Positions 1 through 64,000 of a DNA stretch of 64,000 nucleotides are shown here, piece after piece (position 1 is the first letter of the stretch; each line of letters opens with the position of its first letter). Below the pieces are notes generated by a model. It saw nothing but the letters and a program-made list of their open reading frames with translations, made no database searches and was not told where the DNA came from. The DNA is taken from the NCBI RefSeq assembly GCF_002995495.1, contig NZ_PVZV01000008.1, forward strand, positions 248,001 through 312,000, given 5' to 3'. The position numbers and the translations under genes are program-made. This DNA comes from Actinocorallia populi (GTDB lineage: Bacteria > Actinomycetota > Actinomycetes > Streptosporangiales > Streptosporangiaceae).

Positions 1-2
1 AG

Positions 3-977
3 CCCGCCGCCACCCTCTACCACTGGGACCTGCCCCGGGAGCTGGAGGAGCGGGGCGGCTGGACCGACCGCGACACCGCCCACCGGTTCGCCGAGTACGC
101 CGCCGTCGTGGCCGAGGAACTGGGCGACCGGGTCCCGACCTGGATCACCCTCAACGAGCCGTGGTGCTCGGCCTTCCTCGGGCACGGCACGGGCGAGCAC
201 GCGCCCGGCCGCCGGGACCCCGAGGCCGTCTTCACCGCGGCCCACCACCTCAACCTGGCGCACGGCCTGGCCGCGCGGCTGCTGCCCGGACGCAGGGGGG
301 TCACCCTCAACCCGCAGGTGCTGCGGGGGCCGGACGCCGCCGCGGTGCGCCGCGCCGACGCCGTCGGCAACGGGGTCTTCTTCGGCCCGCTGCTGTCCGG
401 CGCCTATCCGGAGGAGCTGTTCGCGCACACCGCGCACCTCACCGACTGGTCGTTCGTGCGCGACGGCGACGTGGAGACGATCCACGCCCCGCTGGACTTC
501 CTCGGGGTGAACTACTACACCACGACGGTCGTGGCGCCCGGCGGCACCGGCCGGGCGGACTTCCCCGGCTGCGAGGACCTGGCGTTCTCGGCCGAGCCGG
601 GGCCGGTCACCGACATGGGGTGGACGATCGAGCCGTCCGGCCTGACCGAGCTGCTGCTGCGGCTGTCGCGGGAGTACCCGGGCCTGCCGCTGGTGATCAC
701 CGAGAACGGGGCGGCGTTCCCCGAACCCGTCCGCGACGAGGGGCGGATCGGCTACCTGCACGGCCACCTCGGCGCGGTCCTGGACGCGATCGAGGCGGGC
801 GCGGACGTCCGCGGATACTACGTGTGGTCCCTGCTGGACAACTTCGAGTGGGCCTTCGGCTACGGAAAGCGGTTCGGCATCATCCACGTCGACTACGAGA
901 CCCAGCGCCGCACCTGGAAGGACAGCGCCCGCTGGTACCGCGACGTGGCGGCATCCGCAACCCTGCCGGACGCCTGA
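3..977 (+). CDS. GH1 family beta-glucosidase, 5' end missing
   Basis: C-terminal part (324 residues) of a glycoside hydrolase family 1 beta-glucosidase; the reading frame is already open at base 3, so the N-terminus lies off the left edge. The first visible residues (ATLYHWDLP) match the conserved GH1 strand before the helix. The acid/base motif TLNEPW is near base 150 and the nucleophile motif ITENG near base 697, so both catalytic glutamates are present. It should hydrolyse short beta-glucosides such as cellobiose in the cytoplasm. The LacI regulator starts one base after the stop codon, so the two are almost certainly co-transcribed. Family assignment is firm; substrate is inferred. Confidence 0.93.
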
Positions 978-978
978 C

Positions 979-2019
979 ATGAGCGAGAAGAGGCGGAAGA
1001 AGAGCCCGGTCAAGATCACGGATGTGGCGCGGCGGGCGGGGGTGTCGCCCAGCACGGTCTCCTACGTGCTGTCGGGCAAGCGGACCATCTCCGAGGAGAC
1101 CCGGCGGCGCGTCCAGGAGAGCATCGAGGAGCTCGGCTACCAGCCGCACGCCGGGGCGCGGGCGCTGGCCAGCAGCCGCTCGAACGTGCTGGCGCTGATG
1201 CTGCCGCTGCGCCCGGGCATCCACGTCCCGGTCGTCATGCAGTTCGCCGCCTCGGTGGTGACCGAGGCGCGCCGGCACGACCACGACGTCCTGCTCCTCA
1301 CCCAGGAGGAGGGCGTCGCGGGACTGCGCCGGGTCGCCGGCAGCGCCCTGGCGGACGCGCTGATCGTGATGGACGTCCAGCTGCACGACGAGCGGGTGCC
1401 GCTGCTGCGGGAGCTGGACCGGCCGTCGGTGCTCATCGGCTTTCCCGCCGAGCCGTCCGGGCTGACCTGCATCGACCTGGACTTCCGGGCGGCGGGCGCG
1501 GCGTGCGTCGACCACCTGGCGGCGCTCGGCCACCGCTGCGTCGACCTCGTCGGCTCGCCGCCCGAGGTCTACCGGCGGGGGACGGGTTTCGCCCAGCGGG
1601 TGATCGAGGGCTTCCAGGAGTCCTGCGCCGCGCACGGGATCGAGTCGACGATCCACCCGTGCGAGGCCACCCCGGAGGCCGCGCGCGCCGTGGCCGAGCG
1701 GCTGCTGGCCCTGCACCCCGGCCTCACCGCGGTGGTGGTGCACAACGAGCCGCTGGTGGAGCCGCTGGTCGCGGCCTTCGCGGACCTGGGCCTGCGGGTG
1801 CCGCAGGACCTCTCCGTGGTCGCGCTGTGCCCGGACGAGATCGCCGAGCGCACCGCGCTGCCGCTGACCTCCGTGGCCATCGAGGCCCACGAGGTCGGCA
1901 CCCGCGCGGTCGACCTCCTCATGGCCAAGCTGGACGGCCTCGACGTCCCCGAGGCCACCCTCCTGCCGCCCCGGCTGACGGCGAGGGCCAGCACGGCCCC
2001 TCCCGGCCGCAGGGGCTGA
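979..2019 (+). CDS. LacI family transcriptional regulator
   Basis: A 346-residue repressor. The N-terminal LacI helix-turn-helix (KITDVARRAGVSPSTVSYVL, residues about 11-30) and hinge region are followed by a periplasmic-binding-protein-like effector domain. The ATG lies one base beyond the beta-glucosidase stop, so translation is probably coupled. By context it should control beta-glucoside or cello-oligosaccharide use, like CebR or BglR regulators. The upstream promoter that it would bind is outside the window, so no operator can be shown. Confidence 0.93.
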   Translation: MSEKRRKKSPVKITDVARRAGVSPSTVSYVLSGKRTISEETRRRVQESIEELGYQPHAGARALASSRSNVLALMLPLRPGIHVPVVMQFAASVVTEARRHDHDVLLLTQEEGVAGLRRVAGSALADALIVMDVQLHDERVPLLRELDRPSVLIGFPAEPSGLTCIDLDFRAAGAACVDHLAALGHRCVDLVGSPPEVYRRGTGFAQRVIEGFQESCAAHGIESTIHPCEATPEAARAVAERLLALHPGLTAVVVHNEPLVEPLVAAFADLGLRVPQDLSVVALCPDEIAERTALPLTSVAIEAHEVGTRAVDLLMAKLDGLDVPEATLLPPRLTARASTAPPGRRG

Positions 2020-2136
2020 GAGAGCGGAGGCGCCGTACCGGGAGGGGTGCCCGGTACGGCGTCTCCGGCGTGCCGTGTCCTTCACGCGATGGATAATCCG
2101 GTTTCCTCACTGCGATCTTCACGCAAGACTGGGGCG

Positions 2137-4710
2137 ATGACCGAACTGCGGCTGCCCGAGATGGGCCTCGTGTTGCTGATCGGAGTGTCGGGGTCGGGCA
2201 AGTCCCACTTCGCGGCCCGGCATTTCAAGCCGAGCCAGGTGGTCTCCTCCGACCGCTGCAGGCTGGTCGTCTCCGACGACGAGAACGACCAGTCGGCGAC
2301 GGGCGACGCCTTCGACCTGCTGCACCACATCGTGGCGACGCGGTTGCGGCGGGGACTCCTCACGGTGGTGGACGCCACGAACGTCCAGCCGAAGTCCCGC
2401 GAGGCGCTGCTGCGGATCGCCAGGGACCACGACGTGCTCTGCGTGGGCATCGTCCTGGACGTGCCGGAGGCGCTGGCCAAGGCGCGCAACGCGCTGCGGC
2501 CCGAGCGGCAGCTGCCCGACCACGTCATCCCCCGGCAGCGGCGCGAGCTGCGCCGCGGGATGCGCGGGATCGGCCGCGAGTTCAAACGCCACTACGTGCT
2601 GGGCGACGAGGCCGAGATCGACGCGGTGAGCATCGTCTACGAGAAGTCGTGGACGGACAAGCGCGAACTCACCGGCCCGTTCGACCTCATCGGCGACGTC
2701 CACGGCTGCCGGGCCGAACTGGAGGCCCTGCTCGCCGAACTGGGGTACGAGCTGCGCCGCGACGAGCAGGGCCGGCCGGTCGGCGCGCACCACCCGTCCC
2801 GCCAGGCCGTCTTCCTCGGCGACCTCGTCGACCGGGGCCCCGACACGCCGGGTGTGCTGCGGCTGGCGATGGGAATGGTCCGCGACGGCGATGCCCTGTG
2901 CATCCCGGGCAACCACGAGAACAAGCTGCTGCGCGCCCTGCGAGGGCGCAAGGTGACCGTCTCGCACGGCCTCGCCGAGTCGCTGGAGCAGCTGGAGGCC
3001 GAGACCGAGGAGTTCCGCCGCGAGGCCGTGCGGTTCATGGACGGTCTCATCAGCCACTACGTCCTGGACGGAGGGCGGCTCGTCGTCGCGCACGCCGGGC
3101 TCAAGGAGGAGTACCACGGCCGTGCCTCCGGCCGGGTGCGCTCGTTCGCGCTGTACGGCGAGACGACGGGGGAGACCGACGAGTACGGCCTGCCCGTCCG
3201 CTACCCGTGGGCCGGCGAGTACAGGGGCAAGGCCATGGTCGTCTACGGCCACACCCCTGTGCCGGGCCCCGAGTGGACCAACAACACCCTGTGCGTCGAC
3301 ACCGGCGTGGTCTTCGGCGGCAGGCTCACCGCGCTGCGCTACCCGGAGAAGGAACTGGTCTCCGTCCCCGCCGAGCGGGTCTGGTACGAGCCGGTCAAGC
3401 CGCTCCTCGCGGCGGAGCAGGAGTCCCAGGAGGGCGCGCACCGGGAGATCGACACCCTGCGCGTCACGGACGTGCTGGGCTCCGGCGGGGTGGAGACCGC
3501 GCTGATGGGCCGGGTCGCCGTGCGCGAGGAGAACGCGATGGCGGCGCTGGAGGTGATGAGCCGGTTCGCGGTGGACCCGCGCTGGCTGGTCTACCTTCCC
3601 CCGACCATGGCCCCCGTGGCGACGTCCGGCCTGGAGCACTACCTGGAGCACCCGGCTGAGGCGTTCTCCGCCTACCGCGCGCAGGGGGCCCGCCACGTGG
3701 TCTGCGAGGAGAAGCACATGGGCTCCCGCGCGGTCGTGGTCGTCTGCCGGGACGAGGAGGCCGCCCGCGCGCGGTTCGGTGTCGACGACGGCTCCACGGG
3801 CGCCGTCCACACCCGGACGGGCCGCGCGTTCTTCTCCTCCGGCGACATCACCGAGGAGTTCCTCGCCCGGGTCCGCACGGCGGTGACGAAGGCCGGCCTG
3901 TGGGCGGAGCTCGACACCTCGTGGCTGGTCCTGGACTGCGAGCTGCTGCCGTGGTCGGCCAAGGCGGAGGAGCTCCTGCGCGTGCAGTACGCGGCGACCG
4001 GCGCCGCCGCGCGCACCGCCCTGCCCGCCGCGGTGTCGCTCCTGGAGCGGGCGAAGGCCCGCGGCCTGGAGGTGGACCCGCTCCTGGAGCGGGTCACGGG
4101 CAGGGAGCGCAACGCCGCGCTCTTCAGCGACGCCTACGCCCGCTACTGCTGGCCCACCGACGGCCTGGACGGGGTGCGGCTGGCGCCCTTCCAGCTGCTG
4201 GCCACCGAGGGCCGCTCCCACGTGGACGGGATCGCCGACCACCGCGCCCACCTGGAGCTGGCCGACCGCCTGGCCGCGGCCGACCCGTCGGGACTGGTCC
4301 GGCCCACCGCGGCGCGTTTCGTGGACCTGGCCGACCCGGCCTCGGAGGCGGCCGCCACCGAGTGGTGGCTGTCCCTGACCGAGGCGGGCGGCGAGGGCAT
4401 GGTCGTCAAGCCGCTGGACGCCGCGCCCGCCACGGGACCGGACCGCCGGGACCTCGTCCAGCCGGGCCTGAAGGTGCGGGGCCGCGAGTACCTGCGCATC
4501 ATCTACGGCCCCGACTACACCGACCCGCACCAGCTGGTCCGGCTGCGGGACCGCTTCCTCGGCCGCAAGCGCTCCCTGGCGCTGCGCGAGTACGCGCTGG
4601 GCGTCGAGTCCCTGGCCCGCCTGGCCGGGGGGGACCCGCTCTGGCGGGTGCACCAGGCGGTCTTCGCGGTGCTGGCGCTGGAGTCCGAGCCGGTCGACCC
4701 CCGGCTCTGA
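2137..4710 (+). CDS. pnkp: Polynucleotide kinase-phosphatase-ligase (Pnkp), RNA repair
   Basis: An 857-residue three-domain RNA end-healing and sealing enzyme, close in size to Clostridium thermocellum Pnkp. The N-terminal kinase has a P-loop (GVSGSGKS, residues 16-23). The central calcineurin-like phosphatase has GDVHG near residue 187, then GDLVDRG and GNHEN. The C-terminal nucleotidyltransferase has the motif-I lysine in KHMG (Lys526). The family heals 2',3'-cyclic phosphate and 5'-OH breaks; bacterial Pnkp usually works with the 2'-O-methyltransferase Hen1, normally encoded next door. No hen1 is visible on either side. I chose ATG 2137; in-frame starts at 2047 (GTG) and 2089 (ATG) would add only non-conserved residues. 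A strong hairpin terminator follows. Confidence 0.93.
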   Translation: MTELRLPEMGLVLLIGVSGSGKSHFAARHFKPSQVVSSDRCRLVVSDDENDQSATGDAFDLLHHIVATRLRRGLLTVVDATNVQPKSREALLRIARDHDVLCVGIVLDVPEALAKARNALRPERQLPDHVIPRQRRELRRGMRGIGREFKRHYVLGDEAEIDAVSIVYEKSWTDKRELTGPFDLIGDVHGCRAELEALLAELGYELRRDEQGRPVGAHHPSRQAVFLGDLVDRGPDTPGVLRLAMGMVRDGDALCIPGNHENKLLRALRGRKVTVSHGLAESLEQLEAETEEFRREAVRFMDGLISHYVLDGGRLVVAHAGLKEEYHGRASGRVRSFALYGETTGETDEYGLPVRYPWAGEYRGKAMVVYGHTPVPGPEWTNNTLCVDTGVVFGGRLTALRYPEKELVSVPAERVWYEPVKPLLAAEQESQEGAHREIDTLRVTDVLGSGGVETALMGRVAVREENAMAALEVMSRFAVDPRWLVYLPPTMAPVATSGLEHYLEHPAEAFSAYRAQGARHVVCEEKHMGSRAVVVVCRDEEAARARFGVDDGSTGAVHTRTGRAFFSSGDITEEFLARVRTAVTKAGLWAELDTSWLVLDCELLPWSAKAEELLRVQYAATGAAARTALPAAVSLLERAKARGLEVDPLLERVTGRERNAALFSDAYARYCWPTDGLDGVRLAPFQLLATEGRSHVDGIADHRAHLELADRLAAADPSGLVRPTAARFVDLADPASEAAATEWWLSLTEAGGEGMVVKPLDAAPATGPDRRDLVQPGLKVRGREYLRIIYGPDYTDPHQLVRLRDRFLGRKRSLALREYALGVESLARLAGGDPLWRVHQAVFAVLALESEPVDPRL

Positions 4711-4724
4711 GCCCGGGAACGCCG

Positions 4725-4752
4725 GAGGGCGGCGCCGCAAGGCGCCGCCCTC
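4725..4752 (+). terminator. Hairpin terminator after pnkp
   Basis: A perfect 12-bp stem (GAGGGCGGCGCC and its complement) closes a GCAA tetraloop 14 bases after the Pnkp stop codon. There is no U-tract, which is common in high-GC actinomycetes. It sits between convergent genes, so it may end transcription from both sides. Confidence 0.75.
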
Positions 4753-4798
4753 GTGCCGCCGGATCCGGGGGGACCGGGGCAACCCGGTCTACCGGGGA

Positions 4799-5068
4799 TC
4801 AGGTCGAGAAGAGCATGCCGAAGAGGCTGCCGCCGTGGTGGCGGGGGTGGTGGTGGTGGACCACCTGCTGCGCGGGCGGGGCCGCCCAGCCGGGCGCGGC
4901 GGCCGGCGGCGGGGGGGTCGCCTGGCGCCACTGGCTCTCGATCCGGGCGAGGGTCTCCAGCTCGCCGTAGTCGAGGAAGATCCCGCGACACATCTCGCAC
5001 TGTTCGATGTGGACCCCGTTACGGTCGAAGGTCCGCATCGTGCCACGACACTTCGGGCACTGAAGCAT
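4799..5068 (-). CDS. Small zinc-ribbon (zf-TFIIB type) protein
   Basis: An 89-residue protein with two CxxC knuckles (CPKC at residues 4-7 and CEMC at 24-27) in the zf-TFIIB arrangement, including the family's C-terminal pattern CRGIFLDYGELE. A proline/alanine-rich linker leads to a histidine-rich tail (HHHHPRHH) that may bind metal. ATG 5068 is preferred because it has a GGTGG ribosome-binding site just upstream and starts right before the first knuckle; a longer frame begins at 5122. Function of this family is not established; a nucleic-acid or metal-binding role is plausible. Confidence 0.85.
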   Translation of the reverse strand: MLQCPKCRGTMRTFDRNGVHIEQCEMCRGIFLDYGELETLARIESQWRQATPPPPAAAPGWAAPPAQQVVHHHHPRHHGGSLFGMLFST

Positions 5069-5131
5069 TTCCGCCACCTTTCCAGCACGGCTCCGGCCGT
5101 GGCAGGAGTTTTTTGTTGGCACCCTACGCCA

Positions 5132-5986
5132 TCAACATGGGGCGAGGCTGCCAATACGGTCACACGTGTCGATAAGGGCTGTCTCGTACTCGTCGAGCGG
5201 CCGGTTCTCGTCCACAGCATGTGAGACGCAGCGGGCGGCCGTTTGGATCGCCAGAGCGCGGGCCGGAATGTCGAGTCTGTCCCAGGGGTCGCCGGTCAGG
5301 GCCGCCCCGCCGTGCCCGCGGTAGGCGTCCAGGAAGCGGGACCAGATCTCCGGCGCCAGGACGCCCGAGGCGAAGAACGCGGCAGGGCGGGCCAGGTCCC
5401 AGACCGGGTCGCCCCGGCCGAGGTCGTCCAGGTCGATCAGCCGCCAGGCGCCGTCGTGCCGGACCAGCTGGCCCAGGTGGAAGTCGCCGTGGACCAGCCG
5501 GGCGGGGCCGTCCGGTTCCAGGACCGGCGGCAGGGCGGCGTAGGCGCGCCGGACGACCGGGGTGGCGGGGTGGTCGGCGGGCAGGTCCCTGGCCAGGACC
5601 TCGTGGACCCGGATCGGCGCCCGCTGCCGCGGCAGCCCGGGGGGCAGCGGCCGGGAGTGCAGCTCGGCCAGCAGCCGGGCGGCCTCCTCCCAGGGCACGG
5701 CCGCCGGGTCGGCGGGGTCGACCGGCAGCCCGGCGGGCCAGACCGACACCAGGCGGCCGGAGATCCGGCGCACCGGCCCCAGCGGGGCCAGCAGGAGGTC
5801 GGGATGGGCGGCGGCGACCGCGACCCGGGCCTGCAGGCCGGTGGTCCCGGCCCGGTGGGACTTGACGACGATCTCGCCGACACGCATCACCAGGACGTCG
5901 TGCCGCTGGTAGAGAATGGCGGGATCGCCGACCCCGCCCGCGTCCCGGGCCACTTCGGTGAGTAGTTCCCGCACCCCTCCAGTCAA
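5132..5986 (-). CDS. Phosphotransferase, APH (aminoglycoside/choline kinase-like) family
   Basis: A 284-residue kinase-fold protein. The catalytic loop HGDFHLGQL and the metal-binding segment IDLDDLGRGDP are both intact, as in the APH family, and an ATP-lysine is likely in EIVVKSH near residue 40. Chromosomal actinomycete members usually act on small-molecule metabolites rather than giving drug resistance, so a resistance role is not claimed. It is divergent from psd; the shared intergenic region holds an inverted repeat. Confidence 0.85.
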   Translation of the reverse strand: MTGGVRELLTEVARDAGGVGDPAILYQRHDVLVMRVGEIVVKSHRAGTTGLQARVAVAAAHPDLLLAPLGPVRRISGRLVSVWPAGLPVDPADPAAVPWEEAARLLAELHSRPLPPGLPRQRAPIRVHEVLARDLPADHPATPVVRRAYAALPPVLEPDGPARLVHGDFHLGQLVRHDGAWRLIDLDDLGRGDPVWDLARPAAFFASGVLAPEIWSRFLDAYRGHGGAALTGDPWDRLDIPARALAIQTAARCVSHAVDENRPLDEYETALIDTCDRIGSLAPC

Positions 5987-6046
5987 TCATTCCGCCGTAT
6001 ACCGTGAAGGGAACACCTCGGAATCCAGGTGAATGGCAAACGAGTC

Positions 6047-6073
6047 ATGACACACTGGGGCCGACTGTGTCAT
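6047..6073. promoter_or_regulatory. Inverted repeat, candidate operator
   Basis: A perfect 8-bp inverted repeat, ATGACACA and TGTGTCAT, separated by 11 bases, in the region between the divergent phosphotransferase gene and psd. A second, weaker pair (AGTGATC at 6090-6096 and GATCACT at 6111-6117) follows. The size and symmetry suit a dimeric regulator; the protein is unknown. Confidence 0.45.
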
Positions 6074-6196
6074 ATCGTAACCGGGGGGTAGTGATCGACT
6101 ACTGTGAGTGGATCACTCGCGGGCGCGCTGGTGTGACGGTCGTCTCGCTGAGTAAGCTCCCCCGAACCGTTCCTCTGCCTAGGAGTTGAAGAGATA

Positions 6197-6838
6197 GTGC
6201 CCGGTCGTCGTGAACCGGAGGGCGCGGCCCTGGCCATCGCCCGCGGTGCCGGACCCTGGCTGGTCCCCGGGCTCGCCGGAGCGGCGGGCGCCGTTCTGCT
6301 GAGCCGGAAGTCGCGGTACCGCGCCCTGGTGGGCACCGCCGCGGCGGCCACCGCCGCGGGCCTGACCTGGTTCTTCCGTGACCCGCCCCGCCATGGCACC
6401 GGCCGGGTGCTGTCCGGAGCCGACGGGAAGGTGCAGAGCATCGACCCCTGGCCCGACGGGCGGACCCGGGTGGCGGTCTTCATGAGCCCCCTGGACGTGC
6501 ACGTCAACCGGGCGCCCATGGCCGGCAAGATCCTCTCCGTCGAGCACGTCGCGGGCGGCCACGTCCCGGCGTTCGACAAGGAGAGCGACCGCAACGAGCG
6601 GGTCGTGTGGCGCTTCGAGACCGAGATCGGCGAACTGGAGTGCGTCCAGATCGCCGGGACCGTGGCCCGCCGCATCGTGCCCTACCTGGAGGACGGCGCC
6701 ACGGTGGAGCAGGGCGAACGCCTCGGCCTGATCCGCTTCGGCTCCCGCTTCGATGTTTACCTGCCGCCGGGCGTCCGCCCCGCGGTCGTCGTCGGACAGA
6801 GGACCCGGGCCGGTGAGACGCGACTTGTCAGCGATTGA
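6197..6838 (+). CDS. psd: Phosphatidylserine decarboxylase (short, type II-like)
   Basis: A 213-residue decarboxylase that converts phosphatidylserine to phosphatidylethanolamine at the membrane. The N-terminus carries hydrophobic segments (about residues 17-55) followed by RDPPRHGTG. The self-cleavage site is the Gly-Ser pair in RFGSRFD (Gly182-Ser183); the serine becomes the pyruvoyl cofactor. The GTG start at 6197 is preceded by AGGAG at 6181-6185. The 3' end overlaps pssA by 26 bases, so this is a two-gene PE synthesis operon. Confidence 0.94.
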   Translation: MPGRREPEGAALAIARGAGPWLVPGLAGAAGAVLLSRKSRYRALVGTAAAATAAGLTWFFRDPPRHGTGRVLSGADGKVQSIDPWPDGRTRVAVFMSPLDVHVNRAPMAGKILSVEHVAGGHVPAFDKESDRNERVVWRFETEIGELECVQIAGTVARRIVPYLEDGATVEQGERLGLIRFGSRFDVYLPPGVRPAVVVGQRTRAGETRLVSD

Positions 6839-7670
6839 GCCGGAGGCGGTCCCCACGGAACGGCTCTCCCCCGCGGACTTCCTCACCCTGGGCAACGCGC
6901 TGTGCGGGATCGCGGCGCTGCGCAGCATCATGGTGCAGGGGGACTTCCGGGGCACGGACGAGCACTTCTTCGCCGGGGCCGTCCTCCTCATGCTCATCGG
7001 GGCGATCTGCGACCTCTTCGACGGGCGCATGGCCCGCCGCTGGCGCAGCACCCCCTACGGACCGCACCTGGACAACCTCGCCGACGTGATCACCTTCGGT
7101 CTGGTGCCCGCCGCGATGACCCTGGCCTGGGCCGGGTTCGCCTCCCAGTGGGCGCTGCCCGCGATGGCGGCGGCCGCGGCGTTCTTCCTGGCCATCGTGG
7201 TACGGCTGGCCCGGTACGTCACCGCGGCGCCGGAACCGGGGATCTTCCGCGGCATGCCCGCGCCGTTGTGCGCGTTCACCGTGGTCTCGATCATCGTGCT
7301 GTCGCCGCCGATCCCGGTGGCGCTGGCGGCGATCGCCTGCGTGGCGGCCCTGGCGGTCAGCCGGCTGCCCTTCCCCAAGCCCAGCAGCCGCACGCTCGCC
7401 GGGATGATGGTGGTCTGGGCGGCCGTCGGCGGCCTCTCGGTCGTCGCCTGGGCCGCGGGCATGCCCGGCGGCGGGGAGTGGATGCGCTTCACCGCGGCCA
7501 CCGAGCTGCTGGCCGCCTGCACGATCCCGGTGATCATGCTCAGGCTGCGCCGTGCCATGCGGGTGGCGCACGCCGTCCCGCGCACCCGGCGCCGGACGCT
7601 GCGCCGCCCCCGCAGGGTGAGCGTCCGCCGCCGCCGCGCCGGGGAACGGGTGAAGACCGGCAGGCGCTGA
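6813..7670 (+). CDS. pssA: CDP-diacylglycerol-serine O-phosphatidyltransferase
   Basis: A 285-residue integral membrane CDP-alcohol phosphatidyltransferase that makes phosphatidylserine from CDP-diacylglycerol and serine, the substrate of the upstream Psd. The CDP-alcohol signature is complete: Asp67, DG at 70-71, AR at 74-75, Gly83, Asp87 and Asp91. Several hydrophobic helices follow, then a very arginine-rich C-terminal tail (last 30 residues), probably facing the cytoplasm. GTG 6813 is chosen for its upstream AGAGGA; it lies inside psd. Confidence 0.93.
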   Translation: MRRDLSAIEPEAVPTERLSPADFLTLGNALCGIAALRSIMVQGDFRGTDEHFFAGAVLLMLIGAICDLFDGRMARRWRSTPYGPHLDNLADVITFGLVPAAMTLAWAGFASQWALPAMAAAAAFFLAIVVRLARYVTAAPEPGIFRGMPAPLCAFTVVSIIVLSPPIPVALAAIACVAALAVSRLPFPKPSSRTLAGMMVVWAAVGGLSVVAWAAGMPGGGEWMRFTAATELLAACTIPVIMLRLRRAMRVAHAVPRTRRRTLRRPRRVSVRRRRAGERVKTGRR

Positions 7671-7772
7671 CCCGCCCGCGATCCGCCCGCGTACCGCAGC
7701 AAGCCCCCGCCCCGGCCCTCCCGGCCGGGGCGTCTCTTTTCCCGGAGGCCGACCATCGACGCCATCGCACTG

Positions 7773-8426
7773 GTGGAGGAGCACACGATCTTGTCCGTCG
7801 TGACCGGCTCCCGCGCCTACGGCCTGGACACGGCCGGCAGCGACGTCGACCGCAGAGGCGTCTTCGTCGCCCCCACGGAGCTGTTCTGGCGGCTGGACAA
7901 GCCGCCCACCCATCTGGACGGCCCGCTCCCCGAGCAGTTCTCCTGGGAGGTCGAGCGCTTCTGCGGGCTGGCGCTGGAGGCCAACCCCACCGTCCTGGAA
8001 TGCCTGTGGTCGCCCCTGGTGGAGAAGACCACCCCGCAAGGGGAGGAGCTGCGCGCCCTGCGCCCGGCCTTCCTCTCCCGCAAGGCGCACCGGACGTTCC
8101 TGCGCTACGCCGAACGGCAGTTCCAGCGCGCCACCCCGGCCGACGGCGGCCCGGTCAAGTGGAAGCACGTCATGCACCTGCTGCGCCTGCTGATCTCCGG
8201 CCGGCACCTGGTGGAGACGGGCGACCTCCTCGTGGACGCCACGCCCTACCGGGAGGGCCTTCTGGCCGTCCGGCGGGGCGAGCGGACCTGGGAGGACGTC
8301 GCCGCCTGGCGCGACGAGCTCCTCGCCGGCCTGGACGCCGCCCTGGCCGCGACCCCGCTCCCCGAGGCCCCGGACCGCGCGGCCGTCGAGGAGTTCCTGA
8401 TCTCGGTCCGGAGGAGGGCCCTGTGA
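7773..8426 (+). CDS. Pol-beta-superfamily nucleotidyltransferase (COG3541-like), copy 1
   Basis: A 217-residue predicted nucleotidyltransferase. The signature GSRAYGLDTAGSDVD (residues 12-26) supplies Gly-Ser and the metal-binding pair Asp24 and Asp26, followed by RRGVF. The rest matches the YcgL/COG3541 layout with conserved helices (NPTVLECLWSP, KWKHVMHLLRLL). Its substrate is unknown; relatives have been linked in the literature to RNA repair neighbourhoods. It overlaps copy 2 by four bases, so the pair is translationally coupled and probably acts together. Confidence 0.88.
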   Translation: MEEHTILSVVTGSRAYGLDTAGSDVDRRGVFVAPTELFWRLDKPPTHLDGPLPEQFSWEVERFCGLALEANPTVLECLWSPLVEKTTPQGEELRALRPAFLSRKAHRTFLRYAERQFQRATPADGGPVKWKHVMHLLRLLISGRHLVETGDLLVDATPYREGLLAVRRGERTWEDVAAWRDELLAGLDAALAATPLPEAPDRAAVEEFLISVRRRAL

Positions 8427-9145
8427 ACCTTGCCGAACTGCCCGAGGACGTCTGCCCCTATCCCCGCGTCTTCGTGACGGTCAGCGGGGCGCACCTGTAC
8501 GGGTTCCCCTCGCGGGACTCCGACCTGGACCTCAGGGGCGTGCACCTCCTGCCGCCCGAGGAGGTGGTCGGGCTCGTCCAGGGGCCGGAGACCCTCACCT
8601 GGATGTCGCAGGACCGCCAGACCGACCTGGTCACCCACGACCTGCTCAAGTTCTGCCGCCTCCTGCGCAAGCGGAACGGCTACGTCCTGGAGCAGCTCCT
8701 GTCGCCCCTGGTGCGGGAGACGACCCCCGTCCACGAGGAGCTCATCGCCCTGGCCCCGCGCCTGCTCACCAGCCACCACGCCCACCACTACCTGGGCTTC
8801 GCCCGCACCCAGTGGCGGCTGCACGAGAAGACCGGCGAGCTCAAGCCCCTGCTCTACACCTTCCGGGTGCTGCTCACCGGGATCCACCTGATGCGGACGG
8901 GCGAGGTCCTGTGCGACCTGAACGAGCTGGAGGGCGGCCCGGCGTACCTGCCGGAGCTGATCGGGCTCAAGCGCTCCGCCGAGCACGTCGCGGCGCCCGC
9001 CGGGGACTTCGCGCCGGACGTGGCGGCGCTGCTGGCCCGGCTGGAGGACGAGCGCGCCGCCTCGCGGCTGCCCGAGGAGCCGCGGGACGGCGCGGCCCTG
9101 CACGACCTCGTCGTCCGGATCCGGCTGGCGGAAAGGGGGGACTGA
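8423..9145 (+). CDS. Pol-beta-superfamily nucleotidyltransferase (COG3541-like), copy 2
   Basis: A 240-residue paralogue of the preceding gene. The active-site region reads SGAHLYGFPSRDSDLDLRG, so the Gly-Ser of the family is Gly-Ala (Gly22-Ala23) while the acidic pair Asp34 and Asp36 is kept. Conserved helices include GYVLEQLLSPLV and HHYLGFARTQW. The GTG start is embedded in GTGA over the stop of copy 1 and has a GGAGGAGGG ribosome-binding site. The changed serine may alter nucleotide choice or activity; the substrate is unknown. Confidence 0.88.
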   Translation: MNLAELPEDVCPYPRVFVTVSGAHLYGFPSRDSDLDLRGVHLLPPEEVVGLVQGPETLTWMSQDRQTDLVTHDLLKFCRLLRKRNGYVLEQLLSPLVRETTPVHEELIALAPRLLTSHHAHHYLGFARTQWRLHEKTGELKPLLYTFRVLLTGIHLMRTGEVLCDLNELEGGPAYLPELIGLKRSAEHVAAPAGDFAPDVAALLARLEDERAASRLPEEPRDGAALHDLVVRIRLAERGD

Positions 9146-9160
9146 CCGCCCGGAGCCGTG

Positions 9161-9174
9161 CTTGAATGTTCAAG
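9161..9174. other. Short palindrome at convergent gene junction
   Basis: CTTGAATGTTCAAG is a near-perfect palindrome (6-bp arms, 2-base centre) in the 45-bp gap between the nucleotidyltransferase pair and the LacI gene that ends the maltose operon. It could be a protein site or part of a weak bidirectional terminator. Confidence 0.3.
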
Positions 9175-9190
9175 TAAACGGCGCCGGAGG

Positions 9191-10228
9191 TCAGCCGCCG
9201 TCCACCGGGCCCGTCCGGGCAACGGGCCCGGTGGACCTGCGCACCACCAGCTCGGGCCGGTACAGCAGCTCGCCGCGCGGCACCCGGTTGCCGCCCAGCT
9301 CCTCCAGCAGGTAGCCGACCGCGGTCATGCTCATCTCGCGGACGGGCTGGCGGATCGTGGTGAGCGGCGGGTCCAGGTAGGGCACCAGCGGGGAGTCGTC
9401 GAACCCCACCACCGACACGTCCTCGGGCACCCGCAGGCCGCGCTGCCGGGCGGCGCGGATCACGCCGATCGCCAGGATGTCGCTGCCGCAGCAGATCGCG
9501 GTGCAGCCCTGGTCCAGCAGCCGGGAGGCCGCCGCCTGGCCGCCCTCCACGGTGAACAGCGAGGGCGTGATCAGCTCGTCGGCCGCCGCGGCGTCCATGC
9601 CCAGACCCGCCGCCAGGGCCCTGCGGAAGCCCTCGGCCTTGCGGATGGAGGGCACGAACCGCTCCTGGCCGAGCGCCAGCCCGATCCGGGTGTGGCCGAG
9701 CGAGATCAGGTGCTCCACGCCCAGCTCGATCGATGCGCCGTCGTCGTTGGAGATGAACGGCGCGTCGACGCCCTCCCGGTAGCCGTTGACCAGGACCAGC
9801 GGCAGCCCGCGGTCGGTCAGCCTGGTGTAGCGGTCCAGCGTGGCGGTGGAGTCGGCGTGCATGCCGCTGACCACGATGATCCCCGCGACGCCGCGCTCCA
9901 GCAGGAGGTCGGTGTAGTCGTCCTCGCGGATCCCGCCGGGGGTCTGGGTGCACAGCACCGCGGTGTACCCGGACGTGGCCAGCGCCGTCTCGATCACCTG
10001 GGCGAACACCGGGAACACCGGGTTGGTCAGCTCCGGGACGATCAGCCCGATGAGCCCCGCCCGCTGCGGGCGCAGCCGCGGCGGGCGCTCGTACCCCAGG
10101 ACGTCCAGCGCGGTGAGCACCGACTGCCGCGTCACGGTGGAGACGTTCGGCTTGCCGTTGAGCACCCGGCTCACGGTCGCCTCACTGACCCCCGCCTGCG
10201 CCGCGATGTCGGACAACCGTGTCGCCAT
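9191..10228 (-). CDS. LacI family regulator of the alpha-glucoside operon (MalR-like)
   Basis: A 345-residue repressor. The LacI helix-turn-helix (LSDIAAQAGVSEATVSRVL, residues 5-23) is followed by an effector-binding domain. It is the last gene of the minus-strand sugar operon, 10 bases after the GH13 gene, and should be the local regulator of that operon. The ATG at 10228 begins just before the DNA-binding domain. The likely targets are the CTTGCAAG-type repeats upstream of the binding-protein gene; the ROK protein is the competing candidate. Confidence 0.92.
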   Translation of the reverse strand: MATRLSDIAAQAGVSEATVSRVLNGKPNVSTVTRQSVLTALDVLGYERPPRLRPQRAGLIGLIVPELTNPVFPVFAQVIETALATSGYTAVLCTQTPGGIREDDYTDLLLERGVAGIIVVSGMHADSTATLDRYTRLTDRGLPLVLVNGYREGVDAPFISNDDGASIELGVEHLISLGHTRIGLALGQERFVPSIRKAEGFRRALAAGLGMDAAAADELITPSLFTVEGGQAAASRLLDQGCTAICCGSDILAIGVIRAARQRGLRVPEDVSVVGFDDSPLVPYLDPPLTTIRQPVREMSMTAVGYLLEELGGNRVPRGELLYRPELVVRRSTGPVARTGPVDGG

Positions 10229-10238
10229 GGGCCTCAAT

Positions 10239-11852
10239 CTACCGCCCACGCGGGCCGCCCTCGGGTTCGATCCACCAGACGGCACTGTCGGCGGGCAGCC
10301 ACACCACGTCGCCCTCGCGCCGGAAGCCGCCGCTGGCCAGCACGACCTCGCCGGCGCAGGGCAGGGCGACCTCCTCGCCGGTGAGGTTGACCTGGCAGTG
10401 GAAGCCCGGCTCGCGGCGCAGGGACAGCGTGCCCTCGGGGCAGGGCTCCCAGGCCAGCGAGCCGTCGCCGAGCGCCGGGTGCTCGCGCCGGAAGGCCAGG
10501 GCGGCGGTGTAGAGGGACAGCGTGGAGGACGGGTCGGCGCGCTGGGCCTCGACGGTCAGGCCGCTCCAGGCGGGCGGGATCGGCAGCCAGGTGCCCTCGC
10601 ACTCGCCGAACCCGAACGGGGGCAGCTCGCCCGACCAGGGCAGCGGCACCCGGCAGCCGTCGCGCCCGGCGTCCGCGCCCCGGCCGAGCTGCGGGTCGGT
10701 CAGGAACTCCGGCGGGAGGTCGAGCACCTCGGGCAGCCCCAGCTCCTCGCCCTGGTACACGTACGCCGAGCCCGGCAGGGCCAGCATGAGCAGCGCCGCG
10801 GCGCGGGCCCGCCGCAGGCCGGCCTCGCCGCCGCCGTAGCGGGTGACGTGGCGGCGCACGTCGTGGTTGGACAGCACCCACGTGGACGGGGCGCCCACGG
10901 AGCCGTCCGACGCCAGCGAGAGGTCGATGACCTCGCGCAGGGAGCCGGCGTCCCAGTCGGCGCCCAGGAAGAAGAAGTTGAACGCCTGGTGCAGCTCGTC
11001 CGGGCGGACGTACCGGGCGAGCCGCTCGGTGGTGGGCGCCCACGCCTCGGCGACGCCGATCCGGTTCCCGGGGTAGGAGTCCAGCAGCCGCCGCCAGGAG
11101 CGGTGGATCTCGTGGACCCCGTCCTGGTCGAAGTAGGGCAGCGGGTCGTTGCCCAGCATCCGCGACTGGTCGGGGCGCCCGACGTCCGGCAGGCCCGCGG
11201 CCTTGATCATGCCGTGCGCGACGTCGATGCGGAAGCCGTCCGCGCCCAGGTCGAGCCAGAACCGCAGGACGTCCTCGAACTCCGCGCGGACCTCGGGGTT
11301 CTCCCAGTTGAGGTCGGGCTGCTCGGGCGCGAACAGGTGCAGGTACCACTGGCCGTCGGCGACCCGGGTCCAGGCGGGGCCGCCGAAGACCGACTCCCAG
11401 TCGTTGGGCGGCTCCTCGCCCCTGCCGTCGCGGAAGATGTAGCGCTCGCGGGCGGCGGCGTCGCCCGCCAGCGCCTCCTGGAACCAGGCGTGCCGGTCGG
11501 AGGTGTGGTTGGGCACGATGTCGACGATGATCCGCAGGCCGAGCCCGTGGGCGTCGCGGATGAGGGCTCGGGCGTCGTCCAGGTCGCCGAACAGCGGGTC
11601 CACCCGCCGGTAGTCGGCCACGTCGTACCCGAAGTCGGCCATCGGCGAGGCGAAGAACGGCGTCAGCCACACGGCGTCCACGCCCAGCGCCGCCAGGTAC
11701 GGCAGGCGGGCCCGGACGCCGGGCAGGTCGCCGATCCCGTCGCCGTTCCCGTCCGCGAAGCTGCGGACGTAGACCTGGTAGATCACCGCGTCGCGCCACC
11801 AGCGGTCGGTCTCGCGCGCGGTGCTCCGGACGCTGTCTGTCTGAGCGGTCAT
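10239..11852 (-). CDS. GH13 alpha-glucosidase (oligo-1,6-glucosidase-like)
   Basis: A 537-residue cytoplasmic glycoside hydrolase of family 13. The catalytic triad is visible: nucleophile Asp210 in DGFRIDVAHG, acid/base Glu269 in GVAEAW, and Asp331 in LSNHD. DIVPNHTS (residues 111-118) is conserved region I. There is no signal peptide, so it should split maltose, isomaltose or related oligosaccharides after import by the neighbouring ABC transporter. It lies 46 bases downstream of the second permease gene and 10 bases upstream of the LacI gene. Exact linkage preference cannot be read from the sequence with confidence. Confidence 0.94.
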   Translation of the reverse strand: MTAQTDSVRSTARETDRWWRDAVIYQVYVRSFADGNGDGIGDLPGVRARLPYLAALGVDAVWLTPFFASPMADFGYDVADYRRVDPLFGDLDDARALIRDAHGLGLRIIVDIVPNHTSDRHAWFQEALAGDAAARERYIFRDGRGEEPPNDWESVFGGPAWTRVADGQWYLHLFAPEQPDLNWENPEVRAEFEDVLRFWLDLGADGFRIDVAHGMIKAAGLPDVGRPDQSRMLGNDPLPYFDQDGVHEIHRSWRRLLDSYPGNRIGVAEAWAPTTERLARYVRPDELHQAFNFFFLGADWDAGSLREVIDLSLASDGSVGAPSTWVLSNHDVRRHVTRYGGGEAGLRRARAAALLMLALPGSAYVYQGEELGLPEVLDLPPEFLTDPQLGRGADAGRDGCRVPLPWSGELPPFGFGECEGTWLPIPPAWSGLTVEAQRADPSSTLSLYTAALAFRREHPALGDGSLAWEPCPEGTLSLRREPGFHCQVNLTGEEVALPCAGEVVLASGGFRREGDVVWLPADSAVWWIEPEGGPRGR

Positions 11853-11898
11853 GAAGAAGTCCCCCCGGGGATAGGAGCGGTCTGGGAGTGCGGCAGGG

Positions 11899-12717
11899 CT
11901 ACTTGACGCCGCCTGCGGTGAGGCCCGCGACGATCCGGCGCTGGAAGACGAGCACCAGGACCACCAGCGGCACCGTCACCACCACGGCGGCGGCCATCTG
12001 GGTGCCGAAGGGCTGGTCGAACCCGCTGACGCCGGTGAACTTGGCGATGGCGACCGTGGCGGTCTGCATCTCTTTCTCGTTGACCATGCTGAAGGCGATG
12101 ATGAATTCGTTCCAGGCCATGATGAACACGATGATGGCGGTCGTGAAAACCCCCGGCGCGGCCAGAGGAATGATGATTTTGCGGAAGGCCTGGCCGCGGG
12201 AGCAGCCGTCGATCATCGCCGCCTGCTCCAGCTCGAACGGCAGCTGGCGGAAGAAGACCGTGAGGTTCCAGACGGCCAGCGGCAGGGCGAAGCCCAGGCT
12301 GGGCACGACCATCGCCTGGTAGGTGTTGATCCAGTCGATCTCGGTGAACAGTTTGAGCAGCGGCACCACCTGGGAGATGCCGGGGAACATGGAGGTCGCC
12401 ATGATGACGCCGAGCACCGCGTTCTTGCCGCGGAAGTCCAGGCGGGCCAGCGTGTAGGCGGTGAAGACCCCGATGAGGAGGGTCAGCACGGTGGTCGCGC
12501 CGGCGACCAGCAGGCTGTTGGCCAGCGCCCGGACGAACTCGTTGCCCGGGGCGAAGACCGCCTCCAGGTTCTCGGTGGACCACGGCGACGGCCACGGGCC
12601 GGAGTCGAACTGGTCGGACGGCCGGCGGAACGCCGAGACGACCATCCAGTAGAACGGCGCCAGGCAGAAGACCAGGATGAGGGCGACGCCCAGGTAGGGC
12701 AGAGCCTTACGCCTCAC
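11899..12717 (-). CDS. Sugar ABC transporter permease, MalG-like
   Basis: A 272-residue inner-membrane permease with about six transmembrane helices and the EAA loop (ELEQAAMIDGCSRGQAFRKI) that docks the ATPase. It starts with GTG 12717, overlapping the stop of the MalF-like gene as GTGA and preceded by AAGGAGGTGG on the minus strand. No ATPase gene is in this operon, so it presumably uses a shared MsiK-type ATPase, as is usual in actinomycetes. A much longer in-frame extension upstream is the MalF gene read out of frame and is not used. Confidence 0.93.
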   Translation of the reverse strand: MRRKALPYLGVALILVFCLAPFYWMVVSAFRRPSDQFDSGPWPSPWSTENLEAVFAPGNEFVRALANSLLVAGATTVLTLLIGVFTAYTLARLDFRGKNAVLGVIMATSMFPGISQVVPLLKLFTEIDWINTYQAMVVPSLGFALPLAVWNLTVFFRQLPFELEQAAMIDGCSRGQAFRKIIIPLAAPGVFTTAIIVFIMAWNEFIIAFSMVNEKEMQTATVAIAKFTGVSGFDQPFGTQMAAAVVVTVPLVVLVLVFQRRIVAGLTAGGVK

Positions 12718-13712
12718 GCCGCCACCTCCTTTCCGGTCTGCTCGGGTTTCCTCGACCGCGCCTCGCCGATGACGTCGGCGCCCAGCACCTTGACGAAGGT
12801 GTAGGCGATCACCGCGATGTAGAGGAACAGGATCGTGGCGTAGGCGGTGGCCACGCCGTAGCGCAGGTTCCCCGCCTCCATCCACGCGAGCATCGACAGG
12901 GTCTCGACGGAGTCCTTGTTGGCGCCGACGAGGACGAAGGGCAGGTCGAACATGCGCAGGGTGTCGAGCATGCGGAAGAGCACGGCGACGACCAGTGCGG
13001 GCCTGACCAGCGGCAGGGTGATCAGGCGGAACTGCTGCCAGGCGCTCGCGCCGTCCACCTTGGCGGCCTCGTAGACGTCCTTGGGGATCATCTGCAGTCC
13101 GGCCAGCACCAGCAGGCCGATGAACGGCGAGGTCTTCCACACCTCGGCGACGACGATCGCGAGCTTGGAGGCGATGCCGTCGGCGGTCCACAGGATCTCC
13201 TGTCCCAGCAGGGTGTTGGCGACCCCGTCCGGCTGGAAGATCCACCGCCACAGCAGGCCGGACATGGCGGTCGGCACCGCCCAGGGCACCAGCACGCTCG
13301 CCCGGATCAGCGCCCGGCCGCGCAGCGCCTGGTGCATGATCAGCGCCAGCCCGACGCCGATCGCCGTCTCCAGGACGACGGCCGTGACGGTGAAGAACGT
13401 GGTGTTGGAGAAGGCGTTCCAGAACGCCTCCCCGCGCTCGCCGCTGAACAGCGCGGCGTAGTTGTCCAGGCCGACGAACCGCTCGCCCTCGATGACGAAG
13501 CCGTTCTCGTCCAGCCCTTCGGCCTGGGCGAACAGGGACTCCCGGATGCCCGAGAGCACCGGGTAGCCGACGACGAGCGCCAGCACCAGGAAGGTGGGGG
13601 AGAGCAGGAGCAGCGCCAGGCGCCGCGAGGTGTTGCGCGCCTGGCCGCCCGGCCGGGGAGCCCGCGCCGGGCGGGCGGCGCCGCCGGGGGACTTGTCGAG
13701 GATGGTCGCCAT
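12714..13712 (-). CDS. Sugar ABC transporter permease, MalF-like
   Basis: A 332-residue permease with a cytoplasmic N-terminus rich in arginine and proline, then about six transmembrane helices; the first is LALLLLSPTFLVLALVVGYP. The EAA loop is DVYEAAKVDGASAWQQFRLI. ATG 13712 is chosen because the more upstream frame adds only a low-complexity segment. It partners the MalG-like protein. A GC-rich hairpin separates it from the binding-protein gene, which probably sets unequal transcript levels. Confidence 0.93.
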   Translation of the reverse strand: MATILDKSPGGAARPARAPRPGGQARNTSRRLALLLLSPTFLVLALVVGYPVLSGIRESLFAQAEGLDENGFVIEGERFVGLDNYAALFSGERGEAFWNAFSNTTFFTVTAVVLETAIGVGLALIMHQALRGRALIRASVLVPWAVPTAMSGLLWRWIFQPDGVANTLLGQEILWTADGIASKLAIVVAEVWKTSPFIGLLVLAGLQMIPKDVYEAAKVDGASAWQQFRLITLPLVRPALVVAVLFRMLDTLRMFDLPFVLVGANKDSVETLSMLAWMEAGNLRYGVATAYATILFLYIAVIAYTFVKVLGADVIGEARSRKPEQTGKEVAA

Positions 13713-13735
13713 GGGTCTCTCTCTCGAGCTCCGGG

Positions 13736-13764
13736 CCGGGGCAGGGGCGGCGCCCCCGCCCCGG
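13736..13764 (-). other. Intercistronic hairpin between binding protein and permease genes
   Basis: An 11-bp GC stem with one bulged base (CCGGGGC plus GGGG pairing with their complements) in the 59-bp gap. Such structures usually protect the upstream binding-protein transcript or partly terminate it, giving more binding protein than permease. Confidence 0.6.
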
Positions 13765-13771
13765 CGGGGGC

Positions 13772-15061
13772 TCACGGGGTGAGGGTCTCGAGCTTGGCCT
13801 GCAGGTCGGTCAGCGCCTGCTCGGTCGTGGTCTCACCGGTGAGGGCGCCGTAGGCGGCCTCCTGGACGGCGGTGGTGACGTCGCCGTACTTGACGGCCTT
13901 CGGACGGCCCTTGGCGTTCTCGATGGCCGTCTTCAGCGCGGGCATGTACGGGAACTTCTTCACGATGTCGGGGTCTTCGTAAAGCGCGGCGACGGAAGGC
14001 GCCTTGCCGATGACCAAAGCGTTGGCCTTCTGCACCTCGGCGCTGGACATGTACTTGAGGAAGTCCAGCGCGGTGGCCTTGTTTTTGGCGAAGGCCGAGA
14101 TGGCGAAGTTGTGGCCGCCCAGCGTGGACACGCCCGGTCCGCTGGAACCGGGCAGCGGCGCCACGTCGAACCTGCCGACGACCTTGGACGCCTTCGGGTC
14201 GGTGGCCGAGGCGTACTGGTAGGGCCACTGGCGGTGGAAGATCAGCTTGCCGCCGATGAAGTCGGCGCGGCCGAGCTCCTCGGTGTAGGTGATGGCCTTC
14301 TTGTCGATGTGGCCGTCCTTGAAGGCGTTGACCAGCACGTCCAGGCCGGCCTTGGCCTCGGGGGTGTTCACGGCCGGCTTGCCGGACTCGTCCACGACCG
14401 AGCCGCCGGCGCCGTGGATGGCCTCGGAGGCGTTGACGGTCAGGCCCTCGTACTTGTCGAACTGGCCGGCGTAGCAGTCGAGGTCCTTCGCCTCGGAGAC
14501 CTTGTCCCTGATGGTGTCGCAGGCGGCGAACAGCTCGCTCCAGGTGGTGGGCGCCTTCTCGATGCCCGCCTTCTCCAGCAGGTCCTTGCGGTAGTACAGC
14601 AGGCCCGCGTCGGAGTCCATCGGCAGCGCGTACAGCTTGTCCATGTACCGGCCGGTGTCGACGGTGGGCTTCAGCAGCTTGTCGAGGCCGAGGCCGGCCT
14701 CGGGCAGCTCCTCCACCCAGCGGTTGGCGGCGAACTCGGCGGTCCAGACGACGTCGAGGTTGAGGACGGTGTAGGCGTCCGACTTCGTCTGGGCGTTCTG
14801 GATCATCTGCTGGCGCTGCTCGTCCGCCTTGTCGGAGAGCTCGATGAGCCGCACCGGCTCCTGCGGGTGCGCGGCGTTCCAGTCGTCTATCTGCTTCTGC
14901 AGGTTGCCGGAGGTGTCCTTGCCGCTGACGAAGGTGATCTCACCCCGTCCCTCGAGCGTGGCCGCCTTCTCGGTGTCCTTGCCGCCGTCACTGCCTCCAC
15001 CGCAGGCGGTGAGCACGAGCGCGAGACCGACGGCCGCGCCGGTCAAGGGGATGCGCCGCAT
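13772..15061 (-). CDS. Sugar ABC transporter substrate-binding lipoprotein, MalE-like
   Basis: A 429-residue family-1 extracellular solute-binding protein. The signal peptide ends in the lipobox LTAC, giving lipid attachment at Cys20, followed by a GGGSDGG linker. The mature part has the MalE-type fold pattern (e.g. MDSDAGLLYYRKDLL and KLIFHRQWPYQYAS). It is the first gene of the operon binding protein-permease-permease-GH13-LacI, so the imported sugar should be an alpha-glucoside such as maltose or trehalose. ATG 15061 has a GGAGGAAAG ribosome-binding site. Clustered CTTGCA repeats lie directly upstream. Confidence 0.94.
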   Translation of the reverse strand: MRRIPLTGAAVGLALVLTACGGGSDGGKDTEKAATLEGRGEITFVSGKDTSGNLQKQIDDWNAAHPQEPVRLIELSDKADEQRQQMIQNAQTKSDAYTVLNLDVVWTAEFAANRWVEELPEAGLGLDKLLKPTVDTGRYMDKLYALPMDSDAGLLYYRKDLLEKAGIEKAPTTWSELFAACDTIRDKVSEAKDLDCYAGQFDKYEGLTVNASEAIHGAGGSVVDESGKPAVNTPEAKAGLDVLVNAFKDGHIDKKAITYTEELGRADFIGGKLIFHRQWPYQYASATDPKASKVVGRFDVAPLPGSSGPGVSTLGGHNFAISAFAKNKATALDFLKYMSSAEVQKANALVIGKAPSVAALYEDPDIVKKFPYMPALKTAIENAKGRPKAVKYGDVTTAVQEAAYGALTGETTTEQALTDLQAKLETLTP

Positions 15062-15135
15062 GGTGCTTTCCTCCAGATCGATCAGGGGGTGCCGTCCGGG
15101 GGGTGTCCGGACGGTGGCCCGGACGCTAGCAACGT

Positions 15136-15282
15136 CTTGCAAGTATGTAAATGGTTTGCAGCAACTTGCAGAAAGATTTGTGACACTGCTGTGATGAGGG
15201 CAGGGCGAGGCAGGCAGGCGAGGGGAGAAGGCCGGGCGGACGCGCCGGTAAGCCTTGCAAGAGCTGCAAGAAAAGTTGCAAG
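15136..15282. promoter_or_regulatory. Clustered CTTGCAAG/CTTGCAG operator-like repeats
   Basis: Six related heptamer/octamer sites in two groups: CTTGCAAG 15136-15143, TTTGCAG 15155-15161, CTTGCAG 15165-15171; and CTTGCAAG 15254-15261, CTGCAAG 15264-15270, GTTGCAAG 15275-15282. Spacing within groups is about 10 or 19-20 bases, that is, whole helical turns. They fill the 238-bp gap between the ROK gene and the binding-protein gene. Similar CTTGCAG repeats are described, from memory, near Streptomyces maltose and amylase genes. The MalR-like LacI protein or the ROK protein is the likely reader. Confidence 0.7.
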
Positions 15283-15299
15283 AAGCTCGTCGGAGCCGG

Positions 15300-16412
15300 T
15301 CAGAGCACCGGGGTGGAGTCCTGGGAGCTGTGCGCGGCGCGCAGGGCGGCGTCGACGGCGCCGGGGGAGAGGATGTGGTCGAGGATCATGGTGGCGCAGC
15401 CGAGGAGGCCCGCGTCGTCGCCGAGGAGGCTGGGCTCGATGCGCAGCCTGCGGGTGGCCACGGCCGCGGCCTTCTGGTAGACGGTCTCGCGCACGCCCGC
15501 GATGAGGTTCTTGCCCGCCAGGTCGCCGCCGAGGACGACCAGGGCCGGGTTCAGCACGTTGATGGAGGCGGCGACGACCTCGCCGATCCGGCGGCCCGCG
15601 TCGCGCAGCACGGCCACCGCCTCCAGGTCGCCCGCACGGGCCAGGGCCGCCAGTTCCGGCAGGTTCGCGGCACGGCCGCCCAGCTGGGCCAGCAGCGCGG
15701 CGCCGCCCGCGACGGTCTCGACGCAGCCCACGGTCCCGCAGCCGCACAGCAGCCCGTCCGGGACGGAGATGTGCCCGATCTCCCCGGCCGAGCCGTAGGC
15801 GCCCCGCTGCAGGCGCCCGCCGGAGACGATGCCGGCTCCTATGCCGGTGGAGGCCTTGACGAACAGGAGGTCGTCCACGTCGTGGCGGAGCCGGTGCTCG
15901 CCCAGCGCCATGACGTTGACGTCGTTGTCGATGCACACCGGAACCGGGTAGCGCTCGGCGACCGCGGCGACGACCGGCTCGTGCTCGGCCGACGCGCCGG
16001 GCACGGCGATGCCCACCCCGCGCACCGGGCCCTGCTCCAGGGCGCCCCACAGGTCGAGGACGGCGCCGATGCCCGCCTCGGGGCCGCCGTCCACGTCGAC
16101 CGGCCCCTGGCTCAGGATCGTGCCCGCCAGGTCGCAGACGGCCAGGTGGCCGTGGGTGTGGCCGAGGGAGGCGACCAGGACGGTGCCGCCCGCGCCGTTG
16201 AACTCCAGCCGCGCCGCGGGCCGCCCGCCGCTGGACACGCCCGGGCTCTCGGTCACCAGACCGGCGTCCAGCAGCTCGTTCACCCGCTGCCCGATCACGG
16301 GCCGGGACAGGCCGGTGACGCGGGCCAGCTCCGCGCGGGTGTGGAGCCCCTCCTCCCGGATGAGGCGCAGGATCTCCCCGGTGGTGGCGGCAACTCCGGT
16401 CACTCTCGGCAT
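15300..16412 (-). CDS. ROK family transcriptional regulator
   Basis: A 370-residue protein with an N-terminal MarR-like winged helix (TRAELARVTGLSRPVIGQRV, near residues 25-45) and a C-terminal ROK sugar-kinase-like domain. The ROK zinc motif CGCGTVGCVET and GEIGH are intact. It lies upstream of, and on the same strand as, the alpha-glucoside operon, and is divergent from edd. It could therefore coordinate sugar uptake with Entner-Doudoroff metabolism, sensing a sugar or sugar phosphate. Whether the ROK domain still phosphorylates sugar is not known. Confidence 0.9.
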   Translation of the reverse strand: MPRVTGVAATTGEILRLIREEGLHTRAELARVTGLSRPVIGQRVNELLDAGLVTESPGVSSGGRPAARLEFNGAGGTVLVASLGHTHGHLAVCDLAGTILSQGPVDVDGGPEAGIGAVLDLWGALEQGPVRGVGIAVPGASAEHEPVVAAVAERYPVPVCIDNDVNVMALGEHRLRHDVDDLLFVKASTGIGAGIVSGGRLQRGAYGSAGEIGHISVPDGLLCGCGTVGCVETVAGGAALLAQLGGRAANLPELAALARAGDLEAVAVLRDAGRRIGEVVAASINVLNPALVVLGGDLAGKNLIAGVRETVYQKAAAVATRRLRIEPSLLGDDAGLLGCATMILDHILSPGAVDAALRAAHSSQDSTPVL

Positions 16413-16471
16413 TCTTCAAGTGAACCATGTCGGAGAGGCTTGTTCCGCGTGACTTTTGTAATTTTTCCTAC

Positions 16472-16500
16472 TTAAGTCCGCTGTGATCTCTTGCTAAGGT
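16472..16500 (+). promoter_or_regulatory. Candidate edd promoter
   Basis: TTAAGT at 16472-16477 and TAAGGT at 16495-16500 with 17 bases between them fit an actinomycete housekeeping-type promoter, 39 bases upstream of the edd ATG. It lies in a local AT-rich patch in the divergent ROK-edd gap. Confidence 0.4.
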
Positions 16501-16538
16501 AGGCCTCCGGTTCTTCTATCTGCCCCGGGAGACTTTCA

Positions 16539-18332
16539 ATGGCAGCCGTGCACCCGGTCGTCGCCCGCGTCACCGAGCGGATCGCCGCGCGCAGCGCCGG
16601 CGGGCGCGCCGCGTACCTCGCCCGCGTGGCCGAGGCCAGGTCCGAGGGGCCCGCGCGCGGAGCGCTCGGCTGCGGCAACCTCGCCCACGGCTTCGCCGCC
16701 TGCGGCCCGGAGGAGAAGGCGGCGCTGCGCGGGAACGCCCGGCCGAACATCGCGATCGTCACCTCCTACAACGACATGCTCTCGGCGCACCAGCCGTTCC
16801 GGACCTACCCCGAGCGGCTGAAGAAGGCGATCCTGCTGGCGGGCGGCGTCGCCCAGGTGGCGGGCGGAGTCCCGGCCATGTGCGACGGCATCACCCAGGG
16901 CCGCGCCGGCATGGACCTGTCGCTGTTCAGCCGGGACGTGGTGGCCATGTCCACCGCGATCGCGCTGGCCCACGACATGTTCGACGGCGCCCTCATGCTC
17001 GGCGTCTGCGACAAGATCGTGCCCGGCCTCGTCATCGGGGCGCTGGCGTTCGGGCAGCTCCCCACGGTGCTGGTGCCCGCGGGGCCGATGCGCTCGGGCC
17101 TGCCCAACGCCGAGAAGAGCCGCATCCGCAAGCTGCACGCCATCGGCGAGGTCGGCCGCGACGAGCTGCTGGACGCCGAGGCGAAGTCCTACCACTCGCC
17201 CGGCACCTGCACCTTCTACGGCACCGCCAACAGCAACCAGATGCTGATGGAGGTCATGGGCCTGCACCTGCCCGGCGCCAGCTTCGTGGCGCCGGACACG
17301 AAGCTGCGCGAGGCGCTCACCGACGAGGCGGGCCGCCGCGTCGTGCAGGGCGCGCCGCCGATCGCCGAGGTCCTGGACGAGAAGGCCTTCGTCAACGGCG
17401 TGGTGGCCCTGCTGGCCACCGGCGGCTCCACCAACCACACGCTGCACCTGCCCGCGATGGCCGCCGCCGCCGGCATCGAGCTGACCTGGGACGACTTCGC
17501 CGAGCTGTCGTCGGTCACCCCGCTGCTCACCCGGATCTACCCCAACGGCGCCGCCGACGTGAACCACTTCCACGCCGCGGGCGGCACCGGTTTCCTCATC
17601 GGCGAGCTGCTGGAGGCCGGGCTGCTGCACGAGGACGTCAGAACGGTCACCGGCGAGGGCCTGGACGCCTACACCACGGTGCCCGTCCTCGCCGAGACCG
17701 AGGGCCTGCTGTGGAAGCCCGCCCGCGAGACCTCCGGCGACGAGGACGTGCTGCGCCCCGCCGGGAACCCGTTCTCCGCCGACGGCGGCCTGCGCATGCT
17801 CGAGGGCAACCTCGGCCGCGGCGTCGTCAAGATCTCGGCGGTCCTGCCCGAGCACCGGGTGATCGAGGCGCCCGCCCGGGTCTTCGCCACCCAGGAGCAG
17901 GTCTTCGCCGCCTTCGAGGCCGGCGAGCTCGACCGCGACGTGGTGGTCGTGCTGCGCTACCAGGGCCCGCAGGCCACCGGCATGCCGGAGCTGCACAAGC
18001 TGACCCCGCCGCTGTCGGTGCTGCAGGACCGCGGCTTCAAGGTCGCGCTGGTCACCGACGGGCGGCTGTCCGGGGCGTCCGGCACGGTCCCCGCCGCCAT
18101 CCACCTGACGCCCGAGGCCGCCTCGGGCGGCCCGCTGGCCCGCATCCAGGACGGCGACGTCGTGCGCTTCGACGCCGACTCCGGCAAGCTCGAAGCGCTC
18201 GCCGACCTCGCCGCCCGCCCCGGCACGGGCGCGGCTCCCTCCCGCCAGGAGTGGAGCGGCACCGGCCGCGACCTCTTCGCCGCCTTCCGCGCCTCGGTGG
18301 GCCCGGCGGAACGAGGCGCCTCGGTCTTCTAG
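16539..18332 (+). CDS. edd: 6-phosphogluconate dehydratase (Entner-Doudoroff)
   Basis: A 597-residue IlvD/Edd-family iron-sulfur dehydratase that turns 6-phosphogluconate into 2-keto-3-deoxy-6-phosphogluconate. Recognisable Edd segments include [26 protein letters not shown] (cluster cysteine), [11 protein letters not shown], and the C-terminal [17 protein letters not shown]. Length matches Edd (about 600) better than IlvD (about 560-615 with different motifs), and the downstream eda confirms the pathway. ATG 16539 follows GGGAG at suitable distance. Glucose-6-phosphate dehydrogenase is not in the window. Confidence 0.95.
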
Positions 18333-18336
18333 CCCC

Positions 18337-18392
18337 CGTCGTCACCAGACGACGACTGCAGACTTCTCGAACGGCGCCGCTCCGGCGGCGCC
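18337..18392 (+). terminator. Two hairpins downstream of edd
   Basis: Hairpin one pairs CGTCGTC (18337-18343) with GACGACG (18348-18354) around ACCA. Hairpin two pairs GGCGCCGC (18373-18380) with GCGGCGCC (18385-18392) around TCCG. They begin four bases after the edd stop and precede the repeat array; they could terminate or attenuate edd transcription before eda. Confidence 0.5.
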
Positions 18393-18402
18393 CCGAGACG
18401 AG

Positions 18403-18940
18403 ACTTCCCCGCGGGTCCGGCGACGGCGGAGGGGCCGGACCCGGCCCGTGGGGAATCGACTTCCCGCGGAGCCGTGGCCGGAGGAGGGGCCGCGCCCGGC
18501 TCCGCGGGAGACCGTTCTCCCGTGGTTCCAGGCCGGCGGAGGGGCCGAGCCTGGAACCACGGGGACTGTTCTCCCGCGGCCCGATGACGGCGGAGGGGCC
18601 GAAACCGGTCCGCGGGGAATCGACTTCCCGCGTTGCCGGGTCGGCGGAAGGCCGTGCCCGGTTCCGCGGGGGATTGTTTTCCTGCGGGCCCGGTGACGGC
18701 GGAGGGGCCGGAGCCGGTCCGCGGGGATGTTTTCCGTGGTACCGGGGCGGCGGGGGCCGTGCCCGGTCCGCGGGGATGTTTCCCGTGGTGTCGGGGCGGC
18801 GGAGGGGCCGCGCCGGTTCCACGGGGACTGTTCTCCCGCGGGGTCGTGGCCGGAGGAGGGGCCGCGCCCGGCTTCGCGGGAACCGCCTCCTCGCGGAGGC
18901 CGGCCGTGGCGGAGGGGCCGCGGCCGGCCTGCGCGGGGGA
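18403..18940. repeat. Ten tandem ~54-bp hairpin repeats between edd and eda
   Basis: Ten degenerate units fill most of the 634-bp gap. Each holds a core GGCGGAGGGGCCG (or a close variant) flanked by arms of the form CCCGCGG...CCGCGGG. Core 3' ends fall at 18437, 18492, 18547, 18601, 18654, 18710, 18759, 18810, 18864 and 18920, giving periods of 49-56 bases. Unit 3 has a perfect 15-bp stem (18519-18533 with 18549-18563); unit 2 has 12 bp. Units 3 and 8 use GTGG with CCAC where unit 2 uses GCGG with CCGC, and unit 7 keeps a G-U pair, so the stems co-vary. Periods that are not multiples of three argue against coding. No gene is seen here. Confidence 0.9.
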
Positions 18941-18966
18941 CCGCCGTGCGACCCGAGGAATGGAAC

Positions 18967-19602
18967 ATGCGGACCCTGGACCTGATGAAGCTCGCCCCCG
19001 TGGTGCCGGTCGTGGTGCTCGACGACGCCGCCAAGGCGGTACCGCTGGCCCGGGCGCTGGTCGCCGGCGGCCTGCCGGTGATCGAGGTGACCCTGCGCAC
19101 CGAGGCGGCCCTGGAGGGCATCCGCCGGATCGCCGCCGAGGTGCCCGGCGCCGTGGTGGGCGCCGGCACCGTCGTGGCCCCCGGCCAGGTCGAGCAGGCC
19201 GCCGAGGCGGGCTCCCGCTTCCTGGTCAGCCCCGGCTGCACCGACACCCTGCGCGCCGCGATGACCGGCAGCGGCCTGCCGTTCCTGCCCGGCGTCTCCA
19301 CCGCGTCGGAGGCCATGGCCCTGCTGGAGCACGGCATCACCGAACTGAAGTTCTTCCCCGCCAAGCCCGCGGGCGGAGCCCCCTACCTGAGGTCCCTCGC
19401 CGGGCCGCTGCCCGGCCTGTCCTTCTGCCCCACCGGCGGCATCACCCTGCAGACGGCGCCCGACTTCCTGGCGCTGCCCAACGTGCCCTGCGTGGGCGGC
19501 ACCTGGCTCACCCCCGCCGACGCCGTCGCCTCGGGCGACTGGGCGCGGATCGAGAAGCTCGCGGCCGAGGCCGCCGCCCTGGGCGGCCCCGTGGCGGCCT
19601 GA
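18967..19602 (+). CDS. eda: 2-keto-3-deoxy-6-phosphogluconate aldolase
   Basis: A 211-residue class I aldolase that splits KDPG into pyruvate and glyceraldehyde 3-phosphate, completing the Entner-Doudoroff pathway begun by edd. The Schiff-base lysine is Lys128 in [12 protein letters not shown], and the catalytic glutamate is Glu40 in IEVTLRT. GAGTVV and CPTGGI are typical. ATG 18967 is chosen because it follows a GAGG element and matches the family start; the frame stays open through the upstream repeat array but that part is not protein-like. Confidence 0.94.
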
Positions 19603-19608
19603 GCCGCC

Positions 19609-20076
19609 CTAACGCGACCAGATGCGGCGCAGGTGGCGGAAGAAGAGGCCGAACAGCAGGGCCAGGAACAGGATGCGGACCAGGGCGTAGACGACCGGGA
19701 AGCCGGTGACCACCGCGATCGCGAGGAGGACCGCGCCCAGGAGCAGGCCCGTCATCAGGAAGCGCGAGCCCCGGTGGCGGGGGCGGGGGTGCCCGCCGCG
19801 GGGCTCCGGGGCGGTGCGCCAGGGCCGCGGGCCGGGGAGGTCGTGGACGATCTCCGTCAGGTCGGCCTCGGTCCGGGCGGCCAGGGCGCGGTCCAGGCGC
19901 TCCTCGAGTTCGGCGCCGTCGAGGCGGCCCTCGGCGTAGTGGCGCTGGAGCGCCTCGGTCACGGCGGTGCGCTCGGCGTCGCCGATCCGCAGGTCCGGGC
20001 GGTCGTCGTTCACGGCGAGCCGGCCCAGCCGGGCGGCGGCGATCCGCTGGTAGGCGGGGTGGTGGTGCCGGTGCAT
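19609..20076 (-). CDS. DUF1707 domain membrane protein
   Basis: A 155-residue protein with an N-terminal DUF1707 domain (core DLRIGDAERTAVTEALQRHY, then AEGRLDGAELEERLDRA), a proline/arginine-rich linker, and one or two C-terminal hydrophobic segments (FLMTGLLLGAVLLAIAVV). A histidine cluster (HRHHH) opens the protein. ATG 20076 is preferred over GTG 20082 because the AGGAG lies five bases before it. It follows the PadR gene directly and is probably controlled by it. Function of DUF1707 is unknown; it is common in actinobacterial membrane and regulatory proteins. Confidence 0.85.
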   Translation of the reverse strand: MHRHHHPAYQRIAAARLGRLAVNDDRPDLRIGDAERTAVTEALQRHYAEGRLDGAELEERLDRALAARTEADLTEIVHDLPGPRPWRTAPEPRGGHPRPRHRGSRFLMTGLLLGAVLLAIAVVTGFPVVYALVRILFLALLFGLFFRHLRRIWSR

Positions 20077-20078
20077 GG

Positions 20079-20684
20079 TCACTCCTCGTCCTCGTCCTCG
20101 GGGGCGGCGTCGTCGTCGGCGAGGATGCCGTACAGGCGCCGCCGGGTCTGGCCGATGAGGCGCCTCGCCTCGGCGACCTGGGCGGGTGTGCCCGCCTGCA
20201 CCACCTGGACCAGCGCGGTGCCCAGCTGAGCCGCCTCCTTGAAGACCGCGCCGAGGTCGCCGGGCCACTCCTCGGTGGAGGGCTGCTCGTCCCAGGGGGC
20301 GCGGGGCGGGTTGGCGGCCACGTGCTCGCGGCCCTCGTCGGTCAGGGAGAAGGTCTTGCGCCCTTCGGACTCCCCGCCGCGGATGAGGCCCTCGTCGGCC
20401 AGCTGCTGGAGGGCGGGGTAGACCGCGCCGGGGCTGGGCTTCCAGGTGCCGCCGCTGCGCTCCTCGACCTCCTGGATGATCTGGTAGCCGTTGTGCGGGC
20501 CCTCGCCGAGCAGCAGGAGGATCGCCGCGCGCACCCCGCCGCGCCTGGCCTTGCGGGGAGGCGGCGGGCCGAAGGGGAAGCCGCCGCCGGGCGGGCCCCA
20601 GGGGCCGCCCCTGCCGCGCCTTTCGCTCCATCCGAAGAGGAACTCGGGGCCGGGGCCGTGCCGCCCGCCGTGCCGTCCGTGCAT
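20079..20684 (-). CDS. PadR family transcriptional regulator 1
   Basis: A 201-residue regulator. A glycine/proline/histidine/arginine-rich N-terminus (about 48 residues) precedes the PadR winged helix (AAILLLLGEGPHNGYQIIQE, then PSPGAVYPALQQLADEGLI). The C-terminus is a helical dimerisation region ending in an acidic stretch (DDDAAPEDEDEE). The stop overlaps the start region of the DUF1707 gene. A GATATATCGATAACG element sits 32 bases upstream of its start, matching one upstream of PadR 2. Confidence 0.9.
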   Translation of the reverse strand: MHGRHGGRHGPGPEFLFGWSERRGRGGPWGPPGGGFPFGPPPPRKARRGGVRAAILLLLGEGPHNGYQIIQEVEERSGGTWKPSPGAVYPALQQLADEGLIRGGESEGRKTFSLTDEGREHVAANPPRAPWDEQPSTEEWPGDLGAVFKEAAQLGTALVQVVQAGTPAQVAEARRLIGQTRRRLYGILADDDAAPEDEDEE

Positions 20685-20715
20685 GGGTGCCTCCGATCAC
20701 TCACCGTACCGTAAA

Positions 20716-20730
20716 GATATATCGATAACG
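20716..20730. promoter_or_regulatory. PadR operator candidate A
   Basis: GATATATCGATAACG contains the palindrome ATATATCGATAT-like core and differs by one base from the element upstream of the second PadR gene. In this GC-rich sequence such an AT-rich 15-mer occurring twice, each upstream of a PadR gene, is strong evidence for a shared operator. Confidence 0.65.
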
Positions 20731-20770
20731 CGGGGCCGGGAACCGGGGTTCCCGGCCCCGCGCCGGAGTG

Positions 20771-21355
20771 TCACTTCGCTTCGGGCGCGTCGGCGGTCCG
20801 GCCGCCGGCGAGGAGCCCGTGCAGGGCGCGCCGGGCCTCGTCGACCAGGCGGCGGGCCTCGGCGACCAGCTCGGGGGAGCCGTCCCTGACCACCTGGACC
20901 AGCGCGGCCTGGAGCCGTGCCGCGTCCCGGAAGGCCGCGGCCAGCTCGCCCGCGCCGGGGAAGGGCTCTGCCCACGGCTCGGCGGGCGGCGCGGCGGCCA
21001 CGTGCTCGCGGCCCTCGTCGGTCAGGGTGAAGACCCTGCGCCCGTCGATCTCCTCGCCGCGGACCAGGCCCTCGTCGGCCAGCTGCTGCAGGGTGGGGTA
21101 GACCGCGCCGGGCCGGGGGCTCCAGAGCCCGCCGCTGCGCCGTTCGGCCTCCTGGATGATCTGGTGCCCGTTGCGCGGCTCCTCGCCGAGCAGCAGGAGG
21201 ATCGCCGCGCGCACCGCGCCGCGCCCGTTCCTGCGGCCGCGCCCGGAGGGGCCGCCGCGGCGGGCGCCCCGCCCCTCGAAGGGGAACCCGCCGAAGGGCT
21301 GTTCCGGGTCGAGCAGCCCGAAGGGGCGGCGTCCCCCGTGTCGTCGTCCGTACAT
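20771..21355 (-). CDS. PadR family transcriptional regulator 2
   Basis: A 194-residue paralogue of the neighbouring PadR. It has the same layout: a glycine/arginine-rich N-terminus, then the winged helix (AAILLLLGEEPRNGHQIIQE and PRPGAVYPTLQQLADEGLV), then a helical C-terminus. The start is ATG 21355. It is the first gene transcribed leftward from the region shared with aconitase, and an 87-bp gap separates it from PadR 1. Duplication and cross-regulation are likely; the ligand is unknown. Confidence 0.9.
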   Translation of the reverse strand: MYGRRHGGRRPFGLLDPEQPFGGFPFEGRGARRGGPSGRGRRNGRGAVRAAILLLLGEEPRNGHQIIQEAERRSGGLWSPRPGAVYPTLQQLADEGLVRGEEIDGRRVFTLTDEGREHVAAAPPAEPWAEPFPGAGELAAAFRDAARLQAALVQVVRDGSPELVAEARRLVDEARRALHGLLAGGRTADAPEAK

Positions 21356-21398
21356 GGTGTTGCTCCGATCAGTCTTTTTCGTTCTTGACACTACTAAC

Positions 21399-21413
21399 GA
21401 TATATCGAGAACG
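21399..21413. promoter_or_regulatory. PadR operator candidate B
   Basis: GATATATCGAGAACG, 14 of 15 identical to candidate A and in the same orientation with respect to the PadR gene. It lies 44 bases upstream of the PadR 2 start codon. Confidence 0.65.
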
Positions 21414-21466
21414 TTCGAGAGGCAAGCAACGATGTCCGTATCCCCCCTGTGTGGGGGTGGCTGACC

Positions 21467-21546
21467 TACCCATGGGTAACTTGATATCAAGACAAATCCT
21501 GGATACCTTGACGTCAAGAGAAATCCGGCCGAAGTTAGGCTTACCT
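21467..21546 (+). promoter_or_regulatory. Palindrome-rich aconitase promoter region
   Basis: The 361-bp gap between PadR 2 and acnA holds three perfect 12-bp palindromes: TACCCATGGGTA (21467-21478), CTTGATATCAAG (21480-21491) and CTTGACGTCAAG (21507-21518). The last two share the frame CTTGA..TCAAG, 27 bases apart, and resemble MarR-family sites; MarR-family TamR controls aconitase in Streptomyces coelicolor. TTAGGCTTACCT (21535-21546) resembles half of an IdeR/DmdR iron box. The rest of the gap, to 21716, shows only a strong ribosome-binding site (GGAGGAGGAGGA). Confidence 0.6.
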
Positions 21547-21716
21547 GCGTTCTGAGTACGATCGGGACTACGGCAGGATTCTCAGGGGAGAACGCCACCG
21601 CGCCCACCGCGCCGGACCGTCCAGGCCAGGCAGCGGGGCGGGAGAAGTTCCACCAGCGCCCAGGCAGACGTCCGGTGTGCCGCCCGCCGGCACGCCGTGG
21701 AGGAGGAGGACGGGAA

Positions 21717-24452
<2,736 letters not shown>

Positions 24453-24460
24453 GGGCGCTG

Positions 24461-24512
24461 GGCGGACCCGTCCGCCAGGAGACCGCCGTCCGGCTCGCCG
24501 GACGGCGGTTTC
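24461..24512 (+). terminator. Double hairpin terminator after acnA
   Basis: Hairpin one: GGCGGAC (24461-24467) with GTCCGCC (24470-24476). Hairpin two: ACCGCCGTCCGG (24482-24493) with its perfect complement (24498-24509) around CTCG, then TTTC. The second is a strong intrinsic terminator. Confidence 0.8.
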
Positions 24513-24720
24513 TCGCTCTCTGGGGGGTGGAAAAAGTAGGATTCTGTGTCAGGATTCTCCGACGAGGCCCCATCTCTCGCCGGGTGGAATCCGCGGTTCT
24601 CCTGCCGCCGGGCCTCGGTCGACGGGGGCGAGCCCGCCTACCCCGGCTCCGGCCGGTCTCTTCGTTCGGTGCGGGGTCGTGTCAAGTCCGAGAGTCAGGC
24701 GGATCCCGGAGAGGAAGCGC

Positions 24721-25164
24721 ATGCAGGCGATCAGCGTGCGGCAGCCGTATGCCTGGGCCGTCGCCCGAGGGCACCGGCGGCTGTCCAACCAGCCGGAACC
24801 GACGTCCTACCGTGGAACGCTCCTGATCCACGCGGCCATGCGGGTGGACCTCGACTCCTGCGGGCTGCCCAGGGTGCGCGCGGCGGGCTGGGACCCGTCC
24901 GACCCGCTGGCCACCCTGGGCGCGGCCATCGCCGTCGCCGAGCTCACCGACGTGTGCGACGGCGGCTCCGCCTGCGCGTGCGGGGAGTGGGCCAAGCCGG
25001 GGGAGTGCCACTGGCGGCTGGAGGGCGTGCGGCCCCTGCGCCGCCCCATCGTGGCGCTGGGGCGCCAGGGCGGGCTGTGGACCGTCCAGCCCTCCCTGGC
25101 CGCGGAGGTGAAGGCGATGCTGCTGGAGCCGCCCTCTCACCGGGAGCGCGTGCTCACCACCTGA
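24721..25164 (+). CDS. ASCH-domain protein
   Basis: A 147-residue protein whose start (MQAISVRQPYAWAVARG) and later YRGTLLIHAA match the ASCH fold, a PUA-like RNA- or nucleotide-binding domain. A cysteine-rich stretch (CDGGSACACGEW, about residues 79-90) is extra. ATG 24721 has a GGAGAGGAAG ribosome-binding site. Its 3' end overlaps the convergent idi gene by 11 bases. Some small ASCH proteins hydrolyse modified nucleosides; whether this one does is unknown. Confidence 0.8.
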   Translation: MQAISVRQPYAWAVARGHRRLSNQPEPTSYRGTLLIHAAMRVDLDSCGLPRVRAAGWDPSDPLATLGAAIAVAELTDVCDGGSACACGEWAKPGECHWRLEGVRPLRRPIVALGRQGGLWTVQPSLAAEVKAMLLEPPSHRERVLTT

Positions 25165-25720
25165 TGGCCGGCGGCAGCAGGCCCTCGTCGGCCTGCCGCC
25201 ACTGCTGGGGCGGGCCCAGCTTCACCAGCTGCTCCATCTGCTCGACGAACCAGGGCGAGGCGTCGGGGTCGTGGACCAGGGCCTGCACGCCCGCCCAGTC
25301 CCGCCACTCGAACGCCTCGACCTCCGCGGGGTCGCGCACCGGCTCGGTGTCCACCAGGGCGCGCACCACCGGGCACCACTCGTGCTCGACCACCCCGTTC
25401 ATCTCGGCCCGGTAGACGAATCCGGGCAGGACCAGCGTGATGTCGCGCACCGTCAGGCCCAGCTCGCTGCGCACCCGGCGGGTGACGGCCTCGCGCAGGG
25501 TCTCCCCGGGCGCGGGGTGCCCGCAGGCGCTGTTGGTCCACACCGAGGGGAAGCTGGCCTTGCTGTGCGCCCGCTGGCTGATCAGCACCCGTCCGGAGGC
25601 GTTCACCAGATAGGACGAGAACGCCAGGTGAAATGGTGTGTTTTTGTGGTGACTCTCTGCTTTTGGCGCTGTTCCGGTGGGATGTCCCGCTTCGTCCAGC
25701 AACACTATCTTCTCGCCCAT
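25154..25720 (-). CDS. idi: Isopentenyl-diphosphate delta-isomerase, type I
   Basis: A 188-residue Nudix-fold isomerase that interconverts IPP and DMAPP. The catalytic cysteine is Cys66 in TNSACGHP and the catalytic glutamate is Glu114 in EHEWCP. Length matches bacterial type I IDI (about 180). It is divergent from dxs across 130 bp, pairing the entry enzyme of the MEP pathway with the isomerase, so joint control is likely. The 3' end overlaps the ASCH gene. Confidence 0.95.
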   Translation of the reverse strand: MGEKIVLLDEAGHPTGTAPKAESHHKNTPFHLAFSSYLVNASGRVLISQRAHSKASFPSVWTNSACGHPAPGETLREAVTRRVRSELGLTVRDITLVLPGFVYRAEMNGVVEHEWCPVVRALVDTEPVRDPAEVEAFEWRDWAGVQALVHDPDASPWFVEQMEQLVKLGPPQQWRQADEGLLPPAIRW

Positions 25721-25842
25721 GTGAACTTTCTTCTCCTCGCTCCGCCAGTTCCGCCAACCCGCATTAAACTCTGGGCAACCATAAGCCGCAGGGGCCTGCT
25801 CCGGGAGCGTACAGAGCGTCGGAGGCCTCTACTTCAGAGGAG

Positions 25843-25854
25843 ATGACCGCTTGA
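25843..25854 (+). other. Three-codon leader ORF overlapping dxs start
   Basis: ATG ACC GCT TGA ends on the TTG start codon of dxs (TTGA overlap). An AGAGG element precedes it at 25835-25839. It may simply be chance, or may couple translation to the weak TTG start. Confidence 0.3.
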
Positions 25855-27752
25855 GCCTGCTTGAGTCGATCAAAGGCCCCGACGACCTGAAACGCCTCGA
25901 CGTCGACAGCCTGCCCGCGCTGCACGCGGAGATCCGGGAATTCCTGGTCGAGGCCGTCTCCAAGACCGGCGGGCATCTGGGACCCAACCTCGGCGTCGTG
26001 GAGCTGACCGTGGCGCTGCACCGCGTGTTCGACTCCCCGAACGACCGTATCCTCTTCGACACAGGTCACCAGGCCTACGTGCACAAGATGCTCACCGGCC
26101 GCCAGGACTTCGGCGGCCTGCGCCAGAAGGGCGGCGTCTCGGGCTACCCCTGCCAGGCCGAGTCCGAGCACGACGTCATCGAGAACTCCCACGCCTCCAC
26201 CGCGCTGTCCTACGCCGACGGCCTGGCCAAGGCGTTCCAGCTGCGCGGCGAGACCGACCGGTGCGCGGTCGCGGTCGTGGGCGACGGCGCCCTCACCGGA
26301 GGCATGTGCTGGGAGGCGCTGAACAACATCGCCGCGGGCAGGGACCGGCCGGTGATCATCGTGGTCAATGACAACGGGCGCTCCTACTCCCCGACGATCG
26401 GCGGCCTGGCCAGCCACCTGGCCGACCTGCGCGTCACCCAGGGCTACGAGAAGGCGCTCGACCTGGTGAAGAAGACCGTGCCCCGGGTGCCGGTCGCCGG
26501 CGAGCTCGCCTACGAGGCCCTGCACGGCCTCAAGAAGGGCCTCAAGGACATCCTGCAGCCGCAGGCCATGTTCGAGGACCTGGGCCTGAAGTACATCGGC
26601 CCCATCGACGGGCACGACGAGCAGGCGCTGGAGCACGCCCTGCGCAAGGCGCGCGAGTTCGGCGGCCCGGTGATCGTGCACGCGATCACCGTCAAGGGCC
26701 AGGGCTACGGCCCGGCGCTGGCCAACGTCGAGGACCACATGCACGGCGGCGGGGCGTTCGACCCCACGACCGGCAAGGGCAGGCCCGGCGGCGGCACCAG
26801 CTGGACCAAGGTCTTCTCCAACGAGATGCTCGAGATCGGCGCCGAGCGCCAGGACGTCGTGGGCATCACCGCAGCGATGCTGCACCCGGTGGGCCTGGCC
26901 GCCTTCGCCGAGGCCCACCCCGACCGCGTCTTCGACGTGGGCATCGCCGAGCAGCACGCCGCCACGTCGGCGGCCGGCCTGGCCCTGGGCGGCCTGCACC
27001 CGGTGGTGGCGATCTACGCGACCTTCCTCAACCGCGCCTTCGACCAGGTGCTCATGGACATCGCGCTGCACAAGCAGGGCGTGACCTTCGTGCTGGACCG
27101 CGCCGGGGTCACCGGCGACGACGGCGCCTCCCACAACGGCATGTGGGACCTGTCGATCCTGCAGCTGATCCCCGGCATGCACATCGGCGTGCCGCGCGAC
27201 GGCGAGCGCCTGCGCTCCCTGCTGCGCGCCTGCCTGGACATCCCCGACGCCCCGTCGGCGATCCGCTTCCCCAAGGGCCCGGTCTGCGACGACATCCCCG
27301 CCGTCGGCAAGCTGGGCTCCATGGACGTGATCGTCCAGGGCGAGCGCGAGGACGTGCTGCTGGTGGCGGCGGGCTCGATGGTGCCCACCGCGGTGGACGT
27401 CGCCGAGCGCCTGGCCGGCGAGGGCATCGCGGTGACCGTGGTCGACCCGTTGTTCGTCAAGCCCCTGGACCCGGCGCTGGCCGAGGCGGCCGCGGGCCAC
27501 CGGCTGGTGGCGGTGGTGGAGGACAACGGCCGCACCGGCGCGGTGGGCGACGCCGTGGCCCGCCTGCTGCGCGACGCCGAGGTCGACGTCCCGGTGCGCA
27601 CGTTCGGCATCCCGCAGGAGTTCCTCGACCACGCCAAGCGGGCCCAGATCCTGGCCGAGATCGGCCTCACCCCGCAGGACCTCGCCAAGGAGATCACGGC
27701 CGCCCACACCAAGGTGACCCGGCGGGAGTCCACGCCCTCTCGCACAACCTGA
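25851..27752 (+). CDS. dxs: 1-deoxy-D-xylulose-5-phosphate synthase
   Basis: A 633-residue thiamine-diphosphate enzyme that condenses pyruvate and glyceraldehyde 3-phosphate, the first step of the MEP isoprenoid pathway. The ThDP/Mg motif is [16 protein letters not shown]; the N-terminus [17 protein letters not shown] and the segment [17 protein letters not shown] are typical. The start is TTG 25851 because the in-frame ATGs are further inside and the family begins (M)SLLESI. Note that the Entner-Doudoroff route upstream in the window yields the same two substrates. The APC permease follows after 56 bases. Confidence 0.96.
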
Positions 27753-27808
27753 CACCGACCCGTTACGGTGTGTGTTGACGTTGACGCGCACCGTGGCGAG
27801 GAGTGTGG

Positions 27809-29293
27809 GTGGCAAGCCTGTTCCGTACCAAGTCGGTCGAGCGTTCCGTCAGGGAGACCGAGGAGTCGGGACACCGGCTCCGCAAGGACCTGTCGGCGCT
27901 CGACCTGGTCGTCTTCGGCGTCGGCGTCATCGTCGGCACCGGGATCTTCGTGCTGACCGGGCGGGTCGCCCGGGAGTACGCGGGCCCCGCCGTCGCGGTG
28001 TCGTTCGTGTGCGCCGGGGTCGTGTGCGCCCTGGCCGCCCTGTGCTACGCCGAGTTCGCCTCCACCGTCCCGGTGGCGGGCTCGGCCTACACCTTCTCCT
28101 ACGCCACCATGGGCGAGTTCGTCGCCTGGATCATCGGCTGGGACCTCATCCTGGAGATGGCGCTGGGCTCGGCCGTGGTGGCCGTCGGCTGGTCGGGCTA
28201 CTTCGCCTCCCTGCTGGCGGGCATCGGCCTCGAACTGCCGCCCTCGCTGGCCGGTGAGCACGCCCGCTTCAACATCCCGGCCGTGCTGGTGGTGCTGGCG
28301 GCGACAGCGGTGCTCACCGTCGGGATCAAGATCTCCTCCCGGATCAACGCGCTGATGGTCGCGGTGAAGCTGGCGGTGATCGCGCTGGTGGTGATCGCCG
28401 GGCTGTTCTTCGTGAAGGCCGCCAACTACAGCCCGTTCATCCCGCCCGCGCAGAGCACCGAGACGGTCGAAGGCGTGCGCGCCCCGCTGATCCAGGTGCT
28501 CTTCGGCGTCACGCCGGTCGCCTTCGGCTGGTTCGGCGTCTTCGGCGCGGTCGCGATCGTGTTCTTCGCCTACATCGGCTTCGACGTGGTGGCCACCACC
28601 GCGGAGGAGGCGCGCGACCCGCAGCGCGACCTGCCCATCGGCATCCTGGGCTCGCTGGTCCTGTGCACGCTGCTGTACGTGGCGGTCTCGCTGGTGGTGG
28701 TCGGCATGCAGCACTACACCGAGCTCAGCGAGGCGGCGCCGCTGGCGGACGCCTTCAAGTCCGTCGGCAAACCGGTCTTCGCCGGGATCATCAGCGTCGG
28801 CGCCATCTTCGGGCTGACCACGGTGGTGCTCATCCTGCTGCTCGGGCAGAGCCGGGTGTTCTTCGCGATGAGCCGGGACGGCCTGCTGCCGCAGTGGCTG
28901 GCCAAGGTGCACCCCAGGTACGGCACGCCCGCCCGTTCGACGATGCTCATGGGCGCGGTCGTCGCCGTCCTGGCGGGTCTGATCCCCCTGTCGGCGCTGG
29001 CCGAGCTGGTGAACATCGGCACGCTCTTCGCCTTCGTGCTGGTCTCCGTCGGCGTGCTGGTGCTGCGCCGCACCCGCCCCGACCTGCACCGGGCGTTCCG
29101 CACGCCGCTCGTCCCGCTGGTCCCGGTGCTGTCGGTCCTGGGCAGCCTGTTCGTGATGGTCAACCTTCCGGTCGAGACTTGGATTCGGTTCTTCGTATGG
29201 ATGCTCCTCGGCGCGGCGATCTACCTGGCCTACGGCCGCCGGCACAGCAGGCTCGCGGTGGAATCCGAAAAGAGCTCCCGATCCGTGATCTAG
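27809..29293 (+). CDS. APC family amino-acid permease
   Basis: A 494-residue transporter with about 12 hydrophobic helices, in the cationic amino-acid/YfnA-like group. The conserved start of the APC fold is VVFGVGVIVGTGIFVLTG (helix 1), and FFAYIGFDVVATTAEEARDPQRD is the helix 6-7 region. The GTG at 27809 has GAGGAG six bases upstream; GTG 27803 has none at a useful distance. It likely imports a cationic or neutral amino acid with protons. It is in the same direction as dxs and fprA. Confidence 0.92.
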   Translation: MASLFRTKSVERSVRETEESGHRLRKDLSALDLVVFGVGVIVGTGIFVLTGRVAREYAGPAVAVSFVCAGVVCALAALCYAEFASTVPVAGSAYTFSYATMGEFVAWIIGWDLILEMALGSAVVAVGWSGYFASLLAGIGLELPPSLAGEHARFNIPAVLVVLAATAVLTVGIKISSRINALMVAVKLAVIALVVIAGLFFVKAANYSPFIPPAQSTETVEGVRAPLIQVLFGVTPVAFGWFGVFGAVAIVFFAYIGFDVVATTAEEARDPQRDLPIGILGSLVLCTLLYVAVSLVVVGMQHYTELSEAAPLADAFKSVGKPVFAGIISVGAIFGLTTVVLILLLGQSRVFFAMSRDGLLPQWLAKVHPRYGTPARSTMLMGAVVAVLAGLIPLSALAELVNIGTLFAFVLVSVGVLVLRRTRPDLHRAFRTPLVPLVPVLSVLGSLFVMVNLPVETWIRFFVWMLLGAAIYLAYGRRHSRLAVESEKSSRSVI

Positions 29294-29328
29294 CTCACGG
29301 TGGTCTGCGACAGGTGGTTGCAGGCACA

Positions 29329-30642
29329 ATGCCCAGTGTGACGGACTTTAAAGTCGCCGTGATCGGTGCCGGCCCCGCCGGACTGTACACGGCCGAAGCC
29401 CTGGTCAAGAACGGGGTGGAGGTCGACGTCTTCGACCGTCTGCCCACCCCCTACGGCCTCGTGCGCTACGGCGTGGCCCCCGACCACAAGTCGATCAAGG
29501 CGATCGCACGGTATCTCCAGCGGGTGCTGGAGTCGCCGGGCGTGCGCTTCTTCGGCGGAGTGGAGCTCGGCAGGGACATGAGCCGCGAGGATCTGCTCGC
29601 CTGTTACGACGCGGTGGTCTACAGCACCGGAGCGATGGTCGACCGAAAGCTGGGCGTTCCCGGGGAGGACCTCCCCGGTTCGATCGCCGCCACCGACTTC
29701 GTCAACTGGTACTGCGGCCATCCCGACGCCGCGGGGCACACCTTCGACCTGTCGGTCGAGGAGGCCGCGGTCATCGGGGTCGGCAACGTGGCGGTGGACG
29801 TGGTGCGCATCCTGGCCAAGACCACCGAGGAACTGCACGAGACCGACATCCCCGTCCACGTGATGGAGGCGTTGTCCCGGAGCCGGATCAAACGCGTGCA
29901 CCTGATCGGCAGGCGCGGCCCCGCACAGGCGAAGTTCACCACCAAGGAGGCCAGGGAGCTCGGCGAGCTGCCCCACGCCTCGATCCACGTGCGCCCCGAG
30001 GACATGGAGCTGGACGCCCAGAGCGCGGCGCTGGCCGAGAGCGACCGGCACGTGCGCGGCAACGTCGCGGCGATGCGCGCCTGGACGGGCGAGCCCAAGC
30101 CCGCCGACCGCCGGATCGACCTGCGGTTCTGGCTGGCGCCCGCGGAGATCCTCGGCACCGACCGGGTGGAGGGCCTGCGCCTGGAGCGGACCGCGCTGGT
30201 GGACGGGCGGGTCGCCGGCACCGGCGAGTTCGAGACGCTGCCGGTGGGCATGGTCATCCGCTCGGTCGGCTACCGCAGCGTCCCGCTGCAGGGTGTGCCC
30301 TTCGACGAGCGCGCCTCGGTCATCCGCAACGTCGAGGGCAAGGTGGCCGAGGGCGAGTACACGGCGGGCTGGATCAAGCGCGGCCCGAGCGGCGTGGTGG
30401 GCACCAACAAGTCCGATGCCGCCGAGACCGTCCGGACGCTCCTGTCGGAACTGGGGTCCCGGCCGCGGCCCGCGGGGGACATGGAAGAGCTGTTGCGCTC
30501 CCGCGGTGTGGAAATCGTCACATATAGGCACTGGTTGGGTCTGGACGCGGCGGAGAAAGCTTTGGCAGAGTCTCTCTCACGCGGTGAAAGCGTCAAGCTG
30601 GGCACCTGGGAGGCCATGCGTTCCGCTTGCGTGATCCGCTGA
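29329..30642 (+). CDS. fprA: Ferredoxin-NADP+ reductase, FprA/adrenodoxin reductase type
   Basis: A 437-residue flavoprotein. The FAD-binding motif GAGPAG is at residues 13-18, followed by PYGLVRYGVAPDH, a hallmark of the adrenodoxin-reductase group. The NADPH-binding region is GVGNVAVDVVRIL, and the C-terminus has GWIKRGPSGVVGTNK. It passes electrons from NADPH to ferredoxin, for example for cytochromes P450. ATG 29329 is used; GTG 29338 is an alternative. A hairpin follows the stop. Confidence 0.93.
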   Translation: MPSVTDFKVAVIGAGPAGLYTAEALVKNGVEVDVFDRLPTPYGLVRYGVAPDHKSIKAIARYLQRVLESPGVRFFGGVELGRDMSREDLLACYDAVVYSTGAMVDRKLGVPGEDLPGSIAATDFVNWYCGHPDAAGHTFDLSVEEAAVIGVGNVAVDVVRILAKTTEELHETDIPVHVMEALSRSRIKRVHLIGRRGPAQAKFTTKEARELGELPHASIHVRPEDMELDAQSAALAESDRHVRGNVAAMRAWTGEPKPADRRIDLRFWLAPAEILGTDRVEGLRLERTALVDGRVAGTGEFETLPVGMVIRSVGYRSVPLQGVPFDERASVIRNVEGKVAEGEYTAGWIKRGPSGVVGTNKSDAAETVRTLLSELGSRPRPAGDMEELLRSRGVEIVTYRHWLGLDAAEKALAESLSRGESVKLGTWEAMRSACVIR

Positions 30643-30662
30643 GCGACCTTTGATTCGCAGGA

Positions 30663-30699
30663 CCATCGGGGGCCATTGATCGTCAGTGGACCCCGATGG
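30663..30699 (+). terminator. Hairpin downstream of fprA
   Basis: CCATCGGGG (30663-30671) pairs with CCCCGATGG (30691-30699), with a further CCA/TGG pair inside. It lies 20 bases after the fprA stop and just before the next start, so it may be a terminator without a U-tract or a leader structure. Confidence 0.5.
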
Positions 30700-30718
30700 G
30701 GTCGGAAGCAGGGAAGTG

Positions 30719-31123
30719 GTGCCCGTGACCACCCTCGACGTACGGTTCCGTGACGTGACAGGCGGCCCCCAGCTGTACGGTTTCCCTCCGCCGGAGGTCC
30801 TTCCCCGGCTGCGCTGGCTGGGCGGTGGCTATTCGGCCATGCTCGCCCGCGACCTGGAGTCGGGGCTGCGGCGGCAGGATCCCGGCACCCGGCTGCGGGC
30901 GGTGCGCTGCGAGTCCGACCCGCTGGTCACGACGGCGGGCGTCGACCGCTCGGGCGTCCCGCGGGCCCAGGACGCGACGTTCGCCCTGGAGGTCCTGCTC
31001 GTCGACGGGACGGGCCTGTCCTGGCGGCTGCGCGGGCGCTGGACGTACGCGGGCAGGGACCTGGGCACCCCCCGGGCCGGTGTCACCCACCACTGGCGGG
31101 TCCTCGCGGTCGACCGCGTCTGA
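30719..31123 (+). CDS. Hypothetical protein
   Basis: About 134 residues from GTG 30719; GTG 30716, 30725 or 30686 are other possible starts, with AGCAGGGA just upstream of 30716. No known family is recognised. It contains a glycine/proline turn (YGFPPPEVLPRLRWLGGGY), a mixed alpha/beta middle and a tryptophan/arginine-rich C-terminus (LSWRLRGRWTYAG). There is no signal peptide or transmembrane segment. Codon positions look normal for the genome, so it is probably a real gene. Confidence 0.6.
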   Translation: MPVTTLDVRFRDVTGGPQLYGFPPPEVLPRLRWLGGGYSAMLARDLESGLRRQDPGTRLRAVRCESDPLVTTAGVDRSGVPRAQDATFALEVLLVDGTGLSWRLRGRWTYAGRDLGTPRAGVTHHWRVLAVDRV

Positions 31124-31266
31124 CCTTCCGGCTCCGGCGGGCCCGCGCGATCCGGGGCCGCGGACCGGGTCATCCTTTGCCCGATGAGCGATCAATGGAG
31201 ACTTGGGGTAAATGACGGCTGAGTAGCCTGAGGGAAACAGTGATCGCGAGAAATCGGGGGATTTCT

Positions 31267-32355
31267 GTGGATGCGTCGCAGCTCGCCGACCTGCATGAAC
31301 CTCGGCCGTTCCCGGCCGTCTCGATCATCATGCCGACCCACCGCCTCCTGCCGGGACGCAGAGAGGACCAGGTGCGGCTGAAGGTGCTCCTGGACGAGGC
31401 CCGGCACCGGCTGCGCGAACTGGAGCTGGAACGGGGCGTCGCCGACGAACTCATGCGCAACCTGGAGAAGGCGGCCGAGCAGGTCGACTTCGACCACACC
31501 GCCGAGGCGGTGGTGCTGCTGGCCGCCCACGGCGGAGAGGCGCACTCCTTCGTCCTGCCGCGCGTCAGCGTCCGGGAGCGGGTCATCATCGACGACACGT
31601 TCGCCACCCGCGACCTCGTCGCGATGCTGGAGAACACCTGGAAGCACTGGGTGCTGTCGCTGGGCAAGCAGACCCGCCTGCTGGGCGGCGACGGCCAGCG
31701 CATCAGCGAGGTGAACAACGCGCTGTTCCCCATGTTCTACGACGAGGCGGTCCCCGTCCCCGACGAGCGGGGCAGGCCGGTCCCCCACGAGTTCCACATC
31801 GGGGACGAGCGGCGCATGCAGTTCCTGCGCCAGATCGAGACCAACCTCACCGAGGTCCTCAAGCGCGACCCGCGCCCCCTCGTGGTCATCGGGGTCCAGC
31901 GGCACCTCAGCGCCTTCCAGGAGGTCGTCCACAACGCCGTCGCCGACGCGGTCATCGGGACGGTCGAGGGCAACTTCGACACCGCGACGCCCGCGGAGGT
32001 CGCCTCCGCCGTCGAGCCCGTCCTGGAGGAGGAGCACCGCAGGGCCCAGCAGCGGGCCCTGGACGAGCTCGACGGGGCGCGCTCGGCGCGCAGGTTCGCC
32101 GGCGGCCTGGAGGAGTGCTGGGAGCTGGCGCCCCTCGGCCGCGTCGCCCACCTCATGGTGGAGGAGAGCCACTTCGTGCCGGCCCGCATCGTGGACGGCC
32201 GCCTGCAGCCGGACGACGGCATGGAGGGCGAGTACGTCAGCGACGCGGTGGACGACCTGGTGGAGGCGGTCCTGCGCGGGGACGGGAAGGTCACCTTCGT
32301 CCCGGACGGCTCGCTGGACGAGCACGGCCGCGTCGCGGCGGTCCTGCGCTACTGA
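31267..32355 (+). CDS. baeRF3-type (bacterial eRF1-like) protein
   Basis: About 362 residues. The N-terminus (PFPAVSIIMPTHR) and the body (LVVIGVQRHLSAFQEV; VAHLMVEESHFVPARIVDG) match the baeRF family, bacterial relatives of the eRF1/Pelota release-factor fold described by the Aravind group and predicted to act on stalled ribosomes or in RNA conflict. GTG 31267 has a GGGGGA element; GTG 31240 would add nine residues and has GAGGGA. The gene is monocistronic and convergent with the next, only seven bases apart. Function is inferred from the family. Confidence 0.75.
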   Translation: MDASQLADLHEPRPFPAVSIIMPTHRLLPGRREDQVRLKVLLDEARHRLRELELERGVADELMRNLEKAAEQVDFDHTAEAVVLLAAHGGEAHSFVLPRVSVRERVIIDDTFATRDLVAMLENTWKHWVLSLGKQTRLLGGDGQRISEVNNALFPMFYDEAVPVPDERGRPVPHEFHIGDERRMQFLRQIETNLTEVLKRDPRPLVVIGVQRHLSAFQEVVHNAVADAVIGTVEGNFDTATPAEVASAVEPVLEEEHRRAQQRALDELDGARSARRFAGGLEECWELAPLGRVAHLMVEESHFVPARIVDGRLQPDDGMEGEYVSDAVDDLVEAVLRGDGKVTFVPDGSLDEHGRVAAVLRY

Positions 32356-32362
32356 GCGCGCC

Positions 32363-33736
32363 TCACCGGTGCAGCGCCGACTCCCAGGGGTTGGAGTCGC
32401 CGGACGACCAGGGCACGGCGAGCAGATCGAGCGAGGCGATCGGCCCGTAGGGCGCGGGCACGGTCGCCTCGACCTTGAACGGGGTGGTGCCGTGCGCCGG
32501 CAATCCCTCCACGAAGGTCATCTCACCGCTGACCAGCGCCCCCCTGTCGTCGCGGAACAGCGCGACCAGCGCCACCTCCTCGATGTGCAGGGGGTAGGGG
32601 TTGACGATCTCGCCGGTCACCTCGAACTCCTGCTCCCTGATCTCGAACTCGACCGCCTGGTAGGAGAAGGGCGGGAAGTCCTCGGGCCGGGACTCGGTGG
32701 GGTACCAGTCCGCGGGCTGCGGGGTGATCTCCAGGGTGTGCGGGCGGTTGCCGGTGATCTCCAGCGCGCTGGCCCAGCCGATGCGGGCGCCGGGCGGCAG
32801 CGCGGTCAGCACCTGCTCGTGCTGGCCCAGCAGCCGCCCCTGCTCGTCCCGCACGGTGATCTGGACGGTGGGGAACTCGCACCAGTAGAGCGTGTTGGGG
32901 TTCTCCAGCACCACGGCCCAGTGGATCCAGTGCTCGCCGGGCACCCACTCGCTGGCCTCGCCGGTCCAGCCGGTCTCGGCCACGACGAACTGCCGGAGCA
33001 GCGTGGGATCCGGTTCCGGCTCGGGCTCGGGGGCCGGCGCGGGGGCGGGTTCGCGCGGCGGGATCGGCACGGTGACCAGCGCCTGCGGTTCGGCGTCCGG
33101 CTGCGGCACCGCCTCCGCCCGGGTCGCCGGGCCGCCTCCGGCCGCGGGGGGCTGCGGGCCGCCCGGCCCGGGGGCGACCGGCGCGACCGGGACCCCGGGA
33201 AGGGCAGGGGCGGCGGGGGCCTGCGGCGGGGGCGCCTGGACGTGGGGCACGGGCTGCGGACCGGACGTCACGGTGGCCTGCGGGCCGGAGACGGCGGAGG
33301 ACATCCGGGCGCGGGCCGGGTCCAGCCGCAGCTGGATCACCGCCCACCGGACGTGCTCCTCCTGGGGGCCGTTGATCTCCAGGGAGGGGGCGAGCCCGGC
33401 CGCCTCGATCAGCCGGAACTCGATGCCGTGCAGCTCCCAGACCTCCTGGAGGCTCTCCTGGCGGCCGCCGGTGACCAGGCCGAGGCCCTCCAGGATCTGC
33501 CAGGCCGCCTCGAAGTCCTGCACCAGCACCTCACGTGCCGCCTGGTCGCCCCGCATCAGCGCCAGCACATGGTGCTCGCCGTCCGAGCGCAGCCCGGCCC
33601 AGACCCCGCTCTGCGGTCCGGCGAGCGCGATCTTGCGGACGCGGTGCGGCGGCTGGTTGCACCGCGCGCCCAGGGCGTGCAGACGCTGCCGGACGGCATC
33701 GGGGTCGAGCTCGAAGTAGCGGATACCGAACCCCAC
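32363..33736 (-). CDS. CYTH-like / proline-rich / beta-sandwich fusion protein
   Basis: A 457-residue protein of unusual layout. Residues 1-140 resemble a CYTH (CyaB/thiamine-triphosphatase) domain: YFELDPDAVRQRLHALGARC at the start and ILEGLGL...LAPSLEINGP later. However, the acidic/basic tunnel residues are mostly lost. Residues about 150-245 are a proline/alanine-rich linker. The C-terminal 210 residues hold two beta-sandwich-like segments (e.g. EWVPGEHWIHWAVVLENPN and QEFEVTGEIVNPYPLHIEEV) similar to FxLYD/LEA14-type domains. No signal peptide is seen. The function is unknown. Confidence 0.7.
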   Translation of the reverse strand: MGFGIRYFELDPDAVRQRLHALGARCNQPPHRVRKIALAGPQSGVWAGLRSDGEHHVLALMRGDQAAREVLVQDFEAAWQILEGLGLVTGGRQESLQEVWELHGIEFRLIEAAGLAPSLEINGPQEEHVRWAVIQLRLDPARARMSSAVSGPQATVTSGPQPVPHVQAPPPQAPAAPALPGVPVAPVAPGPGGPQPPAAGGGPATRAEAVPQPDAEPQALVTVPIPPREPAPAPAPEPEPEPDPTLLRQFVVAETGWTGEASEWVPGEHWIHWAVVLENPNTLYWCEFPTVQITVRDEQGRLLGQHEQVLTALPPGARIGWASALEITGNRPHTLEITPQPADWYPTESRPEDFPPFSYQAVEFEIREQEFEVTGEIVNPYPLHIEEVALVALFRDDRGALVSGEMTFVEGLPAHGTTPFKVEATVPAPYGPIASLDLLAVPWSSGDSNPWESALHR

Positions 33737-33863
33737 GACTCCCCCAGACGACTTTCAGCGGGCTCCTATCGTGTCCTAACGGACATCTCTCATCAATAAG
33801 CCTCGCCGAGTCAGTGCTCTGACCTGCTCCGACCGGGGGGTGACCAGGGCGGACGCAAGAAAA

Positions 33864-33891
33864 GCGTCCCGTGCCGTGAGGCACGGGACGC
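33864..33891 (-). terminator. Intrinsic terminator for fadAB
   Basis: A perfect 12-bp stem (GCGTCCCGTGCC and complement) with a four-base loop. Read on the minus strand it is followed by TTTTCTT, a proper U-tract, so it should end the leftward fadA-fadB transcript. Confidence 0.85.
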
Positions 33892-33898
33892 CTTCCAT

Positions 33899-33936
33899 CA
33901 GCCGGGCCGGTAACCCCCCAGTCCCGCGCCCGGCTG
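33899..33936 (-). other. Stem-loop in fadB 3' region
   Basis: CAGCCGGGC (33899-33907) pairs with GCCCGGCTG (33928-33936) around a 20-base loop. It lies between the fadB stop and the terminator and probably stabilises the 3' end of the transcript. Confidence 0.45.
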
Positions 33937-33952
33937 GTCTTCGGGACGATCC

Positions 33953-36037
33953 CTATCCCACTGATGCAACGCCCGGGGCGAGGAATCGGTTCCCGGTGAC
34001 CTTCTCCGAAATTCCGGTGCGGTCCAGGTAGGGCGTGATGCCGCCGAGGTGGAACGGGTAACCGGCGCCCAGGATCAGGCACAGGTCGATGTCCTCGGGC
34101 GCCGCCACGACGCCCTCGTCCAGCATGATGCGGATCTCCTGGGCCAGGCCCTCGACCGCGCGGGCCAGCACCTGCTCCTCGGTGGAGGGCCGGTCGCCGC
34201 CGGAGAAGAGCTCCACGGCCTCGGGGTCGAGGGTGAAGTCCGGGCGGTAGACGCCGGGCTTGCCGGACTCGACGAACCGGCGGAACCTCGCCGAGACGGG
34301 GAACCGCTCGGGGAAGGCCGCGTGGAGCGTCTCGTTGACGTGCAGGGCGATCGCCGGGCCGACGAGGCCGAGCAGCGTGAACGGGCTCATCGGCAGGCCC
34401 AGCGGCTGCGCCGCGCGTTCGGCCACCTCGATCGGGGTGCCCTCCTCCACCGCGCCGACGATCTCGGCGAGCAGGCGCAGCAGGACGCGGTTGACCACGA
34501 ACGCGGGCGCGTCCTCGACCAGCACGCACGACTTCTTCAGCTGCCTGCCGACGGCGAAGGCGGTGGCCAACGTCACATCGTCCGTGGCGTCCGCGCGGAC
34601 GATCTCCAGCAGCGGCAGCACCGCCACCGGGTTGAAGAAGTGGAAGCCCACCACGCGCTCGGGGTGCTCCAGCTTGCCCGCCATCTCGCCGACCGACAGG
34701 GACGAGGTGTTGGTCGCCAGCACGCACTCGGGCGAGACGACCGCCTCGACCTCGGCGAACACCTGCTGCTTGACCGACATCTCCTCGAAGACCGCCTCGA
34801 TGACGAGGTCGGCGTCGGCGAAGGCGTCCTTGGTGAGCGAGCCGGTGATCAGGCCCTTGAGCCGGTTGGCCTTGTCGGCGTTGACCCTGCCCTTGGCCAG
34901 CAGCTTGTCGACCTCGCCGCGGGCGTAGGCCACGCCCCGGTCCAGGCGGGCCTGGTCCAGGTCGGTCATGACGACCGGCACCTCCAGGCGCTGGGCGAAC
35001 AGCAGGGCCAGCTGCCCGGCCATCAGGCCCGCGCCCACCACGCCGACCTTGGAGACCTTGCGGGCCAGCGACCTGTCCGGCGCCCCGGCGGGCCGCTTGG
35101 CGCGCTTCTGGGTCAGGTCGAAGGCGTACAGGCCGGCCCGCAGCTCGTCGGACATGATGAGGTCCGCCAGGGCCTCGTCCTCGGCGGCGAAGCCCTCGTC
35201 GCGGGTGCGGTCCTTGGCCAGGCGGACCAGCTCCAGCGCGCGGACGGGCGCGGGGGCCGAGCCGTGCAGCCTGCCCTCCAGGACGAACCCGGCCATGTTG
35301 ACCGCGTCGTCCCAGGCCTTGCCCCTGTCGACCGCGGGCCGCTCGACCTTGACGTCGCCCTTGAGGACCCGCGCGGTCCAGGCCAGGGACTCCTCGAGGA
35401 AGTCGGCGGTGTCGAAGACCGCGTCGGCGACGCCCAGGTCGAAGACCTGCTGCCCCTTGATCGCCCGGTTCTGGGCGAGCGGGTTGTCGATGATGAGCTT
35501 GAGCGCCTTCTCCGCGCCGATGAGGTTCGGCAGCAGGTAGGTGCCGCCCCAGCCGGGCACCAGGCCCAGGAACGCCTCGGGCAGGGAGAACGCCGGGACG
35601 CCGCGCGAGACGGTGCGGTAGGTGCAGTGCAGGCCGACCTCGACGCCGCCGCCCATGGCCGCGCCGTTGTAGTAGGCGAACGACGGCACCTTCAGCTCGC
35701 CGAGCCTGCGGAACACGTCGTGGCCGAGCCTGCCGATCGCCAGCGCCTGCTCGCGGTCGCCGATGAGCGGGATGCCCTTGAGGTCGGCGCCGACGGCGAA
35801 GATGAACGGCTTTCCGGTGAGGCCCACGGCCGCGATGTCGTCGCGGGCGGCGACGGCGTCGATGGCCCTGTCGAGCTCCTTCAGGCCGTTGGGGCCGAAG
35901 GTGTTGGGCTTGGTGTGGTCGAACCCGTTGTCCAGCGTGATGAGGGCCAGGGTGCCCGCGCCGTGGGGGAGTTCGACGTCGCGGACGAGGGCCTTGGTGA
36001 CCACCTCGTCGGCGAAGATCTCGTTGAGGTCGCTCAC
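33953..36037 (-). CDS. fadB: 3-hydroxyacyl-CoA dehydrogenase / enoyl-CoA hydratase (FadB-like)
   Basis: A 694-residue two-domain enzyme of fatty-acid beta-oxidation. The N-terminal crotonase domain has YYNGAAMGGGVEVGLHC and SLPEAFLGLVPGWGGTYLLP with the catalytic glutamates. The C-terminal dehydrogenase has the NAD motif GVVGAGLMAGQLA and VGFHFFNPVAVLPLLEIV. GTG 36037 overlaps the thiolase stop as GTGA, so the two subunits are translationally coupled. It hydrates enoyl-CoA and oxidises the product for the FadA thiolase. Confidence 0.94.
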   Translation of the reverse strand: MSDLNEIFADEVVTKALVRDVELPHGAGTLALITLDNGFDHTKPNTFGPNGLKELDRAIDAVAARDDIAAVGLTGKPFIFAVGADLKGIPLIGDREQALAIGRLGHDVFRRLGELKVPSFAYYNGAAMGGGVEVGLHCTYRTVSRGVPAFSLPEAFLGLVPGWGGTYLLPNLIGAEKALKLIIDNPLAQNRAIKGQQVFDLGVADAVFDTADFLEESLAWTARVLKGDVKVERPAVDRGKAWDDAVNMAGFVLEGRLHGSAPAPVRALELVRLAKDRTRDEGFAAEDEALADLIMSDELRAGLYAFDLTQKRAKRPAGAPDRSLARKVSKVGVVGAGLMAGQLALLFAQRLEVPVVMTDLDQARLDRGVAYARGEVDKLLAKGRVNADKANRLKGLITGSLTKDAFADADLVIEAVFEEMSVKQQVFAEVEAVVSPECVLATNTSSLSVGEMAGKLEHPERVVGFHFFNPVAVLPLLEIVRADATDDVTLATAFAVGRQLKKSCVLVEDAPAFVVNRVLLRLLAEIVGAVEEGTPIEVAERAAQPLGLPMSPFTLLGLVGPAIALHVNETLHAAFPERFPVSARFRRFVESGKPGVYRPDFTLDPEAVELFSGGDRPSTEEQVLARAVEGLAQEIRIMLDEGVVAAPEDIDLCLILGAGYPFHLGGITPYLDRTGISEKVTGNRFLAPGVASVG

Positions 36038-37239
36038 TTCTGCGCGCCTTCCCAGTTCGGGTTCTCCCAGAGAACGCTGCCGCCCATGCCCATGCCGACG
36101 CACATGGTGGTGAGGCCGTAGCGCACGTCGTGGCGCTCGGCGAAGTGGCGGGCGAGCTGGTTCATCAGCCGCACGCCCGAGGAGGCCAGCGGGTGGCCGA
36201 CGGCGATCGCGCCGCCCCACGGGTTGACCCGCGGGTCGTCCTCGTCGATCTTGAAGTGGTCGAGGAAGGCCAGCACCTGCACGGCGAAGGCCTCGTTGAT
36301 CTCGAACAGGCCGATGTCCTGGATGGAGAGGCCGTTGCGGGCCAGCAGCTTCTCCGTCGCCGGGACGGGGCCGATGCCCATGACCTCGGGCTCCACGCCG
36401 GCGAAGGCGAAGTCGACCAGGCGCATCCGGGCGGGCATGCCCAGTTCCGCCGCGACGTCCTCGGCCATGAGCAGGCAGGCGGTGGCGCCGTCGTTGAGAC
36501 CGGCGGCGTTGCCCGCGGTCACGTTGCCCGCGACCCGGAAGGGGGTCTTGAGCCTGGCGAGGTCCTCGACCGTGGTGCCCGGGCGCGGCGGCTCGTCGGC
36601 GGTGGCCAGGCCCCAGCCCCGGTCGGCCGAGCGGACCGCGGTGGGCACCAGGTCCTGCTGGATCTTCCCGGCGGCGTAGGCGGCGGCGACCTTCTCCTGG
36701 GAGCGCACCGCGTAGGCGTCGCAGCGCTCCTTGGTGACCTCCGGGTAGCGGTCGTGCAGGTTCTCCGCGGTCAGGCCCATGACCAGCGCGGACGGGTCCA
36801 CGATCTTGTCGGTCATGAACCGCGGGTTGGGGTCGACCCCCTCGCCCATGGGGTGGCGGCCCATGTGCTCGACGCCGCCGGCGATGACGACGTCGTAGGC
36901 GCCGAAGGCGATGCCCGAGGCGGTGGTGGTGACCGCGGTCATCGCGCCCGCGCACATGCGGTCGACGGCGTAGCCCGGCACCGACTTGGGCAGCCCGGCC
37001 AGCACCGCGGCGGACCGGCCGATGGTCAGGCCCTGGTCGCCGGTCTGGGTGGTGGCGGCGATGGAGACCTCGTCCACCCGTTCGGGCGGCAGGCCGGGGT
37101 TGCGCCGGATGAGTTCACGGATGGCGCGGACGACCATGTCGTCGGCGCGGGTCTCGGCGTACAGGCCCTTGGGCCCGGCCTTGCCGAACGGCGTGCGTAC
37201 GCCGTCGACGAACACGACATCACGTGCGATGCGAGGCAC
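36034..37239 (-). CDS. fadA: Acetyl-CoA acyltransferase (thiolase, FadA-like)
   Basis: A 401-residue thiolase. The nucleophile is Cys96 in DRMCAGAM, the catalytic histidine is in GGAIAVGHPLASSG, and the second cysteine is in TMCVGMGMGG. It completes beta-oxidation by cleaving 3-ketoacyl-CoA. The GTG start has AAGGAGA upstream. It is the first gene of the fadA-fadB operon and is divergent from an acyl-CoA synthetase; two TACT..AGTA-type sites lie just upstream. Confidence 0.95.
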   Translation of the reverse strand: MPRIARDVVFVDGVRTPFGKAGPKGLYAETRADDMVVRAIRELIRRNPGLPPERVDEVSIAATTQTGDQGLTIGRSAAVLAGLPKSVPGYAVDRMCAGAMTAVTTTASGIAFGAYDVVIAGGVEHMGRHPMGEGVDPNPRFMTDKIVDPSALVMGLTAENLHDRYPEVTKERCDAYAVRSQEKVAAAYAAGKIQQDLVPTAVRSADRGWGLATADEPPRPGTTVEDLARLKTPFRVAGNVTAGNAAGLNDGATACLLMAEDVAAELGMPARMRLVDFAFAGVEPEVMGIGPVPATEKLLARNGLSIQDIGLFEINEAFAVQVLAFLDHFKIDEDDPRVNPWGGAIAVGHPLASSGVRLMNQLARHFAERHDVRYGLTTMCVGMGMGGSVLWENPNWEGAQK

Positions 37240-37281
37240 GATCAGGTCTCCTTAGGCTTCAAGGCTCGGATCCGACGGTGC

Positions 37282-37316
37282 TACTCGTCGGTAACACATC
37301 ATGTTACTAGTCAGTA
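37282..37316. promoter_or_regulatory. Two TetR-type operator candidates upstream of fadA
   Basis: TACTCGTCGGTA (37282-37293) and TACTAGTCAGTA (37305-37316) share TACTxGTCxGTA and start 23 bases apart. The near-palindromic form is typical of TetR-family repressors of fatty-acid genes. They sit 43-77 bases upstream of fadA in the divergent gap to the acyl-CoA synthetase. Confidence 0.55.
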
Positions 37317-37445
37317 GTCACTGACGCGGGTGTTCCGCCGCCCTGCTCCGCCAGGGCGGAAAAACCCCCGCTGTTTTCGGTTCATGACCACTTGTGGGGC
37401 ACGCCACGCGTGGTTACGGTGGCGGAAAGTCACCGGGAGGGCGCG

Positions 37446-39188
37446 GTGGTGCACGCGAGGCCTGTCTACCGGCCGGGGTTGAGGCAACGGCTGGGCCATG
37501 CGGTCGACCTCTTCTTCGTGCTGCTCGGGTCGGGCATCCTGCACCTGGCCCATCCCGTCCGGGTGGTCCGCGCGCTGAACACCCTGCAGCACTGGGGCAC
37601 CACGCTCGGCGGCCTGGCCAAGGCCGCGGCGGCGGCGCAGCCCGGCAAGCACGCGGTCATCGACGACAGCGGCTCCCTGACCTACGCCGAGCTCGACGAG
37701 CGCACCGACCGGCTCGCGCTCGCCCTCCCGCTGAGCGGGCCGCGGCCCCGCGTCGGCGTCCTGTGCCGCAACCACCGCGGCCTGGTGGAGACGCTCGTGG
37801 CCTGCGGCAAGCGCGGGGCCGAGACCGTGCTGCTCAACACCGGCTCGGGCCCCGGCCAGCTGCGGTCGGTGCTCGCCGAGTTCCGGCCCGACCTGCTGGT
37901 CTGCGACGCCGAGTTCGCCGCGATGCTGGCCGCCTGCCCGCGCCCGCTGCGCGAGAACATCGTCTGGGCCGACGCGCCCATGCCCGGCGGCGTGCTGCTG
38001 GAGCGGCTCATCGCCGACACCCCGCACGGTCCGACCGAGCCGCCGCGCTCCGACGGCCGGGTCATCATGCTCAGCTCCGGCACCGGCGGCCGCCCCAAGG
38101 GCGCCCGCCGCAGGCCGCGCCCCGGCCTCGGCCCGCTGGGCTCGATCCTGTCGCGGATCCCGCTGCGCAGCAGGCAGACCTTCGTGGTGGACGCGCCCGT
38201 CTTCCACATGTGGGGCTTCGCCGCCCTCCAGCTCGGGCTCGGCCTGCGGGCCACGCTGGTGCTGCACCGCAGGTTCGACCCGGAGCAGACGCTGGCCGAG
38301 CTGGACAGGTGGCGCAGGTGCTCGCTCTTCGCCGTCCCGGTGATGATCCAGCGCATCATGGAGCTGCCCGAGGCGGTGCGGGACTCCTACGACACCCGCG
38401 GCCTGCGGGTGGTCGCGCTCAGCGGCTCGTCGCTGCCCGGAGACCTCGCCCACCGGTTCATGGACGCCTTCGGCGACCGCCTCTACAACGTCTACGGCTC
38501 CACCGAGGCGAGCTGGGTGAGCATCGCGGGCCCCCGGGAGCTGCGGGCGAACCCCGCCACCGCGGGCCGCCCGCCGCGCGGCACATCCGTGGCCGTCGTC
38601 GGAGACGACGGGAGGCGGCTGCCCCGCGCGACCATCGGCCGCATCTTCGCCGCCAACGAGAACGCCTTCGAGGGCTACACCAGCGGCGACCCCACCGAGG
38701 TGTGGGAGGGCCTGATGTCCACCGGCGACCTCGGCCACCTGGACTCCCGGGGCCTGCTCTACGTGGACGGCCGGCAGGACGGCATGGTCGTCTCCGGCGG
38801 CGAGAACGTGGTGCCGCGCGAGGTCGAGGACGCCCTGTCGCGACTCCCGGAGGTCCTCGAGGCGGCCGTGGCGGGCGTCAAGGACAGCGAGTACGGGCAG
38901 CGCCTGGCCGCCTACATCGTCCTGCGCCCCGGCATGGAACTGGACGAGGGCACCGTCCGCGACCACATCCGCGACCAGATCGCCCGCCATGCCGTCCCCA
39001 GGGATGTCTTCTTCATTCCCGAACTGCCCAGGAACGCCACCGGCAAGATCGTCTACCGCTGGCTGGAGGGCCTGCGCTCAGGCCGTGTCCGCACCCCCGA
39101 GGGCCGCGTCACCTTCTGGACCGACGCCGCCCCCGAGGACCTCGGCCTGGCCGCCGCCCCCGTCCACGACGGGCGCACCGGCACCTGA
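37446..39188 (+). CDS. Acyl-CoA synthetase (AMP-forming, ANL superfamily)
   Basis: About 580 residues. The AMP-binding P-loop is MLSSGTGGRPKGARR, followed by VYGSTEAS (A5 motif), STGDLGHLD (A7) and the catalytic lysine region LPRNATGKIVYRW (A10). It should activate a fatty acid to its CoA thioester, feeding the divergent fadA-fadB. GTG 37446 or 37449 follows GGGAGG. The last 111 bases run antisense to the end of the histidine-kinase gene, so the C-terminal tail beyond the A10 lysine (about 40 residues) is partly overlap sequence. Confidence 0.92.
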   Translation: MVHARPVYRPGLRQRLGHAVDLFFVLLGSGILHLAHPVRVVRALNTLQHWGTTLGGLAKAAAAAQPGKHAVIDDSGSLTYAELDERTDRLALALPLSGPRPRVGVLCRNHRGLVETLVACGKRGAETVLLNTGSGPGQLRSVLAEFRPDLLVCDAEFAAMLAACPRPLRENIVWADAPMPGGVLLERLIADTPHGPTEPPRSDGRVIMLSSGTGGRPKGARRRPRPGLGPLGSILSRIPLRSRQTFVVDAPVFHMWGFAALQLGLGLRATLVLHRRFDPEQTLAELDRWRRCSLFAVPVMIQRIMELPEAVRDSYDTRGLRVVALSGSSLPGDLAHRFMDAFGDRLYNVYGSTEASWVSIAGPRELRANPATAGRPPRGTSVAVVGDDGRRLPRATIGRIFAANENAFEGYTSGDPTEVWEGLMSTGDLGHLDSRGLLYVDGRQDGMVVSGGENVVPREVEDALSRLPEVLEAAVAGVKDSEYGQRLAAYIVLRPGMELDEGTVRDHIRDQIARHAVPRDVFFIPELPRNATGKIVYRWLEGLRSGRVRTPEGRVTFWTDAAPEDLGLAAAPVHDGRTGT

Positions 39189-40337
39189 CGGCAGGGACAC
39201 GGTGATCACCAGGCCGCCCGAAGGCCGGGAGGCGGTCCCGATGCGGCCGCCGTGGGCGCGCACCACCGAGCGGACGATGGAAAGCCCCAGGCCCGTGCCC
39301 CCGGCCGAGCCGGTGCGGTCGGGCCGGTGGCGGCGGAAGGGCTCGTAGATCGCCTCCAGGGCGTGCTCGGGCACGAACGGGCCGGTGTTCTCGACCCGGG
39401 CCAGGCAGCGGCCGTCCTCCCGCCAGGTGCGCAGCCGGACCCGCCCGCCGGGGACGTTGTACCGGACGGCGTTCTCCAGCAGGTTGACCAGGCACCTCTC
39501 CAGCAGGACGGGATCGCCCGAGGCGGGTGCGGGCGCGAGGTCCTCGGCGATCTCGAGCCCCGGCGGGACGTCCACGGCGGCGAGCGCGGAGGCGGCCAGC
39601 GCGGCGAGGTCCACCGGCCGCCTGTCCTGCGGCTCGTTCTCCGAGCGGGCCAGCAGGAGCAGCCCCTCGACCAGCCGCTCGTGCCGCTCGGTCGTGGCCA
39701 GCAGCGTGCCCGCCAGGGCCTTGGTCTCCTCGGGGACGGCGGCGCGGGCCAGTGCCACCTCCAGGACGGTGCGGTTGATGGTCAGCGGGGTGCGCAGTTC
39801 GTGGCTGGCGTTGGCGACGAACCGCCGCTGGGCGTCGAAGGCGCGGTGCAGCCGGTCGAGCATGGCGTCGAAGGTGTCGGCCAGGTCCTTGATCTCGTCG
39901 CGCGGGCCATCCAGCGCGAACCGCTCGTGCAGCGTGCTGTCGGACAGGCGGCGGGCGGTCGCCGTCATCCGCTGCAGCGGGCGCAGGGTGCGGCCCGCGA
40001 CGAAGTGCCCGAGCAGGAGGGCGACGGCGGCGAAGACCGCGAACAGCAGCGCGGCGTCCTGGACGAGACCGCCGAGCACCTCCTGCTTCTCCTCCGCGAC
40101 GATCTTCTCCAGTTCCGCCTGGAACAGCGCGGAGCGTTCCGCCACCGGGAGCTGCGACATCTCCTGCAGGTCGGAGACCGCACCGAGCCGGGGGACGACC
40201 CGCAGCAGGATGTCGCGGGTGGAGAAGCCGTCTCCGACGGCCTGGACGACCCGCAGGTAGGACAGGCCCACCAGGGCGGCGCTCATCGTGAGGAAGAGAC
40301 CGGTGTAGAGCAGAGTCAACCTGGTCCGGACGCTCAT
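39078..40337 (-). CDS. Two-component sensor histidine kinase
   Basis: A 419-residue membrane kinase. It has transmembrane helices at about 7-28 and 94-113 flanking an extracytoplasmic sensor of about 65 residues, then a HAMP linker, the H-box NASHELRTPL (His179) and an ATPase domain (NLLENAVRYN, GTGLGLSIV). The family normally ends near ITVSLP; here 36 extra glycine-rich residues follow, encoded antisense to the acyl-CoA synthetase 3' end. ATG 40337 overlaps the response-regulator stop (ATGA). Confidence 0.92.
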   Translation of the reverse strand: MSVRTRLTLLYTGLFLTMSAALVGLSYLRVVQAVGDGFSTRDILLRVVPRLGAVSDLQEMSQLPVAERSALFQAELEKIVAEEKQEVLGGLVQDAALLFAVFAAVALLLGHFVAGRTLRPLQRMTATARRLSDSTLHERFALDGPRDEIKDLADTFDAMLDRLHRAFDAQRRFVANASHELRTPLTINRTVLEVALARAAVPEETKALAGTLLATTERHERLVEGLLLLARSENEPQDRRPVDLAALAASALAAVDVPPGLEIAEDLAPAPASGDPVLLERCLVNLLENAVRYNVPGGRVRLRTWREDGRCLARVENTGPFVPEHALEAIYEPFRRHRPDRTGSAGGTGLGLSIVRSVVRAHGGRIGTASRPSGGLVITVSLPSGAGAPVVDGGGGQAEVLGGGVGPEGDAALGGADTA

Positions 40338-40993
40338 TCGCACAACCGGTACCCCGCTCCGGTGACGGTGTGGATGACGGGAGGCGCGCCGAGCTTGCGG
40401 CGCAGGGTCGCCACCGCGACCCGGACGATGTTGCTGAACGGGTCGATGTTCTCGTCCCAGGCCCGCTCCAGGAGGTCCTCGGCGCTCAGCACGCCGCCGT
40501 CCGCGCGCAGGAGCTCCTCCAGCACCGCGAACTCCTTGCGGGTGAGGCTCAGGGGCGACCCGTCCCGGGTGACGGCGCGGGTGTGCGGGTCGAGCCTGAT
40601 CCCGGCCCGTTCCAGCACCGGCGGCACCGGGGGAGCGGTGCGCCGGGCCAGCGCCCGCACCCGGGCGACCAGTTCCCCGAAGACGAAGGGCTTGCCCAGG
40701 TAGTCGTCCGCGCCCAGCGACAGGCCCTCGATGCGCGCGCCGACCCCGTGGGCGGCGGTGAGCATGAGGATACGGGCCGGGTACCGGGCGGCGGCGAGCT
40801 CGCGGCAGACGTCGTCGCCGTGCAGCACCGGCAGGTCCCGGTCGAGGATCACCACGTCGTAGCCGGTGTGGGAGGTGCGCTCCAGCGCCGCCTCGCCGTC
40901 TCCGACGACGTCCGCGGCGATGGACTCCTCCCGCAGCCCCTCGGCGATCGCCTGGGCCAGGACTTCCTCGTCCTCGACGATGAGCACCCGCAT
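40334..40993 (-). CDS. OmpR-family response regulator
   Basis: A 219-residue regulator. The receiver domain has the acidic pocket VEDEE, phospho-acceptor Asp51 (VILDRDLP) and the conserved lysine in LGKPF. The C-terminal winged helix contains LTRKEFAVLEELL and VRVAVATLRRKLG. It is the partner of the adjacent kinase and the first gene of the pair. Divergent from it is the lipoprotein-efflux operon, and GGNTAA hexamers lie in the shared gap, so that operon is the probable target. Confidence 0.94.
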   Translation of the reverse strand: MRVLIVEDEEVLAQAIAEGLREESIAADVVGDGEAALERTSHTGYDVVILDRDLPVLHGDDVCRELAAARYPARILMLTAAHGVGARIEGLSLGADDYLGKPFVFGELVARVRALARRTAPPVPPVLERAGIRLDPHTRAVTRDGSPLSLTRKEFAVLEELLRADGGVLSAEDLLERAWDENIDPFSNIVRVAVATLRRKLGAPPVIHTVTGAGYRLCE

Positions 40994-41040
40994 GAGACTC
41001 CCCGTGTCCGCCGTATGCCGGGCAAGGCTGGCGGACAGCG

Positions 41041-41080
41041 GGTTAAACCCGGATAAGCCGGATGGCTAATGTCGCGTTAA
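41041..41080. promoter_or_regulatory. Direct-repeat response-regulator boxes
   Basis: GGTTAA (41041), GGATAA (41051), GGCTAA (41064) and CGTTAA (41075) form a run of related hexamers 10-13 bases apart in the 143-bp gap between the response regulator and the lipoprotein gene. OmpR-family proteins commonly bind such helical-turn-spaced direct repeats. Confidence 0.4.
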
Positions 41081-41136
41081 TCCCCGCTTCGCTGAGATGA
41101 GCCCGCGGCCGGCAGGCCGGAGAGAAGGGACATCTC

Positions 41137-41646
41137 ATGCGGGACATCCGCGTACTCCTCCTGACGACGGCGGCCCTCGCGGCGCTCTGCGCCTGCGGGG
41201 GTGAGCCGGGACGGCCGGGAGTGGCCAGTGTGGACGGGGCGGCCAGGACGGACGGGACGGCCTCCGCCCCGGCTTCGCTCACCCCTGAGGACGCCTCGGT
41301 GAGGTTCGCGCGGTGCATGCGCGAGCAGGGCGTCGACATGCCCGATCCGGTGCCCGGCTCGGGACCGGGAATCAAGATCGACTCCGGGAACAGGGCCGCG
41401 ATCGAGGAGGCGATGGAGAAGTGCCGGCCGGTCCTGGAGTCGGCCGGGGTGATCCCCGACCTGGACGACCCCGCGGTGAAGGACGCGCAGCTGGAGTTCG
41501 CCCGGTGCATGCGCGAGCACGGTGTCGACATGCCCGATCCCGGCGAGGGCGGCGGTATCCGGATTCCCGAGGGCCTGAACGAGGAGAGGACCCGCGAGGC
41601 GGGGGAGGCCTGCCGGCACCTGATCCAGCGGGGCGGGCCGCGATGA
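41137..41646 (+). CDS. Lipoprotein with internal duplication
   Basis: A 169-residue secreted lipoprotein: signal peptide, lipobox LCAC with lipidated Cys20, then a flexible Ala/Thr/Ser/Gly stretch. Two copies of FARCMRE-GVDMPDP (residues about 56-71 and 124-139) are 14 of 15 identical, each followed by a glycine-rich linker and a second cysteine further on (EKCRPV and EACRHL). Each half thus carries two cysteines that could form a disulfide. The stop overlaps the next start as ATGA. The family is seen next to MacAB-like exporters in actinomycetes; its role is unknown. Confidence 0.85.
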
Positions 41647-42677
41647 GGCGCAAGGCGGTCGCGGCGGGCGCCGTGCTGGCGCTCGTCGCGGGAGGGGCGG
41701 CCGTCGCCCTGGCGACGGGGGAGGACGAGGGCGTGGCGGAGACGAAGACCGGAGGCCTCGCCACCGCCGACATCCGGCGCGGAGACCTGGTGGACACCGA
41801 GAGGGTCGACGGCGAGCTCGGCTACGGCGAAGAACGCACGTTGACCGCCGGGGTTCAGGGCACCGTCACCTGGGCCCCCGAGGAGGGCGCGGTGGTGCGC
41901 AGAGGCAGGACCCTGATGCGGATCGACGGCGGCCCGGTCACCCTCATGTACGGCGCGGTCCCGATGTACCGCACGCTCGGGGAGGGACTCGAGGGCGAGG
42001 ACGTGGAGCAGCTGGAGAAGAACCTGCGGGCCCTCGGCTACGGCGAGGACCTGACGGCCGACGGGGAATTCACCGCCGCGACGAGGTATGCCGTCCTGGA
42101 ATGGCAGGAGGACAGGGGACTTCCCGAGACGGGAGAGGTGGACCGGGCCCAGATCGCCTTCTCACCCGGGGCGGTGCGCGTCAAGAAGGCGGAGACGCCC
42201 GCGGGGGCCAGGGCTCCCGGACGGCTCACCGTCACCGGGACCGCCCGCTCCGTCCACGTCGATCTCGACGCCGACCGGCAGGACCTGGTGAAGAAGGGCG
42301 CGAAGGTCACCGTCGAGCTGCCCGGCGGCGGGACGGCCCGGGGCCGCGTCAGCGAGGTGGGGGCGGTCGCGCGGAGGCTCCAGCCGGACGCCGAGCCGAC
42401 GATCGGCGTCGAGATCGCCCTCGACGGGGACGGCACCGGGACGCTCGACCGGGCGCCGGTCACGGTGGAGCTGGAACGGGAGCGCAGGAAGGGCGTCCTG
42501 TCCGTCCCGGTCGAGGCGCTGCTGGCCCTGGCCGAGGGGGGCTTCGGCGTCGAGCTCGTGGCGGGCGGCACGTCCCGGCTGGTCGCCGTGGAGACCGGGG
42601 CCTTCGGCGGCGGCAGAGTCGAGATCTCCGGCGGCGGGCTGCGCGAGGGCATGCGGGTCGGGGTGCCCGCGTCATGA
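41643..42677 (+). CDS. Efflux periplasmic adaptor with peptidoglycan-binding domain
   Basis: A 344-residue HlyD/MacA-like adaptor adapted to a Gram-positive envelope. An N-terminal signal/anchor helix is followed by a split biotinyl-lipoyl-like segment, a PG_binding_1 domain ([32 protein letters not shown], about residues 120-160), then beta-barrel segments near the C-terminus. ATG 41643 overlaps the lipoprotein stop and the 3' end overlaps the ATPase start (ATGA each). It should link the membrane exporter to the cell wall. Confidence 0.9.
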
Positions 42678-43330
42678 GGGCCGTCGTCGAACTCGAGGCC
42701 GTGACCAGGGAGTACGGCGGCGTCCAGGTGCTCAAGGGCGTCGACCTGACCCTCGCCGAGGGCGAGCTGACCGCGATCGTCGGCCCGTCCGGCTCGGGCA
42801 AGTCCACGCTGCTGCACCTCATGGGCACCCTGGACCGGCCGACCTCCGGGACCGTGCGCGTCGCCGGGCACGACGTAGGGAGGCTCACCGACCGGCAGTT
42901 GTCGGCGCTGCGCGCCCGCCGCCTCGGCTTCGTGTTCCAGCAGTTCCACCTGGCACCGGGCGTCAGCGCGCTCGACAACGTCGCCGACGGCCTGCTGTAC
43001 GCCGGGGTGCCGCTCGCCGAGCGCAGGGAGCGGGCCGAGGCCGCGCTGGAACGCGTCGGCCTCGGCCACCGCCGCACCCACCGGCCGGACCGGCTGTCGG
43101 GCGGCGAGCAGCAGCGCGTCGCGGTCGCCCGCGCCGTGGTCGGCGGGCCGGAGCTGCTGCTGGCCGACGAGCCGACCGGCAACCTCGACTCCGCCGGCGG
43201 AGCCGAGGTCCTGGAGGTGCTCGCGGGACTGCACGCCGCGGGGACGGCGATCGCGGTGATCACTCATGACCGGGAGGTCGCCGCGTGGGCGCCCCGCCGG
43301 ATCGAGGTACGGGACGGACGGGTGCGATGA
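42674..43330 (+). CDS. ABC transporter ATP-binding protein, MacB/LolD type
   Basis: A 218-residue ATPase. Walker A is GPSGSGKST, the Q-loop lies in FVFQQFHL, the signature is [14 protein letters not shown], Walker B is LLLADEPTG and the H-loop is VITHD. It overlaps both neighbours by four bases (ATGA), so all four operon products are made in step. It powers the FtsX-like permease encoded next. Confidence 0.95.
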
Positions 43331-44508
43331 GCGAACTGAGACCGGCCGGGCTCGGCCCGGCCGACACGTTGCGGACGGGCGCCGCCGGGCTGCGCGCCAG
43401 GCCCGTCCGCGCGGTGCTGTCCGCCCTCGGCATCGCGATCGGCATCGCCACGATGGTCGCGGTCATCGGGATCTCCTCCTCCGGCAGGGAGGAGCTCCTG
43501 CGGCGGCTCGACGCCCTGGGCACCGGCCTGCTGACGGTCTCGGCGGGACGCTCCCTCTTCGGCGAGGAGTCCCGGCTCCCCGAGGAGTCCGTGGAGATGG
43601 TCAGGCGCATCGGCCCCGTCCAGGACGCGGCGGCCACCGGCGGCACCGGTGCGACCGTGCGGCGTACCGGCCTGATCCCCGAGGAGGTCACCGGGGGCAT
43701 CGCCGTCCTGGCGGCGAGACCGGAGCTCCTGGAGGTCCTCGGGGCGCGGCCGGCCGAGGGCGTGTTCCCGGTCGACGGCGGGTACCCCGCCGTGATGCTC
43801 GGCAGCACGGCGGCCGAACGGCTCGGGGTGCGCGCGCCGGGCGTCCGCGTCTGGATCGGCGACCGCTGGTTCTCCGTCACCGGGGTGCTCCGCCCGGTCG
43901 GCCTGGCACCGGAGGTCGACCGCTCCGTCCTCGTCGGCTGGGACGCGGCGCGGCGGTACCTCGGCTTCGACGGCCGTCCCACCACGATCTACGAGCGCTC
44001 CTCCGACGAGTCGGTGGCGGCCGTACGGGCGGTCCTGGCCCGCACCGTCAACCCCGAGAACCCCGAGGAGGTGGAGATCAGCCGCCCCTCCGACGCCCTG
44101 CGGGCCAAGGCCGAGGCCTCCGGCGCGCTCACCGGGCTGCTGCTGGGCCTGGGCGCGGTGGCGCTGCTGGTCGGCGGTGTGGGGGTGGCGAACACGATGG
44201 TCATCTCGGTGCTGGAGCGCCGCAAGGAGATCGGCCTGCGGCGTTCCCTGGGCGCGACCCGGGGGCAGATCCGCGCCCAGTTCCTCGTCGAGTCGCTGCT
44301 GCTGTCGCTCTGCGGGGGGCTGGCGGGCGCGGTGCTCGGCGCGCTGGCCACGGCGGGCTTCGCCGCGTGGAAGGGCTGGCCCGCGGTGGTGCCCCCGTGG
44401 TCGCTGGGCGCCGGCCTGCTGGCCACCGTGCTCCTGGGCACCGCGGCGGGGCTCTACCCGGCCGTCCGCGCCGCACGCGTGTCGCCGGCGGTGGCACTGA
44501 CGGCCTGA
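43327..44508 (+). CDS. ABC transporter permease, MacB/FtsX type
   Basis: A 393-residue permease with the MacB layout: one N-terminal transmembrane helix ([19 protein letters not shown]), a large extracytoplasmic domain, then three C-terminal helices with the FtsX signature ([20 protein letters not shown]). It likely exports a peptide or small molecule, possibly an envelope-active compound sensed by the divergent two-component system. A 15-bp terminator hairpin follows directly. Confidence 0.93.
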
Positions 44509-44543
44509 ACCGCGGCGGCCCCCGGTCCGGGGGCCGCCGCGGT
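44509..44543. terminator. Bidirectional terminator between efflux operon and rnd
   Basis: A perfect 15-bp stem (ACCGCGGCGGCCCCC and complement) with a five-base loop, starting right after the permease stop and ending on the RNase D stop codon. It can serve both convergent transcripts. Confidence 0.85.
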
Positions 44544-45772
44544 CACAGCTCGCCCTTGCTCTCCAGGCGGAGCCAGGCCTTGGCCAGGGGGACCGACACC
44601 AGGTCGGCCTGCCAGGGGCGGGCGCCCAGGGCGTCCAGGGCGGCCCTGATGCCCTCCGGGTCGGCATCGGCGGGCGGGGACCACGAGAGGCGGCGGATGA
44701 AGTCGGGCTGGACCAGGTTCTCGCTGGGCAGGCCGTGCTCGTCGGCGAGCGCCGCCACGACGGTGCGGGCGGCCGACAGGCGGGCGGCGGCCTCGGGGTC
44801 GCGCTCGGCCCAGCGGTGGGCGGGCGGCGGGCCCTCGCCCGGGAGGTTCTGCTCGGGCAGGGCCGACTCGGGCATCTGGCGGCCGCGCGAGACGGCGCGC
44901 AGCCACAGCGTGGTGTGGCGGCGGGCGTTGCGCCCCTTGACCGCGGGGATCTCGAACAGGTCGGCCATGGTGCGCGGCTGCCCCAGCGCCATCTCGACGA
45001 TCGCGGTGTCGGGCAGCACCCGGCCGGGGGAGAGGTCCAGTTCCCTGGCGAGCCTCTCGCGGGTCTCCCACACCTCGCGGACCACGCTCAGGCCCCGCCG
45101 GTTGCGCACCCGGTGGATCCCGGACGTGCGCCGCCACGGATCGCTGCGCGGCGGCTTCGGCGGCGCGTCGGCGATCGCGGTGAACTCCTGCAGCGCCCAG
45201 TCCAGCTTGCCCGCGGTGACCAGCTCGGCGTGCAGGACGTCCCGCAGCTCCACCAGCAGCTCGACGTCCAGGGCGGCGTAGCGCAGCCAGTCGACGGGCA
45301 GCGGCCGCGTCGACCAGTCGGCGGCCGAGTGGCCCTTCTCCAGGGTGAAGCCCAGCACCGACTCGACCATCGCGCCGAGCCCGACCCGCGGGTAGCCCAG
45401 CAGCCGCCCGGCCAGCTCGGTGTCGAAGAGCGTGCGGGGGACCAGGCCCACCTCCGCCAGGCACGGCAGGTCCTGGTTGGCGGCGTGCAGCACCATCTCG
45501 GCGCCGGCCAGGGCGCGGTTGAGATCGCTCAGGTCGGGGCAGGCGACCGGATCGATCAGCGCGGTGCCCGCGCCTCCGCGGCGCAGCTGCACCAGGTAGG
45601 CGCGCTGCCCGTAGCGGTATCCCGAAGCGCGCTCCGCGTCGACCGCGACCGGCCCGGTGCCTTCGGCGAACGCCGCGACGACCTCGTCGAGAGCGGCGTC
45701 GGAGGCGACGACGGGCGGTATCCCCTCTCTGGGTTCCAGCAGCGGCGACGGTGCCGTCCGACCTTCTTCCAC
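44543..45772 (-). CDS. rnd: Ribonuclease D
   Basis: A 409-residue 3'-5' exoribonuclease for tRNA and stable RNA end processing. DEDD motifs are visible: VAVDAERASGYRY (motif I), HAANQDLPCL (motif II) and YAALDVELL (motif III). An HRDC domain follows (about residues 215-290), then a C-terminal helical region. The start is GTG 45772, five bases after the DUF3000 stop, so the two genes form an operon. This DUF3000-rnd arrangement next to hemE is typical of actinobacteria. Confidence 0.94.
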   Translation of the reverse strand: MEEGRTAPSPLLEPREGIPPVVASDAALDEVVAAFAEGTGPVAVDAERASGYRYGQRAYLVQLRRGGAGTALIDPVACPDLSDLNRALAGAEMVLHAANQDLPCLAEVGLVPRTLFDTELAGRLLGYPRVGLGAMVESVLGFTLEKGHSAADWSTRPLPVDWLRYAALDVELLVELRDVLHAELVTAGKLDWALQEFTAIADAPPKPPRSDPWRRTSGIHRVRNRRGLSVVREVWETRERLARELDLSPGRVLPDTAIVEMALGQPRTMADLFEIPAVKGRNARRHTTLWLRAVSRGRQMPESALPEQNLPGEGPPPAHRWAERDPEAAARLSAARTVVAALADEHGLPSENLVQPDFIRRLSWSPPADADPEGIRAALDALGARPWQADLVSVPLAKAWLRLESKGEL

Positions 45773-45776
45773 TCGG

Positions 45777-46340
45777 CTACCGTACGTCCTTCAGATCGCG
45801 GACCCCGCGCGGGGGGAGCCCGGCTGCCATGCACATCACCTCCGACCAGGCCCGTACATGATCTCTCATGTCCTGCCCGGAGGGGGACCATGATGCCCTG
45901 AGTTCGAGCTCCGTGGTGGCTGGTTCGTCCTGCTTGCTACCGAAACTCTCGCTGACGGCCCGGGTGATGGTGCCCGACTCGGCCGACGAGCCCGCCTCGG
46001 CCAGCGCCTCGGTGAGCCAGCTCCAGGCGACCTGGCCGATCAGCGCGTCGTCGGCGATCTCCGGCTCCAGCTCGGCCCGCACGTAGGCGACCAGCCGGAA
46101 CCGGCCGTCCCAGCCGGGGCGGCCCTTGGGGTCGTGCAGGAGGATCAGCCGCCCGACGGCCAGTTCGGTGTCGTCGCGGACGACCGCGGCGGACAGGGCG
46201 GTGGAGTGCGGGGCCAGCCGCTGGGGCGCGGGCATCTCCTCGAACTCCAGCTCCGGGCGCTCGGGGTCGCCCTCGAGCACGGCTCTGAAGCTCTCGACCG
46301 CCCGCTGGAAGGAGGCGGGGGTCTCGTTCGGGGGCGTCAT
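45777..46340 (-). CDS. DUF3000 family protein
   Basis: A 187-residue soluble protein found throughout actinobacteria next to RNase D and hemE. It shows the family features AGRLILLHDP-like (VGRLILLHDPKGRPGWDG), WSWLTEALAEAG and a C-terminal SGQDMRDHVRAWSEVMC. ATG 46340 begins at the conserved N-terminus. No function is established; the constant link to hemE suggests a role near heme or RNA metabolism, which is inference. Confidence 0.9.
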   Translation of the reverse strand: MTPPNETPASFQRAVESFRAVLEGDPERPELEFEEMPAPQRLAPHSTALSAAVVRDDTELAVGRLILLHDPKGRPGWDGRFRLVAYVRAELEPEIADDALIGQVAWSWLTEALAEAGSSAESGTITRAVSESFGSKQDEPATTELELRASWSPSGQDMRDHVRAWSEVMCMAAGLPPRGVRDLKDVR

Positions 46341-46635
46341 CTGCCGAGAGTAGATCTCCGGCCCCCGTGAGGGGGGGAGTGCCACGCCGGTGGGACCGCT
46401 GGGGAATGGAGGCACTTGAGACCTCAGCTCACGTGTAAACGTCGATGATCTGCATGGCGTGCCCGGTCTTCGCCAGGTATTTACCGCCGGAACAGAAAAT
46501 GCCAGCTGTGCCGGGTTTATCGCTGGATATCGCGCGGCGTGTCCTGAATCTCTGCCGAATCCGCTGCCGCGCGGAAGGACGGGAGAAAACTCACCCCCGG
46601 ATCGTGACACCCGCGGGTCCGTGGGACCATGGGGC

Positions 46636-47673
46636 ATGCCTGCTGAAGACTCCGCGTTCCTCCGCGCCTGCCGCCGCCAGCCGGTACCCCACACCCCTGT
46701 CTGGTTCATGCGCCAGGCGGGCCGCTCGCTCCCCGAGTACCTGCGGGTCCGTGAGGGCATCCCGATGCTCGAGGCCTGCGCGACACCCGACCTGATCGTC
46801 GAGATCACCCTGCAGCCGGTGCGGCGCTACGCGGTCGACGCGGCGATCTTCTTCAGCGACATCGTGGTCCCGCTGCGCGCGGTGGGCATCGACCTGGACA
46901 TCAAGCCCGGCGTCGGTCCCGTCATCGCCGACCCGATCCGCGCCGAGGCCGACCTCGCCCGGCTGCGCGCGCTGACGCCCGACGACATCCCCTACGTCAC
47001 CGAGGCGATCACGAGCCTCGCCGCCGAGCTGGGCGGCACCCCGCTGATCGGCTTCGCCGGGGCGCCCTTCACCCTGGCGTCCTACCTCATCGAGGGCGGC
47101 CCCTCCAAGAACCACGACCGGACCAAGGCGATGATGTACGCCGAGCCGGAGCTGTGGCACGCGCTCATGGCGGCGCTGACCGAGATCACCATCGGCTTCC
47201 TGCGCACCCAGGTGGCGGCGGGCGCCGCCGCCGTGCAGCTCTTCGACAGCTGGGTCGGCGCGGTGGCGCCCGAGGACTACCGCCGCTACGTGATGCCCTA
47301 CAGCGAGCGGATCTTCGCCGCGTTCACGGACGTGCCGCGCATCCACTTCGGGGTGGGCACCGGCGAGCTGCTGGGCCTCATGGGCGAGGCCGGCGCGGAC
47401 GTCGTCGGCGTCGACTGGCGCGTCCCCCTCGACGAGGCGGCCCGCCGGGTCCCGGCCGGCCGAGCCCTGCAGGGCAACCTGGACCCGTCGGTCCTGCTGG
47501 CACCCTGGGAGGTCGTGGAGGAGCGCGCCGCCGACGTGCTGCGCCGCGGCCGCGCCGCCGAAGGCCACATCTTCAACCTGGGCCACGGCGTGCTGCCGTC
47601 CACGAACCCCGACCAGCTCGCCCGCCTGGCCGACTTCGTCCACGCCGAGTCCGCCCGCCTCGCCGGGGGCTGA
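46636..47673 (+). CDS. hemE: Uroporphyrinogen decarboxylase
   Basis: A 345-residue enzyme that converts uroporphyrinogen III to coproporphyrinogen III. Both signatures are present: [15 protein letters not shown] near the N-terminus (arginines bind substrate carboxylates) and [13 protein letters not shown]. The conserved C-terminal [13 protein letters not shown] is present. ATG 46636 is favoured; the longer frame upstream is not protein-like. It supplies the substrate for the HemY enzyme encoded 2.6 kb downstream. The 295-bp gap to DUF3000 shows no clear regulatory motif. Confidence 0.95.
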
Positions 47674-47742
47674 CACCCGCACGACCGCGGCGGAGCGGGG
47701 GAGTCCTTTCGCGGAGGTCCGGGAGCCGTCCTCCGGCGGGGC

Positions 47743-48597
47743 TCAGACGGCCTGGCGGTCCACGGCGCGCAACGCGCCGAAGCCCGACAGGCGTTCCAGG
47801 GCGAGGGCGGAGGCCGGGTCCGCGGGCTGGTAGACCAGGAGCGACTGGTCGCCGCTGGTCAGCGTGTCGTAGGAGAGCCGGAGCAGCCCGGCCTCGGGGT
47901 GCCGGAGGACCTCGACGCCGGAGTGCGGCGGGGGCACGGGAGCGCAGGCGAGCTTCGCGGTGAAGGCGGCTCCGGCGGAGACGGAGAGCTCGTCGAGCAG
48001 GCCCGACAGGTGGGGGTCGTTCGGCGGCTGGCCGTTGCGGATGGCGTGCAGCCGCCTCTCGGCGACCTCGTCCCATTCGGGGTGGACCTCCCGCGCCCGC
48101 GGGTGGGTGAAGACGAAGCGCAGCAGGTTGGGCCGCGGCTCGTCCAGCAGGCCGAGCGGTCCGGCCAGCCTTTCGAAGGCCGGGGTGCGGGCCAGGATGT
48201 CGCCGAGCCGGTTGTGCAGCAGGGCGGGAGCGGGTTCCAGCCCGTCCAGGATCGCCCGCAGGGTCGGGCGCGGCTCCTCTTCGGGAGGGTGCGCGCCAGG
48301 ACAGGACATGAAGGAGTCGCCCGCCGCGCTCTTCGCCGCGAACCGCAGGTAGAGCCGGTCGTCGGTGTTCAGCCGCAGCGCGTCGGCGAGGGCGCCCAGC
48401 ACCTGCGGGGAGGGGTTGCGGTCGCGGCCCTGCTCCAGGCGGGTCAGGTATTCCACGCTGATGCCGGCGAGGGTGGCCAGTTCGCTGCGGCGCAGCCCCG
48501 GCGTGCGGCGGCGGGGACCGGACGGCAGGCCGGCCTCCTCGGGCGTGATCGCTTCCCGGCGGGCGCGCAGGAAGACGCTGAGCTCGTTCTCGGCCAT
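47743..48597 (-). CDS. XRE-family regulator with MmyB-like ligand domain
   Basis: A 284-residue regulator. The N-terminal helix-turn-helix (RSELATLAGISVEYLTRLEQ and GRDRNPSPQVLGALADAL) is followed by the MmyB-type ligand-binding domain (NLLRFVFTHPRAREVHPEWD). It is divergent from an FMN reductase gene 101 bases away, a very common arrangement in actinomycetes, and should repress it in response to a redox or small-molecule signal. Confidence 0.9.
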   Translation of the reverse strand: MAENELSVFLRARREAITPEEAGLPSGPRRRTPGLRRSELATLAGISVEYLTRLEQGRDRNPSPQVLGALADALRLNTDDRLYLRFAAKSAAGDSFMSCPGAHPPEEEPRPTLRAILDGLEPAPALLHNRLGDILARTPAFERLAGPLGLLDEPRPNLLRFVFTHPRAREVHPEWDEVAERRLHAIRNGQPPNDPHLSGLLDELSVSAGAAFTAKLACAPVPPPHSGVEVLRHPEAGLLRLSYDTLTSGDQSLLVYQPADPASALALERLSGFGALRAVDRQAV

Positions 48598-48698
48598 GGT
48601 CGGGAATCTACCGACCATCGTCCGCCGGATCGTGGCCCTGCGGGGGCCAGTCTCGGCACGGCCTCCCTGGCGGGCGGCGGGAGCGCCAGCCTGGAGCC

Positions 48699-49286
48699 AT
48701 GACAACCGACATCCTGCGTCTCGCAGTTCTCGTCAGCAGCGTTCGCCAGGGGCGCTTCGCCCCCGTCGTCACCGGCTGGTTCACCGCCCGTGCCGAGGGC
48801 GCCTTCGACCTCGACGTGATCGACCTGGCGGAGGCCGACCTCCCGCTCTCGCTGCCCGACAGGGAGAGCGGGCCGGACGCGGCGACGGCCGACGTCCTGG
48901 CCCGGCTCACCCCCCGGCTCGAGCGGGCGGACGCCTTCGTGGTGATCACGCCGGAGTACAACCACAGCTATCCCGCCTCGATCAAGAACCTGATCGACTG
49001 GCACTTCACCCAGTGGCAGGCCAAGCCCGTCGGTTTCGTCTCCTACGGTGGGATCTCCGGCGGCCTGCGGGCCGTGGAGCACCTGCGGGGCGTCTTCGCC
49101 GAGATGCACGCGGTGACCGTCCGAGAGCAGGTGAGCTTCGCGAACTACTGGGAGCTGCTCGGCGAGGACGGCGGGCTCGCCGGTTCCGAGGCCGCCGACA
49201 CCGCCGCCAAGACCCTGCTGGAGCAGCTCGACTGGTGGGCCCGCTCGCTGAAGGAGGCCAGGGAGAAGCGGCCCTACGCGGCCTGA
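48699..49286 (+). CDS. NAD(P)H-dependent FMN reductase
   Basis: A 195-residue flavodoxin-like reductase. The FMN-binding loop is SSVRQGRFAPVV (residues 13-24) and the conserved turn is TPEYNHSYPASIKNLIDWH. It reduces FMN, quinones or chromate-like acceptors. It is likely controlled by the divergent XRE regulator. Its last 13 bases overlap the end of the convergent lipoprotein gene. Confidence 0.93.
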   Translation: MTTDILRLAVLVSSVRQGRFAPVVTGWFTARAEGAFDLDVIDLAEADLPLSLPDRESGPDAATADVLARLTPRLERADAFVVITPEYNHSYPASIKNLIDWHFTQWQAKPVGFVSYGGISGGLRAVEHLRGVFAEMHAVTVREQVSFANYWELLGEDGGLAGSEAADTAAKTLLEQLDWWARSLKEAREKRPYAA

Positions 49287-50146
49287 GAGCGGCGCTTGGC
49301 GCGTCGCCGGTACAGGACGCGGCCCAGGAAGAACAGGCCGATCAGGAACGGGGAGAAGGGCAGCAGCCAGCCGATTCCGGCCAGCAGGCCGGAGACGAAG
49401 CCGGTGAAGTCCTCCCAGCCGGCTTTGAGTCCGCCGAGGAAACCGGAGGAGTCCTCCTCGGCGGGCTCGTCCTTCTCCGAGACCACGACCAGGGTGATCG
49501 AAGCCTCCTTCACCCGCTTGGAGAGGCTCTTCTGGCGGGCCTTCAGCGCGTCGAGGTCGGCCTGGCGCTGGTCGAGCTCCTCCGACACCTGGAGCACCTC
49601 GCCGACCGTGCCGGCCTGGCCCATCAGGGTGCGCAGCCGCTTCAGCGCCGCCTCGGCGGACTCCACCCGGCTGTCGACGTCGGAGATCTCCTCGGTGACG
49701 TCCTCGGCGGACTGCTCCAGGGAGACCTTCTCGCCCAGCTGCTTGCTCAGGGCGTCGAGCACCCCGGAGTACCGCTCCGCGGGCACCTGGAAGTCGAGCC
49801 GCGCGGACGGGGTGGCGCTGTATGTGCGCTCCCGCGCCACGTAGCCGCTCGCGGCGTCGACGAGCTCCTTGGCCTTCACGGCCGCGGTCTCCACCTTCGC
49901 CACCCGGACCCGCAGGTCCGCCGTGTAGGCGATGGCCCGCTGCTCCGTGCCGGTCTCGCCCGGCTCGCCGGGCGAGCCGGCCTTGTGGTCGGCCGGAGCC
50001 GACTCGGCGTCGCGGGAGGCGGCCGGCCGGTCGTACTCGGCGGCGGATTCCGGGACGGACTTCGAGGCGGTCGAGCCGCTCTCCGCGGAGCCGGAGCAGC
50101 CGGTCAGCAGGAGGAGTGCCGCTACGGCACAGAGGGCTTTTCGCAT
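49274..50146 (-). CDS. DUF4349 lipoprotein
   Basis: A 290-residue protein with a lipoprotein signal (lipobox LTGC, Cys17), a Ser/Ala/Glu-rich linker, the DUF4349 body (ADLRVRVAKVETAAVKAKEL; SARLDFQVPAERYSGVLDAL), a long coiled coil (about residues 150-215, EELDQRQADLDALKARQKSL), and a C-terminal transmembrane helix (IGWLLPFSPFLIGLFFLG) with a basic tail. It is thus anchored at both ends. Function is unknown; envelope stress roles have been suggested for relatives. Confidence 0.88.
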   Translation of the reverse strand: MRKALCAVAALLLLTGCSGSAESGSTASKSVPESAAEYDRPAASRDAESAPADHKAGSPGEPGETGTEQRAIAYTADLRVRVAKVETAAVKAKELVDAASGYVARERTYSATPSARLDFQVPAERYSGVLDALSKQLGEKVSLEQSAEDVTEEISDVDSRVESAEAALKRLRTLMGQAGTVGEVLQVSEELDQRQADLDALKARQKSLSKRVKEASITLVVVSEKDEPAEEDSSGFLGGLKAGWEDFTGFVSGLLAGIGWLLPFSPFLIGLFFLGRVLYRRRAKRRSQAA

Positions 50147-50287
50147 GCTTCTAGGACGGGTCCGGAGCTTCTCTGCGTTGCAGTTCCCAGGCCACGGAGC
50201 GGCGTCGAAAAGGTCACGGTCGAGGTGATGTCCATCTCACACTGCGAGATGGCTCCGGCTGCCGGGGGGCTCTGCCAAGGTGGAGAG

Positions 50288-51694
50288 GTGAATGCCAAGC
50301 ATGTGGTGGTCGTGGGCGGCGGGATCTCCGGGCTCGCCGCGGCGTGGTACCTGAGCCGGGCCGGAACGCGGGTGACGGTGCTGGAGGGCTCCCCCGTGCT
50401 GGGGGGCAAGCTGCGCGTCAGCGAGATCGCGGGCCAGCGGCTGGACGAGGGCGCCGAGTCCGTGGTCACCCGGCGGCCCGAGGGGCTCGGTCTGATCGAG
50501 GAGCTCGGCCTGGCCGGCGAGCTGATCCACCCCGGTGCCGCGGGAGCGTCGATCTTCAGCCACGGCGGGCTGCACCCGATGCCCGCCGGGCAGATCATGG
50601 GCATCCCCTCCGACCTGGTGGCGCTCGCCCAGTCCGGGGTGATCTCCCAGGCGGGCGTCGCCCGCGCCGCGCTGGACCTGGCCAAGCGGCCCACCCCGCG
50701 CGGCGCGGACGTCTCGGTGGCCGACTACGTCGCCGACCGGCTGGGCCGGGAGATCGTGGACCGGCTGGTGGAACCGCTGCTGGGCGGCGTCTACGCCGGG
50801 CAGGTCGACCGCCTGTCGTTCGAGGCGGCGCTGCCGCAGTTCGCGCAGGCCAGCCGCACCCAGCGCTCGCTGGTCCTGGCCGCCCGCGAGATGAAGGAGG
50901 CCGCCGCGGCCAAGACGGGCCCGCTGTTCGCCACCCTGCGCGACGGCATGGGCTCGCTGCCCGTCCTGATGGCCGGGATCCTGGCCAAGGAGGGCGTGGA
51001 GCTGCGCACCGAGGCGATGGTGCGGGAGCTGAGGCGCACGCCGCAGGGCTGGCGGCTGGTGCTGGGCCCCGCCCAGGCGCCCGAGCTGCTGGACGCCGAC
51101 GGCGTGGTGCTCGCGGTGCCCGCCACCCCGGCGAGCAGGCTGCTGGCCGACACCGTCCCGGCCGCCGCGAGCGAGCTGGCGGGCATCGAGTACGCCAGCA
51201 TGGCGATCGTCTCCCTGGCCTACCACGCCACGGCCTTCCCCGAACCGCCGAAGGGCACCGGCTACCTGGTGCCGTCCGTGGAGAAGCGGGACGTCAAGGC
51301 GGTCACCTTCAGCTCGGTCAAGTGGCCCGGCCGGCGCGGCAACGACCCGGGGACGGTACTGCTGCGCGCCTCCATCGGCCGCTTCGGCGAGGAGCACACC
51401 CTGCAGCGCTCCGACGCCGAGCTCAAGGCCGCGGTGATGACCGAGCTGGCCACCACCTGCGCGGTGAGCGAGCTGCCGGTCGACGCCCGGGTGACCCGCT
51501 GGGGCGGGGCGCTGCCGCAGTACGACGTCGGACACCTGGACCGGGTCGCGCGCGTGCGCGCGGCCGTATCGGGGCACCGCGGGCTGGCCCTGTGCGGGGC
51601 GGCCTACGATGGGGTCGGGATCCCCGCCTGTGTGTCCACGGCGCGGGCGGCCGCCGCCCGCGTCATCGATCAGTTGAGAGAAGAAGAACTGTGA
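50288..51694 (+). CDS. hemY: Coproporphyrinogen III oxidase / protoporphyrinogen oxidase (HemY)
   Basis: A 468-residue FAD enzyme. The dinucleotide-binding motif is [20 protein letters not shown] at the N-terminus, and the C-terminal [18 protein letters not shown] is typical. In actinobacteria this enzyme (CgoX) oxidises coproporphyrinogen III to coproporphyrin III, part of the coproporphyrin-dependent heme route, as the downstream HemQ supports. The start is GTG 50288 with AAGGTGGAGAG. The stop overlaps hemQ (GTGA). No ferrochelatase is in the window. Confidence 0.94.
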
Positions 51695-52380
51695 GTGACA
51701 AGCCGAAGGCCCGAGACCTCAACCAGGTGATCAGGTACACGATGTGGTCGGTGTTCAAGGCCGACCGGCTCCCCGAGAGCCGCGCGGCCGTCGCCGCCGA
51801 GGTCCAGGAGCTGATCGACGGCTACGCCGCCAAGGACGTCACCACGCGGGGCCTTTACGACGTCGCGGGGCTGCGGGCCGACGCCGACTACATGTTCTGG
51901 TGGCACGCCGAGGACAGCGACGACCTCCAGGAGATCTACAGCCGCTTCCGCCGCACCGAGCTGGGCCGCCTTTCCACCCCGGTGTGGTCGAACATGGCGC
52001 TGCACCGCCCGGCGGAGTTCAACAAGAGCCACATCCCGGCCTTCCTGGCCGACGAGAAGGTGCGCGACTACGTCTGCGTGTACCCGTTCGTCCGCTCCTA
52101 CGAGTGGTACCTGCTGCCGGACGCCGAGCGCCGGGCGCTGCTCGCCGAGCACGGCCAGATGGCGCGCGGCTACCCGGATGTGCGGGCCAACACCGTCCCC
52201 AGCTTCGCGCTGGGCGACTACGAGTGGCTGCTGGCCTTCGAGGCCGACGAACTGCACCGCATCGTCGACCTCATGCGCCACCTGCGCGGCTCCGAGACCC
52301 GCCGCCACGTCCGCGAGGAGGTGCCCTTCTACACCGGGCGCCGCCGGTCGGTCAGCGAGCTCGTCGAGGCGCTTCCCTAA
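51691..52380 (+). CDS. hemQ: Coproheme decarboxylase (HemQ/ChdC)
   Basis: A 229-residue chlorite-dismutase-like protein that converts coproheme to heme b, the last step of the Gram-positive heme route. The conserved tyrosine region is [13 protein letters not shown] and the proximal heme histidine is in [18 protein letters not shown] 51691 overlaps the hemY stop, so the two are coupled. Chlorite dismutase activity is not expected because the active-site arginine context differs. Confidence 0.94.
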
Positions 52381-52437
52381 CCCGTTTCGGGATGACGGCG
52401 ACGGCGCGGGTCGTTCCGGGAGGTAGAGTTCCGGGCC

Positions 52438-53007
52438 GTGACCCGCGCCCCTTCTCGCCATGGAAAACCGCGTTCCGCCGCGAAACGTCTGATCGACCGG
52501 CTGGTGGACGCCCGCCGCAGGACGGTCCCGGTGTTCGTGCTGGTGGTGGCGCTGCTGGCCGTCGGGGGCTTCGCCGCCCACCGGTACCTGGGGGAGGGTT
52601 CCTCGCGGCAGGCGGCCGAGTCCTCGAAGCCGCCGAAACGCGGGCCCGCCGGGGATCCCGTTCCCACGCTGGCCGTCACGGACCTGCTGGCGGAGGACGG
52701 GCAGGACCCCGACAGCGATCCGTACGCCGAGGAGCACCTGCGCGAGGAGTCCCCCGAGCACCTGGAGTCGGTGCGCTGGAGCGGTGACTTCCTGCGGGTC
52801 TACACCGACCTCGACGAGGGCGACACCGGGCATCCGGCCGCGCGCGGATTGTGCGAGGCGGCCCTCGACTACCTGAAGGCCACCTACAGCGACACGTTCA
52901 AGGACGACGACCCGGTGGTCTTCGTCCACGCCCGCCGCAGCGGCAACGGGCACGTGGTCCTGGTGAACAGCGTCACCGGCCCCTGCCGTCCGGTCGAGAC
53001 CCGCTGA
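52438..53007 (+). CDS. Membrane-anchored hypothetical protein
   Basis: A 189-residue protein with a basic N-terminus, one transmembrane helix (VPVFVLVVALLAVGGFAAH, about residues 30-48) and an extracytoplasmic, acidic domain of about 135 residues with two cysteines (LCEAALDYL and GPCRP) that could form a disulfide. It follows hemQ by 57 bases in the same direction. No family is recognised. Confidence 0.7.
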   Translation: MTRAPSRHGKPRSAAKRLIDRLVDARRRTVPVFVLVVALLAVGGFAAHRYLGEGSSRQAAESSKPPKRGPAGDPVPTLAVTDLLAEDGQDPDSDPYAEEHLREESPEHLESVRWSGDFLRVYTDLDEGDTGHPAARGLCEAALDYLKATYSDTFKDDDPVVFVHARRSGNGHVVLVNSVTGPCRPVETR

Positions 53008-53008
53008 C

Positions 53009-53533
53009 TCAGGCGCGGCCGAGGAGGCGGCGCGGCCAGGAGCGCCGGGGCCCGTGGACGAGGCGGGCGACGAGGCGGCCCACGGTGAGGTAGGCCAGCA
53101 GGACGCCGGCGGTGTTGAGGATGATGTCGTCGACGTCGAAGGTGCGGCCGCTGACGGCGGTGCCCTGGACGGCCTCGATGCCCAGGGACACCAGGGCGGC
53201 CAGGAGGGTCAGCCGCAGCGGCCCGCGCATCCGGCGCGAGACCATCGGCAGGAGCACGCCCATGGGGGACAGCAGCAGGAGGTTGCCGCCGATCGCGATG
53301 GCCGCCTCCTTGACGCTGGGCCGGTCGAGGTAGAACCGCAGCGTCCTGCCGGGCTCGGTGTTCCCCACGGCCCAGCCCCTCGGGTCGGGTACGGGCGTCA
53401 GCGTGAAGACGTACGCCCAGTAGGCGAAGACGGCCATGGCCGCCAGCCCGATCAGCGCGGCGGCGACCCTGGCCAGCCGCCGCCCCCAGCCCGGCCCGTC
53501 GGCCGGGCCCGTCTCCTCCGCCTTGGTGCTCAT
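53009..53533 (-). CDS. VanZ-like membrane protein
   Basis: A 174-residue protein with about four transmembrane helices and the VanZ pattern: GNLLLLSPMGVLLP, then IEAVQ and DVDDIILNTAGVLLAYL. VanZ relatives are linked to low-level teicoplanin tolerance, but most chromosomal members have no known role, so no resistance is claimed. It ends two bases from the convergent upstream gene. Confidence 0.88.
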   Translation of the reverse strand: MSTKAEETGPADGPGWGRRLARVAAALIGLAAMAVFAYWAYVFTLTPVPDPRGWAVGNTEPGRTLRFYLDRPSVKEAAIAIGGNLLLLSPMGVLLPMVSRRMRGPLRLTLLAALVSLGIEAVQGTAVSGRTFDVDDIILNTAGVLLAYLTVGRLVARLVHGPRRSWPRRLLGRA

Positions 53534-53613
53534 GCCGACCTCCCCGAGCGGCTATGCCCGGGTTTTACGCTAAATAAGCGAAACAAGGGGGTAGAGGGTT
53601 GTTGCGGCTTCTG

Positions 53614-54012
53614 TCAGGCCTCGTCGAGGCGCAGGGAGACGCTGTTGATGCAGTACCTCTCGTCCGTGGGCGTGCCGTACCCCTCGCCGCGGAACACGTG
53701 GCCCAGGTGCGACTCGCACCGGGCGCAGAGCACCTCCACCCGGTGCATGCCGAGGGAGGAGTCCTCCCGCAGGATCACCGCGTCGGACTCGGTCGGCTCG
53801 TAGAAGGACGGCCAGCCGCAGTGCGAGTCGAACTTGGTCTGTGAGCGGAACAGCTCGGCGCCGCACGCCCGGCAGTGGTAGACCCCTTCGGTCTTGGTGT
53901 CGGTGTACTCGCCGGTGAAGGGCCGTTCCGTGCCCGCCTGCCGCAGCACCCGGAACTCCTCGGGCTTGAGGATGGCCCGCCACTCGTCCTCGGTCTTCCG
54001 GATCTTCTCCAT
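53614..54012 (-). CDS. msrB: Peptide-methionine (R)-S-oxide reductase
   Basis: A 132-residue MsrB. Zinc is held by two CxxC pairs (Cys47/Cys50 and Cys96/Cys99). The catalytic cysteine is Cys121 in RYCINSVSL, and Cys65 in HCGWPSF is the likely resolving cysteine. It repairs oxidised methionine in proteins. It is in the same direction as the VanZ gene and upstream of it, with an 80-bp AT-richer gap between. Confidence 0.96.
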   Translation of the reverse strand: MEKIRKTEDEWRAILKPEEFRVLRQAGTERPFTGEYTDTKTEGVYHCRACGAELFRSQTKFDSHCGWPSFYEPTESDAVILREDSSLGMHRVEVLCARCESHLGHVFRGEGYGTPTDERYCINSVSLRLDEA

Positions 54013-54176
54013 GTTCTCAAAGTACTTCTTCCAGGGCGCACTTCGCAGCGACCGGGCGGGGCCCGAGGGGTCTCGCGACCGCCGCGGAGCCCATTTGCGG
54101 ACGTCCGAATATGGCCGGTTGTCATGTCCTCACCCTGGGTAAGTGGCCCGACAGGAAACCTCGGGGGGCGAGTCGG

Positions 54177-54839
54177 ATGGCCAAGACGACCAGCAGCACG
54201 ACCAGGAGCACCAGGGGCGCCAAGAGCACCGCCGGGACCGCGGCGCGCAAGACGGCTTCGCGCACGACGGCCCAGCGCACGACGGCCGCGCGTAAGACGG
54301 GTGCGCGCACGGCCGGAGGGACCGGTGGACGGGCCGCGGTCAAGCCGCGCGCCCGCGCCGCGACGGCCGGAACGGCGACGGCCACGGCCACGGTGCGCAG
54401 GCGGACGGCCGAGACCGCGGGAACGGCCGCGTCCGCCGTCGCGAGGGGTGTGGAGAGGACCGCCGACGCCCTCGAGAAGGGCGGGCGGCGCAAGGAGCCC
54501 CGGCACGGCTCCGGCGGGATCACCGTGCCGGTGGTCACGCCCCGGTTCACCGTCCGCCGGCTGCAGATCCCCACGTTCGGGATCGCCGAGCTGGGCGGGG
54601 GCCTGGCCGCCGCGGCGGGCCGTACGGTGTCCGGGCACGTGCCCTCCAAGGAGCGCCTCGGCTACTACGCCGGGCTGGGCGCGCTGGCCGCGGTCGGCGT
54701 GATCGAGTGGCCGGTCGCCGCCGCGATCGGCGTCGGCATGGCGGTCGCCCGCCGGACGGGCTCCCGGGAGCGCGCAGAGCGGGGCCCCGCCGCCCGTTCC
54801 GCGGCCGCCGGGCCGGGCTCCACCGGCATGAAGGGCTGA
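54177..54839 (+). CDS. Basic histone-H1-like protein with C-terminal membrane segments
   Basis: A 220-residue protein. The first 100 or so residues are Lys/Arg/Thr/Ala-rich low-complexity sequence (e.g. TAARKTASRTTAQRTTAARK), like the tail of histone H1 or HupB. The C-terminal half has a conserved-looking domain (RRLQIPTFGIAELGGGLAAA, then two hydrophobic helices GYYAGLGALAAVGVIEWPVA and IGVGMAVARR). It lies 11 bases upstream of the CtpI-like ATPase and is probably its partner. ATG 54177 is chosen; GGGGGG precedes it. DNA or polyanion binding by the basic part is inferred. Confidence 0.75.
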   Translation: MAKTTSSTTRSTRGAKSTAGTAARKTASRTTAQRTTAARKTGARTAGGTGGRAAVKPRARAATAGTATATATVRRRTAETAGTAASAVARGVERTADALEKGGRRKEPRHGSGGITVPVVTPRFTVRRLQIPTFGIAELGGGLAAAAGRTVSGHVPSKERLGYYAGLGALAAVGVIEWPVAAAIGVGMAVARRTGSRERAERGPAARSAAAGPGSTGMKG

Positions 54840-54850
54840 GAACCGCAGAC

Positions 54851-57800
54851 ATGGTGTTCCGCCGCCTGCTCGACACCGCCTCACGGGCGCTGCCGTCGTC
54901 CGCCGCCGCGCGCCCGGAAAGGCGGATCCGCCTCCTGCCGGGCCGGGCCGAGATCGCGGTCCGCGGCGCCCACCTGCCCGGTTCGCACGAGATGGCCGCC
55001 CATCTGGAGTCGGCGCTGTCCCGGCTCGAAGGCGTGCGCCGGGTGGAGGTCAACGCCGTGCTGGGCCTGGCCGTGGTCCTCCTCGACGAGGACGCCGCGG
55101 TGATGGCCGACGACCTGCACGAGGTGATCGAGGACGCCGAGACCCGCTACGGGTGGGAGCGGGAGGACTTCTGCGACACCGCGCGCCCGGGGGACGACCA
55201 GGCGATGGCGGTGGAGGCGCTGCTGGCCGGGACCGCCTTCCTGGGCTCCGGCCTGGCTCTGGCGGGGAAGATGGTCCGGGTCCCGGCGCTGCCGCCGATC
55301 GTGCCGACCCTCGTGGCGCTGGCCGACACCACGCCCCAGATCCGCGCGCTGCTGGACCGGGCGGCCGGACGCCGCGTCATCGACACGCTGGCCACCGCGG
55401 GCGGACTGCTCACCCAGTCCATGGCCCAGCAGCCGGTCGGGCTGGCCGTGGAGGGGGTGCAGCGGCTGGTCCGGCTCGCCGAGGCCTACACCCACTGGCG
55501 GGTGTGGAACCAGGGGTTCGAGGCGCTCGACGCGCTGCCCGGCGCCCAGCGGACCCCGGCGCACGCGCGTGCGCCGCGCCCGGCCCCGCTGCCGCCCGGT
55601 CCCGTGGAGCGGCTCGCCGGGCGCATGCCGTACGGGCTGGTCCTGGTGGGCGGGGTGTGGGCGGCGACCCGCAGCCCGCTCCGCGGCCAGGGCGCGCTGC
55701 ACTCGCTGGTGCCCAAGGCCGCGTTCGCCTGCCGCGACGCGTTCGCCGTGCAGTTCACCCGGATCGCCGCGGGCCGGGGCATCCCGGTCGCCGACCCGCG
55801 CGCCCTGCGCAGGCTGGACCGCGTGGACACCGTCGTCATCGACGACGACGCCCTGCGCACCGGCGAGTACGTCCTGGAAGAGATCATCCCCCTGACCGAC
55901 GGCACAAACGGCATGAAAGGCGCAAACGGAACGGGCAGCGCAGGCGGTGCGGGCGGTGCAGGTGGTGCGGGCGGCGCAAATGGCGCGGGTGGCGTGGAAG
56001 GCGCAAGCGGCGCGGGTGGCTCGGGTGGCTCGGGTGCGGGCGGCGCGGACGGTGCGGGTGGCGTGGAAGGCGCAAACGGCGCGGGCGGTGCTGGCGGTGT
56101 GGATCTGTCGGTTCTGGACGCGAGGGCTCGTGCGCTGGTGGACCGGCGGCGTCCCCGGGCCAGGCGGAGCCGGGACGGGTGGTCGGTGGCGCCGTTGCGC
56201 GCCGCCGAGGTGCGGGAGCTGGCCGACGAGCGGGCCAGGGCGTGCGCGGCCCGCGGCAGCGTGCTGGTCGCCCTGCGCGAGAGGGGGCGCACGGTCGCGG
56301 TCCTGGCGCTGGCCGAGGAGCTCGACCCCTTCGGGGAGGTGTTCGTCGCGGCGGCCCGCCGGATCGGCGAGGTCCACCTGGCCGGGCGCGGGCGCGGCCT
56401 GGAGCGGCGGCTGCCGGTGGACGGGCGGCTGCCCGGCTCCGACCTGACCGCCGTGGTCCGCGGCCTCCAGGCCGAGGGCCGGGGGGTGATGCTGCTCTCC
56501 CGGCACCACGGCGAGGCGCTGGCCGCCGCCGACGTGGGGGTGGGCCTGCCCGACAGCGAGGGCGTCCCGCCGTGGGGCGCGCACCTGTTCTGCCGCCTGG
56601 ACGGGGCCTGCCTGGTCACCGACGCGGTCATGGCGGCCCGCGACGCCGCCCGGCGCGGGGTGCGGATCGCGTCGATCGGCTGCGCCACCGCGGCGACCGC
56701 GGCGCTGACCGTCCGGCAGGGCGCCTCCTTCGCCCGCGCCCGGCTGATCATGGACGGCGCCCGCCTGATCGCGCTGGGCACCGGGATCTGGACGGCGGCC
56801 CAGCTCTCGCGGCGGCCCGCGCCCCGCCCCCTGGACCGCACGCCCTGGCACGCCTGGCCGGTCGGCGCCGTCCTGGAGCGGCTGGGCTCGTCCCGGGCGG
56901 GGCTGCCCGAGCCCGAGGCCGAGCGGCGGCGGGCCGAGGCCGTCGCGGAGGAGCCGCCCGAGGAGGCGGGCCTGGTGCGGCGCACCCTCCAGGAGCTCGA
57001 CAACCCGCTCACCCCGGCCCTGGCGACCGGCGCGAGCGTCTCGGCGGTGGTCGGCTCCGTGGTGGACGCCGGGCTGATCGGCGTGGTGCTCGGGATCAGC
57101 GCGGTCATGTCGGGCGTCCAGCGGGTCGCCGCCGACCGCGCCGTGCGCAGGCTGGTGGAGCAGGTCTCGGTCCCGGTGCGGCTGCGCAGGCCGGACGGGG
57201 AGCAGACGGCCGCCGCCGAACGGCTCGTCCCCGGGGACGTGATCATGCTGGCGGCCGGGGACATGGTCCCGGCGGACTGCCGGGTGGTGTGGGCGCAGGG
57301 CCTGGAGGCCGACGAGGCGAGCCTCACCGGGGAGTCGCAGCTGGTCGCCAAGGCGGCCGAGCCGACGATGGCCGGGGCGGTGGCCGACCGGTCCTCCATG
57401 CTCTACCGGGGTACCAACGTCGCCGCGGGCGAGGCGATCGGGGTGGTGGTGGCCACCGGCGCGGGCACCGAGATCGACCGGACCCTCACCCTGGTCACCG
57501 GCACCTCCCGTCCGGGCGGGGTGGAGACCCGGCTGGAGCAGCTCACCAAGGTGACGCTGCCCACCTCGCTGGGCGCGGGCGGCCTGCTGCTGGGCGCGGG
57601 GCTGCTGCGCGGCAGGGGGCTGAGCGCGGTGCTGAACTCGGCGATCGGCCTGGCCGTGGCGGCGGTGCCCGAGGGGCTGCCGTTCGTGGCCACGGCCGCC
57701 GAACTGGCGACGGCGCGGCGCCTGTCCCGCCAGGGGGCGCTGGTCCGCAGCCCCGTCACGATCGAGGTGCTCGGCCGGGTCGACGTGTTGTGCTTCGACA

Positions 57801-59410
57801 AGACCGGCACGCTCACCGAGGGGCGCCTGCGGCTCGGCATGGTCTCCGACGGCAGGGAGAGCCGGCCCGTGGCCGGGCTGACCCCCGGGATGCGCGGTGT
57901 CGTGGCGGCCGCCCTGCGGGCCACGCCCGAGGGGGAGCGGCTGGCGCACCCCACGGACCGGGCGGTGGTCAAGGCCGCCGGAAGGCTGGGCGTGGACCGC
58001 GAGCTGGGCCTGGCGGGCTGGCGCCGGGCCGAGGAGCTGCCCTTCGAGCCGGCCCGCGGCTACCACGCCGCTCTGGGCGAGGGAGGGGAGGGGCCGCGGC
58101 TCAGCGTCAAGGGCTCACCGGAGGTGGTGCTGGAGGCGTGCGCCTTCTGGGCGCCGGAGGGCGAGCCGGAGCCGTTCGACGAGACGGCGCGCAAGAGCGT
58201 GCTCGGGGAGCTGGAGCGGCTGGCCGGGCTCGGGCACCGGGTGCTGGCCGTGGCCGAGGGGCTGGCCCCCCGCGGCGCGGAGCTGCGGGACCTGTGCTTC
58301 CGCGGGCTGCTGGGCCTGGCCGACCCGGTGCGGCCCACCGCCGCCCAGGCCGTGGGGCGGCTGACGGCGGCCGGGATCCGGGTGTGCATGATCACCGGGG
58401 ACCACCCGGCCACCGCCACGGCGATCGCCGACGAGCTCGGCCTGCTCACCGCGGACGCGGCGCGCGACCGGCAGGTGATGACCGGGATGGAGCTCGACGC
58501 CCTGGACGACGGCGCGCTGGCCGGGCGGCTGCCCGAGGCGCACGTCTACGCCCGGATGAGCCCGGCGCAGAAGGTGCGGATCGTGGAGGCGCTGCGCCGG
58601 GCCGGGCACGTGGTGGCGGTCACCGGGGACGGGGCCAACGACGCTCCGGCGATCCGGCTGGCCGACGTGGGCATCGCGCTGGGCACCCGGGCGACCGCGG
58701 CGGCCCGCGACACCGCCGACATCGTGATCGCCGACGACCGGGTCGAGACGATCGTGGCGGCGATCGCCCAGTGCCGCGGCATGTGGAAGTCCACCCGCGA
58801 CGCGCTCGCCGTGCTGCTGGGCGGCAACCTGGGGGAGATCGCCTTCACCGCGGGGGCGGGCCTCCTGCTGGGCGGCAGCCCCCTCAACGTGCGCCAGCTG
58901 CTGCTGGTCAACCTCTTCACCGACCTGCTGCCGGCGATGGCGCTGGCGGTGCGGGCGCCCGGGGAGACCGCCGAGGAGGTCCTGCTGGCCGAGGGGCCTG
59001 AGGCGTCGCTGGGCGAGGTGCTCAACCGCGACATCGCCGCGCGGGCCGTCACGACGGCGCTGAGCGCCCAGACCGCCTGGTTCCTGTCCCGGTTGTGGGG
59101 CACCCGCGGCCAGACCGACACCACGGCCCTGGTGGCGCTGGTCGCCGCCCAGCTCGTGCAGACGCTGCTCGCGGGCGGTCTGCGCAACCCGCTGGTGCCG
59201 GCCGCGTCCCTGGGTTCGCTGGCGGCGCTCGCCGTGGTGGTGCAGACGCCGGGCCTGAGCGGGCTCTTCGGGTGCCGCCCGCTGGGGCCGCACGGCTGGC
59301 TGATCGCGCTGGCCAGCGCGGTGGGCCTGTCGCTGCTGGCGGCCGTCATCGAGCGGTTCTGGAAAGTTCACCCCGACGTCATCTCCCCGACTATCCCTGA
59401 AAGGGGATGA
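54851..59410 (+). CDS. ctpI: CtpI-like P-type cation-transporting ATPase
   Basis: A 1519-residue membrane ATPase, about the size of mycobacterial CtpI and far larger than ordinary P-type ATPases. Residues about 20-75 form a HMA-like domain without CxxC. A degenerate first ATPase half follows, with IDDDALRTGEYVLEEI where DKTGT would be, then a glycine-rich insert (about 351-417). The second half is complete: SLTGESQLVAK, PEGLP in the membrane core, CFDKTGTLTEG (phospho-Asp near residue 982) and GDGANDAPAIRLADVGIAL. The PEGLP motif points to a type-2 (Ca/Mg-like) ion. Substrate unknown. Confidence 0.9.
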   Translation: MVFRRLLDTASRALPSSAAARPERRIRLLPGRAEIAVRGAHLPGSHEMAAHLESALSRLEGVRRVEVNAVLGLAVVLLDEDAAVMADDLHEVIEDAETRYGWEREDFCDTARPGDDQAMAVEALLAGTAFLGSGLALAGKMVRVPALPPIVPTLVALADTTPQIRALLDRAAGRRVIDTLATAGGLLTQSMAQQPVGLAVEGVQRLVRLAEAYTHWRVWNQGFEALDALPGAQRTPAHARAPRPAPLPPGPVERLAGRMPYGLVLVGGVWAATRSPLRGQGALHSLVPKAAFACRDAFAVQFTRIAAGRGIPVADPRALRRLDRVDTVVIDDDALRTGEYVLEEIIPLTDGTNGMKGANGTGSAGGAGGAGGAGGANGAGGVEGASGAGGSGGSGAGGADGAGGVEGANGAGGAGGVDLSVLDARARALVDRRRPRARRSRDGWSVAPLRAAEVRELADERARACAARGSVLVALRERGRTVAVLALAEELDPFGEVFVAAARRIGEVHLAGRGRGLERRLPVDGRLPGSDLTAVVRGLQAEGRGVMLLSRHHGEALAAADVGVGLPDSEGVPPWGAHLFCRLDGACLVTDAVMAARDAARRGVRIASIGCATAATAALTVRQGASFARARLIMDGARLIALGTGIWTAAQLSRRPAPRPLDRTPWHAWPVGAVLERLGSSRAGLPEPEAERRRAEAVAEEPPEEAGLVRRTLQELDNPLTPALATGASVSAVVGSVVDAGLIGVVLGISAVMSGVQRVAADRAVRRLVEQVSVPVRLRRPDGEQTAAAERLVPGDVIMLAAGDMVPADCRVVWAQGLEADEASLTGESQLVAKAAEPTMAGAVADRSSMLYRGTNVAAGEAIGVVVATGAGTEIDRTLTLVTGTSRPGGVETRLEQLTKVTLPTSLGAGGLLLGAGLLRGRGLSAVLNSAIGLAVAAVPEGLPFVATAAELATARRLSRQGALVRSPVTIEVLGRVDVLCFDKTGTLTEGRLRLGMVSDGRESRPVAGLTPGMRGVVAAALRATPEGERLAHPTDRAVVKAAGRLGVDRELGLAGWRRAEELPFEPARGYHAALGEGGEGPRLSVKGSPEVVLEACAFWAPEGEPEPFDETARKSVLGELERLAGLGHRVLAVAEGLAPRGAELRDLCFRGLLGLADPVRPTAAQAVGRLTAAGIRVCMITGDHPATATAIADELGLLTADAARDRQVMTGMELDALDDGALAGRLPEAHVYARMSPAQKVRIVEALRRAGHVVAVTGDGANDAPAIRLADVGIALGTRATAAARDTADIVIADDRVETIVAAIAQCRGMWKSTRDALAVLLGGNLGEIAFTAGAGLLLGGSPLNVRQLLLVNLFTDLLPAMALAVRAPGETAEEVLLAEGPEASLGEVLNRDIAARAVTTALSAQTAWFLSRLWGTRGQTDTTALVALVAAQLVQTLLAGGLRNPLVPAASLGSLAALAVVVQTPGLSGLFGCRPLGPHGWLIALASAVGLSLLAAVIERFWKVHPDVISPTIPERG
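55901..56102 (+). repeat. Glycine-rich coding repeat inside ctpI
   Basis: About 200 bases encode Gly-Ala-Asn-Val triplet-like repeats, including two copies of GAGGVEGA(S/N)GAGG encoded 69 bases apart (55982 and 56051). Codon choice here (AAC, GCA, GGA, AAA, ACA) is less GC-biased than in the flanks. It resembles PGRS-type tracts and probably expands or contracts by slippage. Confidence 0.85.
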
Positions 59411-59455
59411 GCGGGTATAAAAAGGACAAAGGTCGTCTGGAAAGGTTCTCCAACC

Positions 59456-59593
59456 GTGTCCGAATTCCTGTCCTCCCTGCTGAGCAAGGCGCTGATGACG
59501 CTGGTGCAGGCCATCGTCAACGAGCTGGCCGTGATGATCGTCCGCAGCACCTACGCCCGCCACGGCCGGACCGCTCCGGCGATGGCCTTCTGA
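59456..59593 (+). CDS. 45-residue small hydrophobic/amphipathic protein
   Basis: A short ORF from GTG 59456 (AAAGG ten bases upstream) coding for a mostly helical peptide: a hydrophobic stretch LLSKALMTLVQAIVNELAVM followed by a basic turn (VRSTYARHGR) and a hydrophobic end. It lies 45 bases after the ctpI stop in the same direction and just before the convergent lipoprotein gene. No family is recognised; a small membrane-associated partner of the ATPase is possible. Confidence 0.55.
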   Translation: MSEFLSSLLSKALMTLVQAIVNELAVMIVRSTYARHGRTAPAMAF

Positions 59594-59608
59594 GCGTCCC
59601 CTCGGGCG

Positions 59609-60103
59609 TCAGTCCGCGCTCTGCGTGAAGTTCTCCACCCGCCATCCGGCGGCGGTGTGGGCGTTGATCCACAGGTGCGAGGAGCCGCCCTCGTACAGGT
59701 AGTGGCAGCGGTAGGCGTACGAGGCGTCGCCCGCCTCCGAGCCGGGGTCGCAGCCCTCCACCCCGGCGGCGGCCGGCGCGGGGAGCGCGAAGACCTTCGC
59801 CACCGTGTTCGGGCCCGCCGCCTGCAGTGCGGCGTTCCGGTCGCCGGAGCGCCAGGCGGTGATCAGGTGGTCGGCCGCCTCCCGGGCGCTGCCGAAGGTG
59901 ATCCCGGCCGGGGCGGCGGGAGCCGCGGTCTGCGGCGGGGCGGTCGTCCCGGTCTGCGGCGGGGTCCCGGCGTCCGGCGGCGCGGCGGTCGCCGGGGCGG
60001 ACGGGGAGACGGGGACCGAGGTCTCGCCCTTGTCGTTGGGGCCGGGGATGCAGCCGGTCAACACGATCATTCCGGCGGCGGCGAGCGCGAGGACACGTGA
60101 CAC
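59609..60103 (-). CDS. Putative secreted lipoprotein
   Basis: A 164-residue protein with lipobox LTGC (Cys18) after a short signal peptide, a Pro/Ala/Thr-rich linker (to about residue 66) and a compact 95-residue domain with two cysteines (EGCDPGS and YRCHYLY). The pattern of the domain (SAREAADHLITAWRSGDRNA) resembles small extracytoplasmic ligand-binding lipoproteins of actinomycetes, but no named family is certain. The GTG start follows a GGAGGG-like element. Confidence 0.75.
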   Translation of the reverse strand: MSRVLALAAAGMIVLTGCIPGPNDKGETSVPVSPSAPATAAPPDAGTPPQTGTTAPPQTAAPAAPAGITFGSAREAADHLITAWRSGDRNAALQAAGPNTVAKVFALPAPAAAGVEGCDPGSEAGDASYAYRCHYLYEGGSSHLWINAHTAAGWRVENFTQSAD

Positions 60104-60163
60104 GGAGGGCTCTTCTCTTCCGGGGTGCTATGCCTGAGGAGACGCCCTTTTCCCGGGCCGGGT

Positions 60164-61216
60164 TCAGATGAGGATCCGGTCGAGGTCGTAGCCGGCCGGG
60201 CGTTCCAGCTGGGCGTACCCGCAGGACTCGGGGGTGCGGTCGGTCCGCCAGCGCCGGAACCGCACGTTGTGCCGGAAGCGCCGCCCCTCCAGGTGGTCGT
60301 AGGCGACCTCGCAGACCAGTTCGGGGCGCAGCGGGACCCAGGAGAGGTCCTTCTTGCCGGTCCAGCGGGAGACCGCCCCCGGCATGCGCTCCTCCTCGCC
60401 CTGGGTGGCCCAGGACGCCCAGGGGTGCCCGGCGAGCCCCGGCATCCGGTAGGGCGCCAGCAGCTCCACCAGCGCCCTGCGCCGCTCCATCGGGAACGCC
60501 GCCGCCACCCCCACGAACTGCAGCCCGTTCTCGTCCCACAACCCCAGCAGCAGCGAGCCGACGACCGGGCCGCTCTTGTGCCACCGGTACCCGGCCACCA
60601 CGCAGTCGGCGGTCCGCTCGTGCTTGACCTTGAACATCGTGCGCCTGCCGGGCGTGTAGGGGGCGTCCGCCGGCTTGGCGACCACCCCGTCCAGGCCCGC
60701 CCCCTCGAACCGGTCGAACCAGCGCAGGGCCTCGTCCCGGGACGCGGTGATCGAGGTCAGGTGCACCGGGGGGCGGGACCGGCCCAGCGCCCGCGCCAGC
60801 CGCGCCCGCCGCTCGGTGAAGGGCAGCTCCAGGAGGGATTCGCCGTCCAGGGCCAGCAGGTCGAAGGCCACGTAGGAGGCGGGGGTCCGCCGGGCCAGGA
60901 GCGCGATCCGGGACGCGGCGGGATGCACGCGCTGGGCGAGCGCCTCGAAGTCCAGCCTGCCGCCCAGGCGGACGACCACCTCGCCGTCGACGACGCACCG
61001 CTCGGGCAGCTCCCGGCGGAAGGCCTCCACCAGCTCGGGGAAGTACCGGGTGAGCGGCCGCTCGCCGCGGCTGGACAGCTCCACCTCCTCGCCGTCGCGG
61101 AAGACCACGCACCGGAACCCGTCGTACTTGGGCTCGTAGCAGAAATCCCCTTCGGGCAGGGCCGACACGGCCCTGGCCAGCATCGGCGCGACCGGCGGTC
61201 GCAGCGGCAGGTCCAT
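60164..61216 (-). CDS. ATP-dependent DNA ligase (LigC-like)
   Basis: A 350-residue ligase. The adenylation lysine is Lys30 in EPKYDGFR (motif I), followed by SSRGERPLTRYFPEL, VVDGEVVV (motif III), GVVAKPADAPYTPGRR (motif IV) and FKVKHERTADCVV (motif V). An OB-fold domain completes the C-terminus. It is short, like mycobacterial LigC, which acts in auxiliary repair. No Ku gene is in the window. ATG 61216 starts just before the catalytic domain; a longer frame upstream is antisense to the next gene and was not used. Confidence 0.93.
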   Translation of the reverse strand: MDLPLRPPVAPMLARAVSALPEGDFCYEPKYDGFRCVVFRDGEEVELSSRGERPLTRYFPELVEAFRRELPERCVVDGEVVVRLGGRLDFEALAQRVHPAASRIALLARRTPASYVAFDLLALDGESLLELPFTERRARLARALGRSRPPVHLTSITASRDEALRWFDRFEGAGLDGVVAKPADAPYTPGRRTMFKVKHERTADCVVAGYRWHKSGPVVGSLLLGLWDENGLQFVGVAAAFPMERRRALVELLAPYRMPGLAGHPWASWATQGEEERMPGAVSRWTGKKDLSWVPLRPELVCEVAYDHLEGRRFRHNVRFRRWRTDRTPESCGYAQLERPAGYDLDRILI

Positions 61217-61258
61217 GCTCTGATGATGACCGCGGGAGGGCCGCGATAACCTGGGGAA

Positions 61259-61954
61259 ATGAGGCGTCTCCTGCCAGAGCCCGCAGCGGAGGTGGACCCG
61301 TACGAGGAGTACGGGGTGAGCGGCCCCTGGCTGCGGGTGGGCATGGTGGCGAGCCTCGACGGTTCGGTCACCGACGAGGAACGCTGGTCCGACCGGCTGG
61401 GCGGCAGGGCCGACCAGCGGGTCTTTCGCACCCTGCGGGCGCTGGCCGACGGGATCATGGTCGGCGCGGGCACCGTGCGGACCGGCCGGCTCGGCCCGGT
61501 CCGGCTCCCCGCGGAGCTGGCCGCCCGGCGGGGCCGCCCGCCCGCCCCCCTCATCGTGGTCAGCCGCTCCCTCGACCTGGACTTCTCCGCGCCGCTGTTC
61601 ACCGAGGGCCGGCCGATCCTGGTGACGTCCGACGACGCCAGGCCGCCCGCGCACGTGCGCGTCGTCTCGGCGGGCGAGGGCGACGTGGACCTGCCGCTGG
61701 CGCTCCACCGGCTCCAGGGCGAGCACGGCTTCCAGCACCTCCTGTGCGAGGGAGGGCCCGCGCTGGCCACGTCCCTGCTGGCGGACGGCCTCGTCGACGA
61801 GCTCTGCGTCAACATCGCGCCCACCCTGATCGGGACGCGGCACCACACCCGCATGGTCGGCGACCTGGCGCGCCGCGATCTGGCGCTCGACGCCGTCTAC
61901 GCCGACGAGGACGTGCTCTTCCTGCGGTACCTCACGGGCCGTCCGCGCCCATGA
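61259..61954 (+). CDS. RibD-type pyrimidine reductase (DHFR-like)
   Basis: A 231-residue protein with the RibD C-terminal/DHFR-like fold: MVASLDGSVT near residue 30, DGIMVGAGTVRTGRLG, and CEGGPALATSLLADGLVDEL. It should use NADPH to reduce a riboflavin-pathway or similar substrate, but no other rib genes are near. It is divergent from the DNA ligase by 42 bases, and its 3' end overlaps the convergent permease gene by 23 bases. Confidence 0.9.
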   Translation: MRRLLPEPAAEVDPYEEYGVSGPWLRVGMVASLDGSVTDEERWSDRLGGRADQRVFRTLRALADGIMVGAGTVRTGRLGPVRLPAELAARRGRPPAPLIVVSRSLDLDFSAPLFTEGRPILVTSDDARPPAHVRVVSAGEGDVDLPLALHRLQGEHGFQHLLCEGGPALATSLLADGLVDELCVNIAPTLIGTRHHTRMVGDLARRDLALDAVYADEDVLFLRYLTGRPRP

Positions 61955-63506
61955 TCCGGCTCCCGCGGTGCCGCGCCCACCAGCCGAGCGCCGCGGTGCC
62001 CGCCAGGAGCCACGGGACGTTCCCCGGCCAGGTGACGGCGAGCAGCCCCAGGAAGCCGGAGGCGTGCCAGAGGCCCATCTGCAGGAGCGCGCTGTTGCCG
62101 AACGGGGTCTCGAAACCGGACATGACCTGAAGGGGCATCGTGCCCCGGTAGGTGCCGGCGAGCGCCGCGGCGGCGGAGGCGGGCAGGCAGGCCAGCGCCC
62201 AGAGCACCCCCGGGTCCGGGCCGCCGAGCAGCGTGAGGGCCCCGCCCCAGGCCAGCGCCGGCACGGCCGCGACGAGCAGCGGGGTGACGCCGTGCGCGAG
62301 GGCCAGGCCGCCGGGGGAGTGGAGGAAGTAGCGGGCCCGGTCCGGCGAGGAGGCGGAGGCGCGCGCCCCGCCCAGGAGGCCGCCGACCGCCAGGTACATG
62401 CAGAGCGGACCGGCGACGTCGATCAGCACCCGCAGGGAGAGAGGCAGCGCTCCCGGCTCCGCCCGGATGCACAGCAGGGCCGCCCCGAGCAGGAGGAAGG
62501 CCCGGACGAGGGCTGCTCCGTCCCGCAGGATGCTCAGCAGGTCACGCCAGGGCACGAGCAGCCGCGGGTTCCGGGGCGGCCGGAGCGCCGTACGGGGGGA
62601 GAAGTCCGCCCGCCTGGCATTGTCGAGCGAGGCGCGGAACCAGCCGCCTTCGGTGAGCCACAGCCCGGCGCGCACCCCCGACGCGAGCTGCGCGCCGGAA
62701 CGCAGCCCGTGCGGATCGAGCGAGGGCAGCCGTCTGGTCCCGGCCACCGCGGCGGCCAGGGCGAGGGCCGCGAGCAGGGCCAGGGCGGGCAGCCGGTGCC
62801 GGTCGAGGAGCAGCAGCCCCGCCCATCCCCAGGGGCCCGACCACAGGACGGGCTCCGCCGCGTCCGCCGGGACGCGACCCGTCCAGATGAGTCCGGCCAG
62901 CCCCGCCAGCAGGAAGAGGGCGAGATGGAAGAAGGGCCGGAGCCCGTCGAGGATCCTGCCGTCGCCCAGGAGGGTCCCGGCGAAGGAGCCGAACAACCCC
63001 AGCAGCGCCCCGGCGGCGACGGTCTGGACGAGCAGCGGACCCGCCTCGTCGGGCATGGGGAGCACGGTCTGCCACAGGAGCAGGGGGAGCACCAGGCAGC
63101 CGGCGGCCCAGAGCACGGCCGAGAGGCCCGCGGCACGGAGCAGGAACGGCCGCAGCACCGCCTCCCGGGCGAGGGGGAGCGGCAGCACCCAGTCGATGAA
63201 GGCCACGCTCACCCGGACCGGCCCGCGCCAGACGGCGTCCTGCAGCGCGGCCCACAACGCGATGAGCGCCATCGCGACCAGCCCGAGGGGAAGCACGTCG
63301 AGCACCTGCGCGGGAAGGTCCGGCAGCGACGCGGGCTTTCGCAGCGCGTCCCGGACCGCCACCACCACCGGAGGAACGACGAGAAGGACGGCCAGCACCC
63401 CGAAGTACACCTGGTAGGCGAGGTCTCCCCGGTTTCGGGCGGGCCTGGCCCGCCGGACCAGCCGCAGCACCTCCCGGACGGCCGGTTCCGCGACGGCCTC
63501 AGTCAC
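61932..63506 (-). CDS. ABC transporter permease-like membrane protein
   Basis: A 524-residue integral membrane protein with about 12 hydrophobic helices, for example VYFGVLAVLLVVPPVVVAV near the N-terminus. No known permease family is certain. The GTG start at 63506 overlaps the stop of the ATPase gene upstream, and the operon layout supports a two-component ABC exporter. Substrate unknown. Confidence 0.8.
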   Translation of the reverse strand: MTEAVAEPAVREVLRLVRRARPARNRGDLAYQVYFGVLAVLLVVPPVVVAVRDALRKPASLPDLPAQVLDVLPLGLVAMALIALWAALQDAVWRGPVRVSVAFIDWVLPLPLAREAVLRPFLLRAAGLSAVLWAAGCLVLPLLLWQTVLPMPDEAGPLLVQTVAAGALLGLFGSFAGTLLGDGRILDGLRPFFHLALFLLAGLAGLIWTGRVPADAAEPVLWSGPWGWAGLLLLDRHRLPALALLAALALAAAVAGTRRLPSLDPHGLRSGAQLASGVRAGLWLTEGGWFRASLDNARRADFSPRTALRPPRNPRLLVPWRDLLSILRDGAALVRAFLLLGAALLCIRAEPGALPLSLRVLIDVAGPLCMYLAVGGLLGGARASASSPDRARYFLHSPGGLALAHGVTPLLVAAVPALAWGGALTLLGGPDPGVLWALACLPASAAAALAGTYRGTMPLQVMSGFETPFGNSALLQMGLWHASGFLGLLAVTWPGNVPWLLAGTAALGWWARHRGSRIMGADGP

Positions 63507-64000
63507 GTACCGCTCCGAGCTCTCCGCCGATCTCCACCACCCGGTCGGCCACGGCCCGGGCCAGCTCCTGGCTGTGCGTGGCGAACAGGACGGCCGTCCC
63601 CGCCCGCTTCCGCTCGCCGAGGACCTCCCCGAGCCAGCCCCGAGCCGTCCCGTCCAGATGCCGTTCGGGCTCGTCCAGCACGAACAGCTCCGGCTCAGGC
63701 GGCAGCAGCAGCGCCGCGATCCCCATCAGCTGCCGCAACCCGCTGCTCAGCTTGTACGGGCTCAGGTCCCGGTGCCCCCCGAGCCTGCACGTCTCCAGGA
63801 CCTCCGCCACCCGGCCCTCGGCCGAACGCCCCAGCCCGTGCCCCACCGCCACCAGCAGCAGGTGCTCCCGCACGCTCAGATCGGGGAAGTAGCTCACCTC
63901 GTCGAGCACCAGCACCCGCCGCCTGAACCCCGGATCCGCCGGCCGAGGCGGCTCTCCCAGGATCCGTACGGTCCCCTCGTCCGCCCGTTCCTCACCGCGC
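63499..64000 (-). CDS. ABC transporter ATP-binding protein, N-terminus missing
   Basis: C-terminal 166 residues of an ATPase; the frame is open to the right edge, so Walker A lies outside. Visible are the Q-loop region (RRRVLVLDEVSYFPDLSVRE), a signature LSSGLRQL (Gly-Gln normally seen is partly changed), Walker B LFVLDEP and the H-loop FATHSQE. It overlaps the permease gene by eight bases and forms an exporter with it. Confidence 0.88.
   Translation of the reverse strand, partial: RGEERADEGTVRILGEPPRPADPGFRRRVLVLDEVSYFPDLSVREHLLLVAVGHGLGRSAEGRVAEVLETCRLGGHRDLSPYKLSSGLRQLMGIAALLLPPEPELFVLDEPERHLDGTARGWLGEVLGERKRAGTAVLFATHSQELARAVADRVVEIGGELGAVRD

Follow-up and report, generated by a model that had tools for sequence, protein, structure and literature searches.

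The question raised by this locus is what a row of ten tandem hairpins is doing between two Entner-Doudoroff genes. In the window, the whole stretch of 64,000 nucleotides of Actinocorallia populi DNA that was analysed and in which positions are counted here, edd (6-phosphogluconate dehydratase; 16539..18332, plus strand; PF00920 and PF24877) is followed by eda (KDPG aldolase; 18967..19602, plus strand; PF01081), and reading of the sequence places ten hairpins at 18403-18941, within the gap from the edd stop (18332) to the eda start (18967). The answer tentatively favoured here, at a probability of about 0.45, is that the array may be a structured-RNA element in the intercistronic space of the edd-eda mRNA, a factor-tuned insulator of edd from eda expression. 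The earlier suggestion, made in a sequence-only reading of this DNA, that the array could by its position separate the expression of the two genes is supported as far as position goes; the array lies in the edd-eda gap in all three species compared. New in this analysis are the finding of the array in the two congeners, a strand test based on G.U pairs, the constancy of the loop and the observation that the array stands in place of glk.

Anatomy and covariation of the array

Tandem Repeats Finder returns a single array of ~54-bp units at 18408-18945, and the reading of the sequence gives the ten tandem hairpin repeats claimed earlier. Loop-to-loop spacing is 50-56, and the units share a common plan in which a free-sequence outer stem leads into a short GGC/GCC stem and then into the hexaloop GGAGGG. 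In many units the two stems are set apart by a bulge or by an internal loop, 2x2 or of similar size, and the stems have about 15-22 Watson-Crick pairs. The loop GGAGGG crowns units 1 (18403..18457, loop at 18428-18433), 3 (18512..18566, with a perfect 15-bp outer stem), 4 (18567..18620), 6 (18675..18728), 8 (18777..18827) and 10 (18883..18941); units 2 (18458..18511) and 9 (18828..18882) are apically GGAGGAGGGG and read CGGAGGAGGGGCCG, and units 5 (18621..18674) and 7 (18729..18776) have the deviant loops GGAAG and GGGG, all on the plus strand. An exact 13-mer, GGCGGAGGGGCCG, is present in six of the ten units, its variants being GGAGGAGGGGCCG in units 2 and 9, GGCGGAAGGCCG in unit 5 and GGCGGGGGCCG in unit 7. 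The array is preceded by a short perfect hairpin, GGCGCCGC TCCG GCGGCGCC (18373..18392, plus strand; from sequence and fold), which lacks the GGAGGG loop.

The arms vary and remain paired, so that the array consists of conserved, covarying hairpins whose stems diverge between units and species. The compensating arms pointed out earlier (GTGG with CCAC in units 3 and 8, GCGG with CCGC in unit 2) read exactly so in the sequence, and in an alignment of five gap-free units (A3) double-sided change affects 15 of 19 stem pairs. Paired cells make up 94.7% in these units; shuffles reach 72.0% (0/500 as high as the units) and slid registers no more than 49.5%. The 94.7% is biased towards structure by the choice of units without bulges; the double changes do not hang only on how the units were picked. 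Units of all three species are recovered by a covariance model built from the same five. The covariation modelling proposed by the sequence-only reading has found pairing kept across units and species far above the shuffled and slid controls, and an ordinary GC simple repeat without conserved pairing is not borne out.

The array also folds much more stably than dinucleotide shuffles. On the plus strand it has a z score of -9.75 relative to them, none of 100 being equally stable, and the corresponding value in a second species of the genus is -8.74. The minus strand, with a z of -9.30, comes so near that folding energy alone cannot tell the strand. A coding repeat was rejected, as the mixed spacings shift the frame from unit to unit and the stop-free frame relative to edd differs between species; the earlier argument from periods not divisible by three therefore stands in its conclusion, coding being disfavoured by mixed frames, and fails in its letter, the spacings including 54. 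CRISPR was likewise excluded, since the arms vary and identical repeats with unique spacers are absent.

Distribution of the array and the missing glk

The same kind of array occupies the same edd-eda place in all three genomes of the genus (3/3), with ten units in A. populi, five in one congener (G001) and three in the other (G002); the edd-eda intervals of both congeners were found by a DNA search using the window array, and between species the array DNA is otherwise poorly alignable, at 70-77% over short stretches. Only a few bases separate the edd stop from the first hairpin in the congeners, which leaves no space for a promoter between them, and a scan of the array region gave no sigma-70-type promoter match. 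In all three species about 30-50 bases lie between the last hairpin and the eda start, and in each a Shine-Dalgarno sequence belonging to eda stands just 5' of its ATG.

Within its genome the array is solitary. Core matches across the 8.25 Mb number 10 forward and 2 reverse, six of them in the array, against 17 for a reversed-pattern control, and in each congener the array is the sole cluster in a covariance search; a dispersed repeat is excluded by there being one array per genome and by the lack of core enrichment over the reversed control. Matches of the array DNA query elsewhere in G001 proved to be coding or unrelated GC-rich DNA. Among 299 genomes of the family, array matches in the covariance search were limited to the genus. 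Weak covariance matches outside the locus mostly lacked the loop or resembled parts of genes. The covariance-model search suggested earlier has accordingly yielded copies in both congeners and no array in other genera of these 299 genomes. Apart from the three congeners, a triple-core pattern, with part of its matches folded, gave only simple repeats or chance matches in the 299 family genomes, 347 genomes of the order and viral_contigs, and no further array among the matches listed for genome_contigs.

In two further genera the family-wide covariance search also returned a few single hairpins that have the tip of the array and follow other genes. One genus, g65, has a hairpin tipped by GGCGGAGGGGCC after a gene end at what is apparently the same place in four genomes (L235, L237, L238, L239). 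Two near-identical single hairpins with the tip GGAGGAGGGG and common flanks, at two places in the G002 genome (L216, 1501-1545, and L219), appear mobile or duplicated.

The place of the array is one that relatives assign to a gene. Among 67 loci outside the genus, 63 have the glucokinase gene glk (PF02685) between edd and eda, mostly with short spaces, and where these relatives keep glk the three congeners have the array. No similarity to glk was detected in the three congener genomes by a search that had no internal positive control, and on this ground a glk remnant was rejected as the origin of the array. The four glk-less loci of other genera are also without an array, so that loss of glk alone does not bring one. 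In one glk-less gap (L346, G089), at ~1440-1630 in the edd-eda direction, lies a long inverted repeat, GGCCCTGTTTTTTGGAT...ATCCAAAAAACAGGGCC, of miniature-transposon-like appearance.

Strand, loop and competing explanations

Departures from Watson-Crick pairing indicate which strand matters. In the aligned arms, G.U pairs of the plus strand outnumber A.C mismatches by 28 to 6 (24:4 in the window), in arm alignments that scored the wobble of both strands equally; the binomial p of 2e-4 is optimistic, because the units are related by duplication and hence not independent. The bias could possibly also be mimicked if C-to-T changes were in excess on one of the strands; a T excess was not seen at third positions of edd. 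Given the G.U bias on the gene strand, selection probably acts on the structure in the edd-eda mRNA, the RNA from the strand carrying both genes.

The loop is nearly constant. GGAGGG is intact in 16 of the 18 units across the three species, the exceptions being units 5 and 7 of the window, and the loops are unpaired with a probability of 0.66-1.0 in the full-length ensemble. Fourfold-degenerate edd sites are only 64-70% identical between species (50% being expected by composition), so that recent common ancestry by itself accounts poorly for the constant core. In a census covering 1.66 Mb of the 8.25 Mb genome, none of 240 strong hairpins outside the array had a GGAGGG hexaloop; this census admits no bulges and at its threshold detects just 2 of the 10 array units. 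The loop GGAGG is complementary to the anti-Shine-Dalgarno CCTCC, and a 16S end bearing CCTCC is present in the genus. In every unit the 15 bases after GGAGG are free of a start codon, so the loops are not a set of hidden start sites, and leader peptides are ruled out on the same evidence. Beyond a barrier role, the constant loop suggests a factor that reads it.

Taken in this sense, the insulator would work through a very stable row of hairpins separating the expression of edd and eda, either by stopping 3'-to-5' decay of edd mRNA or by lowering read-through into eda, or both, as exonuclease barrier and/or attenuator. A trans-acting factor, a protein or the 3' end of 16S rRNA, would bind the constant GGAGGG loop and tune the separation, and the array may have taken the place of glk, which elsewhere is usually the close link between edd and eda. 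The basis for this reading is position, structure, covariation, loop constancy, an RNA-fitting strand bias, occurrence in 3/3 genomes and the absence of detectable glk. Against it, a plain barrier would have no need of a constant loop, the loop motif is lost in 2 of the 10 window units, and the species number only three.

It is conceivable, though on balance somewhat doubtful, that these are plain clustered hairpins, a tandem intrinsic terminator or protector of the edd 3' end with no loop-reading factor, in which the loop is constant through unit copying. Units within one genome are indeed tandem copies, other genera have single hairpins with the GGCGGAGGGGCC tip after genes of unrelated kinds (L235-L239), and bacterial terminators have been reported as clustered hairpins, often without a U tract (PMC8355165). 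Such a view has to accommodate a loop held constant in three species despite diverged stems and fourfold sites, the lack of a consistent U tract, and the fact that a terminator needs fewer than three to ten hairpins. A multivalent RNA element is unlikely, but not negligibly so: GGAGGG loops would bind a putative novel actinomycete RNA-binding protein or the ribosomal anti-Shine-Dalgarno, with an effect in cis on eda and, once cut from the operon mRNA, perhaps also in trans as a sponge. Distinctly less probable is a ribosome-related role, in which exposed GGAGG loops pair with the 16S anti-Shine-Dalgarno as a 30S standby or decoy array controlling eda translation; retention of a mostly unpaired GGAGG in 16 of 18 units and the CCTCC-bearing 16S end agree with it, and the missing start codons, the Shine-Dalgarno sequence that eda itself possesses, the loss of the motif in units 5 and 7 and the fact that GGAGG is also merely a purine-rich loop speak against it.

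Arms can stay paired through template switching at inverted repeats, and the array could be a neutral scar at the site of the lost glk, an expanding quasi-palindrome under no RNA selection, spread by tandem duplication and held complementary by hairpin-templated repair during replication. The range of unit number from 3 to 10 and the position at the site of the missing gene fit such an origin, which we consider quite improbable, as it leaves the cross-species constant loop and the 28:6 strand excess of G.U unexplained and no such array occurs in the four glk-less loci elsewhere. The sequence-only reading had also allowed for a DNA element. Tandem protein-binding or cruciform sites would accord with a centre, GCGGAGGGGC, that is the sole near-constant sequence; this option has lost most of its ground, and is very improbable, given irregular spacing (46-59) without helical phasing, arms that change freely in sequence and are nonetheless paired, and mismatches favouring the G.U of one strand.

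Relation to known systems and other repeats

Searches of Rfam 15 with the arrays of the three species gave no family at gathering threshold, just sub-threshold microRNA matches, and no description of such an element was found among open-licence papers, in keeping with the earlier statement that no described element has this form. Like REP/BIME, the array is a cluster of palindromes in intercistronic space; REPs, however, are dispersed in many copies with a conserved stem sequence, whereas the array sits at one locus in 8.25 Mb and has variable stems (15/19 pairs double-changed) and a constant loop. Sponge RNAs of the CsrB/RsmZ type also expose GGA in the loops of a hairpin row (GGAGGG in the array), but the array lies inside a predicted operon, has another loop context and belongs to a genome in which, with positive controls working, no CsrA gene (PF02599) was found. 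Tandem hairpins with six-base loops of the ANTAR-responsive type are common in actinomycetes, and their targets are hairpin pairs whose hexaloops have A at position 1 and G at position 4. The array shares the tandem arrangement, the six-base loops and the G at position 4, and differs in having G at position 1 and 3 to 10 hairpins.

The canonical intrinsic terminator has a U tract directly after a GC stem, of which the array shows two weak tails, both at one unit. The clustered intrinsic terminators mentioned above resemble the array in their adjacent hairpins after a stop codon and in needing no U tract, yet they consist mostly of two short hairpins with stems of 2-10 bp and no common loop, as opposed to up to ten hairpins with a shared one (PMC8355165). 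Protection of an upstream cistron by intercistronic hairpins is documented in E. coli for malE-malF and other differential-decay operons (PMC5927463). The array likewise places stable structure between adjacent same-strand genes of a predicted operon, positioned to part the fates of the two genes, and departs from the E. coli stem-loops in its 3-10 tandem units, near-invariant GGAGGG, free stems and confinement to one actinomycete genus. By analogy, we infer that the array works like known intercistronic hairpins, in whose descriptions the tandem, free-stem, fixed-hexaloop form does not appear.

Post-transcriptional control in actinomycetes is poorly known, and the A. populi genome lacks CsrA. 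Should a factor read the loop, the locus would offer a natural array, compact in size, in which to look for a new actinomycete RNA-binding activity. Copy number (10, 5, 3) could serve as a tuning knob between two Entner-Doudoroff enzymes. The locus would also present a clear case of an operon gene, glk, that was lost and whose place went to a structured RNA parting its former neighbours.

Other repeats were encountered along the way. Three Streptomyces contigs (L083, from 7258; L133, from 7108; L122, minus strand) contain a tandem intergenic hairpin-type repeat, CCGCTCCTCAA(A/G)CGCCGGAGGGGCTGG, which differs in carrying GGAGGGGC in the 3' arm and not in the loop. Elsewhere in the window, a 27-base A+T-rich direct repeat, TGGATAACTTGACATCAAGACAAATCC, occurs in two copies at 21473-21526 between PadR-type and aconitase-like genes, and an array with repeats of 9/27/69 bases at 55932-56097 is glycine-codon-like and probably coding.
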